The notes under the pieces: model-generated | Database searches by the model: none | What the model saw: only the letters and a program-made list of their open reading frames with translations | What the model was told of the DNA's origin: nothing | Position numbers and translations under genes: made by a program | Source: an uncultured Desulfobacteraceae bacterium | Lineage (GTDB): Bacteria > Desulfobacterota > Desulfobacteria > Desulfobacterales > Desulfobacteraceae | Length of the DNA: 39,922 bases | Direction of reading: 5' to 3' | Assembly: GCA_913041495.1 (NCBI GenBank) | Contig: CAJWHT010000030.1 | Location: 1 to 39,922, forward strand | Part shown: one piece after another, positions 1 to 39,922 of the stretch | Position numbering within the stretch: the stretch's first letter is position 1 | Layout of the letters: each line of letters starts with the position of its first letter

Positions 1-1563
1 GGCGGGGCTGCCAACCCTGCCCACGAGCTTGCTGCAAAGCAGATCATCCAGGAAGAGACCGGGATGATCGTCACCTGCGGACACGAACTTTCAAGCATGC
101 TCAACTTCGTGGTCAGGGCCCAGACCGCCGTTCTCAATGCCCGGATCATCCAGAGAATGGTGAAGTTCTTTAAAGAACTGGATACGGTGTTGAAACGCAG
201 GGGCATCAAAGCACCGGTTATGGTGGTAAAAGGCGACGGCACCCTCATGTCTTCGGCCATGGCCATAGAACGCCCGGTTGAGACCATCCTGTCGGGTCCT
301 GCGGCCAGTGTGGCCGGGGCAAAACTGATGACCGGCCTGGACGATGCCATGGTGGTGGACATCGGGGGGACCACCACAGATACGGCGGAATTGTCCGGCG
401 GCCTTGTGGCCGTTTGTGACAGCGGTGCCCGCGTGGGCGGCATCACCACCCACGTCAAGGCGTTGGATATGCGTACGGTGGGATTGGGCGGTGACAGCCA
501 TATCCGCTGGGAGAAAGAGCAGCTTAAGATCGGTCCCCGGCGTGTGGCTCCGGTGGTCTGGGCAGATGCCAGGTTCCCGGGGGGCGTGGAAGAAGCCGTA
601 GCTTACCTTGTGCAGCGGATCAGCCAATCGCCCCTGCTCCATACCGACCAGACCATTATCACGGCAATGGAAGGGGAATTTCCCTTCGAACCTACGGCAG
701 AGGAAACTCGGATTTACGCCACCCTGCAAACACGCCCCTATGCCCTGGATGAACTGGCCGGAAAACTAAAATTGCTGTCCGCCCGGTCACTCAGGACGGA
801 AAGGCTCGAAGGCTGGGGACTGGTGCAGCGTTGCGGCCTGACCCCCACCGATCTTCTTCATGTCACGGGACAATTTGAAAAATGGCCGACCAGCGCCGCA
901 GAACGCATGGTGGCAATCTTAGCAGGCCTTTCAGGCATGACACCGGAGGCTTTCATCCGGCACATGATACGGGTATTTGAAAAAGAACTGGCCCGGGAAC
1001 TTTTGAAAAAACAACTGGCCAAGGATGTCCGGGTGAACGACAGCACAGAAACCGAACTGAGCCAACACCTTATCGACTGCATCCTATCCGGCAAACAGAA
1101 CGGCTACGGCATCAGTGCCACCCTTGAACACCCCGTCATCGGGATCGGTGCCCCGGCCCATTTTTTCCTTCCCCAAGCCGGCAAACGGCTGAACGGGAAT
1201 GTGATTATCCCGAAGGATGCAGATGTGGCCAACGCCCTGGGGGCGGTGTCAAGCCACGTCATGATCAAACAGGAAGTCACCATCCAGCCCGGAGATACCG
1301 GCGGATTCCGGGTGGAAGGAATGGAGGGCAGCCAGCGGTTTAACACCATTGATGCAGCCGAGAACTGGGCCGTGGACGCGTTGAAAGACAGGGTCAGGGC
1401 CATGGGACGCTTTGCCGGCACCAGCCGCCGGACCGTGGAAATGGAAATCAGCGACCGGGTCGTCACCTTGGGTAACCAGTCCACCTTGTTTCTCGGCCGG
1501 ACCATTCGGGCCACCCTGTCCGGAAGCCCGGACCTGGTGCTGGAGACGGCCCGGTCCGCCTAA
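1..1563 (+). CDS. Hydantoinase/oxoprolinase family protein, 5' end outside window
   Basis: The frame is open from base 1, and the 21 codons before the first ATG (position 64) read NPAHELAAKQII and then GMIVTCGHELS. These belong to the end of the N-terminal hydantoinase/oxoprolinase domain, so the true start lies upstream of the window. The 520 residues present contain the ATPase-type motifs LSGPAAS (about 97-103) and DIGGTTTD (about 120-127), a GLGGDSHIRW segment, a PTDLLHV segment near 282, and a C-terminal GAPAHFF...NALGAVSS stretch. Family members act on cyclic amides (hydantoin, 5-oxoproline) using ATP, and related proteins reactivate corrinoid enzymes; the substrate cannot be told here. 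Residues 240-280 look like an inserted helix-turn-helix-like segment before PTD. A paralogue lies at 11663. It converges on comM with 39 bases between the stops. Confidence 0.85.
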   Translation, partial: GGAANPAHELAAKQIIQEETGMIVTCGHELSSMLNFVVRAQTAVLNARIIQRMVKFFKELDTVLKRRGIKAPVMVVKGDGTLMSSAMAIERPVETILSGPAASVAGAKLMTGLDDAMVVDIGGTTTDTAELSGGLVAVCDSGARVGGITTHVKALDMRTVGLGGDSHIRWEKEQLKIGPRRVAPVVWADARFPGGVEEAVAYLVQRISQSPLLHTDQTIITAMEGEFPFEPTAEETRIYATLQTRPYALDELAGKLKLLSARSLRTERLEGWGLVQRCGLTPTDLLHVTGQFEKWPTSAAERMVAILAGLSGMTPEAFIRHMIRVFEKELARELLKKQLAKDVRVNDSTETELSQHLIDCILSGKQNGYGISATLEHPVIGIGAPAHFFLPQAGKRLNGNVIIPKDADVANALGAVSSHVMIKQEVTIQPGDTGGFRVEGMEGSQRFNTIDAAENWAVDALKDRVRAMGRFAGTSRRTVEMEISDRVVTLGNQSTLFLGRTIRATLSGSPDLVLETARSA

Positions 1564-1591
1564 GCCAGGTCTGCCTAAACCAGGTCCGCCC
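1553..1591. repeat. 15-bp tandem repeat covering the stop codon
   Basis: Two near-identical 15-base units, GGTCYGCCTAARCCA, run 1553-1567 and 1568-1582, followed by a partial third unit, GGTCCGCC, at 1583. The first unit contains the TAA stop (1561-1563) of the hydantoinase gene. Because the unit is five codons long, the second unit carries another TAA in the same frame at 1576. A short GC-rich inverted repeat (CCGCCC-C-GGGCGG, 1586-1598) follows without a T-run, so it is not a convincing terminator. Confidence 0.7.
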
Positions 1592-1602
1592 CGGGCGGGT
1601 AT

Positions 1603-3141
1603 TTACATCGCATCCACCGGGCGGTCCAGAGCCTTATAGTTGACTGCCTCCAGAATATGGGACTTTGAGATCTTATCATCTCTTTCCAGGTCGGCGATGG
1701 TCCGGGCCACCTTGAGAATGCTGGTGTAGGCCCGGGCGGACAGATTCAGGGTTTTCATGGCCCGTTCAAGGGTGCTGCCGGCATTGGAGCCAAGAAGACA
1801 GTGCTTTCTCACTAGATCCGAAGACATATCTGCATTGGTGATACATCTTGTCCCGTTGAACCGTTCTGCCTGGATATTCCGGGCTTCCGATACCCGCTCC
1901 CGGATAGCCGCAGAGGATTCTTCCTCACCGGATGATGCCAGATCCTCATAATCCACCTGGGGGACCTCCACCTGGATGTCCATCCGGTCCATGAGGGGGC
2001 CGGAGATCTTTGAGCGGTATTGGCGGATTCTGGCCAGGGTGCAGTCACATTCCCTGGCCGGGTTGCCCAGGTTGCCGCAGGGACAGGGGTTCATGGCAGC
2101 CACCAGCATAAACCGGCATGGGTAGGTGGCTTTGGCGCCTGCCCGGGCCAGGCAGATGCGTCCTTCCTCCAGGGGCTGGCGCAGGACTTCCAGGACGTTG
2201 CGCCGGAATTCCGGGACCTCGTCTAAGAACAGGACGCCGTGGTGGGCCAGGCTGATTTCCCCGGGCATGGGACGCGGCCCCCCGCCCACAAGGCCGGCAT
2301 CGGAAATGGAGTGGTGCGGGGCTCGGAAGGGCCGGGTGCCCAGGGTATACCCGCCGTCCGTGGTCATGCCGGTGATAGAATAAACCCGGGCAATATCCAT
2401 GGATTCTTCAAAGGAGGGGGGAGGAAGGATTCCCGGGAGCCGTTTTGCCATCATACTCTTGCCGCTGCCCGGCGGGCCGCTGAGCAGGACATGATGGCTG
2501 CCGGCGGCGGCTATTTCCAGGGCCCGCTTGACATGGGCCTGTCCCCGGACCTGGGAAAAATCCGGACAATTGATATCCAACGTCTCAGGTTCCACCGGGA
2601 CATCACCGGAAGAGAAAAGGGACGGTTCCAAACGGCCTGAAAAAAATTCCACCACCTCGGACAGATACGCGACGGCCATCACTTCGATATCCTTTACCAG
2701 AACGGCTTCGGGACCGTTCTCCCTGGGAAGGATAATTCCTTTGAACCCGGCATCCCGTGCGGCAAGGGCAAAGGGCAGCGCCGCTTTCACCGGTTTGAGG
2801 CGTCCGTCCAGCGACAATTCCCCGGCCGTAAGCCAGCGGCCGGCCGTTTCCTGGGGAAACAACCCTGATGCGCAGAGAATCCCCAGGGCCACGGGCAGAT
2901 CAAGGCCGGTGCCTTCCTTTTTGATGTCGGCGGGGGCCAGGTTCACCACCACCCGGTCCATGGGAAAGGTATACCCGGCATTCTGGATCGCGGACCTCAC
3001 CCGTTCCCTGCTCTCTCGAACGGCGGCTTCGGGCAGCCCCACGACGTTGAACACGGGAAGCCCCAGGGAGATATCCACCTCCACATCTAGAACGATGGCC
3101 GAAAGCCCCTGAACGGCACAGGAATACATTTTTGAAAGCAT
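1603..3141 (-). CDS. comM: ComM/YifB-type Mg-chelatase-like AAA+ ATPase
   Basis: A 512-residue protein matching the YifB/ComM family along its whole length. It has an N-terminal ribosomal-S5-like fold domain (starting MLSKMYSCAVQG, with VGLPEAAVRESRERV), then an AAA+ Mg-chelatase domain with Walker A GPPGSGKSMMAKRL, Walker B FLDEVPEF and the PCPCGN cysteine cluster, and a C-terminal lid. In other bacteria ComM is a helicase that promotes branch migration during integration of transforming DNA. The start at 3141 is chosen because the family begins MLSK and because AAAGGGGG sits just upstream; a longer frame to 3207 adds 22 residues with no family match. No other competence gene lies nearby, though type IV pilus genes occur 23 kb away. 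Confidence 0.93.
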   Translation of the reverse strand: MLSKMYSCAVQGLSAIVLDVEVDISLGLPVFNVVGLPEAAVRESRERVRSAIQNAGYTFPMDRVVVNLAPADIKKEGTGLDLPVALGILCASGLFPQETAGRWLTAGELSLDGRLKPVKAALPFALAARDAGFKGIILPRENGPEAVLVKDIEVMAVAYLSEVVEFFSGRLEPSLFSSGDVPVEPETLDINCPDFSQVRGQAHVKRALEIAAAGSHHVLLSGPPGSGKSMMAKRLPGILPPPSFEESMDIARVYSITGMTTDGGYTLGTRPFRAPHHSISDAGLVGGGPRPMPGEISLAHHGVLFLDEVPEFRRNVLEVLRQPLEEGRICLARAGAKATYPCRFMLVAAMNPCPCGNLGNPARECDCTLARIRQYRSKISGPLMDRMDIQVEVPQVDYEDLASSGEEESSAAIRERVSEARNIQAERFNGTRCITNADMSSDLVRKHCLLGSNAGSTLERAMKTLNLSARAYTSILKVARTIADLERDDKISKSHILEAVNYKALDRPVDAM

Positions 3142-3336
3142 GGCGTCCCCCTTTAAATGAGTGACGGAACGGGACTGAAAATCACGACAAAGCGTATTAA
3201 CGCTCAACGACGGGCAGGCCGGCTGCCTGACACCGCCTGTTTTTTTCTACCAGAAAACCTGTGGTATCCAAAGATTTTTCTCAATTGTTTTGCTTTGCAT
3301 ATAAAAATCAGATATATATACCACACTTTTTGATAC

Positions 3337-3350
3337 GGCTTAAATAAGCC
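3337..3350. promoter_or_regulatory. Palindrome upstream of lpxC (candidate operator)
   Basis: GGCTTA-AA-TAAGCC is a perfect 6+2+6 inverted repeat, 40 bases before the lpxC start. It lies in the AT-rich 249-base region between the divergent comM and lpxC genes. I found no confident -10/-35 pair around it, and lpxC has no clear Shine-Dalgarno sequence. An operator role is inferred from symmetry and position only. Confidence 0.3.
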
Positions 3351-3390
3351 CACACGCGCGGCACAGCGCTTATACATATTTTTTACATAT

Positions 3391-4260
3391 ATGACGGATT
3401 ACTTAAAACAACAGACCATTGCACAGAACGTTGCCCTTTCCGGCGTAGGCGTCCATTCGGGTAAAAAAACCAATTTGACCATCCGGCCGGCACAGGAAAA
3501 CCACGGCATTAAATTCCGCCGGGTGGACCTGCCCGGCACCCAGGACATCCAGGCATTGTTTAAAATGGTGGTGGATACCAGCCTGGCCACCGTATTGGGT
3601 ACCAACGGCGCCATTGTCTCCACCATTGAGCACCTGATGGCCAGCTTTGCCGGTCTTGGCATTGACAATGCCCTGGTGGAGATGGATGATTATGAGATGC
3701 CCATCATGGACGGCTCCGCCCAGGAATTCACCCGGGCGCTGACGGCAGCCGGGGTGGTGGAGCAGACTCTGCCCAAGCATTTCATGATCGTCAATACCCC
3801 CATTGAGGTAATGGACGGGGATAAATTTGTCCGGATTGAGCCTGAAGATTGTTTCAGGATCACCTGCACCATAGATTTCGACCATCCCCTGATCGGAAAA
3901 CAGACCCTCATCTTTGACCGGGCGGAAAACGACTTTGCAATGGAAATCAGCAGGGCCAGAACCTTCGGATTTATCAGGGATCTTGAGCTGCTCAAAAAAT
4001 TCAGCCTGGGCAAAGGCGGAAGCCTTGACAATGCCATTGTTATCGATAATGATAAAATCCTGAACGAGGGAGGGCTTCGCTATCCGGACGAGTTTGTCAG
4101 ACACAAACTTCTGGACTCTCTGGGGGATTTCTCCCTGCTGGGCATGCCCATCCAGGGTCATATCATCACCCATAAATCCGGGCACACCCTGAATCACCAG
4201 TTCATAAAGACGTTTCTGGATAATAAGGATGCCTGGGAAACCGGACCGGCAAAAATATAA
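3391..4260 (+). CDS. lpxC: UDP-3-O-acyl-N-acetylglucosamine deacetylase
   Basis: Zinc amidase catalysing the committed step of lipid A synthesis, removal of the N-acetyl group from UDP-3-O-acyl-GlcNAc in the cytoplasm. The 289-residue length is normal for the family. The zinc ligands are visible as H81 (EHLMAS), H238 and D242 (VRHKLLD), and the catalytic histidine as H265 (SGHTLNH). The N-terminal SGVGVHSGKK motif is also typical. The gene implies a lipid-A outer membrane. It heads a long co-directional run (DUF4390, ntrY-like, ntrX-like, rsmD, coaD, lysR). The leader TTTTTTACATAT before ATG has no recognisable ribosome-binding site, which is odd for an essential gene, but the start agrees with family alignment. 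Confidence 0.96.
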   Translation: MTDYLKQQTIAQNVALSGVGVHSGKKTNLTIRPAQENHGIKFRRVDLPGTQDIQALFKMVVDTSLATVLGTNGAIVSTIEHLMASFAGLGIDNALVEMDDYEMPIMDGSAQEFTRALTAAGVVEQTLPKHFMIVNTPIEVMDGDKFVRIEPEDCFRITCTIDFDHPLIGKQTLIFDRAENDFAMEISRARTFGFIRDLELLKKFSLGKGGSLDNAIVIDNDKILNEGGLRYPDEFVRHKLLDSLGDFSLLGMPIQGHIITHKSGHTLNHQFIKTFLDNKDAWETGPAKI

Positions 4261-4275
4261 GCTGAACGGCAGACA

Positions 4276-4860
4276 ATGAAACCAAAGGGTGCGTTACACA
4301 CACATTACATTCTGATCGTCTTTGTCATCTGTTTCAACCTGATGCTGCCCGGCCGGATTTTTGCAGACAACGCCCCGGTGCTGGTCAACATCAAGCTGGC
4401 CAACACAAGAGATGACCTGCTGACCTATTTTACGGTGGAAAACGCCTTTACGCCGAAGCTGGAAACCGCCATGCAGACCGGGATCCTCACCTCGTTTACC
4501 TATTATGTATCCCTGTATAAAACCACCAGCAACCTCTTTGACAAAAAAATTGCCGACATCCAGATATCGTCCTCTGTGAAATACAATTCTCTGACCAAGG
4601 AATTTGCCGTCACACGGCCCTGGAAGGATGAAAAACCTGCGACCACCGCATCCTTTGAAGAGGCCAAGGCCTGGATGACAGAGGTGGACAACCTCAAGGT
4701 CATTCCCCTGGACCGGTTGGTGAAGGGGGACAAGTACCAGATCCGGATCAAAGCGGAGCTAGAAAAGGTGACCCTGCCCCTCTCATTGCACCACGTCTTC
4801 TTTTTCGTTTCCTTATGGGACTTTGGGACCGATTGGTACGTGATTAATTTTACCTATTAA
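4276..4860 (+). CDS. DUF4390 exported protein
   Basis: A 194-residue protein with an N-terminal signal or anchor (hydrophobic residues about 11-28, then GRIFADN) and a beta-rich body. The pattern (ENAFTPKLETAMQTGILTSF..., ending FFVSLWDFGTDWYVINF) matches the DUF4390 family. This family typically sits directly before an NtrY-like sensor kinase, as here, with 30 bases between the genes. The function is not established; a periplasmic partner or signal component for the downstream kinase is an inference from this gene order. The upstream gap to lpxC is only 15 bases, so co-transcription with lpxC is likely. Confidence 0.8.
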   Translation: MKPKGALHTHYILIVFVICFNLMLPGRIFADNAPVLVNIKLANTRDDLLTYFTVENAFTPKLETAMQTGILTSFTYYVSLYKTTSNLFDKKIADIQISSSVKYNSLTKEFAVTRPWKDEKPATTASFEEAKAWMTEVDNLKVIPLDRLVKGDKYQIRIKAELEKVTLPLSLHHVFFFVSLWDFGTDWYVINFTY

Positions 4861-4890
4861 TCCTTAAACTTTTTTTGTACGCCCTTTACG

Positions 4891-7128
4891 ATGACTGAAG
4901 ACACCGCACCCTTAAAACGGGAAAAAAGCCCCGATAAAAATCAGGAAAGATCCCGGCGCAAAAAGGAAGGGATACTCATTCTGGTCATCCTGCTGATCGT
5001 GGGGGGGCTGACCATCGTTGAGACACGGATCACCCCTTTCGGCACCGATTTCCCCCTGTCATCCACGGTGCTCATGTTCATCCTGATCAACATCAACCTG
5101 CTGTTGCTGCTGAGCCTGCTTCTCCTGGTATTCCGGAATCTGGCCAAACTGTATTACGAAAAAAAGAACAATATTCTCGGATCAAAGATTAAAACCCGGC
5201 TGACCGTCGCCTTTGTCATCCTGGCCCTCTTACCCACAATCGTGCTCTTTTTCTTTTCCATCCAGTTTATCTCCACCTCCATTGCCTTCTGGTTCAATGC
5301 CCCGGTGGAAAAAACCCTGGACGCCTCCCTGGCCGTGGGGCAGAAGCTGTACGACTACATCGAGGATAAGAATGCCTTTTTTGCCAAAAGAGGGGCTTTC
5401 CAGATTGATTCCAGAGAATTGTTAAAGCAGGAAAACCAGGAAAAACTGACCCGGTACACCCAGGTGATCCAACGGGCATTTAACCGTCATGCCGTGGAGG
5501 TGTACACCCCGGATGCCAAACGGGTGAGCCTGTCCCTGGCAAGTGAGCTGGAATCTCTGTATTTCGGCCTGCTCACCACCACGGAACTGACCCGTATCAT
5601 CCCGGGAGAAACCAGCCATACGGTGTACCAGACCATAGAGGCCGGAGAATTTTTACGCACCATATCCACCATCCCTTTCGGCAGTTTGCAGGATAAAGCC
5701 CACGGCTATATTGTGATCACCACCCTGGTTTCACCGGATTTGTCCGAAAACCTGAAAGCCATTCTCAAAGGGGTGGAAGAGTACCACCAGTTGAAACTCA
5801 CCAAAAAACCGGCACAGATTTCCTACTATATCGCACTGACCATTGTGGCTCTGCTGGTGGTGTTCTGCGCCATCTGGTTCGGATTCCAGATGGCCAAGTC
5901 CATCACCATCCCCATTATGAAATTTGCCGAAGGCACCCAGCGGATCACCGATGGCGATCTGAACTACCAGATTGATTTTCAGACCGATGATGAACTGGGG
6001 ACCCTGATCAAATCCTTTAACTCCATGACCAAACAGCTGGCGGCGGGCAGGGAGCAGATCGCCCTGTCCGGCGAGATGCTCAAAAAACAGAATATCGAGC
6101 TTGAAAAAAGCCGGCAGTATATCGAAATTGTCCTCAAAAACATTTCGGCCGGCGTGGTATCCATTGACAATACCGGCAATATCACCACCATCAACAAAGC
6201 TGCGGAATCCATGCTGGATGTGAACAGCGCAAAAATTCTGAACAAAAACTTCCGGCAAATCCTCGATGGTGACTATCTCCAGATCGCAGAAAAGATTTAT
6301 GCCCAGGCCGCAGGTGGCGCCCAGCACATTGAGGTGCCAGTTTCCGCCTCCATCGCAGGGGCACCCAAGCATTTTTCCCTGCACTACTCCACCCTCAAGG
6401 ACGACACCAACCGGAATCTGGGTGCGGTGCTGGTATTTGACGACGTCACCGAACTTGAAAAAGCACAGCGTATGGTGGCCTGGCGTGAGGTGGCACGAAG
6501 GATCGCCCATGAGGTTAAAAATCCGTTGACCCCCATCAAGCTGTCCGCCCAGCGGCTGAAAAGAAAATACGGCAAGGAGATAGATGATGAGATTTTCACC
6601 GGATGCGCCGACACCATTGTGGAGCATGTGGACCTGATCCGGAACCTGGTGAACCAGTTTTCCGCCTTTGCCAAATTTCCTGACACGAACTTTGCCACCG
6701 CCCGGATCGACAATATTATCCTGGAGACAATCGCCCTGTACCGGGAAGGCCTTCCCCAGGTGGATATCCAAACCAACTTCGGTGAGAATATCCCCACCTT
6801 GAAACTGGACCACCAGCACATGAAACAGGCCTTCATCAACCTGATCGACAATGCGGTCTATGCCATCAACAAGGCGGGGACCATTGTCATTGACCTGTCC
6901 TATGATTCGATTCTTAAAATTGTCCGGATCGAAATCGCAGATACGGGCAAGGGGATTTCGGACAAGGAAAAAACCAGACTGTTTGAACCCTATTTTTCAA
7001 CCAAAAAATCCGGCATGGGGCTGGGACTTGCCATTGTGAACTCCATTATATCGGACCACAACGGCGTCATCCGTGTCCAGGACAACCAGCCCCGGGGGGC
7101 CAAATTCATCATTGAACTGCCGGCCTGA
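4891..7128 (+). CDS. NtrY-like membrane sensor histidine kinase
   Basis: A 745-residue kinase. Order of domains: a cytoplasmic charged N-terminus, hydrophobic segments at about 28-45, 57-80 and 103-125, an extracytoplasmic region to about 310, a membrane segment (about 311-333), HAMP (TDGDLNYQIDFQTDDELGTL), PAS (YIEIVLKNISAGVVSID), HisKA with phosphoacceptor H540 in RIAHEVKNPLTPIK, and an HATPase domain (NLIDNA, DTGKGIS, GMGLGLAI). The WREVARRIAHEVKNPLTPIKLSAQ-type box is characteristic of the NtrY branch. It presumably phosphorylates the regulator encoded 102 bases downstream. In alphaproteobacteria NtrYX responds to nitrogen or redox state; the signal here is unknown. There is no clear ribosome-binding site before the ATG. 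Confidence 0.92.
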   Translation: MTEDTAPLKREKSPDKNQERSRRKKEGILILVILLIVGGLTIVETRITPFGTDFPLSSTVLMFILININLLLLLSLLLLVFRNLAKLYYEKKNNILGSKIKTRLTVAFVILALLPTIVLFFFSIQFISTSIAFWFNAPVEKTLDASLAVGQKLYDYIEDKNAFFAKRGAFQIDSRELLKQENQEKLTRYTQVIQRAFNRHAVEVYTPDAKRVSLSLASELESLYFGLLTTTELTRIIPGETSHTVYQTIEAGEFLRTISTIPFGSLQDKAHGYIVITTLVSPDLSENLKAILKGVEEYHQLKLTKKPAQISYYIALTIVALLVVFCAIWFGFQMAKSITIPIMKFAEGTQRITDGDLNYQIDFQTDDELGTLIKSFNSMTKQLAAGREQIALSGEMLKKQNIELEKSRQYIEIVLKNISAGVVSIDNTGNITTINKAAESMLDVNSAKILNKNFRQILDGDYLQIAEKIYAQAAGGAQHIEVPVSASIAGAPKHFSLHYSTLKDDTNRNLGAVLVFDDVTELEKAQRMVAWREVARRIAHEVKNPLTPIKLSAQRLKRKYGKEIDDEIFTGCADTIVEHVDLIRNLVNQFSAFAKFPDTNFATARIDNIILETIALYREGLPQVDIQTNFGENIPTLKLDHQHMKQAFINLIDNAVYAINKAGTIVIDLSYDSILKIVRIEIADTGKGISDKEKTRLFEPYFSTKKSGMGLGLAIVNSIISDHNGVIRVQDNQPRGAKFIIELPA

Positions 7129-7190
7129 CAGGACGCTCGCACCGGCGTTGAAAGCCCTGCCCCCAAAACACCGGACCAATAAATATGATA

Positions 7191-7217
7191 TTACTTGAAT
7201 TACTTGAATTACTTGAA
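7191..7217 (+). repeat. Three tandem copies of a 9-bp repeat before the ntrX-like gene
   Basis: TTACTTGAA occurs three times without mismatch at 7191-7199, 7200-7208 and 7209-7217. It is followed at once by the AAAGGA ribosome-binding site and the ATG at 7231. Copy-number change by slippage would shift any upstream promoter or leader structure relative to the start. Confidence 0.85.
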
Positions 7218-7230
7218 AGGATAGACGCCT

Positions 7231-8577
7231 ATGTACCCGGCTGTATTAATTGTTGACGACGAATCCACCATCATTGACTCCCTGGAGGGCATACTTTCCG
7301 ATGACGGATTCGAGGTCTTCCATGCCTACAACGGATACGAAGCCTTAAAGAAAATCGAGACCCATTCCCCCGACATCGTGCTGCTGGACATCTGGATGCC
7401 CGGGATGGACGGGATTGATACGTTAAAGGAAATCAAGAAAACCAACCCCAGCCTCCCGGTGGTGATGATTACAGGCCACGGTTCCATTGAATCTGCCGTG
7501 GACGCCACCAAGTCCGGGGCTTTTGATTTCCTGGAAAAACCCCTGTCCATCGACAAGGTGATGGTGACCATCAACAATGCGTTGAACTTTAGAAAGCTGG
7601 AAGAGGAAAACACCTATCTGCGCAAAAAGGCCATTGAAAAAAATTCCATCACCGGCACCAGTCCGGCCGTCCAGAAACTTTACGGTGAAGTTATGGCCGC
7701 CGCCCCCACGGATGCCTCCATCCTGATCATGGGAGAGAACGGCACCGGCAAAGAGATGGTGGCCCGGACCATCCACCAGTTCAGTTCCCGGCCCGAAGGC
7801 CCCTTTATCATTATCAACTGCGCGGCCATTCCCGAAGAACACCTGGAATCCGAGCTGTTCGGCCATGAAAAAGGCGCCTTTGACCAGGCCACATCCAAGA
7901 ACAAAGGCAAATTCGAACTGGCATCCGGCGGCACCCTGTTCCTGGATGAAATCGGGGACATGAACATCAACACCCAGGCAAAGATGCTGCGCGCCCTGGA
8001 ATCAAAGACCTTCCAGCGTATCGGCAGCTCCAGAACCCTGGAAATGGATGTCCGGCTGATCACCTCCTCCAACAAAAACCTGGAAACAGAAATCAAAAAC
8101 GGCAATTTCCGGGAAGACCTTTTTTACCGGATCAACGTTGTCCCCATCCAGGTACCGCCGTTAAGAGAACGAAAGGCGGATATCCCCATGCTGGTGGACG
8201 TCTTTTTAGAAGCCCTGTCCAAGCAATCCTCGGAACCCCGGAAAACCATGTCCGGTGACGCATTGGAGCTGTTGCAGCAATATCCGTGGAACGGCAATGT
8301 CCGGGAACTTAAAAACCTGGTCGAACGGCTCTCCATCATGGTGAAAGGACAGACCATCGAAACCTCTGATATTCCCCAGCCGTACAATCCGGACCATGCC
8401 GGAGTTTCCAAACGGGAACGCCGCTGGCTCTTTACGATGGACAGCCTTGAAGATGCAAGGACCGTGTTTGAAGAGGAATTTCTCCGCCGCAAGGTGGATG
8501 AGGCCGGCGGCGACATCAAATCAGTGGCCAAAACCTGCGGCACCACGGTGAAATACATCAAAAAAAGAATCTCCTAA
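7231..8577 (+). CDS. NtrX-like response regulator with AAA+ domain lacking GAFTGA
   Basis: A 448-residue regulator. The receiver domain has the acidic pocket VDDE (9-11) and the predicted phospho-aspartate D53 (LLDIWMPG). An AAA+ domain follows with Walker A GENGTGKE (168-175) and Walker B TLFLDEIGD (about 235-243). The C-terminal part is a short Fis-like helix-turn-helix (GGDIKSVAKTCGTTVKYIKKRIS). The loop that contacts sigma-54 normally reads GAFTGA; here residues 215-220 read GAFDQA, so activation of sigma-54 polymerase is doubtful and it may act as a sigma-54-independent regulator, as reported for some NtrX proteins. The start is supported by AAAGGA eight bases upstream. It pairs with the kinase at 4891. 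Confidence 0.92.
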   Translation: MYPAVLIVDDESTIIDSLEGILSDDGFEVFHAYNGYEALKKIETHSPDIVLLDIWMPGMDGIDTLKEIKKTNPSLPVVMITGHGSIESAVDATKSGAFDFLEKPLSIDKVMVTINNALNFRKLEEENTYLRKKAIEKNSITGTSPAVQKLYGEVMAAAPTDASILIMGENGTGKEMVARTIHQFSSRPEGPFIIINCAAIPEEHLESELFGHEKGAFDQATSKNKGKFELASGGTLFLDEIGDMNINTQAKMLRALESKTFQRIGSSRTLEMDVRLITSSNKNLETEIKNGNFREDLFYRINVVPIQVPPLRERKADIPMLVDVFLEALSKQSSEPRKTMSGDALELLQQYPWNGNVRELKNLVERLSIMVKGQTIETSDIPQPYNPDHAGVSKRERRWLFTMDSLEDARTVFEEEFLRRKVDEAGGDIKSVAKTCGTTVKYIKKRIS

Positions 8578-8594
8578 AGGCAGCATCTTATCCC

Positions 8595-9140
8595 ATGCGA
8601 ATAATCAGTGGCGAATGCCGGGGCAGAAAACTCAACCCGATCCAGGGACAAGATATCCGTCCCACTTCAGACCGGGTCAGAGAAGCCCTGTTCAATATCA
8701 TCGGCCCTGCCATCCGCGGCCAGCGGGTGCTCGACCTCTTTGCCGGTACCGGCGCCTTTGGATTGGAGGCGTTGAGTCGGGGGGCCTGCGAAACGGTATT
8801 TGTGGAAATGGCCAAGCAGTCCTGTGACGTGATTCAAAAAAATATTGAGATGTGCCGGATGACGGATAAGTCGCATCTTGTGGTCCATGACCTGGTGAAT
8901 AGCCCCCTGCCGGAGGGCTTGGGGCAATTTGACCTGATATTCATGGACCCGCCCTATGCCCGGGGATATGTGGGGCTTGTCCTTGAAAAGCCCGGGTTTA
9001 CGGACCTGATGACCCGGGATACCATCATTATTGTGGAGCAGTCCGCCAGAGAAACACTGGTCAGCCCCCCGAACAGCCTTGACATTTACCGTCAAAAAAA
9101 ATACTCAAAGACATTTGTTTCCTTTTTGCGGTTCGCCTGA
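8595..9140 (+). CDS. rsmD: 16S rRNA (guanine966-N2)-methyltransferase
   Basis: A 181-residue SAM-dependent methyltransferase of the RsmD family, which methylates G966 in 16S rRNA during 30S assembly. Visible motifs are the N-terminal MRIISGECRGRKL and RPTSDRVREALFNII, the SAM-binding DLFAGTGAFGLEALSRGA (47-64) and the catalytic DPPY (118-121). Length is normal. It starts 17 bases after the ntrX-like stop with only a weak ribosome-binding site, and coaD follows, the common rsmD-coaD pairing in bacteria. Confidence 0.95.
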   Translation: MRIISGECRGRKLNPIQGQDIRPTSDRVREALFNIIGPAIRGQRVLDLFAGTGAFGLEALSRGACETVFVEMAKQSCDVIQKNIEMCRMTDKSHLVVHDLVNSPLPEGLGQFDLIFMDPPYARGYVGLVLEKPGFTDLMTRDTIIIVEQSARETLVSPPNSLDIYRQKKYSKTFVSFLRFA

Positions 9141-9197
9141 AGGTCACAGGGCTAGAAAGGCTGCCGATACCTGCTAATGGTGAATTAGAGGATGATA

Positions 9198-9701
9198 ATG
9201 ACTGACACCAAAGAGAGAATCGCGATCTATCCCGGCTCCTTCGATCCCCTGACAAACGGCCATCTTGACGTAATTAAACGTGCCCAGGACATCTTTGACA
9301 AGGTGGTTGTGGCCGTGCTTCACAACCCGTCTAAAACCGGATTATTCACCGTGAATGAGCGGGTAAGCATGATCGAGGACAGCCTGAACGGTAATCCGCA
9401 AATTGAGGTGGACACCTTTGACGGCCTGCTGGTGGAGTATGCCAGGATCAAGAAAGCCGTGGCCGTTATCCGGGGCATGCGCGCCATCTCGGATTTTGAA
9501 AGTGAATTCCAGATGGCCCTGATGAACCGGAAGCTGAACAAAGATGTCCAGTCCGTATTCCTGATGACAGGTCTGCGGTGGATCTTCACCTCATCCTCTA
9601 TTATAAAAGAAGCGGCCCAGTTCGGCGGAGATATCTCCGACATGGTTCCGGAGCCTGTAAAAATTAAACTCATGGAAAAATTTCCCCTGCTGAACTGCTG
9701 A
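9198..9701 (+). CDS. coaD: Phosphopantetheine adenylyltransferase
   Basis: CoaD transfers AMP from ATP to 4'-phosphopantetheine, the penultimate step of coenzyme A synthesis. The 167-residue product has the nucleotidyltransferase signature PGSFDPLTNGH near the N-terminus, the RGMRAISDFESEFQMA block, and the C-terminal TSSSIIKE motif. Two in-frame ATGs lie at 9192 and 9198. The second is preferred because GAGG (9188-9191) is six bases from it, whereas it abuts the first. Co-directional with rsmD upstream and the LysR gene 11 bases downstream. Confidence 0.95.
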   Translation: MTDTKERIAIYPGSFDPLTNGHLDVIKRAQDIFDKVVVAVLHNPSKTGLFTVNERVSMIEDSLNGNPQIEVDTFDGLLVEYARIKKAVAVIRGMRAISDFESEFQMALMNRKLNKDVQSVFLMTGLRWIFTSSSIIKEAAQFGGDISDMVPEPVKIKLMEKFPLLNC

Positions 9702-9712
9702 TCGGAGAGACT

Positions 9713-10609
9713 ATGGACCTGTGGCAGCTACATATTTTCGCATCCGTGGTGGAGAAAAAGAGCTTTTCCAAAGCCTCTGAAACCATCAATCTATCCCAGC
9801 CCACGGTATCCACCCATATAAAAGAACTGGAAGAACATTTCCAGTGCCGGCTTCTGGACCGGCTGGGAAAGGTCACCGAACCCACCCGGGCAGGCCTGAT
9901 TCTCTACGACTATGCCAAAAAAATACTGGCCCTGAGGGATGAAGCCCAGACGGCCATGCTTGATTTTTTAGGGCAGACCAAAGGCAGCCTGGTCGTCGGC
10001 GGCAGCACCATTCCGGCCGGCTATATCTTCCCCAAACTGATCGGGGCCTTTAAGACCGCCTATCCGGAGGTGTCCATCACCCTGAACGCCGGAGACACCA
10101 GCCAGATCACCCGGGCGGTAAGAAACGGCACACTGGAACTGGGGGTGGTGGGGGCGAAATCCAATGACCCGGCCATTGTCCAGGAACCTTTGGTGCAAGA
10201 TGAGATGAAACTGATCATCCCCGCCGGCCATGAATGGGTGGGCAAACAGGCCGTCACCTGTGACGCCTTGTTCAGCCAGCCCTTTATTGCAAGAGAACGG
10301 GGCTCCGGCACCTGGCAGTCCATCCTCGCAAGCATTGACGACGCAGGGTTCGATTCGGCCAGACTGTCCACCGGTGTCACCATGGGCAACTCGGTTTCCG
10401 TAATCCAAGGCATTTTAAGCGGTGTGGGAATCTCGATTCTGTCGGTTATGGCGGTATCAGAAGAACTGCGGACAAAACGGCTGTATGCCCTGTCCGTGGA
10501 AGGGCTGGATCTCACGCGGTACTTCTACCTGACACTGGCAAAAAAACGCAGCCAGTCCCCCATTTGCAACAAGTTCATTGAGTTCGCCAGGGAACAGGCT
10601 GCAGATTAA
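9713..10609 (+). CDS. LysR-family transcriptional regulator
   Basis: A 298-residue LysR-type regulator. The N-terminal winged helix-turn-helix (residues 1-60, MDLWQLHIFASVVEKKSFSKAS...SQPTVSTHI) is followed by a substrate-binding domain (about 90-295, starting GSLVVGGSTIPAGYIFPKL). The wording (LDRLGKVTEPTRAGLILYDYAKKIL, GASTIP-like start of the effector domain) resembles the LysR subgroup annotated as selenium metabolism-associated in anaerobes. That assignment is from memory of the family and not proven here; no selenium gene is in the window. The start is supported by GGAGAG just upstream. It is the last gene of the run that begins at lpxC and is followed by a strong terminator. Confidence 0.9.
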   Translation: MDLWQLHIFASVVEKKSFSKASETINLSQPTVSTHIKELEEHFQCRLLDRLGKVTEPTRAGLILYDYAKKILALRDEAQTAMLDFLGQTKGSLVVGGSTIPAGYIFPKLIGAFKTAYPEVSITLNAGDTSQITRAVRNGTLELGVVGAKSNDPAIVQEPLVQDEMKLIIPAGHEWVGKQAVTCDALFSQPFIARERGSGTWQSILASIDDAGFDSARLSTGVTMGNSVSVIQGILSGVGISILSVMAVSEELRTKRLYALSVEGLDLTRYFYLTLAKKRSQSPICNKFIEFAREQAAD

Positions 10610-10620
10610 ACAAGAAATCC

Positions 10621-10669
10621 AAAGCCGGGGGCTGTTGTGTTGACACGTGAACAGCCCCCCGGCTTTTTA
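10621..10669. terminator. Intrinsic terminator between converging lysR and crotonase genes
   Basis: AAAGCCGGGGGCTGTT pairs with AACAGCCCCCCGGCTTT around a loop of about 14 bases, with one bulged C, and is followed by a T5 run. The mirrored A-run means it can also stop transcription of the minus-strand gene ending at 10684. Confidence 0.85.
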
Positions 10670-10683
10670 CACGATCTTAATTC

Positions 10684-11406
10684 TTATTCGGCGACAAAAA
10701 GATTCAGCGCATCAATAAATTCGGGATCCTCTTCATCAATGATGCGGATCTGTTCTTTGTAAAGCCGCTTTTTCAACTCGGAGAATATCCCGCGTTTCTT
10801 GTCAAATGATGCGGCAAAGGCCAGGGCGTCTTCCATCAGCGTCTCCTGGTTGTCGCTGGCCTTTACAATGACATCTGAGGCTTCCAGGGCATCCGCGGTC
10901 AGACGTTCGCCGGAAAGCAGCATCCGGTTGAACCGGTACTCGGGGATCGCCTTGCGCACAAATCCGATCATACCGGGCAAAAAGGGGATGCTCACATCCA
11001 CCTCGGGAAAGCAGAAAAACCCCCGGTCTTTTTTCATAAACCGAAAGTCGCAGGCGCAGGAGAGGATGGCGCCGTTGCCGAAGGCATGGCCGTTGATGGC
11101 CGCGATGACCGGCACGGGAAAGAGCAGCAGGCGCTTGAAGATATTGTTCATCCCGTACATGAAATCAATGACGGCCTGATTCTCACCCGATGCCAGTTTC
11201 CCGCCGATCCATTCCACATCAATGCCCTGGGAGAAGTTCTTCTCGTCGGTGGACGTCAGTATGACCGCCTGGACATCGGTATCTTCCTGCACCTGGTCCA
11301 GGCAGAGGTTCATATCCGCGGCAAAGGTTTCGTTCATCCGGTTGGGACCGTTGCACATTTCCACCACCGCGACTCTATCCTGCTTTCTCCATGTGATGAC
11401 TGCCAT
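10684..11406 (-). CDS. Enoyl-CoA hydratase/isomerase family protein
   Basis: A 240-residue crotonase-fold protein. The oxyanion-hole regions are NFSQGID (58-63) and NGHAFGNGAILSCACDFRFM (105-124). In hydratases the first catalytic glutamate sits in a GGGCE-type motif; here the matching position is GNGAI, while the second glutamate is kept as E135 (FPEVD). That pattern favours a delta3,delta2-enoyl-CoA isomerase-like activity over a hydratase, though this is inference. AAGGAG lies seven to eight bases before the ATG. It is a single gene on this strand, with two palindromes in its upstream region. FadL and TetR genes 5 kb away could belong to the same lipid or aromatic pathway. Confidence 0.88.
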   Translation of the reverse strand: MAVITWRKQDRVAVVEMCNGPNRMNETFAADMNLCLDQVQEDTDVQAVILTSTDEKNFSQGIDVEWIGGKLASGENQAVIDFMYGMNNIFKRLLLFPVPVIAAINGHAFGNGAILSCACDFRFMKKDRGFFCFPEVDVSIPFLPGMIGFVRKAIPEYRFNRMLLSGERLTADALEASDVIVKASDNQETLMEDALAFAASFDKKRGIFSELKKRLYKEQIRIIDEEDPEFIDALNLFVAE

Positions 11407-11417
11407 ATGGACTCCTT

Positions 11418-11433
11418 ATTGATAAATATCAAT
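11418..11433. promoter_or_regulatory. Palindrome upstream of crotonase gene (candidate operator 1)
   Basis: ATTGATA-AA-TATCAAT is a perfect 7+2+7 inverted repeat whose near edge is 12 bases before the crotonase start, next to its ribosome-binding site. Its centre is 32 bases (about three helical turns) from the centre of the second palindrome at 11451. A regulator binding there could block transcription or translation initiation. Confidence 0.45.
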
Positions 11434-11450
11434 CTCTATAATTAACAGCG

Positions 11451-11464
11451 TTATCGAACGATAA
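11451..11464. promoter_or_regulatory. Palindrome upstream of crotonase gene (candidate operator 2)
   Basis: TTATCG-AA-CGATAA is a perfect 6+2+6 inverted repeat with the same two-base AA centre as the palindrome at 11418 and partly similar arms (TTGATA/TTATCG). It lies 45-58 bases upstream of the crotonase start, in the expected promoter region. No confident -35/-10 pair was found. Confidence 0.4.
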
Positions 11465-11561
11465 ATGAAATCTCACCTTTTTTCAAGGCTTGGGGCCTGT
11501 ATATTTCGCCACCCCATATTGACAACCCTCACGTTTTCTGACAAGCTCCGCTATTATTACG

Positions 11562-11592
11562 GATACATTAGGTTCGGCTGTCCTAATGTATC
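11562..11592. promoter_or_regulatory. Perfect 11-bp inverted repeat upstream of the hydantoinase operon
   Basis: GATACATTAGG (11562-11572) and CCTAATGTATC (11582-11592) are perfect reverse complements around a 9-base spacer, TTCGGCTGT. The repeat ends 70 bases before the hydantoinase start. It is not followed by a T-run, so it is not a classic terminator. It could be a dimeric operator or a stable leader hairpin. TTGACA at 11519 lies upstream, but no fitting -10 was found. Confidence 0.55.
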
Positions 11593-11662
11593 GCTACGCT
11601 ATCATTAGATGATGTCGGAAAATGATGTCAACCGAAGTTATCACTATACCAAGGAAGACGCC

Positions 11663-13345
11663 ATGATTTTAGGATTAGATGTCGGCGGCACCCATACTGA
11701 CGCGGTTCTCCTGAGCACCAACGGTATCGAAGCTGCCGTTAAAGTTCCCACGGAACCAGAAAACCTTTTCAACAGCGTGCTTTCCGGGTTCTCCAAACTC
11801 CTTGAAGGAAGGGATCCCAAACAGGTGGAGCGAGTGGTGATTTCCACCACCCTGACCACCAATGCCATCATAGAGCAGAAAATGGCGCCGGTGGCCATGG
11901 TCGTGTCTGCAGGCCCGGGCATTAATCCGGAATTCTACAGAACCGGTGAACACTACTATGCCGTATCCGGTTCCATCAACCACCGGGGCAGGGAAAAAGC
12001 GCCGGTGAACGAAATGCAGATCCAGGATATCGCCAAGGAAATCAAAAAAGCGGGCATTGAATACGTGGGGGTTGTCAGCAAATTCTGTGTGAGAAACCCC
12101 TCCCATGAAATCCTGATCCGGCGGATTCTCAACAAACATGTGAAAAAGGTATTCTTAGGCCACCATGTTTCGGGCAACCTGAATTTTCCCCGGCGCATCG
12201 CCACCACCCATTTGAACGCAGCGGTTTTCTCCCTGCACAAAAATTTTTTCGAGGCGGTGGAAAAATCCCTGGAGGAAAAGGGCATTACCGTTCCCATCCA
12301 GATTCTCAAGGCAGACGGCGGCACCATGAGCCTTGCCGCATCCATGCATTTTCCGGCACAAACAGTGCTCTCGGGTCCCGCCGCCAGTATCATGGGCGCC
12401 ATCCCCTATGCCCCGGAAGGCCAGGACGCCATTGTTCTGGATATCGGCGGCACCACGACGGATATCGCCTTCCTGGTGGACAAAACCCCCCTGCTGGAAC
12501 CTGTGGGTATCCGCCGGGGACAGTATAAGAGCCTCATCCGGTCACTTCGTACCGATTCCAAAGGCATCGGCGGGGATTCCGCCCTGCGGATCAAGGACGG
12601 CAAACTGACCATCGGCCCGGACCGGGAAGGACCGGCCATGGCCTTTGGCGGCCCCTGCCCCACCCCCACCGACGCCCTTGTGGTGCTCGGCTTGATGAAT
12701 GAAGGGGATACCCAAAAAGCCAAAGAGGGAATCCACAGCATTGCAAAAGCGTTGGGCATGGCTGATGAAGCGGCGGCCGACCATATCTTCAGGACCTGCT
12801 GTTCCGTCATCCTCAAAAAGACCTTCGAAATGATCGACCAGATCAACTCCCAGCCCGTGTATACGGTCCACGATTTTCTAGAAGGGTACAAACTCTCTCC
12901 CCGGAAGATCCTCATGCTGGGAGGACCGGCTCGCTTCTTTGCAGACAAGATCCAAGACATGTATCAAATCAAAACCATTGCGGTTCCCGAATCCTCCGTG
13001 GCCAACGCCATCGGCGCCGCCCTGGCCAGGACCACCTGCGAGGTGACCCTGAACGCGGACACGGAACAAGGTATCGTCACCGCCCATGAAGAGGATTTTG
13101 CCGAACCCATTTCCAAATCTTTTTCCGAAGACAACCTCATCGAAACCGCCTATACCCTGCTCACGGAAAAAGCGGAAAATGCCGGGGCGGATACGGACGA
13201 CCTGGACGAGGTGGAAGTGGTGGAATTCCAGGAGTTCAACATCGTCCGGAACTTCTCCCCCAGAGGTAAAATATTCCGGGCAAAGATGCAGTTAAAACCC
13301 GGGCTGATCAAAGGGTATGAATCGGTTCTGAACACTGTATCTTAA
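11663..13345 (+). CDS. Hydantoinase/oxoprolinase family protein
   Basis: A complete 560-residue member. The N-terminal domain starts MILGLDVGGTHTDAVLL and carries the TTLTTNAI motif. The second domain has LSGPAAS, DIGGTTTDIAFL, GIGGDSALR and PTPTDALVVLG, and there is a small C-terminal beta-rich domain. The family couples ATP hydrolysis to opening of cyclic amides or to reactivation of partner enzymes. No HyuB subunit is present, which argues against a standard hydantoinase. The start at 11663 is chosen because AAGGA lies eight bases upstream and the family begins at this methionine; an upstream ATG at 11609 adds 18 residues with no family match. It heads an apparent operon with the deacetylase-like gene (23 bases away) and epmA. 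Confidence 0.9.
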   Translation: MILGLDVGGTHTDAVLLSTNGIEAAVKVPTEPENLFNSVLSGFSKLLEGRDPKQVERVVISTTLTTNAIIEQKMAPVAMVVSAGPGINPEFYRTGEHYYAVSGSINHRGREKAPVNEMQIQDIAKEIKKAGIEYVGVVSKFCVRNPSHEILIRRILNKHVKKVFLGHHVSGNLNFPRRIATTHLNAAVFSLHKNFFEAVEKSLEEKGITVPIQILKADGGTMSLAASMHFPAQTVLSGPAASIMGAIPYAPEGQDAIVLDIGGTTTDIAFLVDKTPLLEPVGIRRGQYKSLIRSLRTDSKGIGGDSALRIKDGKLTIGPDREGPAMAFGGPCPTPTDALVVLGLMNEGDTQKAKEGIHSIAKALGMADEAAADHIFRTCCSVILKKTFEMIDQINSQPVYTVHDFLEGYKLSPRKILMLGGPARFFADKIQDMYQIKTIAVPESSVANAIGAALARTTCEVTLNADTEQGIVTAHEEDFAEPISKSFSEDNLIETAYTLLTEKAENAGADTDDLDEVEVVEFQEFNIVRNFSPRGKIFRAKMQLKPGLIKGYESVLNTVS

Positions 13346-13368
13346 CGAGGCATAAAGGAAAGGGCATC

Positions 13369-14682
13369 ATGTTAAAAGCATCTCATAAAACAGGGCTGGT
13401 ATTTTTCCCTGCATTTGACTGGGCCATCGACCCCACCCATCCGGAACGGGAGGAGCGCCTGCTCTATACCCAGGACCAGGTCACAGAGGAAGGGGTGTTT
13501 GATATCCAGGGCATCGTGGAATACAAGCCGGAACTGATCTCAAACGAAGATATCCGAAGAACCCATTTCTGCGTTCCCGACGAACAATCCGTTACCACGG
13601 AGTCCCACCTGATTTCAGGAGGCGGTGCCAAGGCCATCGCCGATGCCGTCATGCAAAAAGAGGTGAAAAACGGATTTGCCCTGGTCCGCCCCCCGGGCCA
13701 TCACTCCATGCGGGTCTCCCACGGCGGCAGAGGATTTTGTCACATCAACATCGAAGCTGTGATGGTGGAATATATCCGGTCCCGGTACGGGGTGAAGCGC
13801 ATCGCAATTGTGGATACGGACTGCCACCACGGCGACGGTACGGATGATATCTTCTGGCATGACCCGGACGTGCTTTTCATTTCCCTTCACCAGGACGGCA
13901 GAACCATGTACCCGGGCACAGGGTTTACCGGAGAATTGGGCGGACCCAATGCCAAAGGCTCCAACCTGAATATCCCGCTGCCCCCGGGCACCTCCACCGA
14001 AGGGTATCTTTACGTCATCAGAAACTGCGTACTGCCGGTGCTCGATGCCTTTAAACCCGACATCGTGGTGAACTCCGCAGGACAGGACAACCACTATACC
14101 GACCCACTGACCAACATGAACTTCTCCGCCCAGGGATATGCCCAACTGACCACCCTGCTCAAACCGGACATTGCCGTTCTGGAAGGCGGATATGCCATTG
14201 AAGGGGCGCTGCCCTACGTCAACCTGGGGATCATCCTGGCCATGGCCGGACTGGATTACACAGGCGTTGTGGAGCCGGATTATGACCCGGACCGCCTGAA
14301 GCAGTCCGTGAGCATCACCGACAAGATCAAGAAAACCGTAGACCAGGTGAACGCCTATTGGTCCCAGCGGGAGCAAATGCGGGAAAAAGCCGGTACCCCG
14401 GGTGATATCCTGGTCCGGCACCGGGAAATCTTCTACGACACCGATAACATCTTTGAGCGCCAGAAAGAAAAAATCCGCGTCTGCCGGGACTGCGGCGGCA
14501 GCTTCCAGCTGGATTCCAAGGCCACGCCGGGCCGGCATGTGCTGGGGGTCCACATTCCCATCAACGCCTGCGACGCCTGCAAGGAAAAAGGTTACGAATT
14601 CTACGACCGGGCAGACACGGACAAGTATCACCGGGTCTATCTCCAGGACCGCCCCAAGGACAGCTATGAAATCAAAGAATAG
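13369..14682 (+). CDS. Histone deacetylase-like amidohydrolase with C-terminal zinc ribbon
   Basis: A 437-residue zinc hydrolase of the histone deacetylase/acetylpolyamine amidohydrolase superfamily. Active-site residues are RPPGHH (H111, H112), the metal ligands D151 and H153 in DTDCHHGDGT, D240 in SAGQDNHYTDPL, and the catalytic tyrosine Y275 in LEGGY, so it should be active. Bacterial members remove acyl groups from lysine, polyamines or small amides. After about residue 340 it carries an added domain with C372-x2-C375 and C401-x2-C404, a zinc ribbon of the rubredoxin-like type that could bind protein or nucleic acid. AAAGGAAAGGG precedes the ATG. Its place between hydantoinase and epmA suggests a shared role, possibly with lysine-modified protein, but this is not shown. 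Confidence 0.9.
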   Translation: MLKASHKTGLVFFPAFDWAIDPTHPEREERLLYTQDQVTEEGVFDIQGIVEYKPELISNEDIRRTHFCVPDEQSVTTESHLISGGGAKAIADAVMQKEVKNGFALVRPPGHHSMRVSHGGRGFCHINIEAVMVEYIRSRYGVKRIAIVDTDCHHGDGTDDIFWHDPDVLFISLHQDGRTMYPGTGFTGELGGPNAKGSNLNIPLPPGTSTEGYLYVIRNCVLPVLDAFKPDIVVNSAGQDNHYTDPLTNMNFSAQGYAQLTTLLKPDIAVLEGGYAIEGALPYVNLGIILAMAGLDYTGVVEPDYDPDRLKQSVSITDKIKKTVDQVNAYWSQREQMREKAGTPGDILVRHREIFYDTDNIFERQKEKIRVCRDCGGSFQLDSKATPGRHVLGVHIPINACDACKEKGYEFYDRADTDKYHRVYLQDRPKDSYEIKE

Positions 14683-14712
14683 CCGGTTGCCGAAGTTTCC
14701 GGGAGCGCTGCC

Positions 14713-15624
14713 ATGACCGGCAGCGCCCTTTTGAACAATCTTACCACCCGATCCCTTGTGATTCAGTTGACAAGGGATTTTTTCATTGGCAACGGCTATC
14801 TGGAGGTGGAGACCCCGTTGCGCTGCCCCGCGATTATCCCGGAGGCCCATATTGATCCCGTGGCTGCCGAGGGGCAGTTTCTGCAGGCCTCCCCGGAATT
14901 GTGCATGAAACGGCTGCTGGCCATGGGGGCGGACAAAATCTTCCAGATCTGTAAATGCTTTAGAAAAGAAGAGCGGGGCGACCGCCACCTGCCGGAACTC
15001 ACTCTCCTGGAGTGGTACGGCAAGGGCCATACGTATTTGGATCTCATGGTGCAGTGCGAAGGTTTGTTCCGGCACATCGCCGAAGGTCTTGGTATGGGAG
15101 AGGCCTTACGTTTTCAGGGAAAGAATATCTCTTTGGAAACCCCCTTCGACCGGCTCACCGTGGCTGAGGCCTTTGACCGGTATACGGACACCACGGCTGA
15201 AAAAGCCCTTTCGAAAGACCGGTTTGATGAAATCCTCAGCTTCGAAATAGAACCCTATCTGGGGACCGATCGTCCATGCATACTCTATGATTACCCTGCG
15301 CCTCTGGCCTCATTGGCGAAGCTTCATCCTGAAAACGGCAGGGTTGCCCAACGGTTCGAGCTTTATGTGGCCGGACTGGAACTGGCCAACGGCTTTACCG
15401 AGCTGACGGACGCAGGTATCCAAAAAGAACGGTTTGAAAAAGAAAACCGGTTGCGGTCACAACGGGGGCAGTCCCGCCTGCCCCTGCCTGAAAAATTTTT
15501 GACGGATTTAAAACGGATGCCGGATGCGGCCGGCATTGCCCTGGGCATGGACCGCCTGGTCATGCTCTTTTGCGACACCTTGTCCATAGACACGGTGGTG
15601 GCATTTCCCCCTGAAGCCCTCTGA
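14713..15624 (+). CDS. epmA: Elongation factor P-lysine ligase (GenX/PoxA-type)
   Basis: A 303-residue class II lysyl-tRNA-synthetase-like protein without the N-terminal anticodon-binding domain, the hallmark of EpmA. Motif 2 is at residues 83-102 (FRKEERGDRHLPE, then LLEWY) and motif 3 near the C-terminus (GIALGMDRLVML). The middle contains ELANGFTEL, also typical. EpmA attaches beta-lysine to a conserved lysine of EF-P, helping ribosomes through proline stretches. Its usual partner EpmB (lysine 2,3-aminomutase) and EF-P are not in this window. The gene begins 30 bases after the deacetylase-like stop, with GGGAG upstream, so co-transcription is likely. Confidence 0.92.
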   Translation: MTGSALLNNLTTRSLVIQLTRDFFIGNGYLEVETPLRCPAIIPEAHIDPVAAEGQFLQASPELCMKRLLAMGADKIFQICKCFRKEERGDRHLPELTLLEWYGKGHTYLDLMVQCEGLFRHIAEGLGMGEALRFQGKNISLETPFDRLTVAEAFDRYTDTTAEKALSKDRFDEILSFEIEPYLGTDRPCILYDYPAPLASLAKLHPENGRVAQRFELYVAGLELANGFTELTDAGIQKERFEKENRLRSQRGQSRLPLPEKFLTDLKRMPDAAGIALGMDRLVMLFCDTLSIDTVVAFPPEAL

Positions 15625-15959
15625 TCCCCCCCAATTTATCCGCCCATTCGTTCGCCCATGAATCCGCTCAATAATCCGTTCGTTAAGTCGGGGCGTATCG
15701 TTCGGCCCCGCTCCAATCCCACACAATTGACACACGATTCCCCCAATTGAAGAGAAATACATTAGCTAATTGTAATTTTTTACTTGACAACCATTCAAAC
15801 AAAACATAATTCTGTTTGATAATTTGAAACGCCGTTTCCAAACCGTCTTTGCAATGCCTCCCGGCATGTCTTCGGCCACCGGGAAAATATAGCGTAGGTA
15901 AAAGGGCCCAGCCCTTAAACTGTCAATGAAAGACAAACGATCGTAAGGAGGGAACATTG
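15625..15959 (+). promoter_or_regulatory. 335-base intergenic region with a candidate fadL promoter and operator
   Basis: No gene is seen here. A hairpin (CGGGGC and GCCCCG around 15690-15712) follows epmA but has no T-run. The palindrome ATTAGCTAAT lies at 15761-15770. A candidate promoter has TTGACA at 15784-15789 and CATAAT at 15805-15810 with a short 15-base spacer. The inverted repeat TCAAACA (15795-15801) / TGTTTGA (15813-15819) overlaps that -10 and is a good operator candidate. A strong AAGGAGG (15945-15951) precedes the fadL start. Confidence 0.5.
15795..15819. promoter_or_regulatory. Inverted repeat over the candidate fadL -10 (possible TetR operator)
   Basis: TCAAACA and TGTTTGA are perfect 7-base arms with an 11-base spacer that contains the candidate -10 CATAAT. 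Binding here would block polymerase. The TetR-family gene downstream of fadL is the nearest candidate regulator; the link is inferred from proximity only. Confidence 0.4.
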
Positions 15960-17291
15960 ATGAAAAACTGGCTAAAACTCTGGTGTGTGCTGATCATTGT
16001 CGCAGGGCTGTCAACCCCGGTGTTTGCAGGCGGCGTGGACAACAAACAAAACTTTTCAGCGGCCTATGCCGGCAGCCTGAGCCGAAACGCCGCCACAGAC
16101 GGTGCCGATGCCGCAGCGTACAACCCGGCAGGCCTTATGTACCTTCAAAACGGCGTTTACTTAGACATCAATGCCCAACCGTTCACCTTTGACTATGACC
16201 ACACCTTTAACAACGATACCCAAACAGCCACTTCCGTTCTGGTCACACCGACGGTGTTCGGTATCTACAAGACGAACAAATGGGCGCTGTTCGGGGCGTT
16301 TACCATCAACGGCGGCGGCGGCGAAACCGAATATGATGACGGCAATATCATCACCCAGGATATAGGGAGCAACGCGGCTAAAGGCGCATTTACCAATGCC
16401 GGGTACAGCCAGTATGAGGCAGCCACCGGTACCACCCGGCCCAATAACAGCCAGCTGGCCCCAGGGGGGTCATTGTCCGATGAATATGCCTATGCAAAAA
16501 GTTTTGATTATACCTTTACCACAGGCGTTGCCTATAAAATCAACAATATCGTCTCGGTGGCAGCAGGGGCACGGTATATATTGACGGATAAAAAAGTGGA
16601 CATCCACGGCACCTACTCCCAGGGAGGAACAGACACCTATGTTGTGGGCAAGTATGACCAGGAAGCACACGGTTTTGGTGGGGTGTTCGGCCTGAATATC
16701 CGCCCTTCCGATACGGTGAACATCGGCATCCGGTATGAGACAAAGGTCAAGCTGGATTGGGACAATACGGTGGGTGATGAGAGCAAAGGCACTGTGGGGG
16801 AAAACATCCTCTGGATGAATAACAGAGTAAACGGCGAAAGCTACGCCCGGGACCTGCCGGCAGTTCTTGCCATCGGTCTTGAATGGCGGGCGCTGCCCAA
16901 GCTGACCGTTACCCCCTCTTACACGTACTATTTTGAAAAGGATGCGGACTGGGGCAATCAGAACCACAATACGGATGAAAATTCATACGATCTGGCGGTG
17001 GGACTGCAATACGATCTCAACGAAAAATGGTCCCTCACCACCGGGTATATGTATATCGGCATCGGTATCCACCCGGAAGACTACGGTATTATCGAAAAGA
17101 TGAGCCCTCCTTTGGATTGCCACGCCTTTGCCATGGGCGTGAAGTACAGGATGACTCGGCGACTGCTGCTGACCCTTTCCGGAACCGGGTATTTTTACCA
17201 GGCGGATACGGATTACGAAAACAGCAGCACCGTTGTGACCTATGACAAAGAACTTTACAGCGGCGGTATCGGCATCCAATACAGATTCTAA
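15960..17291 (+). CDS. OmpP1/FadL/TodX family outer-membrane transporter
   Basis: A 443-residue predicted beta-barrel. It has a signal peptide (MKNWLKLWCVLIIVAGLSTPVFAG), the family's NPAGL box after the plug-like N-terminus (DGADAAAYNPAGLMYL), many alternating aromatic strands, and a C-terminal phenylalanine (GGIGIQYRF) suited to BAM-dependent assembly. FadL-type proteins move long-chain fatty acids or aromatic hydrocarbons across the outer membrane by lateral diffusion; the substrate is not known here. ATG at 15960 is eight bases from AAGGAGG; a TTG one codon earlier is less likely. A strong terminator follows, and a TetR-family gene lies downstream. Confidence 0.92.
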   Translation: MKNWLKLWCVLIIVAGLSTPVFAGGVDNKQNFSAAYAGSLSRNAATDGADAAAYNPAGLMYLQNGVYLDINAQPFTFDYDHTFNNDTQTATSVLVTPTVFGIYKTNKWALFGAFTINGGGGETEYDDGNIITQDIGSNAAKGAFTNAGYSQYEAATGTTRPNNSQLAPGGSLSDEYAYAKSFDYTFTTGVAYKINNIVSVAAGARYILTDKKVDIHGTYSQGGTDTYVVGKYDQEAHGFGGVFGLNIRPSDTVNIGIRYETKVKLDWDNTVGDESKGTVGENILWMNNRVNGESYARDLPAVLAIGLEWRALPKLTVTPSYTYYFEKDADWGNQNHNTDENSYDLAVGLQYDLNEKWSLTTGYMYIGIGIHPEDYGIIEKMSPPLDCHAFAMGVKYRMTRRLLLTLSGTGYFYQADTDYENSSTVVTYDKELYSGGIGIQYRF

Positions 17292-17307
17292 ACCACGTTT
17301 TCATTTG

Positions 17308-17353
17308 CCCCGGCCTGCAGGTTTCGCGTTATGCAGGCCGGGGTTTTTATTTT
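17308..17353 (+). terminator. Intrinsic terminator after the FadL-type gene
   Basis: CCCCGGCCTGCA (17308-17319) pairs perfectly with TGCAGGCCGGGG (17332-17343) across a 12-base loop and is followed by TTTTTATTTT. It separates the FadL-type gene from the TetR gene, which therefore probably has its own promoter. Confidence 0.93.
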
Positions 17354-17432
17354 GTACAGTCTCAAAAATCTCCCTTGACAGGACTTCCGGCAGAAAATAT
17401 GGTGGGGCGAACCTTAGGAATGATACGATACC

Positions 17433-18047
17433 ATGCCGGATTCAGATAAAAGAGAAGAAATCAGACGCGTTGCCAGCCAGAGCTTTGCCCATTTCGGTTT
17501 TTCTAAAACCACCATGGACGACATCGGCAGGCAGGTGGGGCTGAACAAGGCCTCACTTTACTATTATTATAAAAATAAAGAAGCGATTTTCTGTGAGATT
17601 ATTGAAGCCGAAGGGGAGGCATTCCTCGCAGGCTTGAAAGAGAAGATCCGAACCCGTGACGGGTGGGACCAGAAAATCCAGGCCTATCTCCTTGAACGCC
17701 AGCGGTATTTCCAGCAGGCCGCCAACCTGCACAAGCTGTCGGTAAAAACGGCAGATCAGCTCCAGTTCCAGCCCATGTTCCGGGAACTGGCGGATCGTTT
17801 TGCACAAAGAGAAGTATCGCTGATCCGGGATATTTTGAATCAGGCCCTTGATTTAGGGCAAATCAGGGAAACGGATACATTGAAGACCGCACGGGTCATA
17901 TTATCGGTGGCAAACAGCCTTAAAAACGAACACATGGGTATCCGGAAAACGGATCTGGCAATGGATGATGACGTGTTTAAATCCATTGAGGAGGATACCC
18001 GGTTTGCCGTGGGATTGATTCTTGACGGGCTGAGCTGCCAATCATAG
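17433..18047 (+). CDS. TetR/AcrR family transcriptional regulator
   Basis: A 204-residue regulator with a TetR N-terminal helix-turn-helix (residues 7-53, EEIRRVASQSFAHFGFSKTTMDDIGRQVGLNKASLYYYYKNKEAIF) and an all-helical ligand-binding C-terminus. Neighbouring FadL suggests a fatty acyl or hydrophobic ligand, but this is inference. The ribosome-binding site is weak (AGGA about 14 bases upstream). It converges on the DUF368 gene with a 9-base gap and no visible terminator. Confidence 0.9.
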   Translation: MPDSDKREEIRRVASQSFAHFGFSKTTMDDIGRQVGLNKASLYYYYKNKEAIFCEIIEAEGEAFLAGLKEKIRTRDGWDQKIQAYLLERQRYFQQAANLHKLSVKTADQLQFQPMFRELADRFAQREVSLIRDILNQALDLGQIRETDTLKTARVILSVANSLKNEHMGIRKTDLAMDDDVFKSIEEDTRFAVGLILDGLSCQS

Positions 18048-18056
18048 GGAAAAAAA

Positions 18057-19217
18057 TCAGGCCTTCTCTTTTCCGGATTCGGCCTTTATAAACCCCGCCA
18101 TCACCACACACCCGATACCAAAAAAGACCAGGACGGCAGCCAGGGGATCTTCGCTTCCGGGAAGCACGTTGATGTTGGTTTGCACATGCACATTTTCCAG
18201 TATCCGGATCTGTCCGTCCTCCCGGATAAACTGCCTGGCCATGACAACAACCTCCTTAAAGGGCCACAGGGCATACAGGGAACCGATCATCAACCCGGTC
18301 AGGAACGCCATGGTGGCATTATAGAAGCGCGCCAGCACATAGCTGACCAGCCGGGCAAACAATATCCCCCCCGCGACAACGCCAAGACCCAGAACTCCCA
18401 GGTATGACAGGGTATCCAGGGTCGGTGTTCTCATTGCGGATATGGCAGCAATGACATCAAAGTAAACCCCCAGAAGGATAAGCACCAAAGAGCCGCTGAT
18501 ACCCGGCAGCACGGTGGCGGATATGGCCAGGGCACCGGCACAGCCGATGAAAATATATTCGTCTGCACTGTACCTGCCGGTAAAGGACAGAAAGCGTTCC
18601 CCCCCCGCCTCCTTATCCACGGTATCGGCGGAAGCGGTCACGCCGGCCAGCGACTGCCGTTCAAGGGCATCGGATTTCATCTTAATCTTGTCGTAGGGAT
18701 TGACCATCCAGGCCACCATCACCGTCAGCACGACTCCCAGGAGGAGAAAAACAAAATGGCCCCAGGAAAACCGCCTCATCATCTTTATGGGAATAACCAC
18801 AGACACAAGAATCAATCCGAAAAACAGGGCATAGGTCACGCTGAAGTGGTTTAAAAGCAAAAATTTCATCAGGCTTGACAGGCCGACAATTGCAACGCCG
18901 GCACCCAATGCAAGTTTCATTAGAAAGAGGAGGCCTGTGGCTCTAAGGGTTACTATAAATTTTTGCACCGTGCCCTTGCCGCCCAGATGCCTGAAGACGG
19001 AGAGACTCATCCCTGCCAGCCGGCCTAAGAATCTGACGTTGATCTGATTGACAATGGCAAAGACCCGCTCATATATGCCGAAAACCAGAAGAAAGGTTCC
19101 GCCGGAAACCCCCGGGATGATGTTAGCCACCCCGAGGCAGAAGCCCATGAAAAGTTCTTTCATCAGGCTGAACGGGGATGACAGATCATGTGGTGTCTCG
19201 TCGTTGCTGTTATTCAC
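18057..19217 (-). CDS. DUF368 polytopic membrane protein
   Basis: A 386-residue integral membrane protein with about eight to ten hydrophobic segments. The family signature is at the start of the membrane part: GFCLGVANIIPGVSGGTFLLVFGIYE, with a second related ATVLPGISGSLVLILLGVYF repeat in the C-terminal half, which suggests an internal duplication. Some DUF368 proteins are proposed polyprenyl-phosphate flippases or transporters; I cannot assign a substrate. An insertion (about residues 205-245 here) faces one side of the membrane. The start is uncertain: GTG at 19217 overlaps the pcm stop by 8 bases with GGGGA upstream, which suggests translational coupling; ATG at 19163 (MKELFMG) fits the family but has no ribosome-binding site. 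Confidence 0.85.
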   Translation of the reverse strand: MNNSNDETPHDLSSPFSLMKELFMGFCLGVANIIPGVSGGTFLLVFGIYERVFAIVNQINVRFLGRLAGMSLSVFRHLGGKGTVQKFIVTLRATGLLFLMKLALGAGVAIVGLSSLMKFLLLNHFSVTYALFFGLILVSVVIPIKMMRRFSWGHFVFLLLGVVLTVMVAWMVNPYDKIKMKSDALERQSLAGVTASADTVDKEAGGERFLSFTGRYSADEYIFIGCAGALAISATVLPGISGSLVLILLGVYFDVIAAISAMRTPTLDTLSYLGVLGLGVVAGGILFARLVSYVLARFYNATMAFLTGLMIGSLYALWPFKEVVVMARQFIREDGQIRILENVHVQTNINVLPGSEDPLAAVLVFFGIGCVVMAGFIKAESGKEKA

Positions 19218-19866
19218 GCCAGCCGTGTTCCCCGATAAGCTTGACAAACCTGCATCCCCCAAGATTTGTGGTTTTGATCCCGGTTTTTGTTTTTTCCAGA
19301 CGGATGAGCTCCTGGGAGTGATGGCCGCCAACCGGCATCACCAGGCGTCCGCCCATATCAAGCTGGTCCACTAAAGGGGCCGGTATCTGATTACCGCCCG
19401 CAGTGACCATGATGGCATCATAGGGCCCTTCCGCCTTCCATCCCTGGGTACCGTCCGAATACCGGGTGACGATATTGTGATATTTCATCCGGTCGAAAAG
19501 CCGTCGGGTCTGAAGATAGAGGGTGTGATTGCGCTCAATGGTATAGACTTTGTACACAATGCGTGAGAGCACCGCAGCCTGATACCCCGAGCCGGTACCG
19601 ATTTCCAGCACCCTTTCCGACCCGTTCAGGCACAGGCTCTGGGTCATTTCAGCAATAATAAAGGGCTGGGAAATGGTCTGTCCTTCCCCGATGGGCAGGG
19701 GAAAATCGCCATAGGCACTGTCCACCAGGGCTTCACTGACAAAAAGGTGGCGGGGAACCTGGGTCATGGCCTGGATGACCAGGGGATCCTGAATTCCTCT
19801 GGCGACGATCTGATTTTCGACCATATCACGCCGCCACCGGGCATATTTCGTGGGTTCATCGTTCAT
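19210..19866 (-). CDS. pcm: Protein-L-isoaspartate O-methyltransferase
   Basis: A 218-residue SAM-dependent enzyme that methylates isoaspartyl residues to start repair of damaged proteins. Family landmarks are QIVARGIQDPLVIQAM, VPRHLFV, LPIGEGQTISQPFIIAEMT, the SAM motif VLEIGTGSGYQAAVLSR and YDAIMVTAGG. ATG at 19866 was chosen; an upstream TTG at 19902 adds 12 residues without family support. It overlaps the DUF368 start, so the two are probably translated together. The 179-base gap to the divergent channel gene has no confident promoter. Confidence 0.94.
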   Translation of the reverse strand: MNDEPTKYARWRRDMVENQIVARGIQDPLVIQAMTQVPRHLFVSEALVDSAYGDFPLPIGEGQTISQPFIIAEMTQSLCLNGSERVLEIGTGSGYQAAVLSRIVYKVYTIERNHTLYLQTRRLFDRMKYHNIVTRYSDGTQGWKAEGPYDAIMVTAGGNQIPAPLVDQLDMGGRLVMPVGGHHSQELIRLEKTKTGIKTTNLGGCRFVKLIGEHGWRE

Positions 19867-20045
19867 GAGACTCTTAATACCAGCAACCCACGACACCGTC
19901 AAGCAAAGAGCAGCCGACTTCTATATTGGCTTTGATTACTATTGCCGCCGGCATAATCCAATAATCGAAACGCCGGGTTCACAACAGATAAAATATAGCC
20001 CCCCGGGCTTGCAATTTACGCTATTCACCAGTATTTATACCTGTC

Positions 20046-21044
20046 ATGAATCAAATTCTAAAATTGGAAATGGCCCTGGCCATCGCGGCGGTGATTTATC
20101 TGGGGGGCACCTTCGGCTATATGGCGCTGGAGGAGTGGAGTTTTTTAGATGCCGCCTATATGACCGCCATCACCCTGAGCACGGTGGGATTCTTAGAGGT
20201 TCACGAACCCACCGCCGCCGGAAGGGTCTTCACCATTTTCCTGATATTTATCGGCGTGGGATATTTTCTATACCTTGCCGGTGTTGTCATCGGCTCTGTG
20301 GTGGAAGGCGAAATGAAAACATTGCTGAGGAGACAACGTTTGGACAATAAGATCAAAAAACTCAAGGACCATTATATTGTCTGCGGCTACGGCCGTATCG
20401 GCCGGGTACTCTGCAATTTCATCCGGGAAGATACCTCGGATATCCTTGTCATCGAAAAAGACGAAGAGATGACGCCCACCCTTGAACGGGACAATATTCA
20501 CTACCTAATCGGCGATGCCTCTGACGAAGAACTCCTGGAAAAGGCAGGAATAGGAAAAGCCAAAGCCCTTGTGGCGGCATTGGCAACCGATACGGCCAAC
20601 GTGTTCCTGGTGCTTACGGTGCGGCAGTTGAACCCGGATATCTATATCATGGCAAGGGCCTCAAGCCCCCAGGTCCGCAAAAAACTGATTGTTGCCGGGG
20701 CCAACCGGGTGGAATCCCCCTATGACACCGGCGCCGTATCCATGGGGCTCAAGCTGCTGCGCCCCAACGTGTCCAACTTCCTGGATGCAGCCCTGTCCAG
20801 ACAGAGCGACGCCATCCAAATTGAAGAAGCCTTTGCACCGGAAGGTTCCGGATATATAGGTAAAACCCTTAAAGACTCGGGCATACGCCAGGACTTCAAC
20901 CTGATTATCATCGCCATTAAGAATACCGGAGATGCCATGGATTTTGCCCCCCACTTTGAAACAAAGATTCAATCCGGGGCCACATTAATCGTCATGGGAA
21001 AAACCGAGGACCTGGGCCGGTTCCGCAGCGCCCTTGCCAAATAA
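20046..21044 (+). CDS. Potassium channel-like protein with TrkA (RCK) domains
   Basis: A 332-residue protein with two membrane helices (about 8-26 and 61-86) flanking a pore loop, then an RCK-N Rossmann domain (HYIVCGYGRIGRVL, about 108-225) and an RCK-C domain (about 245-330), the layout of MthK-type channels. The selectivity filter normally reads TVGYGD; here residues 46-51 read TVGFLE, so the second glycine of the GYG signature is replaced by leucine. Conductance or selectivity may differ from a classical potassium channel. The RCK domain likely senses nucleotide or calcium. There is no clear ribosome-binding site before the ATG. It is a single gene, divergent from pcm. Confidence 0.88.
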   Translation: MNQILKLEMALAIAAVIYLGGTFGYMALEEWSFLDAAYMTAITLSTVGFLEVHEPTAAGRVFTIFLIFIGVGYFLYLAGVVIGSVVEGEMKTLLRRQRLDNKIKKLKDHYIVCGYGRIGRVLCNFIREDTSDILVIEKDEEMTPTLERDNIHYLIGDASDEELLEKAGIGKAKALVAALATDTANVFLVLTVRQLNPDIYIMARASSPQVRKKLIVAGANRVESPYDTGAVSMGLKLLRPNVSNFLDAALSRQSDAIQIEEAFAPEGSGYIGKTLKDSGIRQDFNLIIIAIKNTGDAMDFAPHFETKIQSGATLIVMGKTEDLGRFRSALAK

Positions 21045-21045
21045 A

Positions 21046-21094
21046 AAACCGGATCACCGCCTGAATATCGCTCAGGGCAGTGCATCCGGTTTGT
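21046..21094. terminator. Bidirectional hairpin between channel gene and cyclo-ligase gene
   Basis: AAACCGGAT (21046-21054) pairs with ATCCGGTTT (21084-21092), with an inner CCTGA/TCAGG stem. It lies between converging genes. The T-run is short (TTTG) on the plus strand and longer (TTTTTTAT) on the minus strand, so it should be most effective for the minus-strand gene. Confidence 0.65.
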
Positions 21095-21133
21095 TCCCAT
21101 CTGTATTTGTACGCTCTTGAATCTTACCTCATT

Positions 21134-21721
21134 TTATATCTTATAGATCACCCGCTCATCGGTAATGATAATATCCACGGTAAACTTTCTGGATTCCATC
21201 TGGATCTGATCAACAATCTGGTCTTCATAAGCCAGGGATACCTTGCGGCAGGTTTCCGGAAGTTTCGTAATGAGTTTGGCGTAGTAATTGTTGCCGAAGC
21301 CCACCCGTCCGCCTTTATCATCAAAGGCCAGTCCCGGTATGATGGCAATGTCCACATCATCCAAGGCGATTTTCTTACACCGTTCCGGGTTGGGCTCCAG
21401 AATATCGTTGGCATTCATCACAAGATCTTTATCGTAGTCAGATATTTTATACAGGTGAAAGGCATTCTTTGCATCGGTAAATACCGGCAAGATAACGCCT
21501 TTTTCAATATCAAGGCTCCGCCGGATAATGGTTTCCATTGGAATTTCCGTGCTGGTGGGGGTGTACATGAACACCTGTTGCGATTCAAGAAAATTGGCAA
21601 ACTCAAATAGCTTATTCTCAATGGTCTGATATTTTTCTTCCAGGGTTTCCGGGGAAAGCGCATCCAGACGGCCGGCAACCTGGGCAAGTACACTGCTTTT
21701 TCCGTTTTTCATGTCATCCAT
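21134..21721 (-). CDS. 5-formyltetrahydrofolate cyclo-ligase
   Basis: A 195-residue protein of the 5-FTHF cyclo-ligase (MTHFS) family, which uses ATP to turn 5-formyl-THF into 5,10-methenyl-THF and so returns folate to one-carbon metabolism. Visible marks are MYTPTSTEIPMETIIRRSL, LPVFTD, and the C-terminal IIPGLAFDDKGGRVGFGNNYYAK signature, which is close to the usual G-x-R-G-x-G-x-G-Y-YD form but has GFGNNYY. AGAGGAAATAG precedes the start; a second ATG lies three codons in. The upstream region has a promoter-like pair and a 14-base palindrome. Confidence 0.88.
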   Translation of the reverse strand: MDDMKNGKSSVLAQVAGRLDALSPETLEEKYQTIENKLFEFANFLESQQVFMYTPTSTEIPMETIIRRSLDIEKGVILPVFTDAKNAFHLYKISDYDKDLVMNANDILEPNPERCKKIALDDVDIAIIPGLAFDDKGGRVGFGNNYYAKLITKLPETCRKVSLAYEDQIVDQIQMESRKFTVDIIITDERVIYKI

Positions 21722-21743
21722 AGTTCTATTTCCTCTGGGTTAG

Positions 21744-21757
21744 ACAAAAATTTTTGT
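21744..21757. promoter_or_regulatory. Perfect 14-bp palindrome in the cyclo-ligase leader
   Basis: ACAAAAATTTTTGT is a perfect palindrome, 23 bases upstream of the cyclo-ligase start and just downstream of its candidate -10. Its position suits a repressor site. AT-rich symmetry of this length could also arise by chance. Confidence 0.3.
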
Positions 21758-21762
21758 AAAAT

Positions 21763-21788
21763 ATTATACACAAGGGTCCACTTGTCAA
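21763..21788 (-). promoter_or_regulatory. Candidate sigma-70 promoter for the cyclo-ligase gene
   Basis: On the minus strand TTGACA (21783-21788) is followed after 14 bases by TATAAT (21763-21768). With a 17-base spacer the -10 would be AATATT instead. Both boxes are near consensus and the first spacing is short, so the element is plausible but not certain. Confidence 0.45.
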
Positions 21789-21801
21789 CCGGCAATAATC
21801 A

Positions 21802-21830
21802 TTGACTGTTTACAAGGCCCATGCTATCTG
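21802..21830 (+). promoter_or_regulatory. Candidate sigma-70 promoter for serS
   Basis: TTGACT (21802-21807), a 17-base spacer and TATCTG (21825-21830) lie 70 bases upstream of the serS start. The -35 is one mismatch from consensus and the -10 is weak. Confidence 0.4.
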
Positions 21831-21899
21831 AGTACAATTGTGAGAACTTCTTTACCCAAAGACATTTCAACCCAATAACCATGCAGGATACAGACCAAA

Positions 21900-23180
21900 A
21901 TGCTGGATATCAAACGAATTAAAAATGATTTGGACCTTGTTCAAAAAGGAATGGAAAAACGGGGAGCCCAGATTGATTTTTCTTCATTTTTAAAGATTGA
22001 AGAAGATAGGAAGAAATTCCTACTTGAAATAGAAGAATTAAGACATCAGCGGAATACGACCTCTGATGAAATCGCCAGGATGAAAAAAGCCGGGGAAGAT
22101 GCCCAGCCCAGCATTGAAAAGATGCGGTCCGTATCCGAGCGGATCAAAGAACTGGACAAAGACTTAGGGGAAGTGGAAGCCCAAATCAATGATTTTCTCA
22201 TTTCCCTGCCCAACCTGCCGGCGGACGATGTGCCCAAAGGCAAGGATGATACCGAGAACCGCCTGGAAAAAACCTGGGGCGATCCCCGTCAGTTTGATTT
22301 CAAGATCAAAGACCATGCGGATATCGGGGAAGATTTAGGCATTTTGGATCTGGGACGCGCCACCAAGCTGGCCGGTGCCAGGTTCCCTTTGTATATGGGT
22401 GCAGGTGCCAGACTTGAGCGGGCATTGATCAACTTCATGCTGGATATCCACACCACGGAGCACGGCTACAAAGAGGCGCTGCCGCCCTTCATCGTGAACA
22501 GAACCACCATGACCGGAACGGGGCAGCTTCCCAAATTTGAGGAAGACCTCTTTAAGCTGGACGGATGGGACTACTACCTGATCCCCACTTCCGAAGTGCC
22601 CATTACCAATATTTACGCCAAAGAGATCCTGGATGAAGCGGTCCTGCCTCTGAAATTCACCGCATACACCCCCTGCTTCAGATCCGAAGCCGGTTCCTAC
22701 GGCCGCGATACAAAGGGCCTGATCCGCCAGCATCAGTTCAACAAGGTGGAGATGGTAAAGGTAACCTCTCCGGATACCTCTTTCGACGAACTGGAATCCC
22801 TGCTGGCCAATGCGGAGACCATACTCCAGCGTCTGGAACTGCCCTACCGGGTCGTCACCCTGTGTACCGGCGACCTGGGATTTTCCGCCACCAAAACCTA
22901 TGATATTGAGGTGTGGATGCCGGGACAGGACAAATACAGGGAGATATCTTCCTGCTCCAACTGCCTTGACTTCCAGGCCAGACGGGCCAGTATCAAGTTC
23001 AAACGCAAAGGCGCCAAAAAACCGGAGTTCTGCCATACTCTCAACGGTTCCGGACTTGCCGTTGGCCGGACTTTTGCAGCTATTCTTGAGAACTACCAGC
23101 AGGCGGACGGTACCGTAACGGTTCCCGATGCACTGGTACCGTATATGGGAGGCCGGACGGTTATCGAAAATGAAAGATGA
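21900..23180 (+). CDS. serS: Seryl-tRNA synthetase
   Basis: A 426-residue class II aminoacyl-tRNA synthetase that charges tRNA-Ser (and tRNA-Sec). It has the N-terminal long coiled-coil arm that binds tRNA (about residues 30-105), then the catalytic domain with the TSEVP loop, motif 2 ([14 protein letters not shown]...HQFNKVEM) and motif 3 ([16 protein letters not shown]). Length and motifs are normal. AGGA lies about 12 bases upstream of the ATG. The 3' end overlaps the threonine synthase start by 11 bases, so the pair is co-transcribed. Confidence 0.97.
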
Positions 23181-24663
23181 TATGTTCCCCGAAGAAATAA
23201 GACCTCACCTCATCCCGGAACCCGGCGGTGAACTCTATTACAAATGCCTGGGATGCGATGCGGAATACGGTATTGAAAAGCTGCTCTATGTCTGCCCGGC
23301 CTGTAATCAGGTGCTGCTGATTCATGACCGGGAACAAGACCGCCTGAAAAAAATCCCCGGCACCACCTGGCAGAAGATTTTTGACTACCGGAAGATGCTG
23401 AAAATCCCTGCGCTGAAAGGGATCTACCGGTACCACGAATTTATCGGCCCCAGTTTGCCCCTGTCATCCATCATTTATCTTGGGGAAGGACACACCCCGG
23501 TGGTGGAGGCCAGTGCCCTGCTTCAGGAACGGGTGGGTGCACAATTTTACTATAAAAATGACGGTCAGAACCCCAGTGCTTCATTCAAGGACCGGGGAAT
23601 GGCGTCCGCACTGTCCAGCATTAAATATCTCATTGATCAAAACCTGGTGTCTGATGTCATTGCCGTATGTGCATCCACCGGCGATACTTCAGCGGCCGCA
23701 GCCCTGTATGCCTCTTATCTTGGGCCCCTGATCAAATCGGCAGTGCTGCTGCCCCACAAAAAGGTAACCTCAGCACAGTTGGCCCAGCCTTTGGGCAGCG
23801 GTGCCAATGTATTTGAAATCCCCGGAGTGTTTGACGACTGTATGAAAGTCGTGGAGCATCTGTCCGGCAAGTACCCGGTGGTCCTTCTGAATTCCAAAAA
23901 CGCCTGGCGGATTTTGGGACAGGAGTCCTACTCCTATGAAATCGCACAGGACTTTGACTGGGATATGACGAATAAAGTGGTGCTGGTTCCCATCGGCAAT
24001 GCCGGCAATATCTCCGCTGTCATGAACGGATTTTTAAAATTTTACAGGACCGGTATTATCAACACCCTTCCCAAAGTCATCGGTGTGCAGTCCGAGCATG
24101 CGGACCCCGTTTACCGCTACTACCTGGAGCCGGATGAGGACAAGCGCAAGTTTGTCCCAGTGGACACACGGCCCTCCGTGGCCCAGGCCGCCATGATCGG
24201 GAACCCGGTATCCATGCCCCGGGTGGTATCCATCGCCAAAGAATACAACGCACTGAGCGGTAAAAAGAATGTATTCGTCGTACAGGTCAAAGAGCAGGAC
24301 ATTATGGACTGGCAGCTCACCGCCAACCAGAACGGCCATATTACCTGCACACAGGGCGGGGAGTGCCTTGCCGGACTGGTAACGGCCAAAGCCCAGGGTA
24401 TTGTCACCCCGGATGAATGTGCGATCCTGGATGCCACGGCCCATGCCATCAAGTTTTCAGGCTTCCAGGATATGTACTTTAAAAAAGAAATTCCCGATGC
24501 CTATGGCATTGCGCCGGATGAGGCATTCATCAACCTGCCGGAACTCATCATACCCGATGACTCGGAGCTGATTCCTTCTCAGGAAAAACGGTTGGGGGCA
24601 GCCGAGTTTGGCCGTTTTGTGGATGAGATCTCCGGAAAAATCGCAAAAAAACTGGAGTTATAA
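23170..24663 (+). CDS. thrC: Threonine synthase
   Basis: A 497-residue PLP enzyme converting O-phosphohomoserine to threonine. It begins with a zinc-ribbon-like segment (C26, C29, C42, C45), then the fold-type II core with the PLP lysine K140 in [11 protein letters not shown], the [11 protein letters not shown] loop, the phosphate-binding GNAGN motif, and HITCTQGGE near the C-terminus. Threonine synthase is preferred over cysteate synthase or related ligases by overall pattern, though close relatives are hard to separate by eye. ATG at 23170 overlaps serS by 11 bases; ATG at 23182 is possible. The longer frame from 23128 lies wholly inside serS. Confidence 0.88.
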
Positions 24664-24672
24664 AAGGTCACC

Positions 24673-26157
24673 ATGACTTGGCTCCGGCGACACATAGGAT
24701 ACGGGCTGGTTTGGGGATTAATTCTCATAAGCCAGCCTCTGTCCGGTGCAGCCGAAGGCGTTAAAACCTATTATAAGCAGTATTCAATTTTCACCTTTGA
24801 CAATGAGGATTACCTGTGTGAACCCTATCTGGTGAAAAAAAACGACTGGCTTTACAAGATATTTCGTAAAAAAGGCGAAATATCCGCATCTGATTTCCCC
24901 CGGTTTTTAAATATTTTTCGTAAAATCAATCCCAAATTAAACAATATTGACGCCATTGCCCCAGGGCATCAAATCCTGATTCCCTTGAAACGCGTGGATA
25001 AACGGACCTACCAGGAGCAGGACACCGGAACAGTGGAGGTCCAGGTATTGGAATTTTCCCACAAATTTAAAAAAAACAATCTGGAAAATTTTGTGCGAAA
25101 GCATACCATTCAAGCCGGAGATACGGTGTCAAACCTTTTAGGCAGGGACTTTCTGAGAAAAGGCGGTGCTGTATCCGAAACAGGAAAAAAGACATTTACC
25201 CTCCTGAACCCGGATGTAAAAGACATCAACCGGATCTATCCGGGTGTCCAGGTGCTGATCCCAGATCCCGCAATCCTCTCCCAGCCCTGGTTCGACACCT
25301 TTTTATCCCAGGGGGTACCAGGCAGTATCCAGCCTCCCAATACCGCTTCCGGGGGTAATGCGTTCCAAGAAAAGACGCAACCCGTCCTTTCACGAAGGGA
25401 TCTGACCCGTCTCAAACGGTATGCCCAGCTTATCCAAGGCACCCTGATGCATCAGGGGAAAATGCACTTTCCGGGACAGAACGGCGCAGACTCCCAGATT
25501 CTTGACCTGACAAAAACCCCTGTTCTTGAGGAAAAAGACGGAAGTAAGAATTTGATTTTGCCGCCGGACACCCCCCCGTCCGAATTTGACCAGGACCTTC
25601 TTGCGGCCATGAAAGCCTATTGGAGAGATCTGAGACTCAGGGAACTGGACAAGGCGATATCCGAATTAACCGGACACCCCAAATTATCATTGGAGGACAT
25701 CCACCTTTCGGGCACACCTCTTTTTGAAAAACTGCTTTCCCCGACGGCCTACACTTACAAACCTGACCAGAAAATTCCAATTGTCCTGAACAATATCAAC
25801 GTCACGGTGACCATGGGAAGGATCATCCATCCCAATGAACCCGACCTTCTCGTCAACAGCGGCAGCGTATACGGAAAAGCCCTCGAAGCCATTGAGACAC
25901 AGGGCTATGGTATCCTGAACCTGGAACCATCAATGACAACCGCCGATATCTGTCTGCAGTTATTTAAAAAACTGGGATTCGCCACATGGAAGAACCCGGC
26001 ATTCAACACCGACAACCATGTCGAAACCATATACGGTATTTTGGCCTCAAAAGAGACTTTAAAAATTTTCATCGTCAGAAACGAACCCTCTGACCGTGCC
26101 AAAGCCTTCCTAACCCAGGAGAACATCCACATCCTTATTTTAGAGGAGTCGCAATGA
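24673..26157 (+). CDS. LysM-domain exported protein of unknown function
   Basis: A 494-residue protein with a signal peptide (cleavage near LSGAAEG) and two LysM-like modules. One is at about 48-110 (LVKKNDWLYKIFRKKG...INPKLNNIDAIAPGHQILIPL), the second at about 143-200 (HTIQAGDTVSNLL...GVQVLIPD). LysM binds peptidoglycan. Residues 215-330 are a low-conservation linker, and the C-terminal 130 residues form a compact alpha/beta region I do not recognise. The stop overlaps the next gene's ATG by four bases (ATGA), so it is coupled to the TPR lipoprotein, and both converge on pilQ. A FimV-like or pilus-associated wall-binding role is possible but unproven. Confidence 0.72.
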   Translation: MTWLRRHIGYGLVWGLILISQPLSGAAEGVKTYYKQYSIFTFDNEDYLCEPYLVKKNDWLYKIFRKKGEISASDFPRFLNIFRKINPKLNNIDAIAPGHQILIPLKRVDKRTYQEQDTGTVEVQVLEFSHKFKKNNLENFVRKHTIQAGDTVSNLLGRDFLRKGGAVSETGKKTFTLLNPDVKDINRIYPGVQVLIPDPAILSQPWFDTFLSQGVPGSIQPPNTASGGNAFQEKTQPVLSRRDLTRLKRYAQLIQGTLMHQGKMHFPGQNGADSQILDLTKTPVLEEKDGSKNLILPPDTPPSEFDQDLLAAMKAYWRDLRLRELDKAISELTGHPKLSLEDIHLSGTPLFEKLLSPTAYTYKPDQKIPIVLNNINVTVTMGRIIHPNEPDLLVNSGSVYGKALEAIETQGYGILNLEPSMTTADICLQLFKKLGFATWKNPAFNTDNHVETIYGILASKETLKIFIVRNEPSDRAKAFLTQENIHILILEESQ

Positions 26158-26906
26158 AGCGCCTGTTCACACTCATCTTACTCCTATCACTCGCCGCCTC
26201 CTGCATTCCGGCAGTACAGCACCAGAACAAAGAAAAAATCGCCCAGGCCATCAAAAAAGAGGGAGAGGCGTATTTGTTTCAGGGGAACAATACCGCCGCC
26301 CTGGCCAAATTCATTGATGCAGAAAAACTAACCCCTGATGATCCATATCTGCAAAATAGCCTGGGTATCGCATATATGCGAAAAAATGAATATACGCTTG
26401 CAGAAGAAGCCTTTGCCAGAGCGCTATCTTTGAAACCGGATTTTACAGAAGCCAGAAACAATATTGGTGCAGCGTACCTGATGCAAGAAAAGTGGGAAAC
26501 AGCCATCACACAGTTTAATGAGGTACTCAAAGACCTTACCTACCCCACCCCCCATTATCCGCTGGCCAACATCGGCTGGGCCTATCTGGAAAAGGGAAAC
26601 TATTCAAAGGCACAAACTTACTTTATAAAAGCGCTGGAGGAATCTCCCGTATTCATAAAAGGCCACCACGGCCTTGCCCAGGTATATATACGTACCGGCC
26701 AGACGAGAAGAGCCATTGAATATCTTCAAAATAAAATCCAAAGGTTTCCCAATGCCGCAATTCTCCACGCAGATATAGCCGAAGCCTATGAAGACGAAGG
26801 AGAAACCCGCAAGGCAGTCAGTGCCTGGATGGTAGTGGTCAGGCTGTCCCCACAGCACACATCCCTGTTCAGAACAGCCCAGAAAAGACTGAGGGCACTG
26901 AATTAA
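26154..26906 (+). CDS. TPR lipoprotein, PilF/PilW-like
   Basis: A 250-residue lipoprotein: signal peptide with lipobox LAASC (Cys17), then about five to six tetratricopeptide repeats from residue 32 onward (EGEAYLFQGNNTAALAKFIDAEKLTPDD, SLGIAYMRKNEYTLAEEAFARALSLKPDF and so on). Lipoproteins of this build act as pilotins that guide the PilQ secretin to the outer membrane. The pilQ gene ends just 18 bases away on the other strand, which supports that role, although a generic TPR lipoprotein cannot be excluded. Start overlaps the LysM gene stop by four bases. Confidence 0.75.
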   Translation: MKRLFTLILLLSLAASCIPAVQHQNKEKIAQAIKKEGEAYLFQGNNTAALAKFIDAEKLTPDDPYLQNSLGIAYMRKNEYTLAEEAFARALSLKPDFTEARNNIGAAYLMQEKWETAITQFNEVLKDLTYPTPHYPLANIGWAYLEKGNYSKAQTYFIKALEESPVFIKGHHGLAQVYIRTGQTRRAIEYLQNKIQRFPNAAILHADIAEAYEDEGETRKAVSAWMVVVRLSPQHTSLFRTAQKRLRALN

Positions 26907-26924
26907 AATCGGAGATTGCTACGC

Positions 26925-29282
26925 CTATTTGCTGACAGTATTTCGTTTTTGCTCAAGCTGAACGATTGAAGGTGTAATGAAGATCAACAATTCATTACGG
27001 TCGTCCGTCTCTGCTTTGGTGGAAAACAGATAGCCAAGCAGAGGGATGCCTCTCAACAGCGGGATTCCGTCATCATCGTTACTTTGGGAGGTTTTGACCA
27101 CCCCACCGATCACCACGGTTTCATTATTGTTGATCAAAAGTTCCGTCTCAGCCTCATTGGTCGAGAGTACAGGAACCTGATCACCTTGCAGCTGTATGAA
27201 ACTTGCCACATCGTCCTTTTTCAGGTTAACGGTCATGGATATGCGTTTGTCCGGGGTGACATGGGGGGTCACTTCCAAAACCAGTTCAATCTCTTTGTAT
27301 GAAACAGAGGAACCGCCGGTGTCATCACGCTCCAGATAGGCATATTCCTGGCCCTGCTTGATCACGGCTTTCTTGTTATCCAGTGTCAATATCCTGGGAG
27401 AAGATACGATTCTTACATCTCCTAATTCTTCGGAAGCCTCCAACTGAGCATTCAATGCGGTCATGGAGGAGCCAAACAGCCTGAAAAAGGTAAAATCCCC
27501 TGCGATACCCGTAGTGGCTTCATTTATTGAAACATTGAAATCATCTATATACCCGGACGTATTGCCGGAGGCGTTGGACAAATTCCAGTCCAGCCCGAAG
27601 CTTCTGGAAAACTCCTTTGTCACCTCCACGACTCTTGCCTCAATCATAATCTGAGGTGTCACTTGGTCCAGTCGGAAAATCAAATCATGGGCCTGGTCGA
27701 TTTTCTTCTGGGTATCTGTAATAATGATGGTATTTGTCCTGCTGTCCACGGACACACGCCCTCTGTCAGGAGTAATAATCAATGAAACCTGGGGCAAAAT
27801 ATCCGCTGTTGCGTCAGAATAATTAATGGGAATATATTCAGTCTGCAACGGCTCCAGGGCAACTTGCTGCTCAGCAGCTTTCTTGGCCGCGGCCAGCACC
27901 TCCTGCCGGGTCTGTTCTTCACGTGTCAGAGAATCTGTTGTGGCAATCCGGATAACATTGCCTTCCACCTTTTTGCCCAACCCGTTCATCTTTAAAACGA
28001 GATCCAACACCTGATCCCAGGGTACAGGTTCTTCCAGGCTGAGGGTAACTTTGCCCTGCACATCGCTGTCCACGGCAAAGTTCTTGCCGCTGACACTTCT
28101 CAAGATCCGAAATACATTTTTAATGTCCGTATCGTAGAAATCCAGCTTGATCTTCTCACCGGTATACACGGGAGCTTCCATCCCCGGCAGAGAGGGAGCT
28201 TTGACTGGATTTGACGCGACCTGACTTACGGCGACAGCCCCTTGTTCCGGAACCGCTGCCAGACTCCTGGAACTAAGGTTTACCGGCTTAGTCTCAGCCA
28301 TATAGGTATCTTCTCCTGACACCACATCCAATTTATTCTTTTCAAATTCAGGGGGGGATACGGTTGAAGGATCAAAGCGCATATGAATCCCGGCGTTGGT
28401 CTGGACCACACGAAACGGCACCTGATCCCTGGTTCGGATAATAATCCTGGCATCCTTTTCGTTTCCGGAAATCGTATCGGGAACCACCTTTTCCACAGCA
28501 GAATTAAAGTATCGGGTCAGCAGCGGACGCTGGTGATGCTCGGCAATATTTGTATTAAACAGAACCAAAGCCAGTTGTTCCTGGTCCACCTGCCGGGTTT
28601 CGTAACGGATCGGATGGTTTGTCATGACCCGGATTTCCGAATGCCCCGAAGGTTTGGTATCAAACTCGATGCCGGTGACCTCCGCGGTCTCATTTGAAAT
28701 GTCCGTTTCTTGAACGACGGCACCCATCTCTTCCGGAGCACCAGAATCAATGCGTCCTTTATCCGTTAAGGTTTCAACCTCAGGGGTTGCTGTTGCCTGA
28801 GGGGTACCCATCAGAATAATGCCAATACGTTCGCCATCTTCCTGAACTTTATACGGAAGGTCCTGGGTCAACAAAATTTCTACCTTGACCGTGGTTTCCT
28901 CTTTGTCTGCATAGCTTGTCTTTATGGCAGACACACGCGTATCGGAAGCAGTTTCAGGTACAAATTCGGGCACAAAACGGGTGTTTGGCAAATACACGGA
29001 AACGCCAAAGGGAAACGGTTGCTTAATGGAAGTATACTCTAAGGGAGATGAGCCTTCAATCCAGACCGCAAGCTGTTCCTTCTGAGGGACAAGCCGGATC
29101 TTTTGAATATGCTTCATCGCGGGCATGGCCTCGCCCACCGCTTCGGACTGGACGGCAGCACCACCTTCAGGCGAAGCATCTTCCAAGTGACGTGCAGTAC
29201 ATCCCGAGAGCACCGCCACTAACAGCAGAATGCCGACCCCCACTGTCACTTGACTTTTCAACGCAGACAGATATCCTCCCAT
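26925..29282 (-). CDS. pilQ: Type IV pilus secretin PilQ
   Basis: A 785-residue outer-membrane secretin that forms the gate through which the type IV pilus passes. Order: signal peptide with a lipobox-like LSGC (Cys28), two AMIN domains (about 60-165 and 205-300) that bind peptidoglycan, an N0/STN-type domain (KLDFYDTDIKNVFRILRSVSG, about 380-450), an N1 domain (YIPINYSDATADILPQV...DTQKKIDQA), and the secretin core (VRIVSSPRILTLDN, VPVLSTNEAETELLINNNETVVIGGV, GIPLLGYLF, LLIFITPSIV). ATG at 29282 has GGGGAG four bases upstream; ATG at 29300 would overlap pilP by 17 bases. The free cysteine suggests PilQ may itself be lipidated, which is uncommon. Confidence 0.94.
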   Translation of the reverse strand: MGGYLSALKSQVTVGVGILLLVAVLSGCTARHLEDASPEGGAAVQSEAVGEAMPAMKHIQKIRLVPQKEQLAVWIEGSSPLEYTSIKQPFPFGVSVYLPNTRFVPEFVPETASDTRVSAIKTSYADKEETTVKVEILLTQDLPYKVQEDGERIGIILMGTPQATATPEVETLTDKGRIDSGAPEEMGAVVQETDISNETAEVTGIEFDTKPSGHSEIRVMTNHPIRYETRQVDQEQLALVLFNTNIAEHHQRPLLTRYFNSAVEKVVPDTISGNEKDARIIIRTRDQVPFRVVQTNAGIHMRFDPSTVSPPEFEKNKLDVVSGEDTYMAETKPVNLSSRSLAAVPEQGAVAVSQVASNPVKAPSLPGMEAPVYTGEKIKLDFYDTDIKNVFRILRSVSGKNFAVDSDVQGKVTLSLEEPVPWDQVLDLVLKMNGLGKKVEGNVIRIATTDSLTREEQTRQEVLAAAKKAAEQQVALEPLQTEYIPINYSDATADILPQVSLIITPDRGRVSVDSRTNTIIITDTQKKIDQAHDLIFRLDQVTPQIMIEARVVEVTKEFSRSFGLDWNLSNASGNTSGYIDDFNVSINEATTGIAGDFTFFRLFGSSMTALNAQLEASEELGDVRIVSSPRILTLDNKKAVIKQGQEYAYLERDDTGGSSVSYKEIELVLEVTPHVTPDKRISMTVNLKKDDVASFIQLQGDQVPVLSTNEAETELLINNNETVVIGGVVKTSQSNDDDGIPLLRGIPLLGYLFSTKAETDDRNELLIFITPSIVQLEQKRNTVSK

Positions 29283-29283
29283 A

Positions 29284-30084
29284 CTACTCCCCACCTTCAT
29301 CGTTATTAAATTTTATTTCTTGGAATTGTTCCCTGGACTTTCCCTTGAAATCCTTGACATACTCTTTGACAATTATGCTGTTGGCATTAATGGCCGTTAC
29401 CTGTCCGCCGTTTCTGCCCATATAGGTACCCAATCGCACCTCATATCCCTTACCGCTGGCTTCCTCTACCATGGCAATGGATCGGCCCTGCATCTGGATG
29501 ACGGCCACCAGTTTGATCTGGCTGAGTTCCATTTTCTCAAGAGGGGTAAGCAGACGTGCAGGTTTTTCCTCTTTTTCTTTGGACGTTTCATCCGGTTCCG
29601 ACAAAAGAGGTATAAACGGATCTATCCTGCCTTTAAAGTCATAAGGTTCTATTTTAGCGATGCTGTCATCAAGTGGCATATCCTCAGCTGAAACAGGCTG
29701 CATAGATTCGGCAAGCTGCTTTTCCCGTTTTACAAGATTCTCATCAACAGGTGCTGTTTCCCCCGCTGGCACCTTTTGTGGCGCAATTTCGGTTTTGTCC
29801 CCAATTGTGGAACCCGCCTGGGGCGTGCCGGATGATTGTAATTCGGAACGATCCGGCACACCGGAGGAAATATCTTCAGCCATCTTCCCTCCATCACTGT
29901 TTTTTGCCTTAGCAATAGATTCCTGGGGAGCAGTGGATTTTAAAATCTTCTTTGAAACAATCTTCGGCGGCATCTTTTCAGGTGCGGAAGGCAAAGGCTC
30001 ATCACACCCCAAAAGACTAAAGAAGAGGATTGCCAAACCTGTTAAAACAACCCTGTTACCCTTATACATTGTCTCCGGCATCAT
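29284..30084 (-). CDS. pilP: Type IV pilus inner-membrane lipoprotein PilP
   Basis: A 266-residue lipoprotein with lipobox FSLLGC (Cys27), a long disordered Pro/Glu/Ser-rich stretch (about 30-160) and a C-terminal PilP domain. That domain has the usual landmarks: GRIDPFIPLL, then MELSQIKLVAVIQMQGRSIAMVEEASGKGY and VRLGTYMGRNGGQVTAI. PilP links the PilNO inner-membrane complex to PilQ. It is longer than typical PilP (about 170-180 residues) because of the linker. Start overlaps the pilO stop by four bases (ATGA). Confident by domain and by position between pilO and pilQ. Confidence 0.9.
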   Translation of the reverse strand: MMPETMYKGNRVVLTGLAILFFSLLGCDEPLPSAPEKMPPKIVSKKILKSTAPQESIAKAKNSDGGKMAEDISSGVPDRSELQSSGTPQAGSTIGDKTEIAPQKVPAGETAPVDENLVKREKQLAESMQPVSAEDMPLDDSIAKIEPYDFKGRIDPFIPLLSEPDETSKEKEEKPARLLTPLEKMELSQIKLVAVIQMQGRSIAMVEEASGKGYEVRLGTYMGRNGGQVTAINANSIIVKEYVKDFKGKSREQFQEIKFNNDEGGE

Positions 30085-30740
30085 TTTTTCCGTTTCTTTT
30101 TGCCCTTCTTACCATTTTTATCCTTATCCGGGGGCTCATCAGAAAACATATAGGTGACAGCAGCGCACTTCATTGTTATAAATCCCGGCGTTTTAGGGTC
30201 CGTACTAATCTCCACATTCTGAATATTGACAATCCGGTTCATCCGAGCAACCCGGTAAAAAAAGTCGGCCATCTGCTGATATCTTCCGCTCACAACCATG
30301 GCCAGGGGAATTTCTTTATAGAATTCTTTGTTCACAACGGGATCGGGTTGGAACAGGCTGAAGGTCAACCCCGCACGTTGTCCGGCCGTGGATACCCCCG
30401 TCAGCAAAGACGGCAACTCTTTTTTATCGGGCAACGCCTTCATGGCAATATTAAAATTCTCCTGGGCCTCGGCCATCTCTTTTTCATACTTAGCCAGAGA
30501 TCTGGCTTTTATTTTGAACTTCTGCAGTGTCGCTTCCCGGGTTTTGAGTTCAGCGCTGGCCGCATTCAACGTCTCTTGTTTTGGGGCAAGAAAAAAATAG
30601 TAATATCCGCCGCCCATCAACGCAAACGTCACAAGGCAAATGAGCAGACGCTGTATTTTAGTAAATTTTCCGATTCTGACAAATGCAGCAGATATCGTCT
30701 GATCCACCTTAATACGGATGTTTTTCTTTTCATCAGCCAT
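30081..30740 (-). CDS. pilO: Type IV pilus alignment protein PilO
   Basis: A 219-residue bitopic inner-membrane protein: short cytoplasmic N-terminus, one membrane helix (about 31-51), a coiled coil (about 55-105), and a ferredoxin-like periplasmic domain (FSLFQPDPVVNKEFYKEIPLAMVVSGRYQQMADFFYRVARMNRIVNI). It ends in a very lysine-rich tail. PilO dimerises with PilN and joins the pilus motor to the outer-membrane secretin. Start codon overlaps the pilN stop (TAATG). Confidence 0.92.
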   Translation of the reverse strand: MADEKKNIRIKVDQTISAAFVRIGKFTKIQRLLICLVTFALMGGGYYYFFLAPKQETLNAASAELKTREATLQKFKIKARSLAKYEKEMAEAQENFNIAMKALPDKKELPSLLTGVSTAGQRAGLTFSLFQPDPVVNKEFYKEIPLAMVVSGRYQQMADFFYRVARMNRIVNIQNVEISTDPKTPGFITMKCAAVTYMFSDEPPDKDKNGKKGKKKRKK

Positions 30741-31318
30741 TACTTTTTTTCCTCTGAAGCGTCAGGTTTATTCGAAGGCTTCTTTTTTTCACAAACCAGT
30801 TCAAATTCCTTCAGGTAGACATCGTCAAAGGATTTGGTTTTTGAACGCTTTAGGTCCACACTTGCAAACAGGGCAGAAGTTTCAAGATTTCGCATGAAGT
30901 CAGCAATGGTTGGATTATCAAAGGCAATACCTCTTAATGACACCTGCGCTGCATTCACCGTCAGTTTTTCCAGCCACATGCGTTCCGGTACCATTTGGTC
31001 AGCCAGCTCTTCTAACAGGATTTGCTGCTCGTCTTTTCGAGTGGCAAGGGAGGCGACAATATCAAGTTTTTCAGTCAACACCTTGAGTTTCTTTTTTATC
31101 TGTGTCACCCGATCCGCCTTTTCTTTATACGAGGCAATCTGATTGTTTACCGACGCGATCCTGCTATTTGTGATCTTAATTTTGCGGTCAACTTCCAGAA
31201 TATACCAAACCATCGCAAAGCTGACCAAAATTACGGAAAGCAGGAAAATAGACACCTGCCGCCGGATATTTTCCTTCCTACGGGCCAGCCTGAATGGCAG
31301 AAGATTAATTCGTATCAT
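30740..31318 (-). CDS. pilN: Type IV pilus assembly protein PilN
   Basis: A 192-residue bitopic protein. The N-terminal MIRINLLPFR motif is the PilN segment that docks on PilM; then a membrane helix (about 23-43), a coiled coil and a small periplasmic alpha/beta domain (MWLEKLTVNAAQVSLRGIAFDNPTIADFMRNLE). Start overlaps the pilM stop by four bases (ATGA), consistent with coupled translation and a 1:1 complex. Confidence 0.93.
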   Translation of the reverse strand: MIRINLLPFRLARRKENIRRQVSIFLLSVILVSFAMVWYILEVDRKIKITNSRIASVNNQIASYKEKADRVTQIKKKLKVLTEKLDIVASLATRKDEQQILLEELADQMVPERMWLEKLTVNAAQVSLRGIAFDNPTIADFMRNLETSALFASVDLKRSKTKSFDDVYLKEFELVCEKKKPSNKPDASEEKK

Positions 31319-32364
31319 TTATCGTCAACCCGCCTCATGGCCAGACCCAGGGCAATTGGCGCTTGAAGCCTGACCCGCATGAGCTCTTCATCAGAATATT
31401 GTTTGTCTTGTACGGACAGGCTTGCAAAAGGATCAATCCCCGCAACCGGGATACCCAACTCAGATTCAAGTGCCTGGTATAAATTTTTCACATACCCTCC
31501 CCCGCCGCTTATAATTACCTTCTGGACCCTCTCGTCATTGGTGTTGGCTTCAAAGGTGTGAACAACTTCGCAAATCTCAGCACACCAGGCATTGGATATG
31601 CTTTGAAGCAGGTCAGCCATTCCGTCAGGCGGATCAGCCAGCCCGCGCAGAACGTTGTTGCAGGTTGTTAGATCCATACCGTAGCGTTCAGCCAACCCGT
31701 CCGTGATCTGGCTGCCCCCGATCATCATATCCCGCATCATAATTGAATTGTTGTCTTTGAGTATATTCAAAGAGGTTTTGGACGCCCCGACATCAAGTAG
31801 CAGCGTCACCTGCTCGGGATCATTGTCCGGCAGGCTTTCATAAATATTTTGCAAGGCAAATGTATCCACGTCGATGATACTTGCTTTCAACCCGGCCATC
31901 TGTATCAACTCAATGTATTCGGCAACCAGATCCTGTTTCACCGCCACCAGCAGTACGTTCATCTGGTCAGGCGAAAATTCGCTGTCCCCAAGAACTTGAT
32001 AATCAATATTCACATCGTCGATATCATAGGGGATATATTGTTCAGCCTCGGATCGGATGGTCTTGTGAAGTTCTTTTTCCGGCACCTTCGCCGTATTGAT
32101 GGTTTTAATGACCACGGAATGCCCCCCCGTGGAAATAGCCACCTTTTTTTCTTTAATTTTCTGGGATTTAAACAGGTTGCGAATGATTTCGGCAAGCCCT
32201 TCCATATCCATGATCCGGCCTTCCGAAATGGCACCGGGTTCCACAGGGGCCATACCGAACTTCAGCAGCGAGTTTCCCTTTTTAGCGAACTTGAGTTCTG
32301 CCACCTTAACAAAGGTTGACCCGATATCTAGACCCACAAGGTGATTTTTTCTTCCAAAAACCAT
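31315..32364 (-). CDS. pilM: Type IV pilus actin-like protein PilM
   Basis: A 349-residue cytoplasmic actin-fold ATPase homologue that binds the PilN tail and connects the pilus to its motor. It has the phosphate-1-type motif GLDIGSTFVKVAEL near the N-terminus, YIPYDIDDVNIDYQVLG (a hallmark of PilM), LLDVGASKTSLNIL and SGGGGYVKNL. The start at 32364 follows AAGGAA, and the family begins MVFG or similar; a longer frame to 32529 covers the AT-rich promoter region and is unlikely. First gene of the pilMNOPQ operon. Confidence 0.95.
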   Translation of the reverse strand: MVFGRKNHLVGLDIGSTFVKVAELKFAKKGNSLLKFGMAPVEPGAISEGRIMDMEGLAEIIRNLFKSQKIKEKKVAISTGGHSVVIKTINTAKVPEKELHKTIRSEAEQYIPYDIDDVNIDYQVLGDSEFSPDQMNVLLVAVKQDLVAEYIELIQMAGLKASIIDVDTFALQNIYESLPDNDPEQVTLLLDVGASKTSLNILKDNNSIMMRDMMIGGSQITDGLAERYGMDLTTCNNVLRGLADPPDGMADLLQSISNAWCAEICEVVHTFEANTNDERVQKVIISGGGGYVKNLYQALESELGIPVAGIDPFASLSVQDKQYSDEELMRVRLQAPIALGLAMRRVDDK

Positions 32365-32588
32365 ACTGCTAATTTCCTTAACCAGGCTGACAAAAGGGGA
32401 TATGAACGAGTACCTGCTCGCACATTTGGTATTGCTAACTCGTATTTTTATTACTATAATTTGATACGATATGTGCGCAAAGTCAAGTATAATCGTTCTT
32501 TTAAAGGACTGAATACCAAATGAAAACAAGAGTTGTCAATCCAAAAAAACCTTAATTATGAATTTTACTTCCCAAAAACACTCTTAAT
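32365..32588. promoter_or_regulatory. Divergent promoter region between pilM and the sensor kinase
   Basis: A 224-base AT-rich gap. On the plus strand TTGCTA (32432-32437), a 17-base spacer and a perfect TATAAT (32455-32460) form a good sigma-70 promoter towards the kinase gene. On the minus strand TTGCGC (32475-32480), a 16-base spacer and TATAGT (32453-32458) form a weaker promoter towards pilM. The two -10 boxes overlap, so polymerase could not use both at once. Confidence 0.6.
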
Positions 32589-34019
32589 GTGAAAAAAATA
32601 CCCCACAAAACCAATCCGTCGACAGGCACCCGGCCCTTTGTTCTGGTCAAGGCATTTACTATTTCAAGCCTGATCGTCATGCTGACGGCAACCCTGGTTA
32701 TCGCCGCCCTGAACGCCACCTGGGTCAGAAATATACTTCTTGAAAAGAGCAAAGAGTACAACAGGCTTCTGGTGGAAAACCTGAACCATCAGATATTTTT
32801 GAGATTCGTGGCCCCGGTGGTCTTTAAACATGGCGAGATTAAGCTCAGGGAAAAAAGCCAGCATCAGCTGCTTGATGCTGTGATAAAATCCACCATCCAC
32901 AGTTTTCATGTTGAAATGGTCAACATTTACGGCACGGACAACATCATCGGATACAGCTTTAACAAGAGCCGGATCGGCCTTGAAAATGCCGGCGGTGTTC
33001 ATTATGAAAAGGCCATGAAGAACGAGACCACGTCTAAACTCATCCAGAAGGGAAGTTTTCTGGAGTTGATGTTCTGGTTTCCCAAAGAAACGAAAATCGT
33101 CACCTTTGCTCCGCTTGTGCAGGAAGTTCAACTGTCCCGGGCCAAAGGCAGCAATGTTATCGGCGTCATTGAAATTGTCCGGGATGTATCTGACGATTAT
33201 CAACAGGTCTTCAAGCTCCAGGGATTGATTGTGGCCAGTTGTGCCACGATTATGGCCATTTTATTTCTGGTGCTCAGGTTTGTGGTCAAGTACGGGGAAC
33301 GGATTATTGAACAGCGGGCTGAGGAACGGCTGAGGCTTGAAGAAAAACTGCGGCAAACAGAGCACCTGTCGGCTATCGGAGAAATGACCGCAGGGGTTTC
33401 CCATGAAATTCGAAACCCCCTTGGCATCATCAAAAGTTCCGCACAGTTAATGAAAAAGAAGATGGCCCGGCTGGACCCTTCCTCGAACATCCCGGATATC
33501 ATTGTTGAAGAGTCCAGCCGCCTGGACCGTATCATTAAGGATTTTCTTGATTTTGCAAAACCCAAGATCGCGGATCTGCGGCCCTGCGCCATTGAGGAGA
33601 TCATTGAAAAGAACCTGGTATTCTTAGCCCCCCAGATAGAGGAGGAACAGGTCAGGATCATCAAAGATTTTAAAAACAACCTGCCTGAAGTCCTGGCTGA
33701 CCCGGCCATGCTTTACCAGGCCTTTTTAAATATCTTTCTCAATTCCTTCCAGGCCATGGACGAAACAGGGCAGATCACCATCGCCACCCGATATGATCAA
33801 GGCGAGATTCTCATCAGTTTCACAGACACAGGTGCCGGGGTTGATCCCGAAATCCTTAAAAAAATATGGACCCCGTTTTTCACCACGAAAGATACCGGAA
33901 CCGGCCTGGGACTTGGCATCATTAAAAATATCATCGAAGCCCATGACGGACGGATTTCCATATCCAACAGTCCCTCGGGGGGAACTGTTGTGGAAGTGGC
34001 CCTGCCGGCCGCGGATTAA
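32589..34019 (+). CDS. Membrane sensor histidine kinase
   Basis: A 476-residue kinase with a membrane helix (about 25-45), an extracytoplasmic sensor region (about 46-210), a second helix (about 212-233), a coiled-coil linker (IEQRAEERLRLEEKLRQTE), HisKA with phosphoacceptor H272 in GVSHEIRNPLGIIKSS, and an HATPase domain (NIFLNSFQAM, DTGAGVD, GTGLGLGI). It has no obvious HAMP or PAS. It belongs to the class of kinases that pair with sigma-54 response regulators (AtoS/ZraS/PilS-like), and such a regulator is encoded 21 bases downstream. The start is GTG with no Shine-Dalgarno sequence visible, so the exact start is uncertain. Position next to pilM makes control of pili one possibility. Confidence 0.9.
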   Translation: MKKIPHKTNPSTGTRPFVLVKAFTISSLIVMLTATLVIAALNATWVRNILLEKSKEYNRLLVENLNHQIFLRFVAPVVFKHGEIKLREKSQHQLLDAVIKSTIHSFHVEMVNIYGTDNIIGYSFNKSRIGLENAGGVHYEKAMKNETTSKLIQKGSFLELMFWFPKETKIVTFAPLVQEVQLSRAKGSNVIGVIEIVRDVSDDYQQVFKLQGLIVASCATIMAILFLVLRFVVKYGERIIEQRAEERLRLEEKLRQTEHLSAIGEMTAGVSHEIRNPLGIIKSSAQLMKKKMARLDPSSNIPDIIVEESSRLDRIIKDFLDFAKPKIADLRPCAIEEIIEKNLVFLAPQIEEEQVRIIKDFKNNLPEVLADPAMLYQAFLNIFLNSFQAMDETGQITIATRYDQGEILISFTDTGAGVDPEILKKIWTPFFTTKDTGTGLGLGIIKNIIEAHDGRISISNSPSGGTVVEVALPAAD

Positions 34020-34040
34020 GCGTCAAAGGAGCAAACACCC

Positions 34041-35429
34041 TTGGAAAACATATTAATTGTAGACGATGAAAAGCACTACCCCATGATCATCGGAGAAGTG
34101 CTGGCAGAAGAAGGATACCATACATTTACCGCATCCAGCGGCATGGAAGCCCTGGATATCCTGGATACCCAGTTGATTGACCTGGTTCTCAGCGATGTCA
34201 AAATGCCGGGGATGTCCGGTATTGACCTGCTGGAACGGATCAAGGAAATCAAACCGGATCTACCCGTCATCATCATGACTGCATTCGGCAGTGTGGAAAA
34301 GGCCGTTGAAGCCATGCACAAAGGTGCCTATACCTTTATCCTCAAACCCTTTGAAAATGATGCCCTGATCGCTCACATTGCCAAAGCCCTGTCCATGTAC
34401 AGAATCGTTCAGGAAAATATACTGCTCAAAGACGCCATGCGTTCCCGGTACCAGTTTGACAATATTATCGGTAAAAGCCAGCCCATGCAGGAACTCTACG
34501 GTGTGATACAAAAGGTCGCCCCCACCCAGGCCACGGTGCTTGTGGAGGGGGAAAGCGGCACCGGCAAAGAGCTGGTATCAAGGGCCATTCACTACAACAG
34601 CCTGAGAAAAGACCAGTCCCTGGTTGCCGTGAACTGCTCCGCTTTTGCCGAATCGCTCCTGGAAAGTGAACTGTTCGGCCACGAGAAAGGGGCTTTCACC
34701 GGGGCCGTGAATATGAAAAAAGGCAGGTTCGAGCTGGCCCACAAGGGGACCTTGTTTCTGGATGAAATCGGTGAACTGCCCATGCCCCTCCAGGTAAAAC
34801 TGCTCCGGGTTCTTCAGGAAAAAACCGTTGAGCGGGTGGGCGGCACCTCGTCGATCCCCGTGGACTTCAGACTCATTGCCGCCACCAATAAAACCCTTGA
34901 AGACGAAGTGCGCAATGGCAATTTCAGGGAAGACCTCTACTACCGCCTCAATGTGGTGAAAGCGGTGATGCCTCCCCTGCGCGACCGGCAAGAGGATATC
35001 CCCCTGCTCATTGACCATTTCATAAAAAAATACACCACCGGCCCCGAGTCCGGCGGTACCATTAAAAGCATCGACAAAGAGGCGATTCAACTGTTGTGCG
35101 ACTATGAGTGGAAAGGTAATGTCCGGGAACTTGAAAACGTCATAGAACGATCGGTTATCCTCTCCAGCACCGGCCGGATCACCGCTTCTGATCTGCCGTC
35201 TCACATGCGCCAGACCAATACCAACACCCTGCGTCTCGACGGTATCCCTGAAGGAGTGGGGTTATCTGAGACCCTCGCCGCAGTGGAAAAACGCATGATC
35301 CAGCGCGCCATGGCAATGTCGGGAAATGTCCAGACCAAAGCCGCCCAGATTCTGGGTATCGGTAAAAGCGGACTGAACCAGAAACTCAAAAAATTCAACC
35401 TGGATAAAGAACTCAATCTCAAAAAATAG
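34041..35429 (+). CDS. Sigma-54-dependent response regulator (NtrC/AtoC type)
   Basis: A 462-residue bacterial enhancer-binding protein. Receiver domain with acidic pocket (VDDE) and phospho-aspartate D52 (LSDVKMPG). AAA+ domain with Walker A GESGTGKE (170-177), an intact sigma-54 contact loop GAFTGA (217-222) and Walker B TLFLDEIGE. C-terminal Fis-type helix-turn-helix (NVQTKAAQILGIGKSGLNQKLKKF). The start codon is TTG, supported by AAAGGAG (34026-34032) at good spacing and by the receiver starting ENILIVDDE. It pairs with the kinase upstream. Palindromes and a sigma-54 promoter lie directly after its stop, which makes it the prime candidate activator of that promoter. Confidence 0.94.
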   Translation: MENILIVDDEKHYPMIIGEVLAEEGYHTFTASSGMEALDILDTQLIDLVLSDVKMPGMSGIDLLERIKEIKPDLPVIIMTAFGSVEKAVEAMHKGAYTFILKPFENDALIAHIAKALSMYRIVQENILLKDAMRSRYQFDNIIGKSQPMQELYGVIQKVAPTQATVLVEGESGTGKELVSRAIHYNSLRKDQSLVAVNCSAFAESLLESELFGHEKGAFTGAVNMKKGRFELAHKGTLFLDEIGELPMPLQVKLLRVLQEKTVERVGGTSSIPVDFRLIAATNKTLEDEVRNGNFREDLYYRLNVVKAVMPPLRDRQEDIPLLIDHFIKKYTTGPESGGTIKSIDKEAIQLLCDYEWKGNVRELENVIERSVILSSTGRITASDLPSHMRQTNTNTLRLDGIPEGVGLSETLAAVEKRMIQRAMAMSGNVQTKAAQILGIGKSGLNQKLKKFNLDKELNLKK

Positions 35430-35463
35430 GAAAAATCAAGTCCTATGAACTGAATCCGGGAAC

Positions 35464-35481
35464 GGTTCATTATTTTGAACC
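35464..35481. promoter_or_regulatory. Candidate enhancer-binding site 1
   Basis: GGTTCA-TTATTT-TGAACC, perfect 6-base arms with a 6-base spacer, 34 bases after the response-regulator stop. It shares the core GTTCA-N6-TGAAC with site 2. Its centre is about 209 bases upstream of the -24 element of the sigma-54 promoter, a normal range for enhancer sites. A further lone TGAAC half-site lies at 35449. Confidence 0.75.
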
Positions 35482-35543
35482 AAGCTAAAAATCACATACT
35501 TACAGCGTGTTACCCCAACCCCACCTTTTCAGCCGGCATCAAG

Positions 35544-35561
35544 AGTTCAAAATTTTGAACT
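35544..35561. promoter_or_regulatory. Candidate enhancer-binding site 2
   Basis: AGTTCAAAATTTTGAACT is a perfect 18-base palindrome with the same GTTCA-N6-TGAAC core as site 1. The two centres are 80 bases apart, and this one is about 129 bases upstream of the -24 element. Confidence 0.78.
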
Positions 35562-35678
35562 TTATCCCCGTATTTGAAGCGGCAACTGAGATGTAAAAAG
35601 AAAGACCGCAATCGCGCCAAGAAAAATCAATGTGTTGTTTCGGATAGTTAAAATAAAAAGGAAGGTTTTTAGATACTA

Positions 35679-35695
35679 TTGGCAAGGGAATTGCA
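35679..35695 (+). promoter_or_regulatory. Sigma-54 promoter (-24/-12)
   Basis: TTGGCAAGGGAATTGCA matches the sigma-54 consensus TTGGCACG-N4-TTGCA with one change in the upstream box. GG (35681-35682) and GC (35693-35694) are separated by exactly ten bases. Transcription would start near 35706. Confidence 0.85.
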
Positions 35696-35705
35696 GATTA
35701 GTATC

Positions 35706-35779
35706 TTCACTAACCAAGCGTTAGTTTTTTCATCTTTTTTTCCTTTTCTAAAAAAGGCTGCCAAACGGCAGCCTTTTTT
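35706..35779 (+). ncRNA. Predicted sigma-54-dependent small RNA
   Basis: The expected transcript runs from about 35706 to the T-run of the terminator, roughly 74 bases. It contains a small hairpin (ACTAAC 35709-35714, loop CAAGC, GTTAGT 35720-35725), a pyrimidine-rich single-stranded stretch (35724-35749, including TTTCCTTTT, complementary to AAGGA-type ribosome-binding sites), and a perfect terminator hairpin. No ATG, GTG or TTG lies inside it and the next gene downstream is on the other strand, so it should be non-coding. Existence is inferred from promoter plus terminator; it has not been shown to be expressed. Likely regulator: the enhancer-binding protein at 34041. Confidence 0.65.
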
Positions 35780-35781
35780 AG
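35748..35781. terminator. Bidirectional intrinsic terminator
   Basis: CTAAAAAAGGCTGCC (35748-35762) and GGCAGCCTTTTTTAG (35767-35781) are perfect 15-base reverse complements around an AAAC loop. The T6 run on each strand lets it end both the predicted small RNA (+) and the minus-strand operon whose last gene ends at 35801. Confidence 0.95.
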
Positions 35782-35800
35782 TTTAGGATATTGGGGGATA

Positions 35801-36499
35801 TTATTCTCCAGCCACCCTGGCTTCTGCAATCGCCTTGTACATAGAAGACTGGTTTTCCGTTACGATCTTTTCATACATCTTCAGGCTGGATGCCATATCA
35901 TTTTCAGCAGCATAAATGGATGCCAGGGCGAATCTGGCTTCATCCTTGAGCAGGGAAGAGTGCCCCTTTTCAATGCGAAGATAATAGAACTTCGCCTTTT
36001 GCACATCATCTTTGATCAACGCCAGATTTCCCAGGGCAGACAGGATGAAATTTTCCATCCCGGCGGTATCGTCAAGTGTCTCTAAAGCTTTGCCGTAAAT
36101 CTCATAGGCCTTATCGTAATCCTTGGCGTCAAAGCATATTTTTGCATAGGTCATCAACGCCATCCGCCCGGCACTGGTGTTGGCATATTCGTCGAGAACG
36201 GTATCAAACTGCGCTTTTACAGCCTCATACGCTTTTTGGGGGTCCTGATCCTTTTGAAGAGATTCGCCATAGGCCGTGGTGGCCTTGGCCACCAATTGAG
36301 ACGCCTGGACCTCAGACCGTTTGAAGTTATAGATAACGGCTGAAAAAATTACGCAAACCACAACCACGGCACCGAAAATCAGCCCCAGTTGTTTCTTGTG
36401 GGAAGCGGCAAAGTCCAATCCCCTCACAAGCGCTTCCTGAAAAGGATCCATCTGTTCCAGTTCCCGTTTCCGTTCGTTTGATACGCCTTGATCTGCCAT
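35801..36499 (-). CDS. Tetratricopeptide-repeat protein with N-terminal membrane anchor (YfgM-like)
   Basis: A 232-residue protein: a charged cytoplasmic N-terminus, one membrane helix (about 38-58, QLGLIFGAVVVVCVIFSAVIY) and TPR-like helical repeats (about 70-225, with AYEIYGKALETLDDTAGMENFILSALGNLALIKDDVQKAKFYYLRIE). The layout resembles the YfgM/TPR_21 family, in which the enterobacterial member contacts the SecYEG translocon and periplasmic chaperones. That role is not proven here. AGGA sits only one base from the ATG, a poor ribosome-binding site. Last gene of the iron-linked minus-strand run, 38 bases after the SH3 gene. Confidence 0.75.
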   Translation of the reverse strand: MADQGVSNERKRELEQMDPFQEALVRGLDFAASHKKQLGLIFGAVVVVCVIFSAVIYNFKRSEVQASQLVAKATTAYGESLQKDQDPQKAYEAVKAQFDTVLDEYANTSAGRMALMTYAKICFDAKDYDKAYEIYGKALETLDDTAGMENFILSALGNLALIKDDVQKAKFYYLRIEKGHSSLLKDEARFALASIYAAENDMASSLKMYEKIVTENQSSMYKAIAEARVAGE

Positions 36500-36537
36500 G
36501 TCCTAAATTACCTTATATTTAAGTTAAAAATTACCTG

Positions 36538-36993
36538 TTACCAGACCAGAGAGTTATGAATCCAGCCCACTTCCCCGTCCGCATGTTCAATCTGCAGCCA
36601 ATTGCCCTTTTTCTTTAAGACCTTAAAAGGCACTCCTCGCTCAACCCTGAGTACCACGTTTGATTTTGTGGTGGGTTCGCCCCTGACATTGCACTTGGTT
36701 TTGACCGTGATCACCGCATTGATATTATCCAGCAAAGACTTATGTATCCAGGCCGTATCCCCTTCAAAATCCTTGACTTCATACCATCCCTTTTTCTTGG
36801 AAATCACCAGAAACGGATGATATTTCTCCACCTGCCAAAGCACCTTGTTCTGGGTGCCTGCACCATTTCGAAGATTAGCGATGGACGCTTTCACCGCCAT
36901 CCGCTCTGCTGCGGATGCGGTACTGCCGATCATCCCCGCATAAATGAGCGAGATGACGAGTATTTTCATTAGTCCTTTTAATTTAAAATTCAT
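36538..36993 (-). CDS. Exported protein with two bacterial SH3 domains
   Basis: A 151-residue protein with a signal peptide (hydrophobic core LMKILVISLIYAGMIGSTASA) and two SH3_3-type modules, each with a conserved A-x-L-R-x-G-x/C-N-V-R-G-x-P start: MAVKASIANLRNGAGTQNK, and then VKTKCNVRGEPTTKSN, both ending in GWI-HKS/GWIHNS. Such modules often bind peptidoglycan or peptides. ATG at 36993 has GGAG six bases upstream; ATG at 37005 or 36969 are alternatives. It lies 38 bases after feoB on the same strand, and the reason for that link is unknown. Confidence 0.8.
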   Translation of the reverse strand: MNFKLKGLMKILVISLIYAGMIGSTASAAERMAVKASIANLRNGAGTQNKVLWQVEKYHPFLVISKKKGWYEVKDFEGDTAWIHKSLLDNINAVITVKTKCNVRGEPTTKSNVVLRVERGVPFKVLKKKGNWLQIEHADGEVGWIHNSLVW

Positions 36994-37031
36994 ACCTGAC
37001 TCCATTCATCTTTTCCGCGTTTCGCCCAGGA

Positions 37032-39209
37032 TCATTCGAGCATCATTCCCGCATGGTATACCAGAAAAGCCATCCCCCATGCAACCATGGTGGTATAGCC
37101 CACGTTAAACCATGCCCACTTGGGCGAGGCCTCCCTGTAAATGGTTACCACCGTCGCGAAACAGGGCACGTACAACAACACGAACACCATCATGGACAAG
37201 GCCGACTGGGGTGTCATTCCAGAGGCTTTGAGCGCTTTGGCAAGCGCATCCCCCTCGTCTGCCTGATCATGGCCCACACCGTAAAGCACCCCCATGGTAC
37301 TGACCACCACCTCCTTGGCCACAAATCCGGTGACCAGCGCCACGCTGGCCTGCCAACCGATGCCGATGGGCTTAAATACCGGCTCCAACGCCCTGCCGAT
37401 CATACCGATGTAGGATCCTGCCACCCGCTCCTGCTCCTTTTTGCTCAACAGCGCGGCGACCTTAAGATCCCGTTCGGTTTCAAGGACGCTGACTTGATCC
37501 GGCGCATCAGTACCAAGTTCTTTAATTGCAGTTTCATATTGGGCCTGAACATCGGATACCCCGGCCTCGTAATCCATCGTATAGGTCACCTGCCGCGGAA
37601 AGGTGGACAATACCCAGATAATAACGGACCCCACCAGAATAACACCGCCCATTTTTTTCAGGAACATCTTGCTCCGGTCCCACATATGAATCATCAGGCT
37701 CTTGAGCATGGGAATACGGTACGGGGGCAGCTCCATGACAAAGGGCGCTTCCTCCCCCCTGAATAACAACTTTCTTAAAATTCTTCCCGAAAGAATAGCG
37801 ATGACGATGCCTGCCGCGTAAAGACAAAAGATCACCGTCCCCGCCCTGTGGGCGAAAAAGGTGCCGGCCAGAACGATGTACACGGGTAATCGCGCGGAAC
37901 AGGACATAAAGGGCGTCATCAGAATGGTCAAGATCCTGTCCTTCCTGTTTTCCAGGGCACGGGTGGCCATGATCGCAGGTACGTTGCAGCCAAACCCCAT
38001 CAGCATCGGGATAAAAGATTTGCCGTGGAGCCCGGATGTATGCATGACGCGGTCCATAAGAAAAGCGGCCCTTGCCATGTACCCGGTATCTTCAAACAGG
38101 GCGATGCAGAAAAAGAGGATCAATATGTTGGGAAGAAATATGATTACCGATCCGATCCCGGCAATGATGCCGTCCAGAACAAGCGACTTCAGCAAAGAAG
38201 GCGCCATTGTCTTATCCACCGCACCGGAGATCACGGAGACACCGGCTTCAATCCATTCCATGGGGTAGGCCCCCAGCGTAAAGGTCAGTTGGAACATGGC
38301 CCAGATAAAAAAGATGAACACGGGGATTCCGAAAAATCGGTCCGTCAGGACCAGGTCTATCTGGCGGGACATGTCCACCCGCTTTCTGGTGGTCAATGTC
38401 ACGGCCACCTTCAGTAACCCCTCGATCACCCCATAGCGGTCGTCTGTAAGAACGATTTCAAATTCATCCTGAAACAGGTCGCGAATCCGGGTCCTGCAAG
38501 CCACAGCAGCAGCCAGTACGTCTCCACCGCCGGGAAATTCCACAATATCTTCTTTGATCAGTTTATCGTCTTCAAGCAGTTTTATCGCCTGCCAGCGGGC
38601 CTTTAAGGGATCCGTCTCTCCCACGGCGCCCGCAAGCGCATCACTCACAGTTTCAATACAGGCCTCAATCTCCCGCCCGTACTTCACAGGCCTCGGGGTT
38701 TTCCCCGTCTCAAAGGCCTCAATCTCCTTGAGTGCGGCGGCCAGGATGTCGAAAGTGCCCCTGTTTTTATTGCCCACAGTGAACACCACGGGCAAATCCA
38801 GAAGCTCAGAGAGTTTGTCCGCATGGATCTTCATTCCCTTTGCCTCTGCCATATCCGCCATATTAAGGACAAAGAGGGCCGGACGGCCCAATTCAAGGAT
38901 CTGCAGGGCCAGAAACAGGCTTCTTTCAAGGTTCGACGCGTCAATAATATTTATAACGATATCCGGGGATTCGTTCAGGATATAATCTCTGGCCGTAACT
39001 TCTTCAATGGAGAATGGGGTGAGGCTGTAGGTTCCGGGCAGATCCACCACATTCACCTGTAGATCCTTGTATGTCAGGCGGCCTTCTTTTTTTTCAACGG
39101 TGACACCGGGCCAGTTGCCCACCTTTTGTCTTGCTCCGGTGAGGTTGTTGAAAATGGTCGTCTTACCACAGTTGGGATTGCCGGCCAGGGCAACGGTTAT
39201 AGATTTCAT
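37032..39209 (-). CDS. feoB: Ferrous iron transport protein B
   Basis: A 725-residue Fe(II) transporter. N-terminal GTPase domain: G1 GNPNCGKTT (10-18), the G2 region VGNWPGVTVEKKEG, G3 DLPGTYSL, G4 NMAD (115-118). A helical GDI-like domain is followed by the membrane part with two Gate motifs (GFGCNVPAIMATRALENRKDRIL and the later GWQASVALVTGFVAKEVVVSTMGVLYGVG) and about ten membrane segments. A charged insertion (about 555-605, VSDVQAQYETAIKELGTD...) lies in a loop between segments. It begins two bases after the stop of the upstream Fur-FeoA-FeoA gene, so the two are certainly co-transcribed. Anaerobes rely on Feo for ferrous uptake. Confidence 0.96.
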   Translation of the reverse strand: MKSITVALAGNPNCGKTTIFNNLTGARQKVGNWPGVTVEKKEGRLTYKDLQVNVVDLPGTYSLTPFSIEEVTARDYILNESPDIVINIIDASNLERSLFLALQILELGRPALFVLNMADMAEAKGMKIHADKLSELLDLPVVFTVGNKNRGTFDILAAALKEIEAFETGKTPRPVKYGREIEACIETVSDALAGAVGETDPLKARWQAIKLLEDDKLIKEDIVEFPGGGDVLAAAVACRTRIRDLFQDEFEIVLTDDRYGVIEGLLKVAVTLTTRKRVDMSRQIDLVLTDRFFGIPVFIFFIWAMFQLTFTLGAYPMEWIEAGVSVISGAVDKTMAPSLLKSLVLDGIIAGIGSVIIFLPNILILFFCIALFEDTGYMARAAFLMDRVMHTSGLHGKSFIPMLMGFGCNVPAIMATRALENRKDRILTILMTPFMSCSARLPVYIVLAGTFFAHRAGTVIFCLYAAGIVIAILSGRILRKLLFRGEEAPFVMELPPYRIPMLKSLMIHMWDRSKMFLKKMGGVILVGSVIIWVLSTFPRQVTYTMDYEAGVSDVQAQYETAIKELGTDAPDQVSVLETERDLKVAALLSKKEQERVAGSYIGMIGRALEPVFKPIGIGWQASVALVTGFVAKEVVVSTMGVLYGVGHDQADEGDALAKALKASGMTPQSALSMMVFVLLYVPCFATVVTIYREASPKWAWFNVGYTTMVAWGMAFLVYHAGMMLE

Positions 39210-39211
39210 AC

Positions 39212-39922
39212 TTATCTTTTTTTAGACCTTACGTTTTCCACAAGGATATTCGCCGCCTCTTCCACACGCAGGGAAATATGATATCCTTTCACCACAAGTT
39301 CCAGCGGATCTCTCAAGGGGGCATATTTTTCAACGTAAATACGGGTTCCCCGGTTAATTCCCATCTCCAGCAGGCGGCGCCTAAGCACACTTTCTCCGGA
39401 CACCCGCGCAATGGTGCCTTCCTGTCCGGCTTTCATCTGGCTGAGTTTGAGCATCCCCTCGGGAATTTCTGGCCGCAAAACAGGCGCAGGAGATCCGCTG
39501 TCAAGCTTTTCATGCCCAAGGGACTGAACCCTGATTTTTTCAGCCATGCCGGTTCCGATGACCAACCTGTTATCGCCTGCGGCAATCACCACCTGGCCAC
39601 CGATACCGTTGGTCACCATCTCAATGGTGTCTCCGATCCGAAGCCCCATGGATGAAATACGCAGCTGCATATTCCGGCCCGCATCAACCGCCTTGACCAC
39701 CAGCTTTTCACCGGGTTTGGCCTTGTTCAACGGCACAAGGGAATCCCTGCCCGCCATGCATGCGGCGCAAAGCCCGTAAATTTCCATCTTATGCTGGAGC
39801 ATATAAAAGCCGTAGGCCCTGGCCACCTTCTTCTGGATTTCCTCCATGGCCTCGTCCCGGAACTCAAGAATGGCCCCGCACTTGGTACAGACCATATGAT
39901 CGTGGTGGACCCCCAGCTGCCG
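39212..39922 (-). CDS. Fur-FeoA-FeoA fusion protein, N-terminus outside window
   Basis: The frame stays open to the window edge, and the nine codons before the first internal ATG (39895) read RQLGVHHDH. Joined to MVCTKCG they give the Fur core motif HHDHMVCTKCG, so the apparent ATG start is not the real one. The 236 residues present hold the C-terminal half of a Fur repressor (HHDH at 6-9, CxxC at 12-15 and at 52-55), then two FeoA domains (about 61-135 and 158-232, each with the small SH3-like pattern MGLRIGDTIEMV and MGINRGTRIYVE). Fur senses Fe(II); FeoA assists FeoB. All three sit in one chain with feoB two bases downstream. The Fur DNA-binding half must lie upstream, outside the window. 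Confidence 0.88.
   Translation of the reverse strand, partial: RQLGVHHDHMVCTKCGAILEFRDEAMEEIQKKVARAYGFYMLQHKMEIYGLCAACMAGRDSLVPLNKAKPGEKLVVKAVDAGRNMQLRISSMGLRIGDTIEMVTNGIGGQVVIAAGDNRLVIGTGMAEKIRVQSLGHEKLDSGSPAPVLRPEIPEGMLKLSQMKAGQEGTIARVSGESVLRRRLLEMGINRGTRIYVEKYAPLRDPLELVVKGYHISLRVEEAANILVENVRSKKR

What the first reader, a model, noticed from the sequence alone, without database searches (positions are those of the whole stretch)
35430..35800. Enhancer-regulated sigma-54 promoter driving a short non-coding RNA beside a two-component pair
Seen directly: two matching palindromes, then a near-consensus -24/-12 element (GG-N10-GC at 35681-35694), then about 74 bases with no start codon ending in a perfect 15-bp terminator, in a 371-base gap between a sigma-54 response-regulator gene and a converging gene. 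Known parallels are CbrB-activated crcZ just downstream of cbrB (Pseudomonas) and LuxO-activated qrr genes (Vibrio). This RNA sits beside pil genes in a likely Desulfobacterota genome, and I know of no description of it.
Basis: partly seen in the sequence, partly recalled or inferred. Interest (0 to 1): 0.85.

Follow-up and report, generated by a model that had tools for sequence, protein, structure and literature searches.

The report
Sigma-54 small RNA silencing porins
Beside a two-component regulator, this sulfate-reducing bacterium carries a short RNA gene that looks built to switch off outer-membrane porin genes by covering their translation start sites; related RNA genes recur in many bacteria of the same order, whose sampled genomes showed no Hfq, the usual helper protein for such RNAs.

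Summary
The finding is real and larger than reported. Both palindromes, the -24/-12 element and the 15-bp terminator are at the stated coordinates. A second copy lies elsewhere in the genome; the perfect palindrome occurs only before these two RNA genes. Copies occur in 49 of 98 relatives and, by covariance model, in 78 of 145 genomes of the order; in a 198-genome phylum sample all 5 matches were in the order. Of 134 copies, 129 have a near-perfect sigma-54 promoter; 116 of 128 have a palindrome. The unpaired block is antisense to a Shine-Dalgarno plus AUG: in 19 same-genus genomes 18 of 19 non-self one-mismatch sites are porin starts, and in other genera 6 of 6 perfect non-sRNA sites are barrel genes. 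In some other families RNA and target share variants. Hfq: 0 of 59 genomes. Best reading: a kinase/regulator pair switches on an sRNA that blocks porin translation, probably without Hfq. Sigma-54 sRNAs beside regulators are known (GlmY, CrcZ, Dv_sRNA2); this family was not found in Rfam or the papers searched. No transcript was measured.

The parts
32589..34019 (+). Sensor histidine kinase, two predicted membrane segments (residues 23-41, 214-232) around a ~170-aa presumed periplasmic domain
   Evidence: Pfam HisKA and HATPase_c; closest NCBIfam AtoS/ZraS, below cut-off; hydropathy
34041..35429 (+). Sigma-54-dependent response regulator (receiver, AAA+ with GAFTGA, Fis-type HTH); presumed activator
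   Evidence: Pfam Response_reg, Sigma54_activat, HTH_8; GAFTGA at residue 217; homologues at E <= 1e-120 in 56 of 59 relatives, 3 of these only 46-48% identical
35464..35481 (.). Upstream palindrome 1, GGTTCATTATTTTGAACC (putative activator site)
   Evidence: two mismatches to the perfect 16-mer core
35545..35560 (.). Upstream palindrome 2, GTTCAAAATTTTGAAC (putative activator site)
   Evidence: the only other perfect copy in the genome is before the second RNA gene
35680..35694 (+). -24/-12 sigma-54 promoter, TGGCAAGGGAATTGC
   Evidence: 129 of 134 copies match at 8 or 9 of 9 positions
35706..35780 (+). Predicted small RNA (~75 nt), start about 12 nt after the -12 element, end in the U run of the terminator
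   Evidence: fold; covariance-model match 35704-35783, E 6e-12 (a training sequence)
35710..35724 (+). 5' hairpin CTAAC-CAAGC-GTTAG
   Evidence: not kept in all copies
35725..35748 (+). Unpaired antisense block TTTTTTCATCTTTTTTTCCTTTTC, complementary to a Shine-Dalgarno, spacer, AUG and codons 2-3
   Evidence: strongly conserved among Desulfobacteraceae copies, the U run varying in length; porin-start complementarity
35748..35781 (.). 15-bp terminator stem-loop, symmetric enough that it could serve the converging gene too
   Evidence: in the alignment of 56 copies 7 of 9 predicted stem pairs have both-side changes
35801..36499 (-). Converging TPR protein with one membrane segment (YfgM-like)
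   Evidence: Pfam TPR_21 above cut-off; hydropathy; the YfgM name is recalled

Best explanation
The sensor kinase reads a periplasmic or envelope cue and phosphorylates the adjacent AtoC-type regulator. The regulator binds the twin palindromes (about 150 and 230 bp before the start) and fires the sigma-54 promoter. The product is a ~75-nt RNA: a 5' hairpin, a 24-nt unpaired pyrimidine block, and a terminator. The block pairs over 20-30 nt with the Shine-Dalgarno, start codon and first codons of outer-membrane porin mRNAs and stops their translation; the long pairing probably replaces Hfq. A second, unlinked copy under the same palindrome adds dose. Shown by sequence: anatomy, copies, conservation of promoter, palindromes, block and terminator, complementarity to porin starts. 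Inferred: transcription, activation by this regulator, repression as the sign of the effect, the signal, Hfq independence.
For: Second copy with the same palindrome; perfect palindrome only at these two genes. 129 of 134 copies with 8-9 of 9 promoter bases; 116 of 128 with at least one palindrome at up to 3 mismatches, against 1.3% of shuffles. RNA beside the regulator in 18 of 19 same-genus genomes, 13 of 16 other Desulfobacteraceae with the regulator, and 8 of 17 checked genomes of other families. Porin starts are 18 of 19 non-self one-mismatch sites in 19 genomes. In other genera 6 of 6 perfect non-sRNA sites and 7 of 11 one-mismatch sites start predicted outer-membrane barrel genes. Duplex energies: of porins found by homology alone, 21 of 26 beat all 259 clean background starts; 0 of 100 shuffled RNAs reach the native porin mean. 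In other families the block reads CAUCUGUUYUCCUCCUUAA and some porin starts match it: G079 two genes 23/23; G081 shares a private variant between RNA and porin. Hfq 0 of 59.
Against: No expression data. Targets carry strong A-rich ribosome sites and MKK starts, so part of the match could be a general feature of abundant secreted proteins; some non-porins pair as well (L173 -26.9, L179 -24.8 kcal/mol), and the clean background held only two MK[KNR] genes. At two mismatches most sites are not porins: 15 of 23 in the genus, 12 of 17 examined in other genera. Five of 26 homology-only porins do not beat the background. In the 13 other-family genomes searched, barrel starts matching the block turned up in only 5 (one shared pattern, not each genome's own variant). 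In 8 of 17 other-family genomes the regulator has no RNA beside it. 12 of 128 copies show no palindrome. Porin names rest on weak family matches, signal peptides and C-terminal F; no solved porin matched by sequence.
Confidence: 0.8

Rival explanations
1. The RNA is a general anti-Shine-Dalgarno RNA: it matches porins only because abundant secreted proteins share strong A-rich ribosome sites and MKK starts.
For: The block contains anti-SD sequence (CCUUUU or CCUCC); some non-porin starts pair well; 15 of 23 two-mismatch non-self sites in the genus are not porins.
Against: The block also covers spacer, AUG and codons; G081 RNA and porin share a private variant; perfect sites in other genera are barrel genes that fall, with the genus porins, into at least two groups without detectable similarity; background starts bind the native block hardly better than shuffled ones (-10.0 against -9.3).
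Confidence: 0.1
2. The RNA is a sponge for an RNA-binding protein, in the manner of CrcZ or RsmZ; the conserved pyrimidine block is a protein site.
For: CrcZ also lies downstream of its sigma-54 regulator (recalled); the block is unpaired and U-rich.
Against: One block per RNA, not repeated motifs; no A-rich CA motifs or GGA loops in the window RNA (motifs recalled); spacing between CAUC and CC fits AUG-to-SD distance, and block and porin starts vary together in several lineages.
Confidence: 0.06
3. There is no independent sRNA: the region is only the regulator gene's 3' UTR and a shared terminator.
For: The terminator is symmetric and lies between converging genes.
Against: Copies away from the regulator gene keep promoter, block and terminator, and most keep palindromes.
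Confidence: 0.03
4. The conserved strand is the other one: a tiny gene starting AAAAGG-N8-ATGAAAAAA on the minus strand.
For: That strand reads as a ribosome site and MKK start.
Against: The frame is a median 7 aa in 129 copies, the commonest peptide occurring in 10 of them; the sigma-54 promoter points the other way in 129 of 134 copies scored.
Confidence: 0.01

Closest known systems
GlmY with QseEF/GlrKR (Enterobacteriaceae)
   Same: Sigma-54 promoter, activator sites, neighbouring two-component pair, cell-envelope role (abstract of PMC6075780; start of abstract of PMC8745638 in a listing).
   Different: GlmY acts through RapZ on glmS, not porins (start of abstract of PMC7073468 in a listing); in Proteus the RNA precedes the kinase gene in one operon (same listing); no Rfam match here.
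DVU0679 with Dv_sRNA2, and DVU0653 with its ncRNA (Desulfovibrio vulgaris)
   Same: Sigma-54 response regulator targets an RNA just downstream of its own gene, in a sulfate reducer (passages and section 21 of PMC3333781; passages of PMC4641369).
   Different: The function of Dv_sRNA2 is given as unknown; orthologues of DVU0679 are reported in some Desulfovibrio, Desulfotomaculum acetoxidans and Symbiobacterium; model R1 matched nothing outside the order in 198 phylum genomes. Direct sequence comparison was not possible.
CrcZ with CbrAB (Pseudomonas); Qrr with LuxO (Vibrio)
   Same: Sigma-54 sRNA downstream of, or activated by, a response regulator; Qrr RNAs are also multi-copy (recalled).
   Different: CrcZ sequesters Hfq/Crc and Qrr uses Hfq (recalled); no Hfq found here in 59 genomes, other target class.
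Porin-repressing sRNAs MicA, RybB, MicF, MicC, OmrA/B, NcS25
   Same: Pair at or near the Shine-Dalgarno and start of porin mRNAs (NcS25: passages of PMC10117139; others recalled).
   Different: Different promoters; NcS25 has no sigma-54 motif detected upstream; enterobacterial ones are Hfq-dependent (recalled).

Membership tests
Sigma-54-dependent promoter | -24/-12 element TGGCA-N6-TTGC upstream of the RNA | tested here: met
   129 of 134 copies at 8-9 of 9 bases; shuffles 0.7%
Sigma-54-dependent promoter | Loss of transcript in an rpoN mutant | not testable with these tools
   needs bench work
Enhancer-regulated promoter | Activator sites 80-250 bp upstream | tested here: met
   palindromes in 116 of 128 copies; in the 62 with two, the commonest spacings are 91 (14) and 76 bp (13); that the regulator binds them is not tested
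Trans-acting base-pairing sRNA | Own terminator and conserved unpaired block complementary to an mRNA start | tested here: met
Trans-acting base-pairing sRNA | Regulation changed and rescued by compensatory mutations | not testable with these tools
   needs bench work; natural co-variation suggested (cognate RNA best for 6 of 8 targets)
Hfq-dependent sRNA | Hfq encoded in the genome | tested here: not met
   PF17209 in 0 of 59 genomes, own included; 5 of 14 control genomes ring, E. coli among them
GlmY, CrcZ, Qrr or any other Rfam family | Covariance-model score at the curated threshold | tested here: not met
   0 matches at gathering score in the window; at relaxed threshold the RNA matches only below threshold (29.9 bits against 54, 27.4 against 55)
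Dv_sRNA2-type RNA of D. vulgaris | Sequence similarity and orthologous regulator | not tested
   those sequences were not on hand; R1 found no match outside the order in 198 phylum genomes

The most novel reading that the evidence does not exclude
An order-wide, Hfq-free signalling line (sensor kinase, sigma-54 regulator, sRNA, porins) in which the perfect-palindrome regulon of this genome is the sRNA genes alone, and in which the RNA itself arose as an inverted copy of a porin start region: its other strand reads as TTAAGGAGGAAAACAGATGAAGAAATTATTAGG (SD, ATG, MKKLLG) in several families, and RNA and porin starts have since changed together.
Probability: 0.3. Interest if true: 0.85.

Novelty: new variant of a known kind. 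Interest (0 to 1): 0.8.

Why it matters
It gives a widespread group of sulfate reducers a concrete outer-membrane control circuit with named regulator, sites, RNA and targets. It offers a natural case of extended sRNA pairing in genomes where no Hfq was found, with sequence co-variation between RNA and target that makes the pairing directly testable. It also suggests a function for the kind of RNA that D. vulgaris sigma-54 regulators switch on, whose role the papers seen here leave open.

Tried and rejected
Rfam at gathering and relaxed thresholds: nothing above a family threshold. Genus g2 of the family, mostly without a BLAST match, looked at first like an sRNA-free control carrying the same barrel starts; the covariance model then found the RNA in one g2 genome (G019), so it is not a safe control. 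The first promoter/palindrome count was contaminated by antisense reads of target genes and ORF hits; replaced, which restricts to sRNA-fetched loci and requires a terminator. That filter dropped 27 of 162 candidates, at least one of them a true copy with a normal promoter (L019). Four of the 134 scored below 7 of 9 for a promoter: L046 is a true copy, the other three look like chance hits in genes; such chance hits are also among the 12 without a palindrome. In one search three of 55 porin starts were dropped because the chosen start lay inside the gene; background starts fetched by complementarity were removed for the clean set (259 of 290 kept). A fold prediction of a porin was not tried: the porin loci came from searches outside the tool's allowed list, and none lay in the loci or the window. 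PDB sequence search of a seven-porin alignment gave designed proteins (a 25-residue stretch, E down to 1e-6) and lysenin and an unrelated synthase near E 0.4-0.7; no porin. Of the non-self sites within two mismatches in other genera, 34 were examined and about 15 two-mismatch sites were not.

Full report
OBSERVATION. The predicted RNA 35706-35781 has a 5' hairpin (35710-35724), an unpaired pyrimidine block (35725-35748) and a perfect 15-bp terminator stem; fold energy -27.8 kcal/mol against -8.5 +/- 2.3 for shuffles. It has no Rfam match above threshold.

A SECOND COPY AND A SMALL REGULON. The genome holds a second copy on C18, between an AsmA-family gene and an iron alcohol dehydrogenase gene. 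It shares the palindrome AGTTCAAAATTTTGAACTTT, a -24/-12 element (TGGCACACAAATTGT), the block TTTTTTCATCTTTTTTTCCTTTTCTAAA, and a terminator. Searching the genome for GTTCAAAATTTTGAAC, exact copies stand only before these two RNA genes. The two-mismatch sites are the other window palindrome plus four more, against one control site (counted on both strands); the four were not followed up.

DISTRIBUTION. With the window DNA, 49 of 98 relatives match: 19 of 19 same-genus genomes, 30 of 40 others of the family, 0 of 39 from other families. A pattern scan of the species-genome collection gave 76 stretches, all but one from records titled as Desulfobacteraceae or Desulfobacterales taxa or as unplaced (delta)proteobacterial bins; one Firmicutes bin with a shorter match is probably chance. 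A covariance model from 56 copies (RNAalifold kept only the terminator stem, with both-side changes at 7 of 9 pairs) matches 78 of 145 genomes of the order at E up to 0.01, in many families; E-values are rough and the weaker matches are unverified. In a phylum-wide sample at E up to 0.001, 5 of 198 match, all in the same order; the filters used lose weak matches. Of 20 model hits fetched as regions, 19 showed the layout under my pattern, 22 copies in all, three regions with two copies each; L291 did not.

PROMOTER AND ENHANCER SITES. In 134 distinct copies with a terminator and enough upstream sequence, the best match to TGGCA-N6-TTGC is 9 of 9 in 117, 8 of 9 in 12, and 5 to 7 of 9 in five; shuffles give 0% and 0.7% for 9 and 8. 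Distance to the block is a median 48.5 nt. Of 128 copies with at least 340 nt upstream, 50 have one, 62 two and 4 three palindromes within 3 mismatches; 12 have none; shuffles have one in 1.3%. Copies are related to one another, so these are not independent counts, but unlinked paralogues in one genome and copies from many families share the design.

LINK TO THE REGULATOR. Homologues of the window regulator at E <= 1e-120 occur in 56 of 59 relatives; in three of these (G063, G065, G067) the best match is only 46-48% identical. In the genus the RNA lies a few hundred bases downstream on the same strand in 18 of 19 genomes (in G007 the two are on separate contigs); in other Desulfobacteraceae with the regulator, in 13 of 16 (absent in L227, L253, L254). 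In 17 genomes of other families whose downstream region I fetched, 8 have it, 8 do not, one (L271) is divergent. Several of those without it carry a model match elsewhere: G068, G076, G080, G070, G060 and G073; in the two of these that I fetched (G068, G076) each copy has a palindrome. The regulator has GAFTGA and a Fis-type HTH; the kinase has two membrane segments around a presumed periplasmic domain. That the regulator binds the palindromes is inferred.

THE ANTISENSE BLOCK. Its complement is GAAAAGGAAAAAAAGATGAAAAAA: a Shine-Dalgarno, a spacer, ATG and two lysine codons. In 19 same-genus genomes, sites within 3 mismatches were listed (137 including the RNA genes; 30 for the reversed control pattern). 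Of 19 non-self sites with one mismatch (a G:U pair in 17), 18 start a porin-like gene, in 15 genomes; the exception is a methyltransferase-like gene (L179). Of 23 non-self sites with two mismatches, 8 start porins (own genome 2) and 15 do not; most three-mismatch sites were not read. In other genera of the family I examined 34 non-self sites: 6 of 6 perfect sites, 7 of 11 one-mismatch sites and 5 of 17 two-mismatch sites start predicted outer-membrane barrel genes; one further one-mismatch site starts a TonB receptor (L246). About 15 two-mismatch sites were not examined. In nine of these proteins compared, genus porins included, the set falls into at least two groups without detectable similarity after the signal peptide, and all nine end in F, an outer-membrane signature (the signature is recalled). 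Family support is weak: DESULF_POR1 below cut-off in most of those scanned, Porin_4 above cut-off in one.

UNBIASED TEST. Porins were collected by protein similarity and duplex energies compared with other genes' starts. Of 26 porins fetched by homology only, 21 pair more strongly than every one of 259 clean background starts, and 24 fall in the best 5%. The seven own-genome porins with a known start (of eight places found) lie between -18.0 and -25.9 kcal/mol (clean background median -9.7, best -18.3). Porin mean is -24.3 for the native block against -13.6 +/- 1.6 for 100 shuffled blocks (best -20.5); for background starts -10.0 against -9.3 +/- 0.5. Limits: only two clean background genes begin MK[KNR]; some non-porins found by complementarity pair as well (L173, L179); porins L366, L369, L333, L353 and L363 pair no better than the best background.

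CO-VARIATION. In other families the RNA commonly reads AACCTAATAATTT(C/T)TTCATCTGTTYTCCTCCTTAA, antisense to a TTAAGGAGG...ATGAAGAAATTATTAGG start. Searching 13 such genomes for AAGGAGGAAAACAGATGAARAAA gave 28 places in 11 genomes, of which 10 are the RNA genes. The two other perfect sites are divergent porin-like genes in G079. The two one-mismatch sites are barrel genes (G081 with exactly its own RNA's variant; G066, where the start triplet reads AGG). Three of five two-mismatch sites look like outer-membrane proteins; the nine three-mismatch sites are mostly unrelated. So matching barrel starts were seen in 5 of 13 genomes (G079, G081, G066, G181, G071); the other eight were searched only with this one pattern, not with their own variants. 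In an 8 by 6 cross-pairing table the cognate RNA is the best partner for 6 of 8 targets; the two G079 genes do slightly better with RNAs from other non-Desulfobacteraceae families. Most targets in that table had been found by complementarity, so it shows lineage match, not an independent test.

NO HFQ. Pfam Hfq was found in 0 of 59 relatives, own genome included, while 5 of 14 control genomes rang. Long pairing without Hfq is therefore the expected mode; other chaperones such as ProQ were not searched.

COMPARISON AND PRINT. Sigma-54 regulators driving a neighbouring sRNA are known: QseF-GlmY (abstract; listing), CbrB-CrcZ and LuxO-Qrr (recalled), and in D. vulgaris DVU0679-Dv_sRNA2 and DVU0653 (passages and one section). 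Porin-pairing sRNAs are known; NcS25 has no sigma-54 motif detected upstream (passages). A bacteria-wide sigma-54 regulon paper holds no occurrence of sRNA or small RNA in its main text (term search). Searches of an open-access library listed nothing that describes this family; longer hit lists were seen only in part, and most subscription papers and bioRxiv preprints are outside that library.

VERDICT. A genuine sigma-54 sRNA family of the order, not described in what these searches could see, with porin mRNAs as the likely targets; new variant of a known kind. Existence of the RNA gene is close to certain on conservation; porin repression is likely (about 0.8) and unmeasured.

Noticed in passing
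L046 (G049:C77), sRNA copy near 35027-35100 of the contig: The RNA block follows the regulator's coding sequence almost directly, with no -24/-12 element or palindrome; a deletion or a misassembly.
   Followed up: no
L286 (G171), L288 (G068), L275 (G141): Two RNA copies lie within 0.3 to 2.7 kb of each other in each of these genomes, each with its own sigma-54 promoter.
   Followed up: partly
L012 (G000:C4:31436) and L314 (G087:C60:44658): P-II (GlnB-like) genes whose starts match the antisense complement with three mismatches; the own-genome one has a -24/-12-like element just upstream.
   Followed up: no
L013 (G000:C64:25767): A chemotaxis-receptor-like gene with a three-mismatch site at its start and a -24/-12-like element just upstream.
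   Followed up: no
L251 (G027:C472): Two similar genes in tandem, the first matching jacalin-lectin and weakly aerolysin Pfam models, both with the same two-mismatch site at the start.
   Followed up: no
59 genomes: No Hfq found in any sampled Desulfobacterales genome, although sRNA copies are present in many.
   Followed up: partly
window 26925-32529, minus strand: pilM, pilN and the pilQ-type secretin gene are divergent from the kinase gene; no link to the RNA was found.
   Followed up: no
L271 (G078): Regulator homologue followed by palindromes and a -24/-12-like element but a different RNA block; possibly a diverged RNA with other targets.
   Followed up: no
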